Made by a program: the position numbers and the translations under genes. Below are positions 1 to 43,236 of a stretch of 43,236 bases of DNA, one piece after another (position 1 is the first letter of the stretch; each line of letters opens with the position of its first letter). The DNA comes from Clostridia bacterium (GTDB taxonomy: Bacteria > Bacillota > Clostridia > Christensenellales > Aristaeellaceae). Below the pieces are notes generated by a model that was not told the DNA's origin, did no database searches, and saw only the letters and a program-made list of their open reading frames with translations. Location: assembly GCA_017544935.1 (NCBI GenBank), contig JAFYDF010000075.1:1-43236 (forward strand). Reading direction: 5' to 3'.

Positions 1-114
1 ATTGACTTTGCACATTTGGTCCGCAAGTCTTTCGGGTCGGTACAATCCTTGTCCCAGCTGGTTTCCTGACAAAAACTCCAGAACAACTTGACTCGATCCA
101 CATTTTTTCATAAC

Positions 115-142
115 TTGACAAACAAAATCTATATGATAAAAT
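115..142 (+). promoter_or_regulatory. Promoter of the MarR-type gene
   Basis: A -35 box TTGACA (115-120) and a -10 box TAAAAT (137-142) are separated by 16 bp and lie about 70 bp before the MarR-type start codon. The match to the vegetative sigma-factor consensus is good. The 110 bp to the left show no supportable gene. Confidence 0.7.
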
Positions 143-213
143 GTATGGACGATATCATTGCATAGAATATGCTGTGCAGCAGGCCGAATCACTGCGAAAA
201 AGGAGAGACGCGC

Positions 214-729
214 ATGGATTACAGATGGATGGGGCGGTATCGCGCGCTGGTGTCGGCGCTTGCGAGGCACGTAAACACGATCGACAAAATAAAAGCGAAC
301 TTCCAGACAGAGATATCTGACGGCGTGTATATCGACCATCTGACCTGGCAGATCATGGAGTATTTTATTGAGCACCACAGCAACACCTGCAATATGATCG
401 ACATCGCGGCCAGGCTCGGCATTCCGCAGAGTTCCTTTTCCAAGAAAGTCAAGCTGCTTAAACAGTACGGGTTCATAGAGCGTTTCCATGCGGAAGGCAA
501 CAAAAAGGAAATCATCGTACGCCCGACAGACAGGGCGATGCAGTTTTACACGCAGAATACGGCGGACAATGTACGCAAGCTCTTTCAGCCGTTTTTTGAT
601 AAGCTGGAAGGCTTCAGCGACGAACAGATCGCAGCAATGGCCGAAGCCCTGAATACGCTGACCGATACCTGCGAAGCCAAAGGAACGGAACCGGACAAGG
701 TTCGGCTGGTTCCAGTGGAGAATGCGTAG
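214..729 (+). CDS. MarR-family winged-helix transcriptional regulator
   Basis: A 171-residue protein with a MarR-like layout. An N-terminal helical stretch is followed by a winged helix at roughly residues 60-115, containing IDIAARLGIPQSSFSKKVKLL as a helix-turn-helix and a charged wing (AEGNKKEIIVRPTDRA). A C-terminal helical dimerisation region follows. MarR proteins usually act as homodimeric repressors that respond to small ligands or oxidants. The open frame extends upstream to 169, but ATG 214 is preceded by AAAGGAGAG at the correct distance, so I start there. It has its own promoter and a strong hairpin after the stop, so it is probably monocistronic. The target is not visible. Family assignment is fairly sure; the regulated process is unknown. 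Confidence 0.85.
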   Translation: MDYRWMGRYRALVSALARHVNTIDKIKANFQTEISDGVYIDHLTWQIMEYFIEHHSNTCNMIDIAARLGIPQSSFSKKVKLLKQYGFIERFHAEGNKKEIIVRPTDRAMQFYTQNTADNVRKLFQPFFDKLEGFSDEQIAAMAEALNTLTDTCEAKGTEPDKVRLVPVENA

Positions 730-792
730 AGCGGTTTTCAGAGCAGAAAGCAGGGAGCGGACATTGCCGGGTAAAACAAAAGGTGTACTGAC

Positions 793-825
793 GCGGCTGG
801 CTGCTTCAAAAATGCAGCCGGCCGC
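793..825 (+). terminator. Strong hairpin after the MarR gene
   Basis: A 12-bp stem (GCGGCTGGCTGC at 793-804 with GCAGCCGGCCGC at 814-825, one G-T pair) encloses a 9-nt loop about 60 bp after the MarR stop. No clean T-run follows, so termination may be weak or factor-assisted. Confidence 0.55.
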
Positions 826-972
826 ATTGCATCAAAATTAACGTTCTTTGCAAAAGACAGGATCCGTGTGATTCTTGTCAACGATTCTCTGGGATTCTGA
901 GGATCAAAAAGCGGGCTGCCATGCGCACAAAAGCGCCCATGGGAACGCGCCGATCATTGCTGAAGCAACAGA

Positions 973-997
973 ATCCATACTGCTATGGATGATTTTT
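973..997 (+). terminator. Small terminator-like hairpin
   Basis: Perfect 7-bp arms ATCCATA (973-979) and TATGGAT (984-990) with a CTGC loop are followed by GATTTTT. The T-run is on the + strand, so this would end rightward transcription before it enters the recombinase gene from behind. Confidence 0.45.
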
Positions 998-1002
998 AAG
1001 AT

Positions 1003-2010
1003 TTAAGTAGATAAAATATCAGGGACTTCTTTCCTTTTTTTCGCACTGTATTTTTTTCTGGCTCGTTGTTGGGCTCCACTTTCATCTATGGCAATATTGC
1101 TCCGACGTTGCTTTTCTGCCTGCACTGCCTCATATGTTTCCTTCGGAATGATTGCATCAACTCCATTTGTCATACAGAACTGCTCGTGGAGAGGTGCTCC
1201 CTTATTACTTCTCCGGACACTGTGCGGATAATTGATTACGACTGTCTTGAAGAGCACGATGTCTCCAATGTATTTTTCGTTGCTCAACATCATATCGATT
1301 GTTCGTACCGGCCAGGTTTCTTTCCCTGAAGGTGAAGGGATATGCCTTTGTTCCAGGTTCCTTTTAATACCATTTATGCTTTCTCCGGATAGATAGAGGT
1401 TAAATATTTCTTTTACGACTTTGGCCTTCAGTTGATCAATGACCAAAATGCCATCCTTTGTTTTCTTGTATCCATAACATGGACGGCGATAAAGCTCAGA
1501 TGTTCCGTCTTCGATCCTTCGCCTTACACCCCATTGCCGCTCTGCGCGATGCGAAGCATTATCTGCTGCAGCCAATCCTGTCAGAAGAGACGTTTGAATC
1601 TCTGCATCAGGAGAATCCGAGGAATATCCTTCGATTGAAAAATACACAATCACGCCTGCGGCAAGAAGTTCCCTCATTGTTGAAAGAGTTTCCTCCGTAT
1701 TTCTTCCGAAGCGCTGTACGCTTTTAGTTATTACAGCATCAATGCGACCGGCCTTGGCATCCTCCACCATTCGATCAAATTCTGGGCGCTTGGTGGACCC
1801 GGAAGCACTATCAAAATCCATATAGATATCGACCAGGTGCCAATCGCCCCTGGAGGCAACAAAGCGTGTCAATTGTGAAACCTGCGCAGCCATACTGTGG
1901 AGTTGTGTTGCGGAACGTGTACTGACGCGGGCATAAATTCCTACATCAGGCAGGAGCTTTTTGAAATTGATGTGAGGCTTTTGAATCTTGGTGATCTTCA
2001 TTTCACTCAT
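1003..2010 (-). CDS. Serine recombinase, short form lacking a zinc ribbon
   Basis: A 335-residue serine site-specific recombinase. The resolvase catalytic domain occupies about residues 22-160, with the motif YARVST at 26-31 and Ser30 as the expected nucleophile. A recombinase domain (about 180-305) contains RRPCYGYKK, SINGIKRNLEQ and a SNEKYIGD motif. Such enzymes form a phosphoserine link to DNA and insert or excise elements. Large members continue into a Cys-rich zinc ribbon and a coiled coil. This one stops after a basic tail (ARKKYSAKKRKE), about where the ribbon usually starts, and has no Cys pair there. It may be a truncated relic or a naturally short form. ATG 2010 has AAGGCGGTG upstream. 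No partner phage or conjugation genes are nearby. Confidence 0.88.
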   Translation of the reverse strand: MSEMKITKIQKPHINFKKLLPDVGIYARVSTRSATQLHSMAAQVSQLTRFVASRGDWHLVDIYMDFDSASGSTKRPEFDRMVEDAKAGRIDAVITKSVQRFGRNTEETLSTMRELLAAGVIVYFSIEGYSSDSPDAEIQTSLLTGLAAADNASHRAERQWGVRRRIEDGTSELYRRPCYGYKKTKDGILVIDQLKAKVVKEIFNLYLSGESINGIKRNLEQRHIPSPSGKETWPVRTIDMMLSNEKYIGDIVLFKTVVINYPHSVRRSNKGAPLHEQFCMTNGVDAIIPKETYEAVQAEKQRRSNIAIDESGAQQRARKKYSAKKRKEVPDILST

Positions 2011-2164
2011 TCAAAACACCGCCTTCAGCTCATGTTATTCACTCATTTTTATCTACTAATTCTAAGAGATTCAGATTCTACACACCCCAATAGTATCACA
2101 AAAATCCATATATTAAAATAGTTTTTTCAGATTCGTATCATTTTTATATTTTGTCTAATCTGCA

Positions 2165-2215
2165 CACATCACAACCCTAATCTTGATACGAGATTGGGGT
2201 TGTGCCTTTTTTGGC
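2165..2215 (+). terminator. Intrinsic terminator, left copy of a repeated hairpin
   Basis: A 14-bp stem (CACAACCCTAATCT at 2170-2183, AGATTGGGGTTGTG at 2191-2204, one mismatch) has the loop TGATACG and is followed by CCTTTTTT. No rightward gene precedes it. A diverged copy of the same roughly 51-bp sequence lies at 4229-4279, after the MFS gene. Confidence 0.75.
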
Positions 2216-2263
2216 TTTAAGTCCTTATTTCACGGCGCTTTCTGGTAAACATCATATGCGATC

Positions 2264-2284
2264 AAACCGCTCAGCGGTTTTTTT
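2264..2284 (+). terminator. Second + strand terminator with no gene before it
   Basis: AAACCGC (2264-2270) and GCGGTTT (2274-2280) pair around a TCA loop and run into four more T residues. This is a canonical small rho-independent terminator. It lies 52 bp after the previous hairpin and likewise follows no recognisable rightward gene. Confidence 0.7.
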
Positions 2285-2337
2285 CAACCCCTCGACCTCC
2301 CATCCCTCACTGGTTACTGGTATATGATGAAAAAAGG

Positions 2338-2397
2338 ATCGTATGCCAGTAGCCGGTATCGTATGGTAGTAGCACCCATCGTATATGAGTATGTTTC
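2338..2397. repeat. Three-copy 20-bp tandem repeat
   Basis: Units begin at 2338, 2358 and 2378 with an exact 20-bp period. Each starts ATCGTAT and continues with a variant of GCCAGTAG, then about five variable bases. The first two copies match well and the third is degraded. The array resembles an iteron or a stacked protein-binding site. It lies in the 737-bp noncoding stretch before the MFS gene. Confidence 0.6.
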
Positions 2398-2405
2398 TGG
2401 CGCGC

Positions 2406-2493
2406 GGCAGAATAATCAACATTAAACTGTTTGCAGAATCACGGGTTCCCCTAGGTATTTGCAGGATTCACAGAGCATTGTGCAGAATTACAG
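2406..2493. repeat. Degenerate TGCAGAATNAC repeats
   Basis: Four imperfect copies of a GCAGAAT-like motif followed by an AC-containing end occur near 2406, 2431, 2459 and 2481. Spacing is irregular (about 22-28 bp). They lie just before a TATAAT box and may be binding sites or decayed repeats. A 61-codon open frame crosses the area but has no ribosome binding site. Confidence 0.35.
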
Positions 2494-2495
2494 AA

Positions 2496-2747
2496 TATAA
2501 TAGATTTCATGCGGTGTTGCTGGATCCTTTGACTCCGCAGCATGGAGCTGATCAATCAGGGGTGTTTTGAGTTGAAGCATGAGTTGAATGGCGTATCATA
2601 CGCTGCAGATGTTTCTGCTCCGCGCAAGGTCTGATACGGACGGTACTTGCTCGGAGCGATAACCCTCATGTGGAGGGACCTGATCGTCCGGATCGGGCTT
2701 TGCGCCTGTTGCAATGATCATCAATATGATTTGTAAGGAGCAGAGCC
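2496..2747 (+). promoter_or_regulatory. Candidate promoter -10 and long leader of the MFS gene
   Basis: TATAAT at 2496-2501 has only a weak -35 partner. If used, it gives a leader of about 240 nt. Within it are a 13-bp palindrome GCGTATCATACGC (2591-2603), a small hairpin CCCTC/GAGGG near 2667-2681, a CCTGATC/GATCGGG hairpin just after, and a 30-codon frame (2542-2634) without a clear ribosome binding site. This layout resembles attenuation-controlled resistance genes, but that reading is inference. Confidence 0.35.
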
Positions 2748-4037
2748 ATGAAAAAACTGAATATCATGAAGGAGCTGAAAAGTTTCCTTCTTCTTTGGAG
2801 TTCCCAAGTTGTATCCTCTCTTGGCACAGCGATGACGGAATATGCACTGATCGTATGGGTCTATCGTCAGGAAGGAACGGCATTAAGTATTACGTTGCTC
2901 ACACTTTGTTCGTTTGCACCTACAATCCTGTTCCGATTCATTGCCGGAGCGATTGCAGATCGTTGGAATAAAAAGCGTATCATGCTGGTTGCTGATCTGT
3001 TTGCTGCGTGCGGAACGTTCAGTGTGTATTTGCTGTATTCATTCTCGGCACTTCTGGTTTGGCATCTATATCTGATCAATGTATTGCTCAGTTTCATGAA
3101 TGCGTTCCAGGAACCGGCTGCATTCGTGGCAACCAGTCTTTTGGTTCCAAAGAAGCATTATACCAAGGTAAGTGGGCTGCAGGGCTTTTCCGGTGCCGCG
3201 GTATCCATCCTGGCTCCGGCTTTGGGTGCAAGCCTGTTGGCTCTCGAGGGGTTGAAGGTCGTCCTGATCTGCGATCTTTGCAGCTTTTCCGTAGCGTTCA
3301 TCGTTCTGTTGCTTTTCATCCGGATCCCAAAGGTTGAGAGCACAGAAAAAAGGCAGGATGAACCATTCCAGAAAACCTGCGCGGAAGGCTTTCGCTTTCT
3401 GCGCGGCCACACCGTATTGCTGCGTCTGATCCTGTTTATGACCTGCATCAACTTCCTTGCAAAAATGAGCAACGACGGGCTTCTGTCGCCCTTTGTTCTG
3501 GCAAGGACCGAAGATAACCAGCAGGTATTGGGTGCGGTTCAAAGCTTCGTCGCGCTCGGTGTGATGGCGGGCAGTCTCATTGTGACATGGATGAAGCCTG
3601 TGAAAAACAGACTGAAGCTGATCGGTATCAGCACAGCCCTTGTTTTTTCGGGGAACATCTTCCAGGGTATGTCTCAGCATCCGGCTGTTTGGTGCGCAGC
3701 CGCTTTTGGGTCATATGCCATGGCCGCAATTATGAACGCTCATGTGACGGTGTTTATGCGGGAACAAATTCCATTAGAATTTCAGGGACGTGTTTTCTCT
3801 GCGGAAAGCACGCTGAAAAACTGTGCCATTCCCTTAGGCTTGTTTTTGGGCGGACTGCTGGCGGACCGTTTATTTGAACCGTTGATGGTTTCGGATTCAC
3901 CTCTGCAAAGATGGCTGATACCGCTCTTTGGTGAAGGAACGGGCGCCGGTATCGCCGTGCAGTTCTTTACGATGGGGGTTCTCGGAATCATGTTATGTCT
4001 GGCTTGGTTGAAGATGTCGGATGATTTCAAGGCCTGA
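2748..4037 (+). CDS. MFS exporter, macrolide-efflux (Mef) type
   Basis: A 429-residue major facilitator protein with about twelve hydrophobic helices. The loop after helix 2 carries GAIADRWNKKR (67-77), a motif-A-like sequence. Its overall look (MKELKSFLLLWSSQ, then SFAPTILFRFIAGAIADRW, and later IPLEFQGRVFS) resembles Mef-like drug:proton antiporters. Members export macrolides or other hydrophobic compounds across the cell membrane; the substrate here cannot be read from sequence. ATG 2748 has AAGGAG 9 nt upstream. It stands alone between two related terminator hairpins in repeat-rich DNA with a recombinase nearby, so acquisition by transfer is plausible. Family confidence is high, drug specificity low. 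Confidence 0.85.
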   Translation: MKKLNIMKELKSFLLLWSSQVVSSLGTAMTEYALIVWVYRQEGTALSITLLTLCSFAPTILFRFIAGAIADRWNKKRIMLVADLFAACGTFSVYLLYSFSALLVWHLYLINVLLSFMNAFQEPAAFVATSLLVPKKHYTKVSGLQGFSGAAVSILAPALGASLLALEGLKVVLICDLCSFSVAFIVLLLFIRIPKVESTEKRQDEPFQKTCAEGFRFLRGHTVLLRLILFMTCINFLAKMSNDGLLSPFVLARTEDNQQVLGAVQSFVALGVMAGSLIVTWMKPVKNRLKLIGISTALVFSGNIFQGMSQHPAVWCAAAFGSYAMAAIMNAHVTVFMREQIPLEFQGRVFSAESTLKNCAIPLGLFLGGLLADRLFEPLMVSDSPLQRWLIPLFGEGTGAGIAVQFFTMGVLGIMLCLAWLKMSDDFKA

Positions 4038-4123
4038 GGTAACTGCGGGCAACGCCGCCAGCCACGAATCGAGGCGCAAGTCAACACCTGCTAAGGATAA
4101 GCTTTTATGATCCGGCAAATGAA

Positions 4124-4204
4124 AAATGTGACCATGAACGTTTAGTCACATTTATCCGATGCTTGGTCACATTTCCCGATCAACATTGTGATCTTTGTTC
4201 ACAT
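4124..4204. repeat. GTCACATTT motif array
   Basis: AAATGTGAC (4124-4132) faces GTCACATTT (4145-4153), and GTCACATTT repeats at 4166-4174, exactly 21 bp on. A looser GTTCACAT follows at 4197-4204. Orderly spacing of about two helical turns suggests cooperative protein binding. Multi-repeat ends of this kind are also known for IS21-family elements, but no istA or istB is present. The rest of the 362-bp gap 4038-4399 holds only the terminator at 4229. Confidence 0.5.
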
Positions 4205-4228
4205 GGTATCAATTTAATAATATCGTGC

Positions 4229-4279
4229 CACATTACAACCCTGGTCCTGATGCGGGATTTGGGTTGTGACTTTTTGGGC
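4229..4279 (+). terminator. Terminator, right copy of the repeated hairpin
   Basis: ACAACCC (4235-4241) pairs with GGGTTGT (4261-4267) around a partly paired interior, followed by GACTTTTT. It lies about 190 bp after the MFS stop. Aligned without gaps to 2165-2215, it matches at about 42 of 51 positions by my hand count, including the loop TGATRCG. Confidence 0.65.
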
Positions 4280-4399
4280 TGAAACTGCTGTTTTCAGAAG
4301 ACACGCATACTTCGTCAAAGAGAAGATGGGGAGAGTTCCCTTCTTCCTCTTACTGCCACTAATATTGCTGCTTTCTACTGAAAAAACAGGAGTGCGGAT

Positions 4400-5629
4400 T
4401 CAGTATTCTAAGGAATGCTTTTGCGATGGCGAAATGTAGAGCTGGTGAACAGCTTTCGGACAGTTTTCCAGCAGGTTCAGTATCCATTCTTTTACTACTG
4501 TTCGAGTTTGTGCATTGCGCCATTTTTGACAGTTTTCATCTGTGAGCAGAACAGCGCTTTTTTCGGGTGTCATTTCACTATCAATTAACAACATATATAC
4601 TGAAGTAAACCAGTTGATAGCTTCTTCATCATCAGCATAAGGGGTTGTTGCCAAAGCCCCTTGTGCCATGATGCGAGCTGTAGAATATGCTTTTTCTCGT
4701 AAAGTCCTATAAATAGATGATTGGGGATTATATATTTGCTCCGTGTGCCATAGAAAACCATCGGCTTTCTTCTCTATGATTCCTACCCATCCAGGATAGT
4801 TTTGTAGCTGCCCCACAGTTATTTGTTGTAAACCATCTTGTTCTACTATAGAAAAACCATGATCATGACCGCATAAATACAAGCCTATACCATATGCACG
4901 AAGCACTTGGCTTAATGCAGAAGCTCCTGGTGTGCGTGCGTTCCTTTCAGACGGCAGAATAGGATGATGACCGATGGCTATCACTGGCGTTTCGTTTGGC
5001 AGTGATTCCAAAACCTTCTGCAACCAAATTAGTGTAGTTCCTTCTATGCCACCATCTGACTTAACCAATTTGTTGTTATCATATTTGTTCGTATCCAATA
5101 GAAGAAGACAAACACCGGCCTTTGTCATGACTGCATAGCTGGCAGAGGCGGTATCGCAACTGAAAGATTGCTCCCAACCATATTGCCTGTATTGGGTGCA
5201 GAACTCATCTGGCCTCATCTTGACACTGTAATCATGGTTGCCCGGAATAATATATACTTCTGCTCCAGTTAGTTGTTTGATGCTACTTGCCCATTGTTGC
5301 ATAAGGACATGCTCTTCCGTGTGGGCATTATTGGTGTTATCTCCTAAGAATAATACAACATCCTTCCCTTTAGCTACCTGAATTATAGCCTCCAACATAG
5401 TCGCTTGATCCTGAGCTTCTCTTGTCAGATGAATATCAGAAATGACGAGATAACTTTCAGTTTCTAGCGTTTCGCAGAAAGCATTGCTAGCATGAACGAC
5501 GGATACTGCTAGAATAAAAATAATTGTTAGAAAAAGCCGGATTCCTATGGTAGAAAAGTCAAACGCCGCAGCTAGCTTTTTATTATCGATATGAAACATA
5601 TTATCGTTTTTGTCCAAATTCTTTTTCAT
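4400..5629 (-). CDS. Membrane-anchored calcineurin-like metallophosphoesterase
   Basis: A 409-residue protein. A hydrophobic segment at about 27-47 (uncleaved anchor or signal peptide) precedes the metallophosphoesterase fold. All five metal-binding blocks are visible: DIH (65-67), GDN (96-98), GNHD (130-133), GHH (220-222) and GHDH (254-257). The fold binds two metal ions and hydrolyses phosphomonoesters or diesters, here probably outside the membrane. After residue 290 a helical tail of about 120 residues has no recognised motif. The ribosome binding site before ATG 5629 is weak (GAGAG). The gene is divergent from the malic enzyme and has its own promoter. Substrate unknown. Confidence 0.85.
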   Translation of the reverse strand: MKKNLDKNDNMFHIDNKKLAAAFDFSTIGIRLFLTIIFILAVSVVHASNAFCETLETESYLVISDIHLTREAQDQATMLEAIIQVAKGKDVVLFLGDNTNNAHTEEHVLMQQWASSIKQLTGAEVYIIPGNHDYSVKMRPDEFCTQYRQYGWEQSFSCDTASASYAVMTKAGVCLLLLDTNKYDNNKLVKSDGGIEGTTLIWLQKVLESLPNETPVIAIGHHPILPSERNARTPGASALSQVLRAYGIGLYLCGHDHGFSIVEQDGLQQITVGQLQNYPGWVGIIEKKADGFLWHTEQIYNPQSSIYRTLREKAYSTARIMAQGALATTPYADDEEAINWFTSVYMLLIDSEMTPEKSAVLLTDENCQKWRNAQTRTVVKEWILNLLENCPKAVHQLYISPSQKHSLEY

Positions 5630-5695
5630 ATTCTCTCATTCTGAGTAATTTAGATCCTGGCAATATATTGAAATTGTGCAAGAAAGTATGAAATC

Positions 5696-5724
5696 AGTAT
5701 ATCATGTTTCCCAGTTAATGACCA
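5696..5724 (-). promoter_or_regulatory. Promoter of the metallophosphoesterase gene
   Basis: Read on the minus strand, TGGTCA (5719-5724) and TATACT (5696-5701) are separated by 17 bp, about 65 bp before the start codon. Confidence 0.5.
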
Positions 5725-5831
5725 TACAAGGCTTTCTAAATGGTTTGGCAGTCAAGACTTCAATTCTACACAGGATCATTAATTTGATAGCTATAATCGT
5801 AATTCCGTGAGATAGGCAACAAAATTGACGT

Positions 5832-5860
5832 TTGATTTTTTGAAACATGACATGTAAAAT
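5832..5860 (+). promoter_or_regulatory. Promoter of the malic enzyme gene
   Basis: TTGATT (5832-5837), 17 bp, TAAAAT (5855-5860), ending 37 bp before the TTG start. An overlapping TTGACG (5825-5830) is an alternative -35 but has a poorer -10 partner. Confidence 0.5.
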
Positions 5861-5897
5861 CTATAGACGGAGTTGATTGCTTGAGGAGGTGCCTTAA

Positions 5898-7067
5898 TTG
5901 AATTATATGGAAGAATCGCTTCGCCTGCATGGTGAATGGCAAGGAAAGATCGAAGTTGTATCTCGAGTTCCCGTGAAAACGAAGGATGAGCTTTCTTTGG
6001 CATATACTCCTGGCGTGGCACAGCCTTGTTTGGAAATTCAGAAAGATTATAACAAATCTTTCACTCTGACTAGACGTCATAACCTTGTCGCAGTTATCAC
6101 CGATGGAACAGCTGTGCTTGGATTGGGAGATATAGGGCCAGAAGCAGGAATGCCTGTGATGGAAGGGAAATGCGCTTTGTTCAAGGCATTCGGTGATGTT
6201 GATGCCTTTCCAATTTGTGTGCGGAGCAAGGATGTAGACGAGATTGTTCGAACAGTTTACCTGATTTCAGGATCATTTGGAGGCATTAACCTAGAGGATA
6301 TTGCTGCGCCTAGATGCTTTGAAATTGAGCGTAGACTGAAGGAGATTTGTGATATCCCCGTATTTCATGACGATCAGCATGGGACCGCAGTAGTAGTTGG
6401 TGCTGCGCTGATTAATGCTTTGCGTGTGGTAAAGAAAGATATAGGTGAAGCAAAAGTTGTCATCAATGGTGCTGGGTCTGCCGGTATTGCCATTGGCAAG
6501 CATTTGATGAATCTTGGCGTCAAGCATCTGAAAATGGTGGATCGGTTTGGCATACTTTGTGAGGGTGAACAGATGAACTCCGCACAGGAGGAAATGGCGA
6601 AGATTACTAATCCTGAGAAGTTTGCTGGTAAGCTTGCTGATGCCATGAAGAATTCAGATGTGTTTATTGGTGTCAGCGCTCCTCATGTTGTCAGTAAGGA
6701 AATGATACAGTCCATGGCACCCGATGCAATTGTATTTCCAATGGCAAATCCCGTGCCGGAAATTGAACCCGATGACGCATTGGAAGCAGGTGCTGCGGTA
6801 GTAGGTACTGGACGCAGTGATCATCCGAATCAGATTAACAACGTTATGTGCTTTCCGGGTTTGTTCCGGGGTGCACTTGACGTACGCGCCCGTGATATCA
6901 ATGAGGCAATGAAGCAGGCGGCTTCTTACGCACTTGCTGATTTGGTGGCTCCCGAAGAATTGACTGCACAGTATATCCTACCTGTGGCTTTTGACAAACG
7001 CATTGGGCCTGCTGTGGCTGCGGCAGTGGCAAAGGCAGCAAGAGAGAGTGGCGTGGCACGACTGTAA
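5898..7067 (+). CDS. NAD(P)-dependent malic enzyme (oxaloacetate-decarboxylating)
   Basis: A 389-residue short bacterial malic enzyme converting malate to pyruvate and CO2 with reduction of NAD(P). Visible landmarks are catalytic Tyr36 in [27 protein letters not shown] (about 66-84), Lys91 in MEGKCALFK, the metal site [10 protein letters not shown] (131-140) with FHDDQHGTA (156-164), and the dinucleotide motif GAGSAG (191-196). The length fits the stand-alone form without a phosphotransacetylase tail. The start is TTG 5898, because GAGGAGGT (5883-5890) lies 7 nt before it; the ATG at 5907 is too far from that site. Monocistronic by appearance. Cofactor preference cannot be assigned. Confidence 0.95.
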
Positions 7068-7318
7068 CATGTGCTGCTAAATAAATATGGTTCATACAGC
7101 TTCAGCTTTGTTTTCAGATGCAGTTGAATTTGATATATGACAATTGCAAGAAAAAACTGGAAATTGATATATAAGTCATTTAGGCAACAATGAGGAAAGG
7201 AAAGGGCACTTTTCCTAATTATTAATTGCAATTAGATGAGAGAATAATTGTGGACACTTAGCGTTTCTCAAATAATGCATTAGTAAGAAATCTGCAAATC
7301 GGAGGGCAAACATTAGAA

Positions 7319-7600
7319 ATGACCATTATCAATATTGCTATCGGGATTCTGATCTTGATGAATTTGATATCTTTTGCTTTGATGGCTTATGATAAACATT
7401 GTGCCAAGGCAGGAAAATGGCGTGTGCCCGAAAAAACACTGTTTTTGGCTGCTGCATGCTTCGGCGGACTAGGCGGCGTATTGGGTATGACATTGTGCCG
7501 CCATAAAACAAAACACTGGTATTTCCGCGTTTTCTTCCCGGCATTTCTTGTTATTCAGATTATTTTGCTGGCAGTCGGATATAAAATGTTGGTGAAATAA
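7319..7600 (+). CDS. DUF1294 family small membrane protein
   Basis: A 93-residue protein with the DUF1294 signature: an N-terminal membrane helix ending NLISFALMAYDKHCAKAGKWRVPEKTL, a Gly-rich segment GGLGGVLGM, then CRHKTKHWYFR and a second helix. The family is common in Firmicutes and has no established function; some members are fused to cold-shock domains, which this one is not. GGAGGG lies 12 nt before ATG 7319. It is 25 bp before the YczE-like gene on the same strand and probably cotranscribed with it. The 250 bp before it show an AT-rich region without a promoter I can defend. Confidence 0.85.
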   Translation: MTIINIAIGILILMNLISFALMAYDKHCAKAGKWRVPEKTLFLAAACFGGLGGVLGMTLCRHKTKHWYFRVFFPAFLVIQIILLAVGYKMLVK

Positions 7601-7625
7601 TATCACAAATCAGAGGATAAGAAAA

Positions 7626-8270
7626 ATGAAAGAAAAAGATCCTTTGCTGAAGCGAAGAATAATACTGGCACTTGTTGGTATGCTGCTAGCCGGCATCAGT
7701 GTAGGTATTTTCAAAAGAGCTTTCTTTGGAGTGGACCCATTTCAGTGCTTTTGCAACGGTTGGGCCCAGGTGGTTCCTATAGGCTTCGGTACGCTGTATA
7801 TGCTGATTAATGCAGTGTTGTTGGTTATCGATCTGTTCCTTGACCGGCATTATATTGGTATCTCCACCTTTATCAATCTGTTTCTGCTTGGATATGTTGC
7901 GGAGTTTACTGAAGGGATGCTGGCGAACATGCTTGGTGAAACAGGGTTGGCAGTACGTCTGCTTCTTCTTGTCGTTGGTATTGTGCTGACGTGTATTGCG
8001 GCAGCGCTGTATTACACTGCAGACCTAGGTGTTTCGACATACGATGCGATTCCGCTGTACCTTGCAGATAGAAAATACAAAGTGTCTGGACACATACTAC
8101 CGTTTCGTGTGATCCGCATTGCATGCGATCTGCTTTGTGTACTGATCGGCTTCCTTCTTGGCTGGATGCCGGGCGTCGGAACTATCATTACGGCGCTTTT
8201 CATGGGCCCGCTTATCACTTTCTTCCGTAAGCGGCTTTCTGATCCGCTTCTGCAAAAGCAGTTATCCTGA
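7626..8270 (+). CDS. YczE/YyaS/YitT-like integral membrane protein
   Basis: A 214-residue protein with five or six hydrophobic helices. The opening helix ends GISVGIFKRAFFGVDPFQ, and a later block reads AALYYTADLGVSTYDAIP; these paired Gly-Val/Asp-Pro motifs typify the YczE family. Function is not established for the family; some relatives are thought to export or import small solutes. The ribosome binding site AGAGGATAAGAAA is modest. It follows the DUF1294 gene by 25 bp and converges on the secreted-protein gene, with a hairpin between them. Confidence 0.8.
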   Translation: MKEKDPLLKRRIILALVGMLLAGISVGIFKRAFFGVDPFQCFCNGWAQVVPIGFGTLYMLINAVLLVIDLFLDRHYIGISTFINLFLLGYVAEFTEGMLANMLGETGLAVRLLLLVVGIVLTCIAAALYYTADLGVSTYDAIPLYLADRKYKVSGHILPFRVIRIACDLLCVLIGFLLGWMPGVGTIITALFMGPLITFFRKRLSDPLLQKQLS

Positions 8271-8294
8271 TTCCTGATGATTATGGATTCAAAA

Positions 8295-8316
8295 AACGGC
8301 CGCTATTGTGGCCGTT
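8295..8316 (-). terminator. Terminator between convergent genes
   Basis: AACGGCC (8295-8301) pairs with GGCCGTT (8310-8316). On the minus strand the stem runs into a six-T tract, so it best serves the leftward gene at 8345. It could also slow the rightward YczE transcript. Confidence 0.7.
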
Positions 8317-8344
8317 ATTCATTGAGACTATCTTTTGCTATTTT

Positions 8345-9241
8345 TCAGAATGGGTTCTCTAGTGTGGACAGCTGAGTTACCAGTGCTTCCACAGAGAAGT
8401 AATCTATTGTGCCTTGCAGAGAACTGGTGATAGTATCCATTACACCTGCGTCTTCCATGAGGACGCGTACAGAGGCATATTCTTCTTCATCGGCATCGTT
8501 CAATCCAGTGATGGTGCTTATCAAATATGAGGCATTATCCTTGTGACGCGCAAAACGTTCATACTGCTCGTTGTCCCAGTTCATGCTTTTAAGCGCGATG
8601 GAAAAAGCAGTCTGGAGATTCGAAGATTCTATACTGTACATCCGCCAAAGTGATGCGTAGTTGATCAGTTCGGCGGCAGTTTGTGCAGCCTTCAAAGATG
8701 CACCGGCGGTTCCTTCTTCCATGTTATAAAGAGGCACCAATACATTTCGCACAAGATCTTCGTCATGCGGGACAGGCCTGAGCAATGCTTCTAGATGAAG
8801 ACTGTTCAGGTCAGAAGCAGCATTGCCTGTGAACGTCAATGCGATTTCACCGTTCTCACCGAAAGTAAAGACTGCTTGCCCGATAGCTTTCTGATCCTGC
8901 CACTCTTCCTTGATAACAGCACCATCTTCATCATAGGTGCGTAGGACGATATCGCCTTCAAAATTATAAACAGCAGACGTTGCACTGACACTTGAAGGAG
9001 TTAACAGCAATTGGTAATCAACATGCTGTGCATAAGAATCTGGCCAATGCAGATCGAGAGACAATTCATCAGTATATCCGGTCCCGAGTATGGTAGCAGG
9101 GTATAGTTCAGCCGTAACGCGCTGAATGGTGGGATCTACCCAATCAGAGGGTGCAGGAATGCAGGACGGGCCTTCGGCGGCTGCGGAGAACAGCCCAACG
9201 AACAGGGCCAGAACAAGAAGTACGGAAAAGAGTTTGTTCAC
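8345..9241 (-). CDS. Secreted protein of unknown function
   Basis: A 298-residue protein with a clear signal peptide (NKLFSVLLVLALFVGLFSAAAEG, probable cleavage after about residue 22). I recognise no domain. The first half looks beta-rich (repeated YNFEGDIVLRTYDEDGAV, ALTFTGNAASDLNSLHLEALL). The second half is helical with many acidic and Asn residues, and there are no Cys pairs. The start codon is GTG 9241, with GGAG 12 nt upstream. It has a good promoter, a striking palindrome at the expected transcription start and a terminator on both sides, so it is a single-gene unit. Exported, probably soluble; the role is open. Confidence 0.75.
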   Translation of the reverse strand: MNKLFSVLLVLALFVGLFSAAAEGPSCIPAPSDWVDPTIQRVTAELYPATILGTGYTDELSLDLHWPDSYAQHVDYQLLLTPSSVSATSAVYNFEGDIVLRTYDEDGAVIKEEWQDQKAIGQAVFTFGENGEIALTFTGNAASDLNSLHLEALLRPVPHDEDLVRNVLVPLYNMEEGTAGASLKAAQTAAELINYASLWRMYSIESSNLQTAFSIALKSMNWDNEQYERFARHKDNASYLISTITGLNDADEEEYASVRVLMEDAGVMDTITSSLQGTIDYFSVEALVTQLSTLENPF

Positions 9242-9268
9242 CTTATTATCGTGCTCCAGATCTTGAAG

Positions 9269-9296
9269 TTCACAGGAACAGTTCTGCTCCTGTGAA
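9269..9296. promoter_or_regulatory. 28-bp palindrome at the transcription start of the secreted-protein gene
   Basis: TTCACAGGAACAG (9269-9281) and CTGCTCCTGTGAA (9284-9296) are complementary at 12 of 13 positions around a 2-bp centre. The site begins 4 bp downstream of the -10 box, so it covers the expected +1. It could be a repressor operator or a stable 5' mRNA hairpin. Confidence 0.6.
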
Positions 9297-9300
9297 TCGC

Positions 9301-9329
9301 ATTATATTGCTTTCAAAGAAATCTGACAA
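9301..9329 (-). promoter_or_regulatory. Promoter of the secreted-protein gene
   Basis: On the minus strand TTGTCA (9324-9329), 17 bp, TATAAT (9301-9306): near consensus. Confidence 0.75.
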
Positions 9330-9350
9330 TGGGGGAAATGTAACAAAATA

Positions 9351-9369
9351 GCCGTCCGGTAGGGACGGC
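9351..9369 (-). terminator. Terminator of the glycoside operon
   Basis: Perfect 7-bp arms GCCGTCC (9351-9357) and GGACGGC (9363-9369), followed on the minus strand by TATTTTGTT. It lies 16 bp after the symporter stop. Confidence 0.75.
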
Positions 9370-9384
9370 CATATGTTAGTAGGC

Positions 9385-10800
9385 TCAGCCGCGCTTTGAT
9401 TTCAGTTGCTCACTGATCTCGTTTGCGTAAGCATCTGTCAGACGGAACTTGCGCTTGAAGAACAGCATAGCGAGCAGCAGACCCAGGATGGGCAGAACGG
9501 TCATCAAGAGACGCAGACCAGTCAGAGTGGAAGCGCTTTGCTGCGCAATTACGGCTTCCTCGTCAGTATTGCCTACCAAACCTATCAGATCCAGACCAAT
9601 ACCGGTTAGGAAAACGGCAACACCGCTTGCAGCTTTGACGACGAATGTCTGCATGGAGAAGATTACGCTTTCCTCACGGCGCCCGGTCTGGAGTTCACCG
9701 TAATCAACCGAACCAGACAGGAAGACTGTGGTCAGTACACTAAGCATGCCATTGCAGGCAAATACGATTGCGCCGGGGATGCACAGCAGAATTAGATTGT
9801 GAGTAATGCCAAGCAGACACAGTACAAGCAGCAGCAGATAAGCGCTGATTGCCAGACTGATGGCGAGTATGAAAATCTTCTCGTTGGCCATTTGCTTCTT
9901 ACGAAGTATGGGGTATACGATCATCATACCCAGAATCTGGAATGCGCCGCCTACAGTAGAGAACAGCGTGTAAGTGCCTTTCCAACCTTCACCGCCGAAG
10001 TCATATTTGAAAAAGTAAATGATAAAGTTGCTGGTCAGATACAGAGCCATATTAATCAGAACGATTGTAGCGACAACGATTAGCGCCTGATCATTGCCAA
10101 ACAGTGCACGGAACATTTCCTTTACACTGCTGACACGCATGTCTGTCTGATGCTCACGCATGAAGATGCAGCAGATGATCTCTGTAATAATGAAGATCAC
10201 GGCCACTCCTAAAGCAACATAGCGGAAGCCAACGATATCACTGCCATTGCCCAACATACCGACAGCCAGCATGGTGAACATCGCGATCAGAGCACTACCG
10301 ACGCCAGCACAGGTACGTCCGACAACAGAAAGATTTTCGCGGTCTGCAGGGGTATCAGTTACAGCAGGGATCATCGACCAGTAGGGGATATCCATCATAG
10401 TATAGGTAACACCCCAAAGGATATAGACCACGCTGAAATAGACCATTAGCGCAAGATGATTTCCACCGGCTTCGACTGCTGCCTTCTGGGCATCGATCAT
10501 GCCTTGGGGGGCTGCAAACAGTGCATAGAGAACAAGCGCATTGAGCACTGTGCCTGAGAACAGCCAAGGGCGGAAACGTCCCCAGCGGGATTTGGTTTTG
10601 GCAACCAATACGCCCATGAAGGGGTCATTCAGTGCATCGAATACGCGGGCAATCATCAGAATCAGACCAACGAATGTTGCGCTGAGCTTCAGTGTATCGT
10701 TGTAATAGAACATGACATAACTGGCACTAAGTGCATACACCATGTCCTTGCCGACAGCGCCAATACCAAAGGCGATTTTTTGCTTGAGAGATAGTTTCAC
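9385..10800 (-). CDS. GPH-family glycoside:cation symporter
   Basis: A 471-residue, roughly twelve-helix carrier of the glycoside-pentoside-hexuronide family (relatives MelB, GusB, XynP). Typical blocks are KIAFGIGAVGKDMVYAL at the start, FDALNDPFMGVLVAKTKSRWGRFRPW in the first cytosolic loop, and GYxD/E-like IPYWSMIPAVTDTPADRENLS in the middle. Such carriers bring glycosides or glucuronides in with H+ or Na+. The start is GTG 10800, with AAGGAG 8 nt upstream. It follows the GH2 gene by 31 bp on the same strand, so the pair imports and then cleaves a glycoside. The exact sugar cannot be deduced. Confidence 0.92.
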   Translation of the reverse strand: MKLSLKQKIAFGIGAVGKDMVYALSASYVMFYYNDTLKLSATFVGLILMIARVFDALNDPFMGVLVAKTKSRWGRFRPWLFSGTVLNALVLYALFAAPQGMIDAQKAAVEAGGNHLALMVYFSVVYILWGVTYTMMDIPYWSMIPAVTDTPADRENLSVVGRTCAGVGSALIAMFTMLAVGMLGNGSDIVGFRYVALGVAVIFIITEIICCIFMREHQTDMRVSSVKEMFRALFGNDQALIVVATIVLINMALYLTSNFIIYFFKYDFGGEGWKGTYTLFSTVGGAFQILGMMIVYPILRKKQMANEKIFILAISLAISAYLLLLVLCLLGITHNLILLCIPGAIVFACNGMLSVLTTVFLSGSVDYGELQTGRREESVIFSMQTFVVKAASGVAVFLTGIGLDLIGLVGNTDEEAVIAQQSASTLTGLRLLMTVLPILGLLLAMLFFKRKFRLTDAYANEISEQLKSKRG

Positions 10801-10831
10801 AGGATCCTCTCCTTTTTATTATTTTCCGTGA

Positions 10832-13165
10832 TTACTTCACGGCAAAGCACAGAGTAACAGGTTCGAGGTCTACACAGCGGATAGTCAGCTTGACTGAACC
10901 GGTTTTGCCGATAGTTTGCAGATACGTTCCACTCATGCCGCCTTCGGCCGTAACAGTATCCGGACCGATCAGCCGCGCTGCACCGCTGAGTTCAAAACGC
11001 AGCGGCAGCTGAGCGTAAGGGGCAATGTTACCATTTTCATCCAGAATACGGATGCGTACGGCAACCATATCCCATGTGGGACCTTCATGCAGGACTTCCG
11101 AGCTGACGCGTGCATCCAGGTGAAGTTTGCAGCTAGGCGCAAGAGTGCGTGAAGCAACAACCTGACCATTTCGGAGCGCGTCAAAGCGCCAACTGGTGAC
11201 TGCACCGCCCCAATTGCCAACATACTTGCCGTACAGAGCGACACCGTCAGCATATTTCATTTTATAACGCATCATAGCCCAGGCCATGCGTGCTTTGTCC
11301 ATCAGAGGCATCCCTGCCAGTCCATGTTTGCCTGCGGAAATTAGGCAGCGGTGGAGCAGCTTTTCTTTTTTTCCACTGAATCCTTCCTGCGAGGAAAGAA
11401 GTTCACCGATGGTATCGTCGATTGGTTTGGGACCGTGCGGCAGATGATCATACGGGCTGGTATTAAATGCTTTGACAAAGGAATCGTTTTTATAAAGTCT
11501 GACTTCTTCAGCATTGGAGAAGACCCAGACTTCACCCAGGTTTCCACCGGGGTAATCGCCGATATCCATACAGGAACCTACTTCCAGTACTGGATGATTG
11601 TCGCTCTGACTGGCATATACTGCGGCTGCTAATTTGGGGTTACGGAAGGCATCAAGCACACCATGATAGCATATCCGGTCTCCACTACCAAAATCCTTGT
11701 GCGTGGGGTAATCGAACATACACCATCCAAAGCAGCCGGCGTGTTGGCCATCGAGTGAGTCATTCTGTACACGGGCATGACGAAGGGCATGTTCCTGCCG
11801 CCTGCTCCAGGTATCAAAGCTCTTGGTTGGGAACATGTGCCCGCTGTGTTCGCTGATCAGGAATCCCTTGCTGGCTTCTTTGGTCACTTTACTCTTTGGA
11901 CGCACACCCGGATTGTTTCCTGTGTGTGAGAAATCATTGAACGCATAAACATCTTCCAGAAGGTGACTATTCTCGATATACCGCACCCCGCTGGTCTGAC
12001 GGCTGGGATCCAGGGCATGAGCAATGCGGTTGGTTTCGGCATAAAGAGCGTCATTGTCCTGGCTTTCATTGATGCGAACACCCCAAAGAACAATGCTGGG
12101 ATGATTGCGGTATTGAAGCACCATCTCCCGCGTATTTTCGCAGGCTTGTTCTTTCCAGCCTTCATCACCGATATGCTGCCAGCCGGGAATCTCGGTAAAC
12201 ACTAAAAGGCCGAGCCGGTCACAGGCATCTATGAAGGCCTGGCTTTGAGGGTAGTGGGAAGTACGCACTGCGGTACAACCCAATTCTTCCTTCAGAATAC
12301 GGGCGTCTTCTACCTGCATGGAATCAGGAGCAGCATATCCGATATAAGGCCAACACTGATGACGGTTAAGCCCGCGAAGAAAAGTCTTTTTGCCGTTTAG
12401 GAAAAAACCCTCTGCGGTAAACACTGCTGTGCGGAAGCCAAAGCTTACGGTTTTCATGTCTGCAGCGGGTAGTGTTACTTCACAGGTGTACAGGATTGGA
12501 TGCTCAATGTCCCAAGGACGGGCATCTGGAACTGAGATAAGCAGGTTTTCTGTTGCTTTGCCGGTACCTTGCGCAACGGGAACGCCCTGATCATCAAGGA
12601 TGCGTACATTGACTGTGTCAGCAGCACCAGGCGTTTTTTGGTCCAATGTTATGCGTACACATGCGGTATGTAGATCAGGCGTAAAGATGAATATATCGTC
12701 AATTCGGTCGGGTGCAGTCAGCTCCATGTATGCGGGACGGTACAGACCGCCGTATGTCAGATAGTCAATAACAAATCCAAAGGGTGGCACGGATGGATTT
12801 TCCGTGCTGTCCAGCCGTACGGCTACCAGGTTTTCAGCACCCCAGACAGCTACTTCGGTGAATTCTACACGGAATGCAGTATACCCGCAACGGTGGGTTT
12901 TCAGTTCGCATCCGTTGACAAATATAGTAGCGATATGCGCAGCTGCATCAAACTGGAGGAAACAGCGTTTCCCTTTTTCATCAGCGGGCAGAAAAAAACG
13001 CTTGCGGTAGCCGCTGAGCATCTGATAGCTTTTCTCATCTATAGCGTGTAGAGGCAGTTCACGAACCGTGTGGGGTAGGCGTACTGGAATGCCTACGCCT
13101 TCACCCGCAGAAAAAGCATCACTCCATTCCTCGGTAAATTCCCAGTTATCGGAAAATGGAATCAT
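10832..13165 (-). CDS. Glycoside hydrolase family 2 enzyme (beta-galactosidase/glucuronidase type)
   Basis: A 777-residue cytosolic GH2 enzyme with no signal peptide. A jelly-roll sugar-binding domain (about 1-150), an immunoglobulin-like domain (about 150-250) and the catalytic barrel (about 250-540) are followed by extra beta domains ending LRFELSGAARLIGPDTV, a typical C-terminal Ig/Big module. RGLNRHQCWPYIG (264-276) and RTSHYPQS (301-308) are GH2 landmarks. The acid/base is probably Glu367 in WGVRINES, and the nucleophile probably Glu439 in LISEHSG. These retaining enzymes cleave beta-galactosides, glucuronides, mannosides or related bonds; the specificity here is undetermined. AGGAGG precedes ATG 13165. 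First gene of the operon with the GPH symporter. Confidence 0.93.
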   Translation of the reverse strand: MIPFSDNWEFTEEWSDAFSAGEGVGIPVRLPHTVRELPLHAIDEKSYQMLSGYRKRFFLPADEKGKRCFLQFDAAAHIATIFVNGCELKTHRCGYTAFRVEFTEVAVWGAENLVAVRLDSTENPSVPPFGFVIDYLTYGGLYRPAYMELTAPDRIDDIFIFTPDLHTACVRITLDQKTPGAADTVNVRILDDQGVPVAQGTGKATENLLISVPDARPWDIEHPILYTCEVTLPAADMKTVSFGFRTAVFTAEGFFLNGKKTFLRGLNRHQCWPYIGYAAPDSMQVEDARILKEELGCTAVRTSHYPQSQAFIDACDRLGLLVFTEIPGWQHIGDEGWKEQACENTREMVLQYRNHPSIVLWGVRINESQDNDALYAETNRIAHALDPSRQTSGVRYIENSHLLEDVYAFNDFSHTGNNPGVRPKSKVTKEASKGFLISEHSGHMFPTKSFDTWSRRQEHALRHARVQNDSLDGQHAGCFGWCMFDYPTHKDFGSGDRICYHGVLDAFRNPKLAAAVYASQSDNHPVLEVGSCMDIGDYPGGNLGEVWVFSNAEEVRLYKNDSFVKAFNTSPYDHLPHGPKPIDDTIGELLSSQEGFSGKKEKLLHRCLISAGKHGLAGMPLMDKARMAWAMMRYKMKYADGVALYGKYVGNWGGAVTSWRFDALRNGQVVASRTLAPSCKLHLDARVSSEVLHEGPTWDMVAVRIRILDENGNIAPYAQLPLRFELSGAARLIGPDTVTAEGGMSGTYLQTIGKTGSVKLTIRCVDLEPVTLCFAVK

Positions 13166-13200
13166 CAGTTTCCTCCTGTTAAGACATGTAATGTTAAATA

Positions 13201-13229
13201 ATTATATCATAATAAATTGAAGACAGCAA
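13201..13229 (-). promoter_or_regulatory. Promoter of the GH2-symporter operon
   Basis: On the minus strand TTGCTG (13224-13229), 17 bp, TATAAT (13201-13206), about 35 bp before the GH2 start codon. Confidence 0.7.
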
Positions 13230-13262
13230 TCGTAAAAGTAAAGCGGCAGAGCCCTGTAGTAT

Positions 13263-13290
13263 TTGCGTTTTTATTCTGATGCGTTATAAT
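13263..13290 (+). promoter_or_regulatory. Promoter of the nucleoside hydrolase gene
   Basis: TTGCGT (13263-13268), 16 bp, TATAAT (13285-13290). It diverges from the GH2 promoter with 33 bp between the two -35 boxes, so one regulator could act on both. Confidence 0.65.
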
Positions 13291-13333
13291 AAAAGAGTTC
13301 CGTTTGATGCCCAACTGAGAGGAGAGAATCACG

Positions 13334-14284
13334 ATGTTTGAGCACATCATGCCACCGTTTGGACCTGTGGAAGAGAATGGATTGCTGCAACGTTTACAGC
13401 ATCCGCAGGGAGCGGTAGACGTGGTATTGGATACAGATACCTATAATGAAATAGATGATCAGTTTGCTTTAGCATACTTGATTCTGCATGATGATAAACT
13501 GCGGCTTCAGGCAATCTATGCAGCACCTTTCAGCAATGAAAAAGCACCGGGTGGACCGGCGGAAGGCATGCAGCTGAGCCGGGATGAGATACTGCACATT
13601 ATTGGCCTGATGAAGCGCGATGATTTGAAAGACAGGGTATATGCCGGTTCGCAAGCTTATCTGAGCGATGAAAAAACGCCGGTTGACTCACCGGCAGCGC
13701 GCGATCTTGCTTGCCGGGCAATGAATTACACTCCGGAAGCCCCTCTGTATGTGATTGCTATTGGTGCAATCACGAACATAGCATCTGCCTTACTGTTGGA
13801 ACCCGCTATTCGCGATCGCATTACAGTGATCTGGCTGGGAGGGCATGCACTGCACTGGCACGATAACAAGGAATTCAATTTGCGTCAGGATATAGCAGCG
13901 GCACGGATAGTACTGGGATGTGGTGCGGCGGTAGTGCTTCTGCCCTGTATGGGCGTGGTGTCTGCCTTTGCTACTACTGAGCCCGAGCTTCGTGAGAATC
14001 TGAAAGGCAAGAATGAACTGTGCGATTATCTGTACAGCTATACTGTCAGTGAAGTTTCGGCATGCAAAGAGATGAAATGCTGGTCTAAACCCATCTGGGA
14101 TGTGACGGCTATAGGCTGGCCACTAAACAAACGCTTTATGCGTGATGCAATTATTGCAGCACCGATTCCAGAGTATGATGGACACTGGGGCTTTGATCCC
14201 CGCCGTCACTGGATCCGTTATATATATCAGATCGAACGCGATCTTTTGTTTGAAGATCTTTTCAATACGCTGACGCATATTTAA
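13334..14284 (+). CDS. Inosine-uridine-type nucleoside hydrolase
   Basis: A 316-residue member of the IUNH fold. The N-terminal calcium/ribose motif appears as DTDTYNEIDDQFA (33-45), a variant of the usual DTDPGxDDA. A later APLYVIAIGAITNIASAL block corresponds to the conserved G(P)LTN region, and a WLGGHALHWHDNKEFNLRQD segment supplies further active-site residues (family: xGGxxxxxxExN). It hydrolyses the N-glycosidic bond of ribonucleosides or a related ribosyl compound. The extra two residues in the first motif make substrate prediction unsafe. GAGAGGAGAG precedes ATG 13334. It is followed after 34 bp by the PBP gene, which may be read from the same promoter. Confidence 0.88.
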   Translation: MFEHIMPPFGPVEENGLLQRLQHPQGAVDVVLDTDTYNEIDDQFALAYLILHDDKLRLQAIYAAPFSNEKAPGGPAEGMQLSRDEILHIIGLMKRDDLKDRVYAGSQAYLSDEKTPVDSPAARDLACRAMNYTPEAPLYVIAIGAITNIASALLLEPAIRDRITVIWLGGHALHWHDNKEFNLRQDIAAARIVLGCGAAVVLLPCMGVVSAFATTEPELRENLKGKNELCDYLYSYTVSEVSACKEMKCWSKPIWDVTAIGWPLNKRFMRDAIIAAPIPEYDGHWGFDPRRHWIRYIYQIERDLLFEDLFNTLTHI

Positions 14285-14318
14285 CCATATGCCGAATTCT
14301 GCAGAAGGGAGGGAAGAC

Positions 14319-17039
14319 ATGGGATTGTTTTATCAGCCGCGGCAGAAGGAACCGAAGCGTTCTATCTTCCGGCCTAGAATGCGTAAACCGAATTTCTTAA
14401 TATCTGTATTGGTTAATGTAGTACGTGTACTGGCTATCGCGATATTGATGGCAGGACTTGCCTGTGTAGGTGCTGTGTTGGGCATTGCGGGTGCTTATGT
14501 GGGTACAGCACCTTCGCTTGACCTAACACTGATCGATGATCAGGCACAGACCTCCTTTATATATGACTCAAATGGCAACCTGATTACCGATTATAAGGGC
14601 ACAGAAAACCGTGTCATGGTTTCGATTGCTTCCATGCCCGAAAATCTGCAGCATGCGTTTGTGGCGGTGGAGGATGCGCGTTTCTATACGCATAACGGAA
14701 TCGATCTCAAACGTATAGCAGGTGCTTTTATCAGCAACTTCATGACCGGTTCACAGCAGGGCGGAAGTACGATCACTCAGCAATTAATCAAAAATACCAT
14801 TCTTTCCAGCGAACAGAGTTATAAGCGTAAAATACAGGAAGCCTATCTGGCTATGCAGCTGGAAACGCAGTACAGCAAGGATCAAATACTTGAAAGCTAT
14901 CTGAACACTATTTATCTTGGTGAGAACTATTATGGAGTATATACAGCGGCTAAAGGTTATTTTGGCAAGGACTTGAAAGATCTCACCTTGCGAGAGTGCG
15001 CCATGCTGGCTGGCTTGTGTACAAATCCATATTACTATAATCCAAGACGAAATCTCTATCTGCGGCAGAGTGAGACTACAGACTATACGGCTATTACCAA
15101 CAACCGTACGGATTATGCTCTGCGCATGATGTATGAAAACCAGTTTATCAGTCATGAGCAGTATCTGGCCGCCCTGGACACCACAACAGCGCATGTGCTT
15201 GAAAATACACAGGCAGACCAGATGTACGACTATGTTTACTATGTAGAGTATGCAGTCAGTGATGTTGTGCAGACATTGCTTCGCCTTAACGGTCTTGAGA
15301 ATACTTCAGCAAATCGTGTGCGCATGGAAAATGAACTGCGTACTGGCGGTTATCGTGTATATCTGTGTTTGGACACCGAAATTCAGAAAACGCTCGAAGA
15401 TACGCTGTATAACTACAAAAACTATCCCGAATTGCGGGATCCTCAGGATAACATATATCGTGTGCGCAATTCGGATGGTACTTATGATGAGATTGTCCAG
15501 CCGCAGGCGGCGGCAGTTGTACTGGATTACAGAACAGGCGAACTGAAAGCAATCGTGGGTAGCCGTACAGCGCCGACACGCCGCAAAACACTAAACCGTG
15601 CCAGTGATATGAATATGCCGGTCGGTTCAGCAATCAAGCCAATTGCCGTTTATGCTCCGACTATCGAACTAAGTAAGTTGGGCGGCGGCGGAATAGTTTA
15701 TAATATGCCTCTTCCTATTACGGGGTATCTGGACAACAACCGACAGGAGACATGGCCACAGAACTATGGCGGAAGCAGTTATCGCGGACCTGAGACATTG
15801 CGTACTGCTTTGATGAAGAGCGATAATACTGCCGCTGCATATGCGCTAATGAATTATGTCGGCGTAGAAAACAGCGCGAACTTCCTGCGTATGCTGGGTG
15901 TAAGTGACAAGCACATTAATGAAACGCCATTCGGGCTGGCTTTGGGCAGTAGCGGAGTTTCGCCAGTGGAGATGGCGGTGGCATTCGGTGTGCTGGGAAA
16001 CGGCGGTGTATATCAGCAACCGCTGACATTCCTGGGTATAGCCGACAGTGAAGGCAACGTGATCTATGATGCGCATGCGAACCAGACGCGATATCAAGTG
16101 TTCAGTCCGTCTACGGCCTGGCTGACTGTTGACATGATGAAGGATGCAGTACGTAGCGGTACCGGCACAAAAGCGAAAATTAGTGGCCAGACGGTAGCTG
16201 GTAAGACAGGCACGAACAGCGATCAGAAAGGCGTGTTTTTTACCGGTATGACGGGCTGGTACTGCGGCAGTGTATGGATTGGGCATGATAATTACAAGGC
16301 CTTGTCAGGTAAAACGACTGGAGGTAACAGCGCAGCCTCATTGTGGCAGACCTTCATGAGCAGCATTCATCAGCAGAAAAAACTGACTGACCGCGATATA
16401 CTGGAGGGGAGTGCATCCAGTTACGGGTTAGTGCGTGTAACAACCTGTGCAGTCAGCGGGCAACTGGCTACCGATGCGTGTCGCCATGATATCAACGGTT
16501 ATGGCGTTGTCAGTGACTGGTGGCCGGCGAACGGTGTCCCTACTGTGTATTGCCAGATGCACACAGAGGTGCAGATCTGCAACACAACCGGTATGCTGGC
16601 GACCCCAAACTGCCCGAATACACAGACTGGTGGAGTGATCACACTTCCGCAAGGGCATCCGCTGTATCGATTTATCGGGACACAATATAACGATGTGCTG
16701 ACACAGTATTTGGGTAAGTTCTCTACGCTGCGCCTCAGCGCTGATTCGAACCGCAATGCAGCAATTCTGTCTACAGTGACCTGTACTCAGCATACGGCAC
16801 AGAGCGGAAATATGGTCGTAACCGATCCAATCGTGCGTGAACGGCTTTTGCCTGATGCTCAGGCGTTGCTGAATACGGCGCGGACACAGCTGGCAGGATT
16901 ATCGTCAGATCATCCTGGCCGTAGCGCATTGCAGGCTGCAGCGGATGCACTGGCTGCAGTCATTTCCGGAAATCCGTCACAGACTGCTTTGACTCAGGCC
17001 ATGGCTGCTTTGACACAGGCCATGGCGGGAGCACGGTGA
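14319..17039 (+). CDS. Class A penicillin-binding protein (PBP1A type)
   Basis: A 906-residue bifunctional peptidoglycan synthase. A basic cytosolic tail and one membrane helix (about 27-63) are followed by a GT51 transglycosylase with EDARFYTHNG (Glu119 catalytic) and GGSTITQQ (148-155). The transpeptidase has SAIK (nucleophile Ser437, Lys440), SDN (501-503) and KTGT (629-632). After residue 700 the tail carries two copies of a C..(S/T)G.LAT..C module (CAVSGQLATDAC and CNTTGMLATPNC). It ends in a short Ala/Gln-rich duplication. It builds cell-wall glycan outside the membrane. The frame opens at 14289, but GAAGGGAGGG just before ATG 14319 fixes the start. Terminator at 17089. Confidence 0.95.
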   Translation: MGLFYQPRQKEPKRSIFRPRMRKPNFLISVLVNVVRVLAIAILMAGLACVGAVLGIAGAYVGTAPSLDLTLIDDQAQTSFIYDSNGNLITDYKGTENRVMVSIASMPENLQHAFVAVEDARFYTHNGIDLKRIAGAFISNFMTGSQQGGSTITQQLIKNTILSSEQSYKRKIQEAYLAMQLETQYSKDQILESYLNTIYLGENYYGVYTAAKGYFGKDLKDLTLRECAMLAGLCTNPYYYNPRRNLYLRQSETTDYTAITNNRTDYALRMMYENQFISHEQYLAALDTTTAHVLENTQADQMYDYVYYVEYAVSDVVQTLLRLNGLENTSANRVRMENELRTGGYRVYLCLDTEIQKTLEDTLYNYKNYPELRDPQDNIYRVRNSDGTYDEIVQPQAAAVVLDYRTGELKAIVGSRTAPTRRKTLNRASDMNMPVGSAIKPIAVYAPTIELSKLGGGGIVYNMPLPITGYLDNNRQETWPQNYGGSSYRGPETLRTALMKSDNTAAAYALMNYVGVENSANFLRMLGVSDKHINETPFGLALGSSGVSPVEMAVAFGVLGNGGVYQQPLTFLGIADSEGNVIYDAHANQTRYQVFSPSTAWLTVDMMKDAVRSGTGTKAKISGQTVAGKTGTNSDQKGVFFTGMTGWYCGSVWIGHDNYKALSGKTTGGNSAASLWQTFMSSIHQQKKLTDRDILEGSASSYGLVRVTTCAVSGQLATDACRHDINGYGVVSDWWPANGVPTVYCQMHTEVQICNTTGMLATPNCPNTQTGGVITLPQGHPLYRFIGTQYNDVLTQYLGKFSTLRLSADSNRNAAILSTVTCTQHTAQSGNMVVTDPIVRERLLPDAQALLNTARTQLAGLSSDHPGRSALQAAADALAAVISGNPSQTALTQAMAALTQAMAGAR

Positions 17040-17088
17040 ATTTCTTGCCATGGATAACTGAAGGATCTTTATAGGAAAACAAAAAAAG

Positions 17089-17110
17089 AGCGTTGCTTCA
17101 AAGCAACGCT
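17089..17110. terminator. Bidirectional terminator
   Basis: AGCGTTGCTT (17089-17098) and AAGCAACGCT (17101-17110) form a 10-bp stem. It is flanked by seven A residues on the left and TTTATT on the right. It therefore ends both the PBP transcript and the leftward membrane-protein gene. Confidence 0.85.
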
Positions 17111-17144
17111 TTTATTCATGGGCTGAAATCCTGATTATTTGGGC

Positions 17145-17612
17145 TTACAGTTTTTCCCATTTAGTGACGCGGTTGTCGTATGATGTGATTTTCAGATGGT
17201 CACCCGGGCGCCATTCTGGGCGCGGCAGGTTCGCATCATAATAAAAGAGACGCATATCTTTTTCGGCATTCTTGTCGCCAACATTGATAGTCATGGGATA
17301 AAACTCTACGCCATCGCGTCCGACACATTCTTCTTCCATGCTGATAAACAGTCCCTCGGTATCACGGGTACGACCGTTCAATGCATGGTCAACATGCTTG
17401 CCATAGGCGAGTAGGGGAGAAATCAACATGCTCCAACTGAAGATGCACAGCGAGCATAGCGCAATACACAGAATAACAGTAAGAGCTTCCGGCCAACGCA
17501 GGAAGAAAGAGACAAGCGTCAGTATCAGCAGCAGTGCGGCAGGGATGCCGACGGAAAGGAGACGGCTGCGCAGTTGATCACGGTTTTCTTGGTAATCGGA
17601 TGGCTGATACAC
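17145..17612 (-). CDS. Small membrane protein of unknown function
   Basis: A 155-residue protein starting at GTG 17612, which has TGGAGG 8 nt upstream. A longer frame to 17852 exists but would overlap the FAD gene and its promoter. Two hydrophobic helices lie at about 20-40 and 45-70. A soluble domain follows, with GVEFYPMTINVGDKNAEKDMR and a GDHLKITSYDNRVTKWE ending that looks like a small beta-barrel, similar in style to NfeD/OB-like tails. I do not recognise the family. It ends at the shared terminator at 17089 and starts 17 bp from the longest upstream frame of the oxidoreductase, so it is divergently transcribed. No partner gene is evident. Confidence 0.65.
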   Translation of the reverse strand: MYQPSDYQENRDQLRSRLLSVGIPAALLLILTLVSFFLRWPEALTVILCIALCSLCIFSWSMLISPLLAYGKHVDHALNGRTRDTEGLFISMEEECVGRDGVEFYPMTINVGDKNAEKDMRLFYYDANLPRPEWRPGDHLKITSYDNRVTKWEKL

Positions 17613-17679
17613 GATTGATTCCTCCAGAATGCAGATTCGTAACCTAATTATATCTAAAAGAAGCAGCAAAGTAAAGCGC

Positions 17680-17708
17680 TTGCCCAACAAGGGAAATAGT
17701 GATACAAT
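17680..17708 (+). promoter_or_regulatory. Promoter of the FAD oxidoreductase-ecf unit, with a cre-like sequence
   Basis: TTGCCC (17680-17685), 17 bp, TACAAT (17703-17708). The -35 overlaps AAGCGCTT (17674-17681), the core of a catabolite-responsive element. The wider site matches a consensus cre at about 10 of 14 positions, so CcpA control is possible but unproven. Confidence 0.55.
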
Positions 17709-17739
17709 CAACCAGTATTCCTGCGCGGGAGGGATGAGA

Positions 17740-18999
17740 ATGCGGATTGAGCGAGAAGTGCCGCTTGCAGGCAGTTTTGATTTTGTTGTTTGCGGCGGTG
17801 GTCCGAGCGGGATTGCGGCAGCTGTGTCTGCATCAAGACTGGGATTGTGCACTGCGCTGATTGAGAAGAATCATTTCTTTGGCGGAATGGGCGCAGGCGG
17901 CTATGTTGTGCCGCTGAGCGGCTTTTTTCATCAGGGGGTGCGTGTAGCAGGCGGTATCGGCTGGGAACTGGTGCAGCGCATGGTGCAGGACAGTGCAGCA
18001 CAAGTCGAACTGCCCAAAGGACATGTGTCCTTTCATCCCGAGTACTTAAAACTCCATTCGGAACGCTTGCTACGTGAAGCAGGTGTGACTCTTTTCTCTG
18101 GGGCTGTCCTGAGCGGCTGCTGCTGTGAAAACGGGGGCATTACACATGTGCTTTTTGCGCAAGAAGATGGTGAAAAGGCAGTTGGCGGAATGATGTTTGC
18201 CGACGCCACTGGCAGTGCAGTACTGTGCCGTCTGGCTAACGCAGAAATGCTTCCAGCTTCTGAAAAGTATCAGCCAATGACGCTGTGCTTTCTGCTGGAA
18301 GGCGCAGATGCCACTACGCAGCTGTTGAGCGGCTGTATTCATCACGATGGGAAAACGGGTCGCTCAGTTAATGCAGAACTGCATGACTGGCTTGCGGAAC
18401 AGCCAGATGCACCACAGTTTGGTGGCCCGTGGTTCAATGCGTTGATCCGGGGGAATCTGCTGGCAGTCAATATGACCCGGGCTGCAGGTGACGCGTCGGA
18501 TCCCAAAGTTTATGCTGCTACATATGCTGAACTTCGGGAAAATGCTTATCAGCTTGTGGAACTGTTGAGAAAAGGATTCCCGGAATTCCGCAATGCACAG
18601 ATTGCAGCAATCGCACCGGACCTGGGAATCCGTGAAACACGGCGCATGCGCGGACGCTATGTCCTGACTGGAAAAGAACTGCTTGATGGAGTACAGTTTG
18701 ATGACACGATTGCATTTTGCGCACATCCAATCGATATCCATCAGGCGGACGGCAATGGCCAGCGGTTGGCAGAACTGCCTGCTCCAGGACCGATTCCGCT
18801 CCGCTGCTTGCAGTCAGTGAATATCGGAAACCTGCTTGCCACAGGTCGTGCAATCAGCTGTGACGGAGAAGCCTTTGCTTCTCTCCGCGTAATGGCTACG
18901 GCCTTTGCCCTGGGAGAAGCAGCCGGAGTGTCCGCATGGGCAAATGGCGACGCACGAAACACGCGGGTACAGCTGCAGAAGCAGGGCGCAATCGTATAA
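17740..18999 (+). CDS. FAD-dependent oxidoreductase (FAD_oxidored type)
   Basis: A 419-residue flavoprotein. The dinucleotide-binding motif is CGGGPSGIAAA (18-28), and residues 38-62 contain EKNHFFGGMGAGGYV, as in the PF12831-type FAD-dependent oxidoreductases. LGIRETRRMRGRYVLTG and a C-terminal LLATGRAISCDGEAFASLRVM are family landmarks. These cytosolic enzymes are poorly characterised; the substrate is unknown. ATG 17740 has GGGAGGG six nt upstream, whereas the ATG at 17734 is too close to that site. Only 11 bp separate it from ecfA1, so the oxidoreductase and the transporter are probably one transcript. A second relative lies at 34689. Confidence 0.88.
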   Translation: MRIEREVPLAGSFDFVVCGGGPSGIAAAVSASRLGLCTALIEKNHFFGGMGAGGYVVPLSGFFHQGVRVAGGIGWELVQRMVQDSAAQVELPKGHVSFHPEYLKLHSERLLREAGVTLFSGAVLSGCCCENGGITHVLFAQEDGEKAVGGMMFADATGSAVLCRLANAEMLPASEKYQPMTLCFLLEGADATTQLLSGCIHHDGKTGRSVNAELHDWLAEQPDAPQFGGPWFNALIRGNLLAVNMTRAAGDASDPKVYAATYAELRENAYQLVELLRKGFPEFRNAQIAAIAPDLGIRETRRMRGRYVLTGKELLDGVQFDDTIAFCAHPIDIHQADGNGQRLAELPAPGPIPLRCLQSVNIGNLLATGRAISCDGEAFASLRVMATAFALGEAAGVSAWANGDARNTRVQLQKQGAIV

Positions 19000-19010
19000 C
19001 GGAGATCAGA

Positions 19011-19844
19011 ATGAAAGAATTTATTCTACAAACGGAAAATGTCAGTTATGCCTATGAGGAAGGCGAAGGATTGGCGCTTAAGGGCGTCTGCCTTGGCTTC
19101 CGTGCAGGGGAAATGACAGCTGTGCTTGGGCACAATGGCAGTGGAAAAAGCACGCTTGCTAAACTGCTCAACGGCTTATATATCCCTACAGAAGGCAAAG
19201 TGACCGTATGCGGCATGGATACATCGGACGATGCTCATACCTGGGATATCCGGAAAAACGCTGGCATGGTTTTTCAGAACCCGGATAATCAGCTTGTGGC
19301 ATCTATTGTGCGTGATGATGTCGGGTTCGGGCTGGAAAACATTGGTGTTCCCAGTGAGGAAATGCCTGCACGTATTGAGAAGGCATTGAATGCTGTGGGA
19401 ATGCTGCAGTTTATTGATCGTGCTCCACACATGCTTTCTGGCGGCCAGAAGCAGCGCGTTGCTATTGCGGGTATTCTTGCGATGCAGCCACGTGCACTGA
19501 TCCTGGATGAAGCTACTGCCATGCTGGATCCTAAAGGCAGGCAGGAAGTGTTCGATATTGTTCAGCGGCTCAACCGCGAACAGGGCATTACTGTTGTTTG
19601 GATTACTCACTTCATGGAAGAAGCTGCCCGTTGCGAACGAGTAATCGTGATGCATGAAGGGCGCTGTGTAATGGACGGGACGCCGGAGCAGGTGTTTACC
19701 CGCGCAGAAGAAATGCGCGCGATGCGACTAGATGTACCGCCCATGGTGGCGTTGGGCGATTTGCTGCGAGCGAAAGGCTTACCTGTGTCGCGTGAGGCAA
19801 TGGATGTTGATGCAATGGCGCGGGAGGTGCTGAAATGTCAATAA
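19011..19844 (+). CDS. ecfA1: ECF transporter ATPase A1
   Basis: A 277-residue ABC ATPase of the energy-coupling-factor type. Walker A is GHNGSGKST (40-48), Q-loop Gln89, signature LSGGQ (142-146), Walker B LILDEAT (163-169) and switch His200. It pairs with EcfA2 beneath EcfT to power uptake of vitamins or metals bound by separate S components. ATG 19011 follows GGAG by 6 nt. The upstream in-frame extension lies inside the FAD gene and was dropped. It overlaps ecfA2 by 10 bp (19835-19844), which signals translational coupling. No S-component gene is in the window. Confidence 0.93.
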   Translation: MKEFILQTENVSYAYEEGEGLALKGVCLGFRAGEMTAVLGHNGSGKSTLAKLLNGLYIPTEGKVTVCGMDTSDDAHTWDIRKNAGMVFQNPDNQLVASIVRDDVGFGLENIGVPSEEMPARIEKALNAVGMLQFIDRAPHMLSGGQKQRVAIAGILAMQPRALILDEATAMLDPKGRQEVFDIVQRLNREQGITVVWITHFMEEAARCERVIVMHEGRCVMDGTPEQVFTRAEEMRAMRLDVPPMVALGDLLRAKGLPVSREAMDVDAMAREVLKCQ

Positions 19845-20692
19845 GAATTGAGCACATGTCGCACGTGTATCAACCGGGCAGTCCTTTCGAGGCAGATGCT
19901 TTGGAAGATATCGACCTGACCATCAATGACGGTGATTTGCTGGCATTGATCGGGCATACAGGAAGCGGGAAATCGACACTCGCCCAGCATCTGAACGGAC
20001 TGCTGACACCCACCTCTGGTCGTGTACTGGTAGACGGTGAAGATATCAACGCCAAAGGAGCTGACCGTCGTGCACTGCGTCAGCGTGTGGGACTGTTGTT
20101 CCAGTACGCTGAATATCAGCTGTTTGAGGAAACAGTATATAAGGATATTGCCTTTGGCCCCAAAAACCAGGGCCTGACTGGTGACGAATTGGATGCACGT
20201 GTGCGCGAGGCATTTGCAAAAGTACATCTTCCGGCAGATACGCTCGAAAAGTCGCCTTTTGAACTGAGCGGAGGCCAGATGCGTCGTGTAGCGCTTGCAG
20301 GTGTTGTGGCAATGCAGCCGCGTGTGCTGGTGATGGATGAACCCATTGCAGGTTTGGACCCGAAAGGCAGAGATGAACTGACGGAAGTGATTCGTGAGCT
20401 GCATGATGGCGGTGTCACAATTGTACTGATCAGTCATAATATGGATGATGTGGCGCGTATTGCAACACGTGTAGCAGTACTGGATAAGGGACATCTTGCC
20501 ATGCTGGGTACTCCCCGCGAGATATTCGCTCGCGGTGAAGAACTGGAAAGTATGGGCTTGGATGTACCGCAGACCATTCAGCTGTGCCGCCGACTTCGCG
20601 AAGGCGGCATGGGGGTGCCAGACTGTCTGACGAACGAAGAACTGGCAGCAGCAATCTGTGAAACACTGAAGGGGGGTGCAGCGGATGCTTAA
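19835..20692 (+). CDS. ecfA2: ECF transporter ATPase A2
   Basis: A 285-residue partner ATPase. Walker A is GHTGSGKST (40-48), with FQYAEYQLFEETV at the Q-loop (89-101), a segment typical of EcfA2. The signature is LSGGQ (144-148) and Walker B VLVMDEP (164-170). The ribosome binding site GGGAGG lies within the end of ecfA1. It overlaps the ecfT start by 8 bp. Together with EcfA1 it drives the group II ECF module. In many Firmicutes this trio sits between rplQ and truA. Here it is between an FAD oxidoreductase and a phosphodiesterase instead. Confidence 0.93.
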   Translation: MSIRIEHMSHVYQPGSPFEADALEDIDLTINDGDLLALIGHTGSGKSTLAQHLNGLLTPTSGRVLVDGEDINAKGADRRALRQRVGLLFQYAEYQLFEETVYKDIAFGPKNQGLTGDELDARVREAFAKVHLPADTLEKSPFELSGGQMRRVALAGVVAMQPRVLVMDEPIAGLDPKGRDELTEVIRELHDGGVTIVLISHNMDDVARIATRVAVLDKGHLAMLGTPREIFARGEELESMGLDVPQTIQLCRRLREGGMGVPDCLTNEELAAAICETLKGGAADA

Positions 20693-21476
20693 GGATATTA
20701 CCCTTGGTCAGTATTATCCTGTCAAAAGCCCGGTGCACAACCTGGATCCGCGTATCAAGATTATTCTGACTATCGCTTTCATTGTGGCAGTTTTTCTGGG
20801 CAGCAGTCTGTGGGCATTTTTTCCGGTTGCGGCTTATATCATTCTTGCTGCGCTACTGGCACATTTACCGCTCAAGCTGCTTTTGAAAGGAATAAAACCA
20901 CTTCGGATTATTCTGATATTTACATTTCTGCTTAACCTGTTCTTCAATGCCGGCGAAACAGTTCTGGTGGAGGTGTGGAAAATCAGAATTACGCTTGAAG
21001 GCTTGCTGACAGCTATCCGTTTCTCCATGCGTCTCGTATTCCTGGTCAGTGGTGCGAGCCTGTTAACACTGACTACTCCGCCAGTAGTTCTGACAGACGG
21101 TATGGAACGTCTGCTGAGCCCGCTGCGTAAGATTGGTTTCCCTGCTCACGAACTGGCGATGATGATGAGCATAGCGTTGCGATTCATTCCGGTATTGCTT
21201 GAGGAAGCGGATAAAATCATGAAGGCTCAAATGGCACGAGGTGCGGACTTCGAAAGTGGCAACCTGATCCAGCGCGCAAAATCAATGGTACCACTGTTGG
21301 TCCCCTTGTTTGTTAGTGCATTTCGCCGGGCCGGAGATCTTGCAATGGCAATGGAAGCGCGTTGCTATCATGGTGGGGAAGGTCGCACACGCCTCCGCGT
21401 GATGAAGCTGACAATGAATGATCTGTATGCCTGCTTGATTACTGTTGCGCTGATGGTCGTTGTTGCATTGATTTAA
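20685..21476 (+). CDS. ecfT: ECF transporter transmembrane protein T
   Basis: A 263-residue membrane scaffold of the ECF transporter with about five to seven hydrophobic helices. The two cytosolic coupling motifs are visible as MARGADFE (183-190) and MEARCYHGG (223-231). Both carry the Ala-Arg pair that docks into the EcfA ATPases. A G-rich ribosome binding site (20671-20676) favours ATG 20685 over the upstream GTG at 20676. It is the last gene of the FAD-ecfA1-ecfA2-ecfT run: a new promoter begins 44 bp after its stop. Which S components it serves cannot be seen here. Confidence 0.93.
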   Translation: MLKDITLGQYYPVKSPVHNLDPRIKIILTIAFIVAVFLGSSLWAFFPVAAYIILAALLAHLPLKLLLKGIKPLRIILIFTFLLNLFFNAGETVLVEVWKIRITLEGLLTAIRFSMRLVFLVSGASLLTLTTPPVVLTDGMERLLSPLRKIGFPAHELAMMMSIALRFIPVLLEEADKIMKAQMARGADFESGNLIQRAKSMVPLLVPLFVSAFRRAGDLAMAMEARCYHGGEGRTRLRVMKLTMNDLYACLITVALMVVVALI

Positions 21477-21519
21477 TATCTGGTAATTCATGAAAACGCA
21501 GGAGATGCCGTGTCATAAA

Positions 21520-21548
21520 TTGACCGGCGTTTTCTATTGTGATATGAT
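21520..21548 (+). promoter_or_regulatory. Promoter of the GDPD-dehydrogenase pair
   Basis: TTGACC (21520-21525), 17 bp, TATGAT (21543-21548), about 40 bp before the phosphodiesterase start. Confidence 0.75.
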
Positions 21549-21587
21549 AGAAAAAAGATTGTGCAAAGCAGGAAAAGGGGACAAAAG

Positions 21588-22376
21588 ATGAAGTATCTGA
21601 ATGAAATCCCAGTAGCGGCTCACCGCGGTAACGCACGTTATTATCCGGAAAATACATTAGTATCGTTTCGCTCAGCGCTTTCTCTTTCACCGGATATGCT
21701 GGAACTGGACCTGCACATGACCAGCGATGGTGAATTGATAGTAATGCATGATCATCGTGTGGACCGTACTACTGATGGACATGGTCTCATTCGAGAAATG
21801 ACGCTTAAGGAAATCAAACAGTTGGATGCAGGCTCTTGGAAGGGCGAGCAGTTCACTGGTGAACGTGTACCCAGATTTGAGGAGTTCCTTGAATTAACGG
21901 CGGGTGTTCCGGATCTGCTGTTTAATGTGGAGCTCAAGGATTATCCTGCAGACAGCGGTGAGTTTGCTTTTGCTTCGGCGAAAAAAGCATTGAATATGAT
22001 GCGTCACTACGGAATTCTGGAACGCAGCGTGGTCAATACATGGAGCGGAGAGCTCAATGAGTGGCTGGCCGAAAACTATCCTGACGAAGTGCTGATCCAT
22101 GCGTATTTTCCACAAGAGAGTATGGGCCTGCACCAGAAACGTTTTGTATATGACTATGCGTTCTGCGTATGTCTTTTCGGCCCGAAAGAAAAACCGGTAG
22201 TGGACAAGAAGTATTTTGATTTTGCTAAGGCATATGGCGTAGAACCTTGGGTATATTATTCTATGGAAAGCACTGAACTGTATGATGAGGCTATCGCCAA
22301 TGGGGCACGGCTGTTTACTGCCAATGACCCGGCGTGGGCTATCAATTATTTGCGTTCCAAAGGGTTACATAAATAA
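21588..22376 (+). CDS. Cytosolic glycerophosphodiester phosphodiesterase
   Basis: A 262-residue GDPD-family TIM barrel without a signal peptide. His12-Arg13 in AAHRGN, ENT (21-23), Glu39 and Asp41 in LELDLHMT, and His54-Asp55 in VMHDHRVDRTTDG are the expected metal and catalytic residues. It hydrolyses deacylated phospholipid head groups to sn-glycerol 3-phosphate and an alcohol. The start is ATG 21588, with GGAAAAGGGG upstream; the frame is open further back but has no site there. It is followed after 17 bp by a glycerol-3-phosphate dehydrogenase-like gene, so product and next enzyme are adjacent. Confidence 0.92.
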   Translation: MKYLNEIPVAAHRGNARYYPENTLVSFRSALSLSPDMLELDLHMTSDGELIVMHDHRVDRTTDGHGLIREMTLKEIKQLDAGSWKGEQFTGERVPRFEEFLELTAGVPDLLFNVELKDYPADSGEFAFASAKKALNMMRHYGILERSVVNTWSGELNEWLAENYPDEVLIHAYFPQESMGLHQKRFVYDYAFCVCLFGPKEKPVVDKKYFDFAKAYGVEPWVYYSMESTELYDEAIANGARLFTANDPAWAINYLRSKGLHK

Positions 22377-22393
22377 AGGAGGAAGCGAAAACA

Positions 22394-23443
22394 ATGGCTG
22401 TAATTACAATTGTCGGTTCGGGAATGATGGGTTCAGCACTGGCATTCCCTGCACGTGAAAACGGGCATGAAGTACACCTGGTTGGTACTCATCTGGACAG
22501 GGAAATCATTGATACTGCACGCAAGACCAATCGACACCTGAAGTTCACTAAAGACTTTCCAGCAGGTGTGAAGTTCTATCAGATCGAGGAATTGGATGAA
22601 GCGCTCAAAGGAGCTGATTTGGTCATTGGCGGTGTGAGCAGCTTTGGCGTGGATTGGTTTGGTGAAATGGTGCTTCCTCGTGTTGCTGACGGTACACCGG
22701 TGCTTACAGTCACTAAAGGCTTGATGGATCGAGAAGATGGCTCATTGGAACCTTATCCCTATTTGTGGCAGCGTGTGCTTGACAGCTTGGGCAAAAAGGT
22801 GCCCCTGTGTGCAGTAGGCGGCCCGTGTACCAGTTATGAATTGGTAGCGCATGACCAGACAGAAGTGGCTTTCTGTGGACGTGATGTTTCTGTGCTGGAG
22901 TATGTTAAGTCACTGATGCAGACTGACTATTATCATATCAGCCTGTCTACGGATGTCATGGGAATTGAAAGTGCTGTGGCGCTGAAAAATGGCTATGCAC
23001 TTGGAATTGCTCTGACAATCGGACTGAACCAGAAAGCCTTTGGACTTGACAGTGAACTGCATTTCAATAGCCAGGCAGCAGTCTTTGGGCAGGCGGCAAA
23101 GGAAATGTACGCGTTGCTGCAAAGCCAAGATGCCGGCGACATGAGCAATCTGTGGGTCGGCGTTGGTGATCTTTATGTGACCGTATACGGCGGACGTACA
23201 CGGCTTATCGGAATCCTGTTGGGACGCGGAATGGATATCGACGCAGCAAAGGCAGAACTGAACGGGGTAACATTGGAGAGCTTGGTGGTTGCAGTACGTG
23301 TGGCGCGTGCCATCCGTATCCGAGCACAACAGGGCAAGTTGAAACTGGCTGATTTCCCGTTGCTGATGCATGTGGATGATATTCTTACCAATCATGCACC
23401 TGTGAACATTCCGTGGGAGGAGTTCACATTTGTCCGCCAGTGA
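22394..23443 (+). CDS. GpsA-like NAD(P)-dependent glycerol-3-phosphate dehydrogenase
   Basis: A 349-residue protein with a Rossmann motif GSGMMGSA (8-15), a TVTKGLMD segment (about 110-117), AVGGPCTSYEL for the substrate loop, and a catalytic Lys in VALKNGYALGIAL; GpsA enzymes show NxxAL/KN in the same place. The enzyme interconverts glycerol 3-phosphate and dihydroxyacetone phosphate. It differs from textbook GpsA in the nucleotide motif (GSGMMG in place of GxGxWG) and may be a second, catabolic paralog working after the phosphodiesterase at 21588. AAGGAGG lies upstream. The next gene is convergent across a terminator. Confidence 0.85.
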   Translation: MAVITIVGSGMMGSALAFPARENGHEVHLVGTHLDREIIDTARKTNRHLKFTKDFPAGVKFYQIEELDEALKGADLVIGGVSSFGVDWFGEMVLPRVADGTPVLTVTKGLMDREDGSLEPYPYLWQRVLDSLGKKVPLCAVGGPCTSYELVAHDQTEVAFCGRDVSVLEYVKSLMQTDYYHISLSTDVMGIESAVALKNGYALGIALTIGLNQKAFGLDSELHFNSQAAVFGQAAKEMYALLQSQDAGDMSNLWVGVGDLYVTVYGGRTRLIGILLGRGMDIDAAKAELNGVTLESLVVAVRVARAIRIRAQQGKLKLADFPLLMHVDDILTNHAPVNIPWEEFTFVRQ

Positions 23444-23479
23444 AGTCAATTCCAAGAGAACTATTAAGCAAAACAAACA

Positions 23480-23512
23480 AGCACCTCTGCTCTTTGATTG
23501 AGCAGAGGTGCT
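23480..23512. terminator. Bidirectional terminator between convergent units
   Basis: A perfect 13-bp stem: AGCACCTCTGCTC (23480-23492) and GAGCAGAGGTGCT (23500-23512), loop TTTGATT. The T-rich side (TGTTTGTTTTG) is on the minus strand, serving the phosphodiesterase operon. The stem should also stop the rightward transcript. Confidence 0.8.
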
Positions 23513-23545
23513 GTCTGTATAGGTAGGATATCCTGCATGCTGACG

Positions 23546-24841
23546 TTACCAGAGTATTTCGTCAATAGGTTTACCGTCAGCATCGGGGAGAGAGAGCCCA
23601 AGTATCTTGGCATAGGTGGGAGCCTCATCGACAATGGGCTTGCGCTTGATGCGAACACCACGGTGGATATCAGGCCCCCAAGCGATCAAGGGGGGCTGCG
23701 GCCCGACATCGGGGTTGTGTCCATGCGTGCCGTGGCCAAATTTGTAGTCACTATTATCTGCGCAGCGGACCCACGGCCGTTGCCAATCGTTGGAGAAAGA
23801 GGTGTAGCCGTCGGATTCGACGACAAACGAAAATTTGCCGGCCAAGCCTTCTTCGCGCATTATTTCTTCTGCGGTATAGACACGGGTGAATCCATAAAGG
23901 CCATCATCGCACATCTCCTGCAGTATGGCATACACACGTTCAGTATCAGCTGGATTTTTAAGGTAAATCTGTGCAGACATGCCCATGGATTTTGCGATGG
24001 CTGTGTAATCGGCTATCTGCCCATCCTCACCGATGGTTAGTAGTCCTTTGTCTGCTAGCAGGGCGTTAAGAGCAATCACACGGCGGATGTTGACCTGCCC
24101 ATGGTCGCTGACGACAAAGAAATCAGTCTTATCGGTGATGCCGACTTCATCACATGCTTTCAGCACAGTCGCGAGAAAAGAGTCTGCTTCGTGAAGGCCG
24201 TGAGTGACTTTGCGGCTGAATACTCCAGTCTCATGCCGATAGGAATCCAGATTAGTGGAATGCAGGAACATGAGGTTTGGTTTGAATTCACGAATCATAG
24301 CTGCAGCGCAGGCATGCTTGAAGAAATCAGTATAAGGGTGCTTGCGGTGGAAGTTATTAATCCAGCAAGCACTGGGATGCACGACTTTTTCGATGGTCTC
24401 CGGACTAGAGCCGCTTTCAGCATAACATTCCTCGGTGGTCTGACCAGGATACTGCGGCCAGTATTCATTGACCAGATAGTCTATGCTTTTGTGGTTACCA
24501 GTTACAGGCCAGAAGACAGACCCAGTTGTAAGACCAGCCGCCTTGGCAGCATCAAAGATGTCGGGGATTTTAACAGCATCATTGAAGAGCTCCCATTTGC
24601 TCTTGACTTCGCCAAGAATAGTTTTTTCATTATTAATAATACCGTGCTTGTAGCAGTATGCGCCTGTACGCATGCTGGTGTGGTTCGGATAGGTAAGAGT
24701 GGGATATACCGAGCGAACTGATTCTACAATAGCGGCCTGGGGTAAAATACGTCCGAAGCAGGGCATATATTGCAGCTCTTCCAGGTCATCATATACCATG
24801 GCATCCTCGGAGACAACCACGATGTGCTGAGCTTTGTACAT
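23546..24841 (-). CDS. Alkaline-phosphatase-superfamily phosphodiesterase (NPP-like), copy 1
   Basis: A 431-residue cytosolic member of the nucleotide pyrophosphatase/phosphodiesterase group. Metal and catalytic residues are in place: Asp13 (SEDAM), nucleophile Thr50 in TLTYPNHTSMRTG, Asp and His in LDSYRHETG, Asp-His in VVSDHGQ, and a final His in GHGTHGHNP. The enzyme uses two zinc-type ions to cleave phosphodiester or phosphomonoester bonds, perhaps nucleotide or glycerophospho compounds. No signal peptide is present, which is unusual because many NPP enzymes are secreted. It begins 15 bp after copy 2, to which it aligns over its whole length. Second gene of the operon. Confidence 0.85.
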   Translation of the reverse strand: MYKAQHIVVVSEDAMVYDDLEELQYMPCFGRILPQAAIVESVRSVYPTLTYPNHTSMRTGAYCYKHGIINNEKTILGEVKSKWELFNDAVKIPDIFDAAKAAGLTTGSVFWPVTGNHKSIDYLVNEYWPQYPGQTTEECYAESGSSPETIEKVVHPSACWINNFHRKHPYTDFFKHACAAAMIREFKPNLMFLHSTNLDSYRHETGVFSRKVTHGLHEADSFLATVLKACDEVGITDKTDFFVVSDHGQVNIRRVIALNALLADKGLLTIGEDGQIADYTAIAKSMGMSAQIYLKNPADTERVYAILQEMCDDGLYGFTRVYTAEEIMREEGLAGKFSFVVESDGYTSFSNDWQRPWVRCADNSDYKFGHGTHGHNPDVGPQPPLIAWGPDIHRGVRIKRKPIVDEAPTYAKILGLSLPDADGKPIDEILW

Positions 24842-24856
24842 GACTCACCTTCCTAA

Positions 24857-26152
24857 TTACAGCAGGATTTCATCAATTGGCTTACCATCAGCATCGGGCA
24901 GGGAGAGGCCGAAGATCTTGGCATAGGTTGGAGCTTCATCCACGATAGGCTTGCGTTCTACGACTGCACCTGCCTTGATATCGGGACCGCATGCAATCAG
25001 AGTGGGCTGCGGGCCTTTGTCGGGATGATGACCATGCGTTGCACGGCCAAATTTATAATCGCTGTTATCTACGCGGCGCACCAGCGGGCGGGTCCATGCG
25101 TTGGAGAATGAGGTGTATCCGTCGGTTTCGAGCACAAAAGCAAACTTGCCGCTCAGACCTTCTTCGTGATCTGCTTCTTCAGCAGTGTATACACGTTCAA
25201 AGCCATACAATCCGTCTTCCACCATGCTCTTCAAGGTATCGTATACACGGTCATGATCCTTTTCGTCCTTCAGATAGATCTGTGCAGACAAGCCGGTGGA
25301 TTTGGCAATGGCTACGTAATCGGCTACCTGCCCATCCTCGCCTACTGTGAGGAGACCTTTTTCTGCCAGAAGTGCGTTGAGGGCGATGGAACGGGTGATA
25401 TTCAGCTGGCCATGATCACTGACAATAAACAGGTCAGTATCATTTTCAATACCGGCATCACGGCAGGCTTTGAGAATCTCACCCAACCACAGATCAATTT
25501 CATGCAGACCATGTGTCACCTTGCTGCTGAAAAGACCGGTCTCATGACGATAGGCGTCAATGTTGGCGGGATGGATCATCAATAGGTTGGGCTTGAACTC
25601 ACGAATCATGCTGCAGGCGCATGCATGCACAAAAGCATCACAATGCGGATGCTTGCGGTGCAGACCATCTACAAGCATCATATTGGGTTTAACGACTTTT
25701 TCAATAACTTCAGGAGAGGAACCGCTGTTGGCAAAGCATTCCAGTGTAGTCTCTTCAGCCGATTGCGGCCAGTATTCATCGACCAGGTAGTCAATATTCT
25801 TATGGTTGCCGGTTACCGGCCAGAAAACGCCAGCAGTAGTGAGACCGGCAGCCTTGAAAGCATCAAAGATGTCTCCGACCTTAACAGCATCATTGAACCA
25901 TTCCCAGTCACTCTTGGCCTCGGTCAGGTTTGTCAGTTCGTTATTGATAATGCCATGCTTTCCGCAGTAGGCACCTGTACGCATGCTAGTATGATTTGGA
26001 TAGGTGATGGTAGGGTATACCGAACGGACGGTTTTTACGATGGCAGCATTTTGCATTACTGCACCGAATGAAGGCATTTGACGCAGCTGCGCCAGATCTT
26101 CATAAACCATGGCGTCTTCCGAGATTACGATCAGATGTTTTGCTTTGCCCAT
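24857..26152 (-). CDS. Alkaline-phosphatase-superfamily phosphodiesterase (NPP-like), copy 2
   Basis: A 431-residue paralog of the downstream gene, exactly the same length and alignable without gaps. The same landmarks are present: SEDAMVYED, TITYPNHTSMRTG, IDAYRHETG, IVSDHGQ, RATHGHHP. Differences cluster at about residues 155-175, a likely substrate-contact region. ATG 26152 has GAGGAGG 9 nt upstream; a longer frame to 26188 lacks a site. It has its own promoter and is first in a two-gene operon with the copy at 23546. The adjacent DeoR-type gene is a plausible regulator. Substrate not determined. Confidence 0.86.
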   Translation of the reverse strand: MGKAKHLIVISEDAMVYEDLAQLRQMPSFGAVMQNAAIVKTVRSVYPTITYPNHTSMRTGAYCGKHGIINNELTNLTEAKSDWEWFNDAVKVGDIFDAFKAAGLTTAGVFWPVTGNHKNIDYLVDEYWPQSAEETTLECFANSGSSPEVIEKVVKPNMMLVDGLHRKHPHCDAFVHACACSMIREFKPNLLMIHPANIDAYRHETGLFSSKVTHGLHEIDLWLGEILKACRDAGIENDTDLFIVSDHGQLNITRSIALNALLAEKGLLTVGEDGQVADYVAIAKSTGLSAQIYLKDEKDHDRVYDTLKSMVEDGLYGFERVYTAEEADHEEGLSGKFAFVLETDGYTSFSNAWTRPLVRRVDNSDYKFGRATHGHHPDKGPQPTLIACGPDIKAGAVVERKPIVDEAPTYAKIFGLSLPDADGKPIDEILL

Positions 26153-26202
26153 GACGGACATCCTCCTCATTATATATTCACTTTGCATTAAAAACCGCCG
26201 TC

Positions 26203-26231
26203 ATTATAACACCGCCCGGATAAAAAGACAA
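26203..26231 (-). promoter_or_regulatory. Promoter of the tandem phosphodiesterase operon
   Basis: On the minus strand TTGTCT (26226-26231), 17 bp, TATAAT (26203-26208), about 50 bp before the start of copy 2. The -35 abuts the A/T tract of the upstream deoR terminator. Confidence 0.75.
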
Positions 26232-26239
26232 CGAAAAAA

Positions 26240-26254
26240 GCCCCTGAAAGGGGC
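26240..26254 (-). terminator. Terminator of the DeoR-family gene
   Basis: GCCCC (26240-26244) and GGGGC (26250-26254) pair around a 5-nt loop. On the minus strand the stem is followed by TTTTTT. It lies about 25 bp after the regulator's stop. Confidence 0.8.
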
Positions 26255-26278
26255 AAAAGAATAGAGGAGAAATTTGAT

Positions 26279-27037
26279 TTAAAGAAGCTCTGTACCGCTG
26301 CGCAGAAAATGACGAGCATTGCTGTCGTCCAATGGTATATCGGTGATCAGCACATCGATATCCTCTGGCTGTGCGAAGGTGAAAGTGCTGGTAACACCCA
26401 CCTTCTGAACATCCATAAGCATGACAGCTTTTTCTGCACGCTGGAGCGCTGTATGCTTGAGATAGCCATCGGCTTCTGATCCGCAGGTAAAGCCGCGTTC
26501 ATACATATATCCGGTTGTACCGAGGAAAGCTGTCTGGAAATTGATGCTTTCCAGTTCACGCATGGTCATTGAACCGTTCACACACAAACTGGCGGTGTTC
26601 ATACGCCCGCCAAGCAGATAAATTGTGGCCTGCTGCAAACGGCTCAATTCCAAGGCACAGCTCACGGATGTTGTGAAGATCATATAAGGACCATCTGGAA
26701 TCTGGCGGGCAAATTCTGTACATGTCGAACCGCTGTCTAAGAAAATGGTGCCATTCTGCTGTAGCAATTGTATGGCTTTTTCGGCGATGATGCGTTTTCC
26801 GGCCGCATTGCGTGTACTGCGCCTCAGATACAGATCATCTGTGCCAACCAGCACTTCGGCTGAACGTGCGCCTCCATGTGTGCGGATGATGCGTTTCTGC
26901 CGATCCAGGTATTCCAGATCACGGCGAAGTGTCATTTCAGATACAGGTGAAAAGGCAGCTTTGAGCTGGCCAAAGCTGACCGAGCCCTCACGATTGATCA
27001 GGTCAAGCATCTGCCTGCGTCGCTGTTCCATATTCAT
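26279..27037 (-). CDS. DeoR-family transcriptional regulator
   Basis: A 252-residue regulator. The N-terminal winged helix is clear: RRRQMLDLINREGSVSFGQL followed by VSEMTLRRDLEYLDRQKRIIRTHGGA (about 30-60), the hallmark of DeoR repressors. The sugar-phosphate-sensing domain follows, with FLDSGSTCTEFARQ and LLGGRMN typical of ribose-5-phosphate-isomerase-like effector folds. Such proteins respond to phosphorylated sugars. ATG 27037 has AAAGGGG 9 nt upstream; the frame open to 27091 was trimmed. It has its own promoter and terminator and lies directly upstream of the tandem phosphodiesterases, which it may control. The effector is unknown. Confidence 0.9.
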   Translation of the reverse strand: MNMEQRRRQMLDLINREGSVSFGQLKAAFSPVSEMTLRRDLEYLDRQKRIIRTHGGARSAEVLVGTDDLYLRRSTRNAAGKRIIAEKAIQLLQQNGTIFLDSGSTCTEFARQIPDGPYMIFTTSVSCALELSRLQQATIYLLGGRMNTASLCVNGSMTMRELESINFQTAFLGTTGYMYERGFTCGSEADGYLKHTALQRAEKAVMLMDVQKVGVTSTFTFAQPEDIDVLITDIPLDDSNARHFLRSGTELL

Positions 27038-27062
27038 AAACCATCGCCCCTTTTTCAAGCAT

Positions 27063-27091
27063 ATTATAGCATGAAGTAAGCGGTGGGGCAA
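27063..27091 (-). promoter_or_regulatory. Promoter of the DeoR-family gene
   Basis: On the minus strand TTGCCC (27086-27091), 17 bp, TATAAT (27063-27068), giving a short leader of about 20 nt. Confidence 0.75.
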
Positions 27092-27138
27092 TACAGGCCT
27101 GACAGCCCCTCAAAAAAACATATCAGACCGTATCAAAA

Positions 27139-27162
27139 AAGCGGTTCATGTTCGAACCGCTT
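27139..27162 (-). terminator. Terminator after ftsY
   Basis: AAGCGGTTC (27139-27147) and GAACCGCTT (27154-27162) form a 9-bp stem followed on the minus strand by TTTTGATA. It closes the plsX-ftsY operon. Confidence 0.85.
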
Positions 27163-27178
27163 CTGGTGAAAAAACTTG

Positions 27179-28078
27179 TTATGAGAAAAGAGCTTCTGTG
27201 AACTGTTTGGCATCGAAGGCCTGCAGATCGTCTATGCCCTCACCCACGCCAATATACCATACAGGTACATTCAGCTCTCGACGAATCGCAATGGCAATAC
27301 CGCCTTTAGCTGTTCCGTCAAGCTTGGTAAGAATAATACCGTTGATCTCAACAGCTTCTTTGAACACCTTTGCCTGGTTCAGCCCATTTTGGCCGGTAGT
27401 AGCATCGAGAATCAGCATACAGCGTACGGCAGCTTCTGGAAATTCGCGATCGATTACGCGGCGCATTTTGCCCAGTTCATCCATCAGGTTCTTCTTGTTG
27501 TGCATACGTCCAGCAGTATCCACGATCAGCAGATCAGCTTTACGCGCTTTGGCGGCCTGCACAGCGTCGAATACTACAGCAGCAGGATCACTTCCGGGCT
27601 GGTGCTTAATGAGTGGTACATTAGCTCGTTCAGCCCAAATGGCCAATTGGTCATCTGCAGCTGCACGGAAAGTATCACCGGCAGCCAGGATCACGCTGCG
27701 GCCGATTTCCTGAAAGCGCATGGCTAGCTTTCCTACAGTCGTTGTTTTGCCTACGCCATTAACACCGACTACAAACATAACCATCGGCCATGAGAGCGGA
27801 GGGCGTGGTATGTTCATTTCCTCGGTCAGCAGATCTTTGAAGACCTTTTTAGCGGCAGATGCATCCCGAATCTTACCTTCTTCCAAACGTTCACGCAGTT
27901 CATCAATGATTTCTGTGCTGGCTTTGACACCTACATCGGATAGAAGAAGAATATCAGTCAGTTCTTCGAAAAAATCATCATCCACAACTGTGGTGTTTTC
28001 TACAAGCTCATCCACACGCTCGGTTAAGTTGCCGCGTGATTTGCTGAGCCCTTTTTTCAGCCTGTCAAAAAACCCCAT
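27179..28078 (-). CDS. ftsY: Signal recognition particle receptor FtsY
   Basis: A 299-residue SRP GTPase receptor that brings ribosome-nascent-chain complexes to the membrane. It has the helical N domain (about 1-85) and the G domain: Walker A GVNGVGKTTT (105-114), DTFRAAA, DTAGR, and TKLDGTAKGG near 250. The acidic A domain is very short, as usual in Firmicutes. AAGGAGG precedes ATG 28078, 12 bp after the smc stop. It is the last gene of the operon, as a terminator follows; ffh, often next in Clostridia, is absent here. Confidence 0.97.
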   Translation of the reverse strand: MGFFDRLKKGLSKSRGNLTERVDELVENTTVVDDDFFEELTDILLLSDVGVKASTEIIDELRERLEEGKIRDASAAKKVFKDLLTEEMNIPRPPLSWPMVMFVVGVNGVGKTTTVGKLAMRFQEIGRSVILAAGDTFRAAADDQLAIWAERANVPLIKHQPGSDPAAVVFDAVQAAKARKADLLIVDTAGRMHNKKNLMDELGKMRRVIDREFPEAAVRCMLILDATTGQNGLNQAKVFKEAVEINGIILTKLDGTAKGGIAIAIRRELNVPVWYIGVGEGIDDLQAFDAKQFTEALFS

Positions 28079-28090
28079 ATGCAGTCCTCC

Positions 28091-31000
28091 TTAGGCATAG
28101 TTTTCAAGGTTGACGCTGACCATGCTCGATACACCTTTTTCTTCCATAGCTACGCCATACAGTGAATCGCAGCGCTCCATAGTACCCTTGCGGTGAGTGA
28201 TGACGACAAACTGCGTCGTCTTTGCAAACTCAGCAAGATAATCGGCAAAATAGCCGATGTTAGCTTCGTCAAGAGCCGCTTCGATCTCGTCCAGAATACA
28301 GAACGGGGTAGGCTTGACCGTAAGCATAGCAAAGAGAATAGCGATAGCTGTCAGCGCGCGTTCGCCGCCAGAAAGCAGCGAAAGGAGCTGCAGCTTTTTG
28401 CCCGGCGGCTGAGCAATAACTTCGATTCCGCAGGATAATGGTTCATTGGGATCAGTCAGTTTAAGCTCAGCCTGACCGCCGCCAAACAGCCGAACAAATG
28501 TATTCTGAAAGCTTGCGTTCAGCTTATCGAATTCAGCCACAAACTGTTTTTCCATTTGGGAAAGCAGACGCTTAATCAGACTGCGCAAATCACTTTCTGC
28601 TTTGATCATATCATCACGCTGACGCGATAGATCATCAAACCGTTCTTTAACCTGAGCATACTCTTCAACGGCATGAGCGTTGATAGGACCAAGATCACGA
28701 ATCTCGCGGCGCAACTGATTGGCGTCTCGTTCACCTGATGTTAGGAAAAATTGTCCCTCGGGTAAGCGATATTCTTCTGCTGTTGCGCGTGTAGCCTCAT
28801 ATGTATTCCACATATGCTCGGTCAGCGCGTTCTGTTCGTTTTCTGCGCGGGCATACAGTAGCTCGGTGCGGTGAAGTTGTTCACTGTCCTGCGCATGGCG
28901 TTCATGAAGATCGTCATTTTCCTGCGCAAGGGCACGCTGGCGTGCTAAACGTTCCTGACGCTGCTGTTCCAGCTGTTCGGTCTCTTGCTCAGCTTGCTGT
29001 ACAGCCTGCTGCTGTTCTGTGAAGCTATCCTGCAGAACATGCCACTGGGCTTCTGCCTGCTGTGCCTGCTCGCGCTGCTCGGCAGCTTTTTGCTCGAGAC
29101 GCTGAAGGCTCGTGGTGAGCGCGGCCTTTTCTTCCGCCCAGCGTGCTTTGTCCCGCCGAAGAATTTCCAACGCATGCTCAAGCTCGGCATAACGCAGTTT
29201 TTCCTGGGTCACCCGGTCGCGCCGCATGTCAGCTTCTTTTCGAGCTGTGCGCAGGGCTGCCTGCAGCTCTTCGGTGCGCCTGTCCATTGCATCTCGGTCG
29301 ATGGCAGCTTCCTGTGTTCCCTGATCCAAGGACTGGAGCTCTTTCTGCAGCTCTTCGATGCTTTCTGTCAGTTGCAGAATTGCAGCGCGGGTTTTATCAA
29401 GCCGCTGGTGATGGGCTTCGAGCTCGGAGGCGGCATTGAAGACATGCTCCTGTTCACGGGCAACGGCAATCTCCTGCTGGTGCATGGCTTCGATGCCTTC
29501 GTCGCGCAAACGTCTGGATTCCTGCCTGCGTTTTTGAAGCTGTTCTGCTTCCGCGTGCATTTTTTGTAGCGACTGTTCGTCTGCCTTCAGACGTGCATTC
29601 AGTTCCTTGATTTCACGTTCGCGAGAGAGAAAATTAGTGGTTTTTCCTCGCATGGAACCGCCGGTCATAGATCCGCCTGAATGCATGACCTGTCCGTCCA
29701 GCGTAACCAGACGGAAGGCATAGTGGCCGGCGCGCATGATGGGAAGTGCAGCATCCAGATCACGAGCTACTACTGTGCGGCCAAGCAGATTCTCTATAAC
29801 AGGACGATATTTGCTGTCATATGTGACCAGCTCACTGGCTACGCCCAAACATCCGGGCATGCTTAGGACACGGCGCTCTTCAGCAGTAAGGGAATAGGCA
29901 CGTACCGTGTTGATGGGCAGGAAAGTTGCCCGTCCAGCTTCAGCAGTTTTCAGGTATTCAATCAGCCGTTTAGCTGTTACATCATCCTCAGTGACGATGT
30001 TCTGTAGGCTGCCGCCCATGACAGCGTCCAGTGCAGCTTCGAGCTCCTGCGGCGCTTGCATAAGCTGTGCTACTACGCCGCATACACGAGGGTCGTCATG
30101 ACCGAATTGCAGTGCACGACGGACTGCGTTGGCATAGCCTTCCATGTCACGAGCCATCTCAGTAAGCACTTTCAGACGGCTGCGTGCTGACTGCATGCCA
30201 AGTGCCAGTTGCTGTGCGCGGCGTTCCTGTTCATCGTTTTCCGCTGAAAGTGCGCGTACTTTGGCTTCCAGGTCCTGCGCTTCAGCGCGGGCAGAATCTA
30301 GATCCTTTTGCGCCTCGGCCTGTGAAGCCAAAGCATCATTGTGCTGAGCCTTCAGAGCTTCTTCTGCAGTGACCAGTTCAGTTTCGCTTTCATGTAGCTG
30401 AACAAGGTAGTTTTCCATTTGCGCGCACATAGTCTCTTTCTGTGTGCGTGCGTTACGTGCATCACTGAGGCGGTTTACGGCAGTCAGAATGTCTGCTTTA
30501 TGCTTGTCTAATTCCAGTTCGATCTTGTCGGCCTGCGAGGCGGCCTCGTCGGCTTCTTTTTCGGCGACTTCCAGAGATTGCTGAGCAGCTGCCAAAGCAT
30601 TGCGGGCTGTTTCACCTTCGTCTTCACCGCGTGCAGCTGTACGGTCCAGCTCAGCTAGACGTTCACGACGGCTTACAGCATCTTCTTCCAGCCGCGTGCT
30701 TTCGGCGAGCAGTGAATCGCGATGCTGTTCTGTGCGGTCACGCGCGGACTCAACCTGGTGAAGTTCCTCGCTGCGCAAGCGGCTTTCTGCACGTGCTTGG
30801 TTAAGCGCATCGTCCAGGGCTGCGATTGCATCATCTAGCTCTGTACGCTCCATGCTGTTCTGATGAAGATGTGCCTCGTGCTGAAGCAGTGCGTCGCGTA
30901 ACGCTTCGCAGGTCTGGTTCAGTTCCTGCATGCGTGCAGCCAGCTTATCCTGCTTGAGCAGGAATATATTCATTTCCAGAGTTCTCAGACGATCAAATAG

Positions 31001-31651
31001 ATCTTGATAGCGCCTGGCGCTTTCGGCCTGTTCATGCAGAGGCCCTATCCGACTGCCGAGCTCTTCCAGAATATCATTGACACGATCCAGATTTTCCAGT
31101 GTGCGGGTCAGCTTGCGTTCAGCTTCTTCTTTGCGGATGCGCGAAGTGCTGATTCCGGCTGCTTCTTCAAATACTTCACGGCGTTCTTCGCTCTTGTTGG
31201 AAAGGATCTCATCGATACGTCCCTGACCAATGGAAGAATAACCGTCTTTACCGATACCGGTATCGTAAAAAAGCTCCTTGATATCCTTCAAACGGCAGGA
31301 CTGCTTATTAAGATAATATTCACTTTCACCGTTGCGGTACAGCCGGCGTGTGACAGCTACTTCTGTATAGTTCGTGCGGAGTGCGCCGTCTTCATTGTCA
31401 AATACCAGAGTGACTTCGGCATATGCCAGTTTTTTACGTTTTTCGGTGCCGTTGAAAATGACATCCTGCATGCTTCCGCCACGCAGCTCACGTGGGTTCT
31501 GTTCACCCAGAACCCACTTGACGGCATCACCAATATTGCTCTTGCCTGAGCCATTAGGACCGACGATGCCGGTAATACCGTTATTGAAGGCTACCTCGGT
31601 GCGCTGGGCAAAAGACTTGAAACCATATATCTCCAGCTTTTTAAGCCTCAT
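28091..31651 (-). CDS. smc: Chromosome partition protein SMC
   Basis: A 1186-residue SMC ATPase that organises and separates daughter chromosomes with ScpA and ScpB. Walker A GPNGSGKSN lies at 31-39. Two long coiled-coil arms (about 170-500 and 670-1010, rich in Glu, Gln, Ala and Arg) flank a hinge near 515-660 with Gly-rich HSGGSMTGGS just after it. The signature LLSGGERALTA and Walker B CILDEIEAALD lie near the C terminus. Full length for the family. ATG 31651 overlaps the rnc stop by 4 bp (ATGA) and has a G-rich ribosome binding site within rnc. Confidence 0.97.
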   Translation of the reverse strand: MRLKKLEIYGFKSFAQRTEVAFNNGITGIVGPNGSGKSNIGDAVKWVLGEQNPRELRGGSMQDVIFNGTEKRKKLAYAEVTLVFDNEDGALRTNYTEVAVTRRLYRNGESEYYLNKQSCRLKDIKELFYDTGIGKDGYSSIGQGRIDEILSNKSEERREVFEEAAGISTSRIRKEEAERKLTRTLENLDRVNDILEELGSRIGPLHEQAESARRYQDLFDRLRTLEMNIFLLKQDKLAARMQELNQTCEALRDALLQHEAHLHQNSMERTELDDAIAALDDALNQARAESRLRSEELHQVESARDRTEQHRDSLLAESTRLEEDAVSRRERLAELDRTAARGEDEGETARNALAAAQQSLEVAEKEADEAASQADKIELELDKHKADILTAVNRLSDARNARTQKETMCAQMENYLVQLHESETELVTAEEALKAQHNDALASQAEAQKDLDSARAEAQDLEAKVRALSAENDEQERRAQQLALGMQSARSRLKVLTEMARDMEGYANAVRRALQFGHDDPRVCGVVAQLMQAPQELEAALDAVMGGSLQNIVTEDDVTAKRLIEYLKTAEAGRATFLPINTVRAYSLTAEERRVLSMPGCLGVASELVTYDSKYRPVIENLLGRTVVARDLDAALPIMRAGHYAFRLVTLDGQVMHSGGSMTGGSMRGKTTNFLSREREIKELNARLKADEQSLQKMHAEAEQLQKRRQESRRLRDEGIEAMHQQEIAVAREQEHVFNAASELEAHHQRLDKTRAAILQLTESIEELQKELQSLDQGTQEAAIDRDAMDRRTEELQAALRTARKEADMRRDRVTQEKLRYAELEHALEILRRDKARWAEEKAALTTSLQRLEQKAAEQREQAQQAEAQWHVLQDSFTEQQQAVQQAEQETEQLEQQRQERLARQRALAQENDDLHERHAQDSEQLHRTELLYARAENEQNALTEHMWNTYEATRATAEEYRLPEGQFFLTSGERDANQLRREIRDLGPINAHAVEEYAQVKERFDDLSRQRDDMIKAESDLRSLIKRLLSQMEKQFVAEFDKLNASFQNTFVRLFGGGQAELKLTDPNEPLSCGIEVIAQPPGKKLQLLSLLSGGERALTAIAILFAMLTVKPTPFCILDEIEAALDEANIGYFADYLAEFAKTTQFVVITHRKGTMERCDSLYGVAMEEKGVSSMVSVNLENYA

Positions 31652-32319
31652 GATTTAACACCCCCAGACTGAAGGGTGCTTAACGCGGCGCCTGCAGCAG
31701 CCTGTTCTGCACGTTTCTTGCTGCTTCCGCTTCCGCGACCAATCTCCTGACCCTCCGCATAGACAGCAGCGGTAAAAACACGGTCATGTGGCGGGCCCTC
31801 TTCCAGTAATGTTTTGTATTCAGGAGCAGGCATGCCACCGGCCTGAAGCAGAAGCTGCAGACGCGATTTGTTATCGGTCACCGGAAGCGGTACTTCGCTT
31901 TCGTCCGGCCACAGTGAGCGCACAACACGGTCTGCTGCCACAAAACCGCCATCAAGATAAATTGCTGCGAGTACGGCTTCCATGGCATCGGCAAGAACAG
32001 CTGGACGGTCACGCCCGCCATCCTGCTCACAGCCATGGTCCATGCGCAGATATTTACCCAGATCAAGACGCCGTGCGACATCGCAAAGCGTTTCTTCGCG
32101 TACCAGACTGGCACGCAAAAAAGTCATGCCGCCTTCCTCTTTTTCCGGATGCGCAGCATAGACGATATCTGTCATGACAAGCTGCAGCACAGCATCACCC
32201 AGAAACTCAAGCCGTTGGTTGTTCTCTAGCCCGAATGAGGGATGCGTCAACGCTAGCTGCAGATATGATCTGTTATGGAAACGGTATCCGATAGCCGTTT
32301 CCAGAGCTTCATAATTCAC
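31648..32319 (-). CDS. rnc: Ribonuclease III
   Basis: A 223-residue double-strand-specific endoribonuclease for rRNA processing and RNA decay. The nuclease signature is RLEFLGDAVLQL (about 38-49), with the second metal-binding block ADAMEAVLAAIYLDGG. A double-stranded RNA-binding domain follows (about 150-220), ending with GRGSGSSKKRAEQAAAGAAL. The start chosen is GTG 32319, which has AAGGAG 10 nt upstream; a longer frame to 32364 runs into the terminator-like hairpin after acpP. The 4-bp overlap with smc indicates translational coupling. Confidence 0.95.
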   Translation of the reverse strand: MNYEALETAIGYRFHNRSYLQLALTHPSFGLENNQRLEFLGDAVLQLVMTDIVYAAHPEKEEGGMTFLRASLVREETLCDVARRLDLGKYLRMDHGCEQDGGRDRPAVLADAMEAVLAAIYLDGGFVAADRVVRSLWPDESEVPLPVTDNKSRLQLLLQAGGMPAPEYKTLLEEGPPHDRVFTAAVYAEGQEIGRGSGSSKKRAEQAAAGAALSTLQSGGVKS

Positions 32320-32352
32320 GGAATTCTTACTCCTTGTCCGCGTGCGAAAAAC

Positions 32353-32376
32353 GGGCTGCACCATACCCGGCAGCCT
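32353..32376 (-). terminator. Hairpin between acpP and rnc
   Basis: GGGCTGC (32353-32359) pairs with GCAGCCT (32370-32376) around a 10-nt loop. On the minus strand CGTTTTTC follows. It may reduce read-through from plsX-acpP into rnc-smc-ftsY rather than stop it. Confidence 0.6.
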
Positions 32377-32397
32377 GTTTTCCGCGCACGAAGACGC

Positions 32398-32625
32398 TCA
32401 TGCGCGGGAATCGATATATTTGACAACGTCGTCAACCGTCTTAAGAGTCATGATGGCATCATCTTCAACCATGATTCCAAACTGGTCTTCGACTTCCATG
32501 ATCAGCACCATTACATTGGCACTGTCTGCGCCCAGATCTTCCACCAGACGTGCATCCAAAGTGATTTTTTCTTCAGGAGCGCGCAGCTGCTGTGCAATAA
32601 TGGCCTTGACCTTATCGAATGTCAT
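32398..32625 (-). CDS. acpP: Acyl carrier protein
   Basis: A 75-residue acidic four-helix carrier of growing fatty acids. The phosphopantetheine attachment serine is Ser35 in LGADSANV, within the motif that usually reads GADSLD; the Leu-to-Ala change after the serine is uncommon. DAIMTLKTVDDVVKYI at the end is standard. GGGAGG lies before ATG 32625. It follows plsX by 24 bp and precedes rnc, separated by a hairpin. Confidence 0.93.
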   Translation of the reverse strand: MTFDKVKAIIAQQLRAPEEKITLDARLVEDLGADSANVMVLIMEVEDQFGIMVEDDAIMTLKTVDDVVKYIDSRA

Positions 32626-32649
32626 GTCAGTAACCTCCCAATGATAAAC

Positions 32650-33657
32650 TTATTCGCCTTTCGGCGCTTCTAACAGAGCTTTTTCAATATCGGCGGCAAC
32701 GCCTTCACGGTGCATGATTGCGGCCTGGCGGATAGCACAGGCAATGGCATGCCCGTTTGAAGAACCGTGAGCTTTGACGACAGCACCCTTGACCCCCAGC
32801 AGCGGTGCGCCGCCAACTTCAGTGTAATCCATGCGGCGTTTGACACGCTTGAAAGCCGGCATAGCGATGATTCCGCCGATTTTTCCACGTGTATCTGCCT
32901 TCAGCTCACTTTTGATCATGCCCATCAGTGTGCCGGCCATGCCTTCCATGAACTTCAGAATGAGATTGCCGGAAAAACCATCAGCTACGATTACATCGGC
33001 CAGATCGGCTGTAACATCACGAGATTCCACATTGCCAATGAAATGAACAGGAGTGCGCTCAAGCAGGGGATATGTTTCTTTGCGCAGCTGGTCACCTTTT
33101 TCACTTTCAGCACCGATATTGAGCAGACCTACACGTGGCTGTTTCAGACCGCGTACACGGCGCATATAAGCGTCGCCCATTATGGCAAACTGCTGTAAAT
33201 ACTCTGGCTTGCAGTCCACATTGGCTCCGCAGTCAATAAGCAGGAAAAAGTCTTTGCCGTTAGGCAGTAACGGGGCCAGTGCGGGACGGTCGATGCCATC
33301 TATGCGTCCGAGACGGAACATACCGCCTGCCAGGACGGCACCGGTTGATCCGGCGGATACAAAACCATCTGCATCTCCTGAACGCAGGGCAAGCATTCCC
33401 TTAACCACTGCACTGTCTTTCTTCTGACGCACAGCCATGACCGGAGCGTCATGATTAGTAATCGTTTCGGAACAGTGCTCTACTGTGATACGGTCGATCA
33501 CGTCACCACAGTCTTTCAGAAGAGGCATAAGCTGGTCTTTATCACCAGCTAACGTAATGCGCAGAGCTGAATCAGCGCGCAATGCTTCCAGAGTCCCTTC
33601 GACAGTACATTGCGGAGCATTGTCACCGCCCATAGCGTCAAGATAAATGTGCGTCAA
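32650..33657 (-). CDS. plsX: Phosphate acyltransferase PlsX
   Basis: A 335-residue enzyme making acyl phosphate from acyl-ACP, the first step to phosphatidic acid in most Gram-positive bacteria. The opening IYLDAMGGDNAP, VSAGSTGAVLAG and VVADGFSGNLILKFMEG are diagnostic. I start at TTG 33657 because GAGGAGGG lies 8 nt upstream; the upstream TTG 33678 would place that site inside the gene. First gene of the operon, with a promoter at 33689-33717. fabD and fabG, frequent neighbours, are missing between it and acpP. Confidence 0.95.
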   Translation of the reverse strand: MTHIYLDAMGGDNAPQCTVEGTLEALRADSALRITLAGDKDQLMPLLKDCGDVIDRITVEHCSETITNHDAPVMAVRQKKDSAVVKGMLALRSGDADGFVSAGSTGAVLAGGMFRLGRIDGIDRPALAPLLPNGKDFFLLIDCGANVDCKPEYLQQFAIMGDAYMRRVRGLKQPRVGLLNIGAESEKGDQLRKETYPLLERTPVHFIGNVESRDVTADLADVIVADGFSGNLILKFMEGMAGTLMGMIKSELKADTRGKIGGIIAMPAFKRVKRRMDYTEVGGAPLLGVKGAVVKAHGSSNGHAIACAIRQAAIMHREGVAADIEKALLEAPKGE

Positions 33658-33688
33658 ATGCCCGTCCCTCCTCAGCAAAATACACTAG

Positions 33689-33717
33689 AGTATATCATAT
33701 ATATTATTGTTTGACAA
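33689..33717 (-). promoter_or_regulatory. Promoter of the plsX operon
   Basis: On the minus strand TTGTCA (33712-33717), 17 bp, TATACT (33689-33694), about 30 bp before the plsX start. No obvious FapR-type operator was seen. Confidence 0.75.
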
Positions 33718-33742
33718 GCTTTTCTGAGCGTTGAACGGCTGT

Positions 33743-34525
33743 TCAGGTGATGAGCTCAGCAATTCGGAGAGCAGCATCATGGATATAGCTAAGATGCTTT
33801 TCGTAGGACATCATACCATATAGTTCGGGGTTTTTAGCACGGCGCGCAGGCTCGAAAGTCAGGCGTGATGCATGGCACAGTATAGGCACAAGACTTGCAT
33901 AGTTCACAGTGCCGTCAAAAGGAACACGATGCTGGTCTTCGCTGCCGTCGTTATCCTGGATATGTGTGATTACAAGACGCTCAGCATATTCAAAGGGAAA
34001 AGTGCTTTCTGGGGCAAAACAATGCCAGTGACCGGTGTCAAAGGTAAAGCCTGCTGCAGGAGAACGGAAGGCATCCAATACGGCACGAAGATGCAGGTCA
34101 GGCGAAACGGAATTTTCAAATCCGATAACAAAGCCATTCTTCTCGGCACAGTCAATAATGCGGGCAATACGTTGGAGTCCCAACGCATTGCATGGAACGG
34201 ATTCTTTACCCCAGGTCACATGAGCGACGCCAAGGTGGATACCTCGCTGGGATATAGCGGCGATTTCACTGCAATAGCGTTCAACAATTGAATCGCCGGC
34301 AAGTCCTTCATGCCACAGATCATTGGTGCCAGCACCGCTCAGATGTACATTGTCAACAGGTAATCCATTTTTTTCAGCTAGTTGCAGGGCATCTGTCTCC
34401 AGTGCCTGTGAAGCAGAAAAACAGATATAATCAAATCCTGTTTCAGCAAACAATTTGACTCTGTCAGCTAAAGTAAGATATGTGGCATCAGAATCATTGA
34501 TCATATACAGTCCAACAGGTTTCAT
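33743..34525 (-). CDS. Sugar phosphate isomerase/epimerase (xylose-isomerase-like TIM barrel)
   Basis: A 260-residue protein of the AP-endonuclease-2/xylose-isomerase-like fold. Metal-binding Glu and His candidates are visible in GFENSVSPDLH, FTFDTGHWHCF and ITHIQDNDG, the typical order for this family. Members isomerise or epimerise sugars or hydroxy acids; a few are inosose or hydroxypyruvate enzymes. AAGGTG precedes ATG 34525. It is divergent from the FAD oxidoreductase at 34689, with the two promoters back to back, so the two may take part in one pathway. Precise reaction unknown. Confidence 0.85.
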   Translation of the reverse strand: MKPVGLYMINDSDATYLTLADRVKLFAETGFDYICFSASQALETDALQLAEKNGLPVDNVHLSGAGTNDLWHEGLAGDSIVERYCSEIAAISQRGIHLGVAHVTWGKESVPCNALGLQRIARIIDCAEKNGFVIGFENSVSPDLHLRAVLDAFRSPAAGFTFDTGHWHCFAPESTFPFEYAERLVITHIQDNDGSEDQHRVPFDGTVNYASLVPILCHASRLTFEPARRAKNPELYGMMSYEKHLSYIHDAALRIAELIT

Positions 34526-34591
34526 GAAATCACCTTCGCTTTATATTTCAAACAGGATTGCAATCCACGAAAAACAAGTCTAGCAGGCAGA

Positions 34592-34620
34592 ATTATAGCA
34601 TAAACAAAGCCATGTCACAA
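34592..34620 (-). promoter_or_regulatory. Promoter of the sugar isomerase gene
   Basis: On the minus strand TTGTGA (34615-34620), 17 bp, TATAAT (34592-34597). A perfect palindrome GGATTGCAATCC (34555-34566) lies in the leader and may be an operator. Confidence 0.65.
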
Positions 34621-34629
34621 TAAAAGAGC

Positions 34630-34658
34630 TTTACCGGCACAAAGAGGCGTGCTATAAT
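34630..34658 (+). promoter_or_regulatory. Promoter of the second FAD oxidoreductase
   Basis: TTTACC (34630-34635), 17 bp, TATAAT (34653-34658). Its -35 is only 9 bp from the -35 of the divergent isomerase promoter. Confidence 0.65.
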
Positions 34659-34688
34659 GATGCCGTCTGAAAATGGAGGTGCATATAT

Positions 34689-36074
34689 ATGAATTATACA
34701 AGCAAACAATTCGATGTTGTAGTAATCGGTGCTGGACCTGGTGGACTGGCTGCTGCGCTCCAGGCAGCCCGCAACGGCTGCAAAACACTGCTGGTGGACA
34801 AGAACGGCTATTTGGGCGGAAACATGACGATCGGTCTGCCGCTCTTGGGCTTCCTTGACAGGGAAGGCAAGAAGGTGATCAAGGGCATTCCCCAGGAAAT
34901 TATTGACGATCTGCGCGCTTACAAAACGCCTTATGGTGTCGCTGCTTCGGATCATCTGTTCTGCCCTATGCACAATTCGGTCACGCTGTACGATCATGAG
35001 ATCTTCAAGATCGTAATCCTGAAAAAAGTATTGGAAGCCGGTATTGAAGTATTACTGCACACCGAAATTGAAAGTGCAAACGTAGACAACGGTACGCTGA
35101 AATCTGTGATCCTTACCGGTAAGGGCTGGAAGATCCTGGTCAGCGCAAAGGTCTTTATTGATGGTACAGGAGATGGCGATCTTGCTTACCTTGCCGGCGC
35201 TCACTATGAAAAAGGACAGAAGGATACTGGTATTATTCAGCCGCCTACACTGATGTTTACTGTGCGCGGTGTTGAATATGATAAACTGATACAGTTTATC
35301 GAAGATGATCCTGAGCAGATGAAGCTGTGCGACACGATAGAAATCGGCGACGGATTCAATGCTGATTTCTTCCGCAAGAATCCCAATCATGTACTGGTGG
35401 GCCTGCGCAAACTGTTCATGCAGATGAAGGCGGAAGGCAAGCTGCCAATCGACCGCGATACACTTATTGCTATCAAGAGCCTCCTTCCTGGCGAGATCCA
35501 TCTCAATTGTACACGTCACCTGGGAACTGATGGTAGCGATGTCTTCAGCTTGACACATGCGGAGATTGAAGGTTATCTGCAAATTGAGAAATTCGTTGAG
35601 TTCTTGCGTGAGAAGGTGCCTGGATTCGAAAAGTGTTTCATTACGAACATTTATCCGTCCATGGGTATCCGTGAAAGCCGGCGCTTCCGTGCTATCCGTA
35701 CTTTGACAGAAGAAGAAGTGGTACGCGGCGATATAGGACCGGAGACCATCGGCATTGGAAGCTATATTGTTGATATTCACATGGGTGATGGCTCGGGTAC
35801 CATCGTAAAGCGTATTCCGCCTTATGGTATTCCTTATGGAATTACCGTCAGTGCCGATGTTGAAGGACTGATGCTGACTGGCCGCTGTGCCGGCATGGAT
35901 GCTGTGGTAATGAGCAGCGCACGTGTAATGCCCATTTGCATGGCGATTGGCGAAGGTGCCGGTGTAGGCGCAGCTTTGGCTGTCAAGTATGGTATTTCTC
36001 CGCGCGATGTGGACGTTCAGGAAGTGCGTGCTATTCTGAAAGCATCGGGTGTAATGCTGGAGCCGGAGAAATAA
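34689..36074 (+). CDS. FAD-dependent oxidoreductase, second relative
   Basis: A 461-residue flavoprotein. Motif VVVIGAGPGGLAAALQAAR (10-28) binds FAD. DKNGYLGGNMTIGLPL (about 39-54), FIDGTGDGDLAYLAG in the middle, MGIRESRRFRAIRTLTEEE near 325, and LMLTGRCAGMDAVVMSSARVM near the C terminus place it in the same PF12831-type group as the gene at 17740. The function of this group is mostly unknown. TGGAGGTG precedes ATG 34689. It has its own promoter and a strong terminator at 36094, so it is a single-gene unit divergent from a TIM-barrel isomerase. Confidence 0.9.
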   Translation: MNYTSKQFDVVVIGAGPGGLAAALQAARNGCKTLLVDKNGYLGGNMTIGLPLLGFLDREGKKVIKGIPQEIIDDLRAYKTPYGVAASDHLFCPMHNSVTLYDHEIFKIVILKKVLEAGIEVLLHTEIESANVDNGTLKSVILTGKGWKILVSAKVFIDGTGDGDLAYLAGAHYEKGQKDTGIIQPPTLMFTVRGVEYDKLIQFIEDDPEQMKLCDTIEIGDGFNADFFRKNPNHVLVGLRKLFMQMKAEGKLPIDRDTLIAIKSLLPGEIHLNCTRHLGTDGSDVFSLTHAEIEGYLQIEKFVEFLREKVPGFEKCFITNIYPSMGIRESRRFRAIRTLTEEEVVRGDIGPETIGIGSYIVDIHMGDGSGTIVKRIPPYGIPYGITVSADVEGLMLTGRCAGMDAVVMSSARVMPICMAIGEGAGVGAALAVKYGISPRDVDVQEVRAILKASGVMLEPEK

Positions 36075-36093
36075 TCAATACTTTTAATAACGT

Positions 36094-36119
36094 AGCAGGA
36101 GGCGATTTTGCCTCCTGCT
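36094..36119 (+). terminator. Terminator of the second FAD oxidoreductase
   Basis: AGCAGGAGGC (36094-36103) and GCCTCCTGCT (36110-36119), loop GATTTT, followed by TTTCGC. A strong intrinsic terminator. Confidence 0.88.
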
Positions 36120-36147
36120 TTTCGCTGTGCATTTTGATCAAAACGAA

Positions 36148-36579
36148 TCATTTTACAGTAAACTCTGTCCAGTCGATGTGATTATATTGCATGACATCGT
36201 CAGCTTTCTTCATACCGAGCTTTTCATAGAATGGCACCGCTTTTTCATTGGCAATAAGATATACGGCAATGTCATTCTGACCGCCGGCGGTTTCCAGAGC
36301 GGTTCGCATCAGACATCGACCGATACCTTGACGCTCATAGTCTCTGTCAACGCCCAGATCGGTAACATACAGCCAGTATGCAAAATCGGTAAGCCCTAAC
36401 AGCACTCCGACGATCTGTCCTTCTTTATTCCGTGCGGTAAGACTGATAGATGCATTCCTGAGAAGGCGGGGAATACGCTCATCAAAGCGTTCCAGAGGAT
36501 ACTGAGAGCCTAGATCTGTATGCTTTAGGAACTCAATGTATTCTTCTGGGGATATTCTTTCAGAGGTAATCTCAATCAT
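36148..36579 (-). CDS. GNAT-family N-acetyltransferase
   Basis: A 143-residue acetyltransferase. The acetyl-CoA loop RQGIGR (83-88), preceded by the beta strand VTDLGVDRDYE, and the C-terminal AVPFYEKLGMKKA are classic GNAT marks. The substrate may be an amine, amino acid or protein N terminus. ATG 36579 has TGGAGAT upstream; the frame open to 36744 overlaps the MsmK-like gene and was trimmed. It is downstream of that gene on the same strand but separated by a strong terminator. It converges on the FAD oxidoreductase. Confidence 0.88.
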   Translation of the reverse strand: MIEITSERISPEEYIEFLKHTDLGSQYPLERFDERIPRLLRNASISLTARNKEGQIVGVLLGLTDFAYWLYVTDLGVDRDYERQGIGRCLMRTALETAGGQNDIAVYLIANEKAVPFYEKLGMKKADDVMQYNHIDWTEFTVK

Positions 36580-36605
36580 CTTATCTCCAAGTTTCAAACG
36601 AAAAC

Positions 36606-36631
36606 GGGAGAAGCGGAATTCCGCTTCTCCC
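36606..36631 (-). terminator. Perfect 26-bp palindromic terminator after the sugar ATPase
   Basis: GGGAGAAGCGGAA (36606-36618) is followed at once by its complement (36619-36631), then CGTTTTCG on the minus strand. It lies between the ABC ATPase and the GNAT gene. Confidence 0.82.
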
Positions 36632-36655
36632 ATCGGTATGATTTGCTTCTTGCAA

Positions 36656-37777
36656 TTAGCGGTTAAGGATGGTCTCCTCGGTCTCTTTGTCGAAGAAGTG
36701 CAGACGGCTGGTGTCCAGAGCGACCTCAATGTCGTCGCCGGCACGAGTCACGGTGCGCGGGTCAACACGAGCAATGACGTTCTCGTCTTTGCCAGAGGTG
36801 GAGAAGTACAGATAGGTCTCAGAACCCATCAGCTCGGTAACTTCGACATGAACCTTGATCTTGGCATCGGGATTGGCGGCCACGAATTCGGGAGCGTCAT
36901 CGATATTCTCGGGACGGATGCCCATTACGACTTCCTTGCCGATGTAGCTCTCATCCTTGAACTTCGCAATCTTCTCCTTGGGAACGAGGACCTTGTTGTC
37001 TCCGAAGTAGGCGTATACGTTGCCGTTTTCAGCCTTCAGGGTGACATCAAAGAAGTTCATCTGCGGGCTGCCGATGAAGCCGGCCACGAACTTGTTGTTC
37101 GGATAGTCATAGTTGTTCTGCGGGGTATCGACCTGCTGGATGAAACCGTCCTTCATGATGACGATGCGGCTGCCCATGGTCATGGCCTCAGTCTGGTCAT
37201 GGGTAACGTAGATGAAGGTCGTCTGCAGCTTCTGATGCAGCTTGGTGATTTCGGTACGCATCTGAACACGCAGCTTGGCGTCCAGGTTGGACAGCGGCTC
37301 GTCCATCAGGAAGACCTTGGGCTCACGGACGATAGCACGGCCCAGAGCAACACGCTGGCGCTGACCACCGGACAGAGCCTTCGGCTTACGGTTGAGCAGG
37401 AACTCGATGCCCAGGATGTGAGCAGCTTCTTCAACGCGGCGCTTGATCTCATCCTTGGGGGTCTTGCGCAGCTTCAGACCAAATGCCATGTTGTCATATA
37501 CGGTCATATGCGGATACAGAGCATAGTTCTGGAAAACCATGGCGATGTCGCGATCCTTGGGAGCGACGTCATTGACCAGCTTTTCACCGATGTACAGTTC
37601 GCCTTCGGAAATTTCTTCCAGACCAGCGACCATGCGCAGGGTGGTGGACTTACCGCAGCCAGAGGGGCCGACCAGAACGATGAATTCCTTGTCCTGGATG
37701 TCCAGGCAGAAATCGCTAACGGCCGTGACGCCGCCGGCATAAACCTTGTAAATGTGTTGCAAAGATACGCTTGCCAT
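36656..37777 (-). CDS. Sugar ABC importer ATPase, MsmK/UgpC type, without its permease genes
   Basis: A 373-residue ATPase of the carbohydrate-uptake-1 group. Walker A is GPSGCGKST (37-45), signature LSGGQRQRVALGRA, Walker B VFLMDEPLSNLDAKLR. The C-terminal regulatory OB-like (TOBE) domain (about 240-373) contains VVMGIRPENI. In Gram-positives a single MsmK often energises several sugar importers. No permease or binding-protein gene lies nearby, which supports that role here. AAGGAGG before ATG 37777 sets the start; the frame open to 37894 has no site. It is transcribed alone and ended by the palindrome at 36606. Confidence 0.94.
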   Translation of the reverse strand: MASVSLQHIYKVYAGGVTAVSDFCLDIQDKEFIVLVGPSGCGKSTTLRMVAGLEEISEGELYIGEKLVNDVAPKDRDIAMVFQNYALYPHMTVYDNMAFGLKLRKTPKDEIKRRVEEAAHILGIEFLLNRKPKALSGGQRQRVALGRAIVREPKVFLMDEPLSNLDAKLRVQMRTEITKLHQKLQTTFIYVTHDQTEAMTMGSRIVIMKDGFIQQVDTPQNNYDYPNNKFVAGFIGSPQMNFFDVTLKAENGNVYAYFGDNKVLVPKEKIAKFKDESYIGKEVVMGIRPENIDDAPEFVAANPDAKIKVHVEVTELMGSETYLYFSTSGKDENVIARVDPRTVTRAGDDIEVALDTSRLHFFDKETEETILNR

Positions 37778-37844
37778 GTAATTAATTCCTCCTTCTTGTA
37801 GTGGAAAGATAACGTATGCGGACAAGTCCGCTTCATGTATGTAT

Positions 37845-37917
37845 ATTATACGAAAGATTTCTGTAAAAAACCATCTGCCAAAACTGCCAAACATTTATCT
37901 GCGCATTTGGTAGTTTT
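37845..37917 (-). promoter_or_regulatory. Promoter -10 and inverted repeat upstream of the sugar ATPase
   Basis: On the minus strand TATAAT (37845-37850) has no good -35 partner. Just upstream, AAAACTGCCAAA (37880-37891) and TTTGGTAGTTTT (37906-37917) form an inverted repeat (11 of 12) with a 14-bp spacer. The element TTTGGCAG also recurs as CTGCCAAA around 37876-37890. The weak -35 plus an inverted repeat suggests an activator- or repressor-controlled promoter. Confidence 0.45.
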
Positions 37918-38021
37918 TTGTAACTAGCGGTCAATATCGAACCGAATCTAACCAACAAAGGAGAGAGGTCCTTTCATACGTCAAAAGACAGGAGGCAACA
38001 GTATCCCCCTTGACAGAACGA

Positions 38022-38050
38022 TTGACATCTGACAATATTCGCGTTACATT
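38022..38050 (+). promoter_or_regulatory. Promoter of the MATE exporter
   Basis: TTGACA (38022-38027), 17 bp, TACATT (38045-38050). The perfect -35 suggests a strong promoter; a second TTGACA lies at 38010. Confidence 0.75.
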
Positions 38051-38060
38051 ATATGTAACG
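38042..38060. promoter_or_regulatory. Perfect 19-bp palindrome covering the -10 of the MATE gene
   Basis: CGTTACAT (38042-38049) and ATGTAACG (38053-38060) are perfect 8-bp arms around TAT. The palindrome contains the -10 box and the expected +1, the classic position of a TetR- or MarR-type operator. No regulator gene adjoins it. Confidence 0.65.
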
Positions 38061-38084
38061 AGTATATAAATGGGGGTCCGAGCT

Positions 38085-39488
38085 GTGCGCAGACCTATGT
38101 CAACAGAAGAAAAGCATGCTATGATGACACAGACGCCTATTCCGCGTCTAATCACACGCATGGCTGTGCCTGGTGTAATCAGCATGCTGGTGACCAGCTT
38201 GTATAACATGGCTGATACGTTTTTTATTGGAAGGCTGAATAACACCAGTGCAACAGGTGCTATCAGTGTTGTATATCCAATGATGGCGATTATACAGGCG
38301 ATAGGCTTTTTCTTGGGACACGGCAGCGGAAATACCATGTCACGTTCCCTGGGACGACAAGATGTGGATGATGCAGGCCGAACTGCAGCAACAGGCTTCT
38401 TTGGTGCGTGGATCATTGGCATTCTCTTTTCCGTGACTGGATTGCTTCTGCTCAGACCTCTGATGCGCATATTGGGGGCAACGGAAACGATTCTGCCCTA
38501 TGCGGTTGATTATGGGCGATATATACTAATCGGAGCGCCGTGGATGCTGGGAGCCATCGTGCTTAATGTGCAGATGCGCTTTCAAGGAAATGCATTCTTC
38601 AGCATGATCGGCATCGCATCAGGCGCAGTTATTAATATCGCCCTGGATCCGCTGTTTATTTACGGGTTTGGTTTGGGTGTGTCAGGGGCTGCCCTTGCAA
38701 CTATCTGCAGTCAGGCGATTAGTTTTGGCCTGCTGCTGGGCGGGTCTTTCCGCGGGGGCAATGTACGCATCCGCCTGCGTAACTTCAGTCCGGATATAAA
38801 GCATATCAAACCGATCGCACTGGGCGGCCTTCCTTCACTTTGTCGCCAGGGCCTGGGGAGTGTAGCCAGTATACTCATGAATGTTGCTGCCAAGACATAT
38901 GGCGGAATAACACCTGAAGCAATCGATGCGGCTGTAGCTGCCATTGGTATTGTTAACCGCATGATGCAATTTTGTGCCAGTGCTATCATTGGCTTTGGTC
39001 AGGGCTTCCAACCCGTATGCGGTTTCAATTACGGGGCTGGCCGCTATGGCCGCGTCCGGCAAGGTTTCTTCTTTACTTTTAAAGTCATGCTGATTGCCCA
39101 GCTCGTTATTGCTGCGATTGGCCTATCTGTGTCCGGAACAGTGATACGGGTCTTCAGTCAGGATGAAGCGGTGGTGGTATTTGGTTCTGCCACATTGCGC
39201 TGGCAATGCGCGGTATTTCCGCTGACAGCTATTGTCTTTGCCAGCAATATGGCAATGCAAACCATGGGCATGGCAGGAAGAGCTTCGCTTCTTGCTATGG
39301 CTAGAAACGGTATGTGTTTCATTCCCATGATCCTGATACTGCCGCCTCTGTTAGGCGCTACTGGTGTACAGACAGCTCAAGCAGCAGCTGATGCACTTTC
39401 ATTCTGCTTGGCTGTACCATTGATTATACCCGTGCTCCGCATGCTGCGCGAAAAGGAAGAGACGAATAGTGTGAACGAAAATTTATAA
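38085..39488 (+). CDS. MATE-family multidrug/toxin exporter
   Basis: A protein of about 467 residues (from GTG 38085) with twelve hydrophobic helices in two similar halves. Helix 1 reads LITRMAVPGVISMLVTSLYNMADTFFIGRL, the usual MATE opening (ADTxFIG). GFGQGFQPVCGFNYGAGRYGRV is the standard start of the second half. MATE proteins expel cationic drugs or other compounds using Na+ or H+. Starts at ATG 38070, GTG 38085 and ATG 38097 are all possible. I prefer GTG 38085 because GGGGGT lies 7 nt upstream and the promoter would leave only about 13 nt before 38070. Probably repressed through the 38042-38060 palindrome. Confidence 0.9.
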   Translation: MRRPMSTEEKHAMMTQTPIPRLITRMAVPGVISMLVTSLYNMADTFFIGRLNNTSATGAISVVYPMMAIIQAIGFFLGHGSGNTMSRSLGRQDVDDAGRTAATGFFGAWIIGILFSVTGLLLLRPLMRILGATETILPYAVDYGRYILIGAPWMLGAIVLNVQMRFQGNAFFSMIGIASGAVINIALDPLFIYGFGLGVSGAALATICSQAISFGLLLGGSFRGGNVRIRLRNFSPDIKHIKPIALGGLPSLCRQGLGSVASILMNVAAKTYGGITPEAIDAAVAAIGIVNRMMQFCASAIIGFGQGFQPVCGFNYGAGRYGRVRQGFFFTFKVMLIAQLVIAAIGLSVSGTVIRVFSQDEAVVVFGSATLRWQCAVFPLTAIVFASNMAMQTMGMAGRASLLAMARNGMCFIPMILILPPLLGATGVQTAQAAADALSFCLAVPLIIPVLRMLREKEETNSVNENL

Positions 39489-39500
39489 TTTGAATCGATG

Positions 39501-39529
39501 TTGCATTATTGATTTTTATGCAGTATAAT
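39501..39529 (+). promoter_or_regulatory. Promoter of the highly expressed secreted-protein gene
   Basis: TTGCAT (39501-39506), 17 bp, TATAAT (39524-39529), followed by a leader of about 40 nt with AAAGGAGGAT. Confidence 0.75.
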
Positions 39530-39575
39530 AACTACATGCGGGCATTTCCCGTAAAATAAAAGGAGGATCTTTTAT

Positions 39576-40481
39576 ATGAAGAAGATCGTTGCTATCCTGC
39601 TCGCGGCTATGATGCTGCTGAGCGCCACGGCTGTATTTGCTGAAGCTCCTGCTGAGCCCCAGGAAATCAAGCTGGGCCAGGTTGTATGCTACCTGCATGG
39701 CCATGGCTTTGCTGTAGTTACCGCTGTGATCCAGGGCGAAACCATTTGCCTCGCCAAGATCGATGAGTTCCAGTTCATGGGCGATCGTGAAGACGTAGCT
39801 GCTATTGGTGTTCCTGTAGCCGATGGTACCTTCAGCCAGACCAACGCTGAAACCGGTGCTGTTTCTGTTCTGGGTTCCAAGCGCGTTAACAGCGACCTGT
39901 ACAGCCTGAACATGCAGCGTGCTGGCTCCAAGGTTCAGATTGCTGCCAACTATGACGCCATCGAAAAGTTCGTGGTCGGCAAGACCATCGCTCAGCTGGA
40001 AGCTGCCGTTGACGTAGAAGGTTTCGCCGATATGGTTTCCTGTGCTACCCTGGTCGACACCCCCAACTATGTGAAGGGCATCATCGCTGCTGCTAAGGCT
40101 GCTCATGCTCAGTATGCTGGCACCCATGGCGGCAACACCGGTACTTACACCCTGTGGAATACTACTGGTGAAGATATCGTTGAGATCGGTCTCGAAGATC
40201 TGAACAGCGGCTGGAAGAGCATCAACTATGCTAATGCTCCTCTGCACACCCTGGGCAGCGAGAATGACAACAACCCCTACATCATCACCCGCACTGTTCC
40301 TGAAGAGGAAATCGATACCCATATGCGTGTTTACGCTGTGACCGAGAGCGGCAAGGTCATCGAGTTCCCCGGCGAGTCTACCCATGCCGGTCTGTCCATC
40401 GAGACCACCAACATCGAGTTCATGAGCCCCGATGCAGTGACTGCTGCCACCCAGATTGGCTGGTTCGCTCCTGCGCAATAA
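39576..40481 (+). CDS. Probably abundant secreted protein, unknown function
   Basis: A 301-residue exported protein. The signal peptide is MKKIVAILLAAMMLLSATAV, with cleavage after about FA-E. Its first domain (about 30-165) has alternating beta strands such as VVCYLHGHGFAVVTAVIQGETIC, then ADGTFSQTNAETGAVSVLGSKRV and a helical VGKTIAQLEAAVD part that recalls FMN-binding-like secreted domains. The second domain (about 175-300) is a beta sandwich with YTLWNTTGEDIVEIGLEDLN and NPYIITRTVPEEEI, seen in other Clostridia secreted proteins. Codons are strongly restricted (mostly GCT, ATC, CTG, GGC, AAG, GAC), unlike neighbours, which points to very high expression. A near-ideal ribosome binding site (AAAGGAGG) precedes ATG 39576. 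Its own promoter and terminator make it a single unit. Confidence 0.75.
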   Translation: MKKIVAILLAAMMLLSATAVFAEAPAEPQEIKLGQVVCYLHGHGFAVVTAVIQGETICLAKIDEFQFMGDREDVAAIGVPVADGTFSQTNAETGAVSVLGSKRVNSDLYSLNMQRAGSKVQIAANYDAIEKFVVGKTIAQLEAAVDVEGFADMVSCATLVDTPNYVKGIIAAAKAAHAQYAGTHGGNTGTYTLWNTTGEDIVEIGLEDLNSGWKSINYANAPLHTLGSENDNNPYIITRTVPEEEIDTHMRVYAVTESGKVIEFPGESTHAGLSIETTNIEFMSPDAVTAATQIGWFAPAQ

Positions 40482-40500
40482 TTTCTGATTTTTCAAATTG

Positions 40501-40518
40501 GCTCCCCGAAAGGGGAGC
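40501..40518 (+). terminator. Terminator of the abundant secreted-protein gene
   Basis: GCTCCCC (40501-40507), GAAA tetraloop, GGGGAGC (40512-40518), then TTTTAATTT: a textbook strong terminator. Confidence 0.92.
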
Positions 40519-40578
40519 TTTTAATTTGTTCTTGCTTGTTATCGGTCAACTAATAAACCCATGAATCAACACAAAAGA

Positions 40579-40592
40579 GCGCCCGATGGCGC
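40579..40592 (-). terminator. Terminator of the HD-domain gene
   Basis: GCGCC (40579-40583) and GGCGC (40588-40592) around CGAT, followed on the minus strand by TCTTTT, about 28 bp after the HD-gene stop. Confidence 0.7.
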
Positions 40593-40619
40593 CCTTATTA
40601 ATTTCCATTTTGTATATGG

Positions 40620-41204
40620 TCAGGTGCAGATGAATGAATTATTACTGCCCTGATCTATTTTTGATAAAGTTTCCTGTAGGATATCTTGGCGAAGCTGGGT
40701 CAACCAGCCTGAAAAGGCGACAGTATCAAAGGCATATGTCTGGTTCAGCGAGTATTCATGTGCTTCCCACGTATCAAGTGGAGATTCATTGTGCTGGATA
40801 ACTGCTTCAAGCTTGTCCATGCTTTTATACAGCTTTGCTTCCAGTGTTTGCTGAGCATTCATCTCCGCATACAATACAGAAAGATCGTCAGCTATTTCCT
40901 GCGGAAGTGATGATACCCACTGCATCAGCAAGGTGTGCTCAATATCCCTGTCCAAATCACTTTTTCTAAACGTAGGAATATCGCCTGTAAAGCATTCCCC
41001 AATGTCATGAATCAGGCACATACGTACTACTTTATCAATATCCGCATTGGGAAATTCATGCTTGAGGAGCATTGCCATCAGTGAGATGCGCCAACTGTGT
41101 TCAGCTACACTTTCAATTCGACCTTTTGATGTAGTGCAGTGACGGGGTGTGTCTTTCAGCCGCTCCGCAACATGCAGAATCTGCAGAAATTCCTGACCAG
41201 TCAT
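40620..41204 (-). CDS. HD-domain phosphohydrolase, YfbR (5'-deoxynucleotidase)-like
   Basis: A 194-residue HD-fold metal-dependent phosphohydrolase. The conserved residues are His36 in SVAEHSWRISL, His66-Asp67 in CLIHDIGECFTGDIP, and Asp130 in KSMDKLEA, an arrangement seen in YfbR-type 5'-deoxynucleotidases, which dephosphorylate deoxynucleoside monophosphates. Related HD proteins have other substrates, so the assignment is provisional. TGGAGG before ATG 41204 sets the start; the longer frame to 41252 lacks a site. Single gene with a terminator at 40579. Confidence 0.88.
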   Translation of the reverse strand: MTGQEFLQILHVAERLKDTPRHCTTSKGRIESVAEHSWRISLMAMLLKHEFPNADIDKVVRMCLIHDIGECFTGDIPTFRKSDLDRDIEHTLLMQWVSSLPQEIADDLSVLYAEMNAQQTLEAKLYKSMDKLEAVIQHNESPLDTWEAHEYSLNQTYAFDTVAFSGWLTQLRQDILQETLSKIDQGSNNSFICT

Positions 41205-41396
41205 GGCGGTTTCCTCCAATTGTGTTATACGAATATATTGTACAGCATACATTGATAAAAGGCTAGCGAAAACATGCAGAGAGACAAAATAATCAAAAAA
41301 TGAAAATCGGAAGCAGGATTCGCAGAAAAAACATCGTATCCTGTATGGCCACTCTGTTTCTTAATGTGTTTTGACTTGAAAACGGAGGGAAATACT

Positions 41397-41795
41397 GTGA
41401 TAGATGTGATGATAGCGTTACCCGCTGCCGGCGGACTCCCAATCCTGCTTTTCATGCATCGTATGCAGAAGATGGGGCTTCCATTTGACAGAGGAAAGGC
41501 TGCAGCATTGGCTGCAATCGGGCATGGTAGTATTACACTGGGAATAGTCGTATTTCTGATACTCCAAATATTGATAGTCACAGCAGTAGTCGGTGGAATC
41601 GTTTTGTATTATCACTGGAAATACCGGGGAATATATTCTTCTGACAAAGAGATAGCTGAGGTAATGGAAGGAATCAAGGAACTTCCATATACATTGATTA
41701 CACGTAGACTGATATTTAAGCATATATTGATGGAAACCATACGGCACATTACCGCTGAAGCACAGGCTCGCAAGAAACGTCAGGGTATAATATAA
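41397..41795 (+). CDS. Small membrane protein, unknown
   Basis: A 132-residue protein from GTG 41397, with GGAGGG 7 nt upstream (the frame opens earlier at 41364 without a site). Two hydrophobic stretches near residues 2-22 and 35-72 include SITLGIVVFLILQILIVTAVV. A basic cytosolic tail ends RHITAEAQARKKRQG. I do not recognise the family. It is bounded by divergent and convergent genes and shares a bidirectional terminator with the XRE gene. Confidence 0.6.
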   Translation: MIDVMIALPAAGGLPILLFMHRMQKMGLPFDRGKAAALAAIGHGSITLGIVVFLILQILIVTAVVGGIVLYYHWKYRGIYSSDKEIAEVMEGIKELPYTLITRRLIFKHILMETIRHITAEAQARKKRQGII

Positions 41796-41801
41796 AATAG
41801 A

Positions 41802-41830
41802 CAGCCTTCGCCGATAATTGGCGAAGGCTG
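41802..41830. terminator. Bidirectional terminator
   Basis: CAGCCTTCGCC (41802-41812) and GGCGAAGGCTG (41820-41830) make a perfect 11-bp stem with a 7-nt loop between the convergent membrane-protein and XRE genes. The T-rich side (TCTATTTTATA) is on the minus strand. Confidence 0.8.
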
Positions 41831-41845
41831 AACTTTCATGAACAA

Positions 41846-42088
41846 TTATACGGTAGGACATGAATGAGACTGATCCTCGACCTGGCGTATCAGCTCACTC
41901 AGCCGAATTCCCAGGGCTTCTGCAATGCGCCAGAGAGTATCAACATTGGCGACTTTCTGGCCGTTTTCAATTTCACTTAAGTGACTACGAGCAATTCCGG
42001 CTAGGCCGGAAAGCACTTCCTGACTCCATCCTTTTTGCCGACGCAGATTACGTATAATTCTGCCGGTTGTATGGCTGTTATAGGGCAT
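41846..42088 (-). CDS. Small XRE-family DNA-binding regulator
   Basis: An 80-residue Cro/C1-type helix-turn-helix protein. GRIIRNLRRQKGWSQEVLSGLAGIARSHLSEIENGQKVANVDTLWRIAEALGI shows all four core helices, with the recognition helix near residues 32-42. There is no extra effector domain, so it would bind operators as a homodimer. ATG 42088 has AAAGGAG upstream; the frame open to 42160 was trimmed. It is divergent from the SH3-like protein at 42254 and may regulate it, but no palindromic operator was found. Confidence 0.88.
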   Translation of the reverse strand: MPYNSHTTGRIIRNLRRQKGWSQEVLSGLAGIARSHLSEIENGQKVANVDTLWRIAEALGIRLSELIRQVEDQSHSCPTV

Positions 42089-42253
42089 TTTCAATCTCCT
42101 TTCTCGCACAGGCAGATATCGCCTCCATAACAGTCCATGTTTTTCCTGCGAATTCAGCATAACAAAAAAGCCCTGCCATTCTGTCTGCGAAGATCGACAA
42201 AAGGCAGGACTATACGTGCTAAAGTGAAAGCAGAAAAAACGGAGGTTGCGAAA

Positions 42254-43057
42254 ATGAAAAGAGTATTTGCTGTATTATTGACTCTGGTTTTGCTGATGGG
42301 AATCGCTCTGGCAGAACGAATAACGGTGAGGACCGCGGTGGACAATGTATACTTACGCAATCAGAATGGCTCTATTATTACTTCAGTTCCACAGGGTGGA
42401 CTTGTGGAAATAGCAGGGTACAATGCATCACTGGATATGTTTTCTGCTTTTTATGCCGGTAAGAATGGATATATCAAGGGTACCGGATTGACTGTATCTC
42501 GCGATGAGTTAATGAAACTCTGCAGTCAGCAATCAACTGCATCTGCAGAAGTACTTCGGTCAACGACTCAGGCTGTGGAGGGCACTATGAGTTTTTCTGC
42601 CCTGACAGATGAACAGCTACGTCTGCTGTACCAGGGAATAATGGCAGAAGCTCAAATTCGTGGTATCAGCCTGACGGAGACCAGGGCAGCAATTTCTACT
42701 GAGCCAGTGACATTACCTGCAGGAAAGTATATTGTGGGATCTGATATCACGCCGGGTAAATACCTGATTACCTGTCTGGGCACAAGCACAGACAATCTTT
42801 CACAGGAATTTGGTTCGTTAGGTTCAATGTTGGACGGACTAAGCGGAAATGGTGACAGTACATATTCCAGCCTGTATTCTTCGTTGGGATCTATGTTTTC
42901 TTCGCTTGACAACGGTGCGAAAGTTGAGATTATCGGCGATTTCGGAGCTGTGATCAAATCGGTCCAGTTGAAAAAAGGAGAATCTGCTACACTGACGCTG
43001 GAAGGAAAGGTAGCGTTGCAGATCTCCGATGGTACATGTCGGCTGGAAAGAAAATAA
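42254..43057 (+). CDS. Secreted SH3-like protein of unknown function
   Basis: A 267-residue exported protein. The signal peptide is MKRVFAVLLTLVLLMGIALA (cleavage about 20-21). Residues about 22-75 resemble a bacterial SH3 domain (RTAVDNVYLRNQNGSIITSVPQGG, then AFYAGKNGYIKG). Such domains bind cell-wall peptides. The second half is dominated by Ser, Gly, Leu and Asp in a beta-rich layout, with KYIVGSDITPGKYLITC typical of small secreted wall-associated modules and SLYSSLGSMFSSLDNGAKVEI. GGAGG lies 8 nt before ATG 42254, and the frame upstream is open but unsupported. A likely extracellular or envelope role is inferred. Confidence 0.7.
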   Translation: MKRVFAVLLTLVLLMGIALAERITVRTAVDNVYLRNQNGSIITSVPQGGLVEIAGYNASLDMFSAFYAGKNGYIKGTGLTVSRDELMKLCSQQSTASAEVLRSTTQAVEGTMSFSALTDEQLRLLYQGIMAEAQIRGISLTETRAAISTEPVTLPAGKYIVGSDITPGKYLITCLGTSTDNLSQEFGSLGSMLDGLSGNGDSTYSSLYSSLGSMFSSLDNGAKVEIIGDFGAVIKSVQLKKGESATLTLEGKVALQISDGTCRLERK

Positions 43058-43071
43058 ATGCAAATTAGACG

Positions 43072-43096
43072 GGGCTGTCTCATTAAGAGATGGCCC
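43072..43096 (+). terminator. Terminator-like hairpin, possibly an IS end
   Basis: GGGCTGTCTC (43072-43081) pairs with GAGATGGCCC (43087-43096) using two G-T pairs, loop ATTAA, then TTTAAAA. It could end the SH3-like gene. The sequence GGGGCTGTCTCATTAAG also looks like IS1182-type inverted ends. Confidence 0.6.
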
Positions 43097-43189
43097 TTTA
43101 AAATGCGAAAAAGCCAGCCAAAAAGGAAAAACAAACCAAAAACACCCGAGGCCTAAAAGGTCCCGGGCATTTGCAGTATAATGTAATTG

Positions 43190-43236
43190 ATGAATAAAAC
43201 ACTCAAACTGCAGTCCAATTATAGCGCAATTGATAA
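43190..43236 (+). CDS. Start of a probable transposase, partial
   Basis: The first 15 codons from ATG 43190 read MNKTLKLQSNYSAID and run off the end of the window. The opening resembles DDE transposases of the IS1182 group. TATAAT (43177-43182) lies very close upstream and no strong ribosome binding site is visible, so expression would be low. Too short for certainty. Confidence 0.35.
   Translation, partial: MNKTLKLQSNYSAID

Follow-up and report, generated by a model that had tools for sequence, protein, structure and literature searches.

The window, by which we mean the whole 43,236-nucleotide stretch of DNA that was analysed, contains near its start a gene for a 429-residue MFS exporter (2748 to 4037, forward strand; Pfam MFS_1, E 1.7e-26, and MFS_3), whose matches to Mef-like families of NCBIfam fall far under the cut-off. 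The gene sits between two related 51-bp stretches, one on each side, at 2165 to 2215 and at 4229 to 4279. An earlier note, made from the sequence letters, had described these stretches as terminator-like direct copies of about 80% identity that share the loop TGATRCG. This description is borne out: 42 of the 51 bases are identical in direct orientation, and both stretches fold strongly on the forward strand, at -25.8 kcal/mol for hairpin 1 (2165 to 2215; z -6.15) and at -25.4 kcal/mol for hairpin 2 (4229 to 4279; z -4.14). None of 200 shuffles equalled either value, and each hairpin is followed by a T-run. The pattern ACAACCC-N6-TGATNCG-N6-GGGTTGTG, with up to three mismatches, has two matches in the window and none in 100 shuffles, which is a mild test as the pattern was derived from the two window copies. 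Rfam, searched over the whole window at gathering thresholds, returned no match.

The source genome (G000; 2.0 Mb in 169 contigs, 87% complete) contains a third close copy of the hairpin, on the reverse strand of contig C137 (231 to 264), and two sister-type copies on contig C14. When C137 is reversed and compared with window positions 2165 to 2434, 267 of 270 bases are identical (99%), with 2165 as the very first matching position. Left of the match lies an intact tRNA-Ser(CGA), whose final CA provides the first two matched bases, and this register places the deduced left exchange core of the exporter cassette at the CA at 2165 to 2166 (forward strand). In this genome or its population, position 2165 is therefore joined to two different sequences. 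Assembly branching, mixed strains or a genuine second copy could each account for the two junctions and would look alike, because C137 ends inside the stretch that it has in common with the window. Its tip of 135 identical bases does resemble a branch of the assembly graph, as expected if the junction were an artefact arising from the repeated terminator sequence; but independent genomes show the same junction between a tRNA CCA and a left end, with the tRNAs whole, and we consider an artefact unlikely. Even so, it would bear on one item of evidence and be compatible with the cassette reading developed below. The far end of C137 (L007, 6820 to 7773) carries a reverse-transcriptase-like, group II intron-like open reading frame, named by eye.

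The left ends found in relatives have the architecture CCA-C-N15-TTGATAC, in which the motif usually coincides with the hairpin loop, and the right ends read GTATCAA-N15-CCAC. TTGATAC and GTATCAA are reverse complementary and equidistant from the CA, and a right end joined to a left end gives a palindrome centred on it. The left end of the window, CA-C-N15-TTGATAC, occupies 2165 to 2215 on the forward strand, with the motif at 2183 to 2189 within the hairpin at 2171 to 2204 and its T-run. The right end, GTATCAA (4206 to 4212)-N15-C[CA]C, occupies 4200 to 4231 on the same strand and has its deduced core CA at 4229 to 4230; it is the single match of the right-end pattern in the window, at one mismatch, and 100 shuffles gave none. 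From 2165 to 4229 the cassette measures 2,064 bp, equal to the spacing of the 51-bp repeats. The deduced exchange points would thus be the CA dinucleotides at 2165 to 2166 and 4229 to 4230, not the hairpin stems. Hairpin 2 (4229 to 4279, forward strand) is a decayed terminator resembling a left end, with CTGATGC instead of TTGATAC; it directly follows the right end, in the position that a terminator or the next left end takes behind right ends elsewhere. It probably lies outside the exporter cassette and probably represents the pre-insertion terminator behind the target, or else an earlier element's left end. The suggestion of the earlier note that the hairpins bound a mobile cassette therefore holds in that a left and a right end of one att family bound the exporter and that a junction exists at 2165, but exchange would take place at the CA rather than the stems and the second hairpin would be external.

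Further sequence elements lie inside these ends. An array of about 20-bp units (ATCGTATGNNAGTAGCC), one of them inverted, can be read at 2310 to 2395 on the forward strand, and the array at the equivalent place in G027 is longer. Ahead of the right end, inverted repeats of the GTGACC/GGTCAC type extend from 4108 to 4204 (forward strand), and 74% of window positions 4128 to 4218 (91 nt) are matched in G027 (L042, 6406 to 6494). In several subfamilies, the left end is closely followed on its inner side by iterated units of about 13 to 22 bp that differ in sequence (window 2337 to 2395; L042, 5620 to 5750; L170, about 1282 to 1340; L171, 660 to 740); they may serve to bind a protein involved in replication or recombination.

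We searched 150 genomes of the family with the left-end pattern ACAAC-N7-TTGATACGA-N7-GTTGT, allowing up to two mismatches and leaving the stem bases free. It was found in 18 of the 150 genomes, two of which (G134 and G177) match at two mismatches only, and the reversed control gave one match. One match in G177, on contig C3, is coding and was rejected as chance. An exact scan for left ends returned 42 stretches in genome_contigs, nearly all from Clostridia or Clostridiales MAGs and many of ruminant gut, and 3 in viral_contigs. The 3' end of a tRNA or tmRNA precedes most of the 45 distinct left-end sites, and a simple rule recognises a tRNA-like context at 24 of the 36 sites with at least 130 bases upstream. 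The targets comprise Ser, Ala, Leu, Arg, Met and Pro tRNAs as well as tmRNA. Among the 12 remaining contexts, six have GTATCAA-N15-CCA, and the others include the window and a match in Marinomonas (L082) that was rejected as chance. When the left-end profile is run along the upstream arms of these 12 contexts, it peaks at offset 0 with a mean of -13.7, the next best offset reaching -24.1; on tRNA arms it has no scoring match.

The right-end pattern gave 20 matches in 13 of the 150 genomes and none when reversed. Eleven of these 13 genomes are among the 18 with left ends (Fisher P-value 1.5e-10, with the source genome counted). For a survey of what lies downstream we accepted 16 right ends, judged by eye and with evident regex noise left out. 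A left end directly follows in 5 of them, another terminator-like palindrome in 8 and neither in 3. A left end or terminator in this place is the arrangement expected if insertion separates a tRNA from the terminator that belongs to it.

The distance between tRNA and motif is also fixed when the search does not impose it. With the spacing left open (GGTTCGA-N15-CCA-N{4,30}-TTGATAC), the 150 family genomes yielded 82 sites in 52 genomes, 67 of them at a gap of 16 bases, 8 at 15 and 7 elsewhere, and 391 genomes of the class yielded 75 sites in 64 genomes (46, 7 and 22, respectively). The binomial P-values for this register, 7e-81 in the family and 3e-46 in the class, treat the sites of related genomes as independent. 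The reversed pattern matched once in each set (G064 and G273), and the source genome gave no exact match because its copy on C137 reads TTGACAC. In 60 loci drawn from the 75 class-level sites, a crude score detected a strong stem around TTGATAC at 17 of 40 on-register sites compared with 2 of 20 off-register sites. The motif is thus often kept without a tight hairpin loop, which favours a DNA site over a mere terminator loop.

These data bear on the possibility that we are dealing with normal tRNA terminators whose loop is conserved and which duplication or gene conversion has spread, the exporter merely happening to lie between two of them. The hairpins do fold and look like terminators and are located at tRNA ends; yet the right ends carry the inverted motif at the matching spacing, 23 of the 40 on-register class sites are without a strong stem on the crude score, the genes differ between the same ends and position 2165 has its alternative junction. 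We regard this reading as quite improbable. Of the two origins that the earlier note had considered, a cassette or a past duplication, the att-family ends and the alternative junction favour the cassette, and duplication becomes the less favoured one.

The same note had proposed searching related genomes for an empty site with a single copy. A comparison of tRNA-Ala(CGC) within the genus of G149 revealed none with syntenic flanks and gave little match outside the tRNA. Same-genus homologues of the phosphoesterase encoded at 4400 to 5629 share only 27 to 37% identity and mark no orthologous empty site. G181 was rejected as an empty site: its terminator resembles the one behind the right end of G149, and the flanks are not shared. 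In another locus (L224; G184, contig C73, positions 41 to 375), a 23-base piece of tRNA-Ala is present in four copies at a spacing of 104 bases.

Left of 2165, a short serine recombinase of 335 residues (1003 to 2010, reverse strand) has Resolvase and Recombinase domains and no Pfam match to a zinc ribbon. Its homologues in other genomes are open frames of 333 to 364 residues, and we rejected the reading of the window gene as truncated on account of their similar length. At E <= 1e-60, the other 149 genomes of the family contain five more such genes, with 39 to 46% identity, distributed over 4 genomes. One homologue in G127 starts about 150 bp from a left-end-type hairpin, as in the window, and beside another homologue in that genome (L174) GTATCAT-N23-CA precedes the hairpin, in what is a single comparison. 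The window has GTATCAT-N23-CA at 2135 to 2166 (forward strand), which probably forms the right end of an element carrying the recombinase, and its arm upstream of 2165 is off the N15 register (left-end profile score -33.8). Because of the like arrangement in G127, two elements probably lie side by side in the window, the recombinase element up to 2165 and the exporter cassette from there on, and the 335-residue recombinase probably belongs to the former. Farther left, behind a MarR-like gene (169 to 729), a decayed right end of the sister type, one base under the consensus length, can be aligned at 825 to 853 (forward strand). Its gapped local alignment score is 38, the maximum in 60 shuffles being 32, and the ungapped sister-type pattern has no match in the window; it is only suggestive of a third element.

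In relatives, serine recombinases lie next to the left ends themselves. Among 51 loci, 11 distinct sites have a homologue of the L043 gene, complete or as a fragment, downstream of the left end (L043, which is also the L078 site, L076, L084, L096, L104, L106, L109, L113, L116, L117 and L118). At six of the 11 (L084, L096, L113, L116, L117 and L118) the genes form a tandem pair, as they also do behind a tRNA-Ala(GGC) in G077 (L158), and at all these sites, L158 included, the pair that stands behind the left end is LSR-A plus LSR-B. L083 shows a weak match only, to the window recombinase. Two of these serine recombinases, of 528 and 467 residues (P0002 and P0003), are full-length and combine a Resolvase, a Recombinase and a zinc-ribbon domain, so that relatives possess the integrase beside an att site that characterises LSR elements. 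The best NCBIfam match of LSR-A is CcrB, whose cut-off of 900 bits is far from reached at 119.4 bits. The earlier note had thought excision by the nearby recombinase conceivable. A serine recombinase does seem to be involved, but the 335-residue gene looks like that of the neighbouring element, and the full-length CcrB-like recombinases beside left ends in relatives appear to be better integrase candidates. At the class level, 38 on-register loci extend over 1 kb downstream, and 3 of them have a recombinase within 6 kb, compared with none of 19 off-register loci. Since so few are near one, most class-level on-register sites are remnants, non-autonomous copies or something else.

Elements of another kind might in principle produce such ends. 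MITEs or transposons of the DDE type that have short motifs at their termini, duplicate a CCA(C) target and prefer tRNA ends would fit the direct CCAC at both ends, as target duplication, and the inverted TTGATAC and GTATCAA, as inverted ends; but serine recombinases adjoin the left ends and DDE elements would not normally be expected to keep to one CCA target across many types of tRNA, making them a very remote prospect. Mobilisation by a tyrosine recombinase encoded elsewhere, the type of integrase used by most known tRNA islands as far as the available portion of one source goes (PMC4383910), is hardly credible either, because a long block of identity to the tRNA 3' end is missing and the match begins in the last two tRNA bases.

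The genes carried between ends of the same type differ among relatives. They include open frames of 172 residues in G027, 199 in G149, 147 in G113 and 270 in G111, none of which reaches the threshold of any Pfam family; the last has a sub-threshold match to a transporter (E 0.0015; 18.2 of 31.6 bits). The earlier note would have counted different genes between the same hairpins as evidence against mobility, yet this is what a cassette family predicts. An MFS-like exporter, named by eye, lies downstream of a left end in G077 (L091), and no right end was found for it. A tRNA is present in the locus of all three exporter homologues with at least 54% identity (G010, G027 and G051), whereas none was seen in the 26 loci with 52% identity or less (P-value 0.0003, Fisher test, with an identity threshold chosen after the data were seen). 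The orthologues in G010 and G027 are without both hairpins, an indication that gain and loss as well as decay play a part. On contig C14 of the source genome (L006), 170-bp direct repeats with 89% identity (1 to 169 and 6922 to 7091), each containing a right end together with a hairpin of the sister type, enclose an apparent pst/phoU/phoB/phoR operon, named by eye. This stretch is possibly a 6.9-kb cassette of the same family as the exporter cassette.

From the sequence comparisons we consider it likely that the exporter is the cargo of a 2,064-bp non-autonomous cassette, which would belong to a serine-recombinase integrative family targeting the CCA ends of many tRNA and tmRNA genes. Such cassettes would enter immediately downstream of the CCA and come to lie between the gene and the terminator that belongs to it. 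In the circle, right end and left end would be joined into the attachment site GTATCAA-N15-C[CA]C-N15-TTGATAC, which is palindromic around the central CA. Both inverted motifs would be bound by a large serine recombinase, for which the CcrB-like pair of autonomous relatives is the probable candidate, and strand exchange at the CA would join the cassette to the CA of the tRNA CCA. The left arm would fold as a terminator, and the tRNA would in this way retain a stop signal after insertion. The exporter cassette would be mobilised in trans, and repeated insertion at one site would build head-to-tail stacks of cassettes, with hairpins of the same family between successive genes.

The T-arm sequence GGTTCGA of tRNAs stands 15 bases before the CCA, the distance at which GTATCAA stands in the right end, and the two have four of seven bases in common. 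Recognition of the T-arm would explain the broad range of tRNAs; the likeness may also be coincidence, since nearly every tRNA has GGTTCGA and the left-end profile fails there. Tentatively, and with slightly less than even confidence, we extend the cassette reading to a system present throughout the Clostridia, in which serine recombinases target T-arm and CCA, any tRNA or tmRNA can receive small cassettes, the hairpin serves both as att arm and as replacement terminator, and tRNA ends act as scattered integron-like platforms.

The nearest known systems appear to be the ssrA islands of Dehalococcoides and SCC, because both combine paired CcrB-like recombinases with stacked, partly non-autonomous islands. 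SCC has a single insertion site, in rlmH (orfX), whereas the insertions described here are at tRNA and tmRNA CCA ends, and the recombinases are homologous to the CcrA/B/C family but score far under its cut-off (CcrB, 119.4 bits against 900). Common to SCC and the family described here, in part according to the available sections of PMC3146451, are a CcrA/CcrB-like serine recombinase pair (ccrAB in SCC), stacking and non-autonomous elements at the same site. The same sections describe the Dehalococcoides islands (DsiB/DsiA) as standing in tandem behind the tmRNA gene, with a CcrB-like large serine recombinase beside attL and a second serine recombinase; the integration module is carried by 16 of 31 islands and absent in the rest (PMC3146451). 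As far as these sections go, the autonomous relatives, though not the window cassette, resemble them in the LSR-A/LSR-B pair behind the left end. In contrast, the Dehalococcoides islands insert inside the T-loop of one gene and show a 20-bp direct repeat of ssrA (PMC3146451, in the sections available), whereas here the junction lies at the CCA of many tRNAs and tmRNA, sequence identity at the window junction reaches no farther than the final two bases of the tRNA, a terminator-like hairpin forms the left arm and a cassette may contain as little as one gene. Tn4451-like IMEs, in the accessible part of PMC5704250, likewise combine a serine recombinase with a 2-bp exchange, here one deduced from symmetry, and very short repeats. 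In that part, serine-integrase IMEs are said to insert inside genes or to be of low specificity (PMC5704250), unlike the present cassettes, which leave the tRNA gene whole.

Relative to the Dehalococcoides islands and SCC, the CCA target in many tRNAs, the arm predicted to form a terminator and the single-gene size set the present cassettes apart. Integron cassettes are small single-gene units with folded recombination sites and occur in stacks. The cassettes described here share these features; unlike in integrons, their sites are at tRNA ends and the fold is apparently a terminator. A literature search, judged by titles and the beginnings of abstracts, returned no recognised description of the tRNA-CCA cassette system.

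Serine integrases usually use one site, and most tRNA islands have tyrosine integrases matched to one tRNA. If the cassette reading is true, insertion at the CCA of many tRNAs, with the att arm acting as terminator, would explain how tRNA genes tolerate repeated insertion, and the recombinase pair would have a predictable and widespread target. It would also provide a simple sequence rule to find single-gene mobile cassettes in gut Clostridia, with exporters and small membrane proteins as their cargo. Elsewhere in the window, two tandem genes at 23553 to 26172, about 70% identical at the DNA level, appear to be an old duplication, and a perfectly self-complementary stretch of 26 bp lies at 36606 to 36631.
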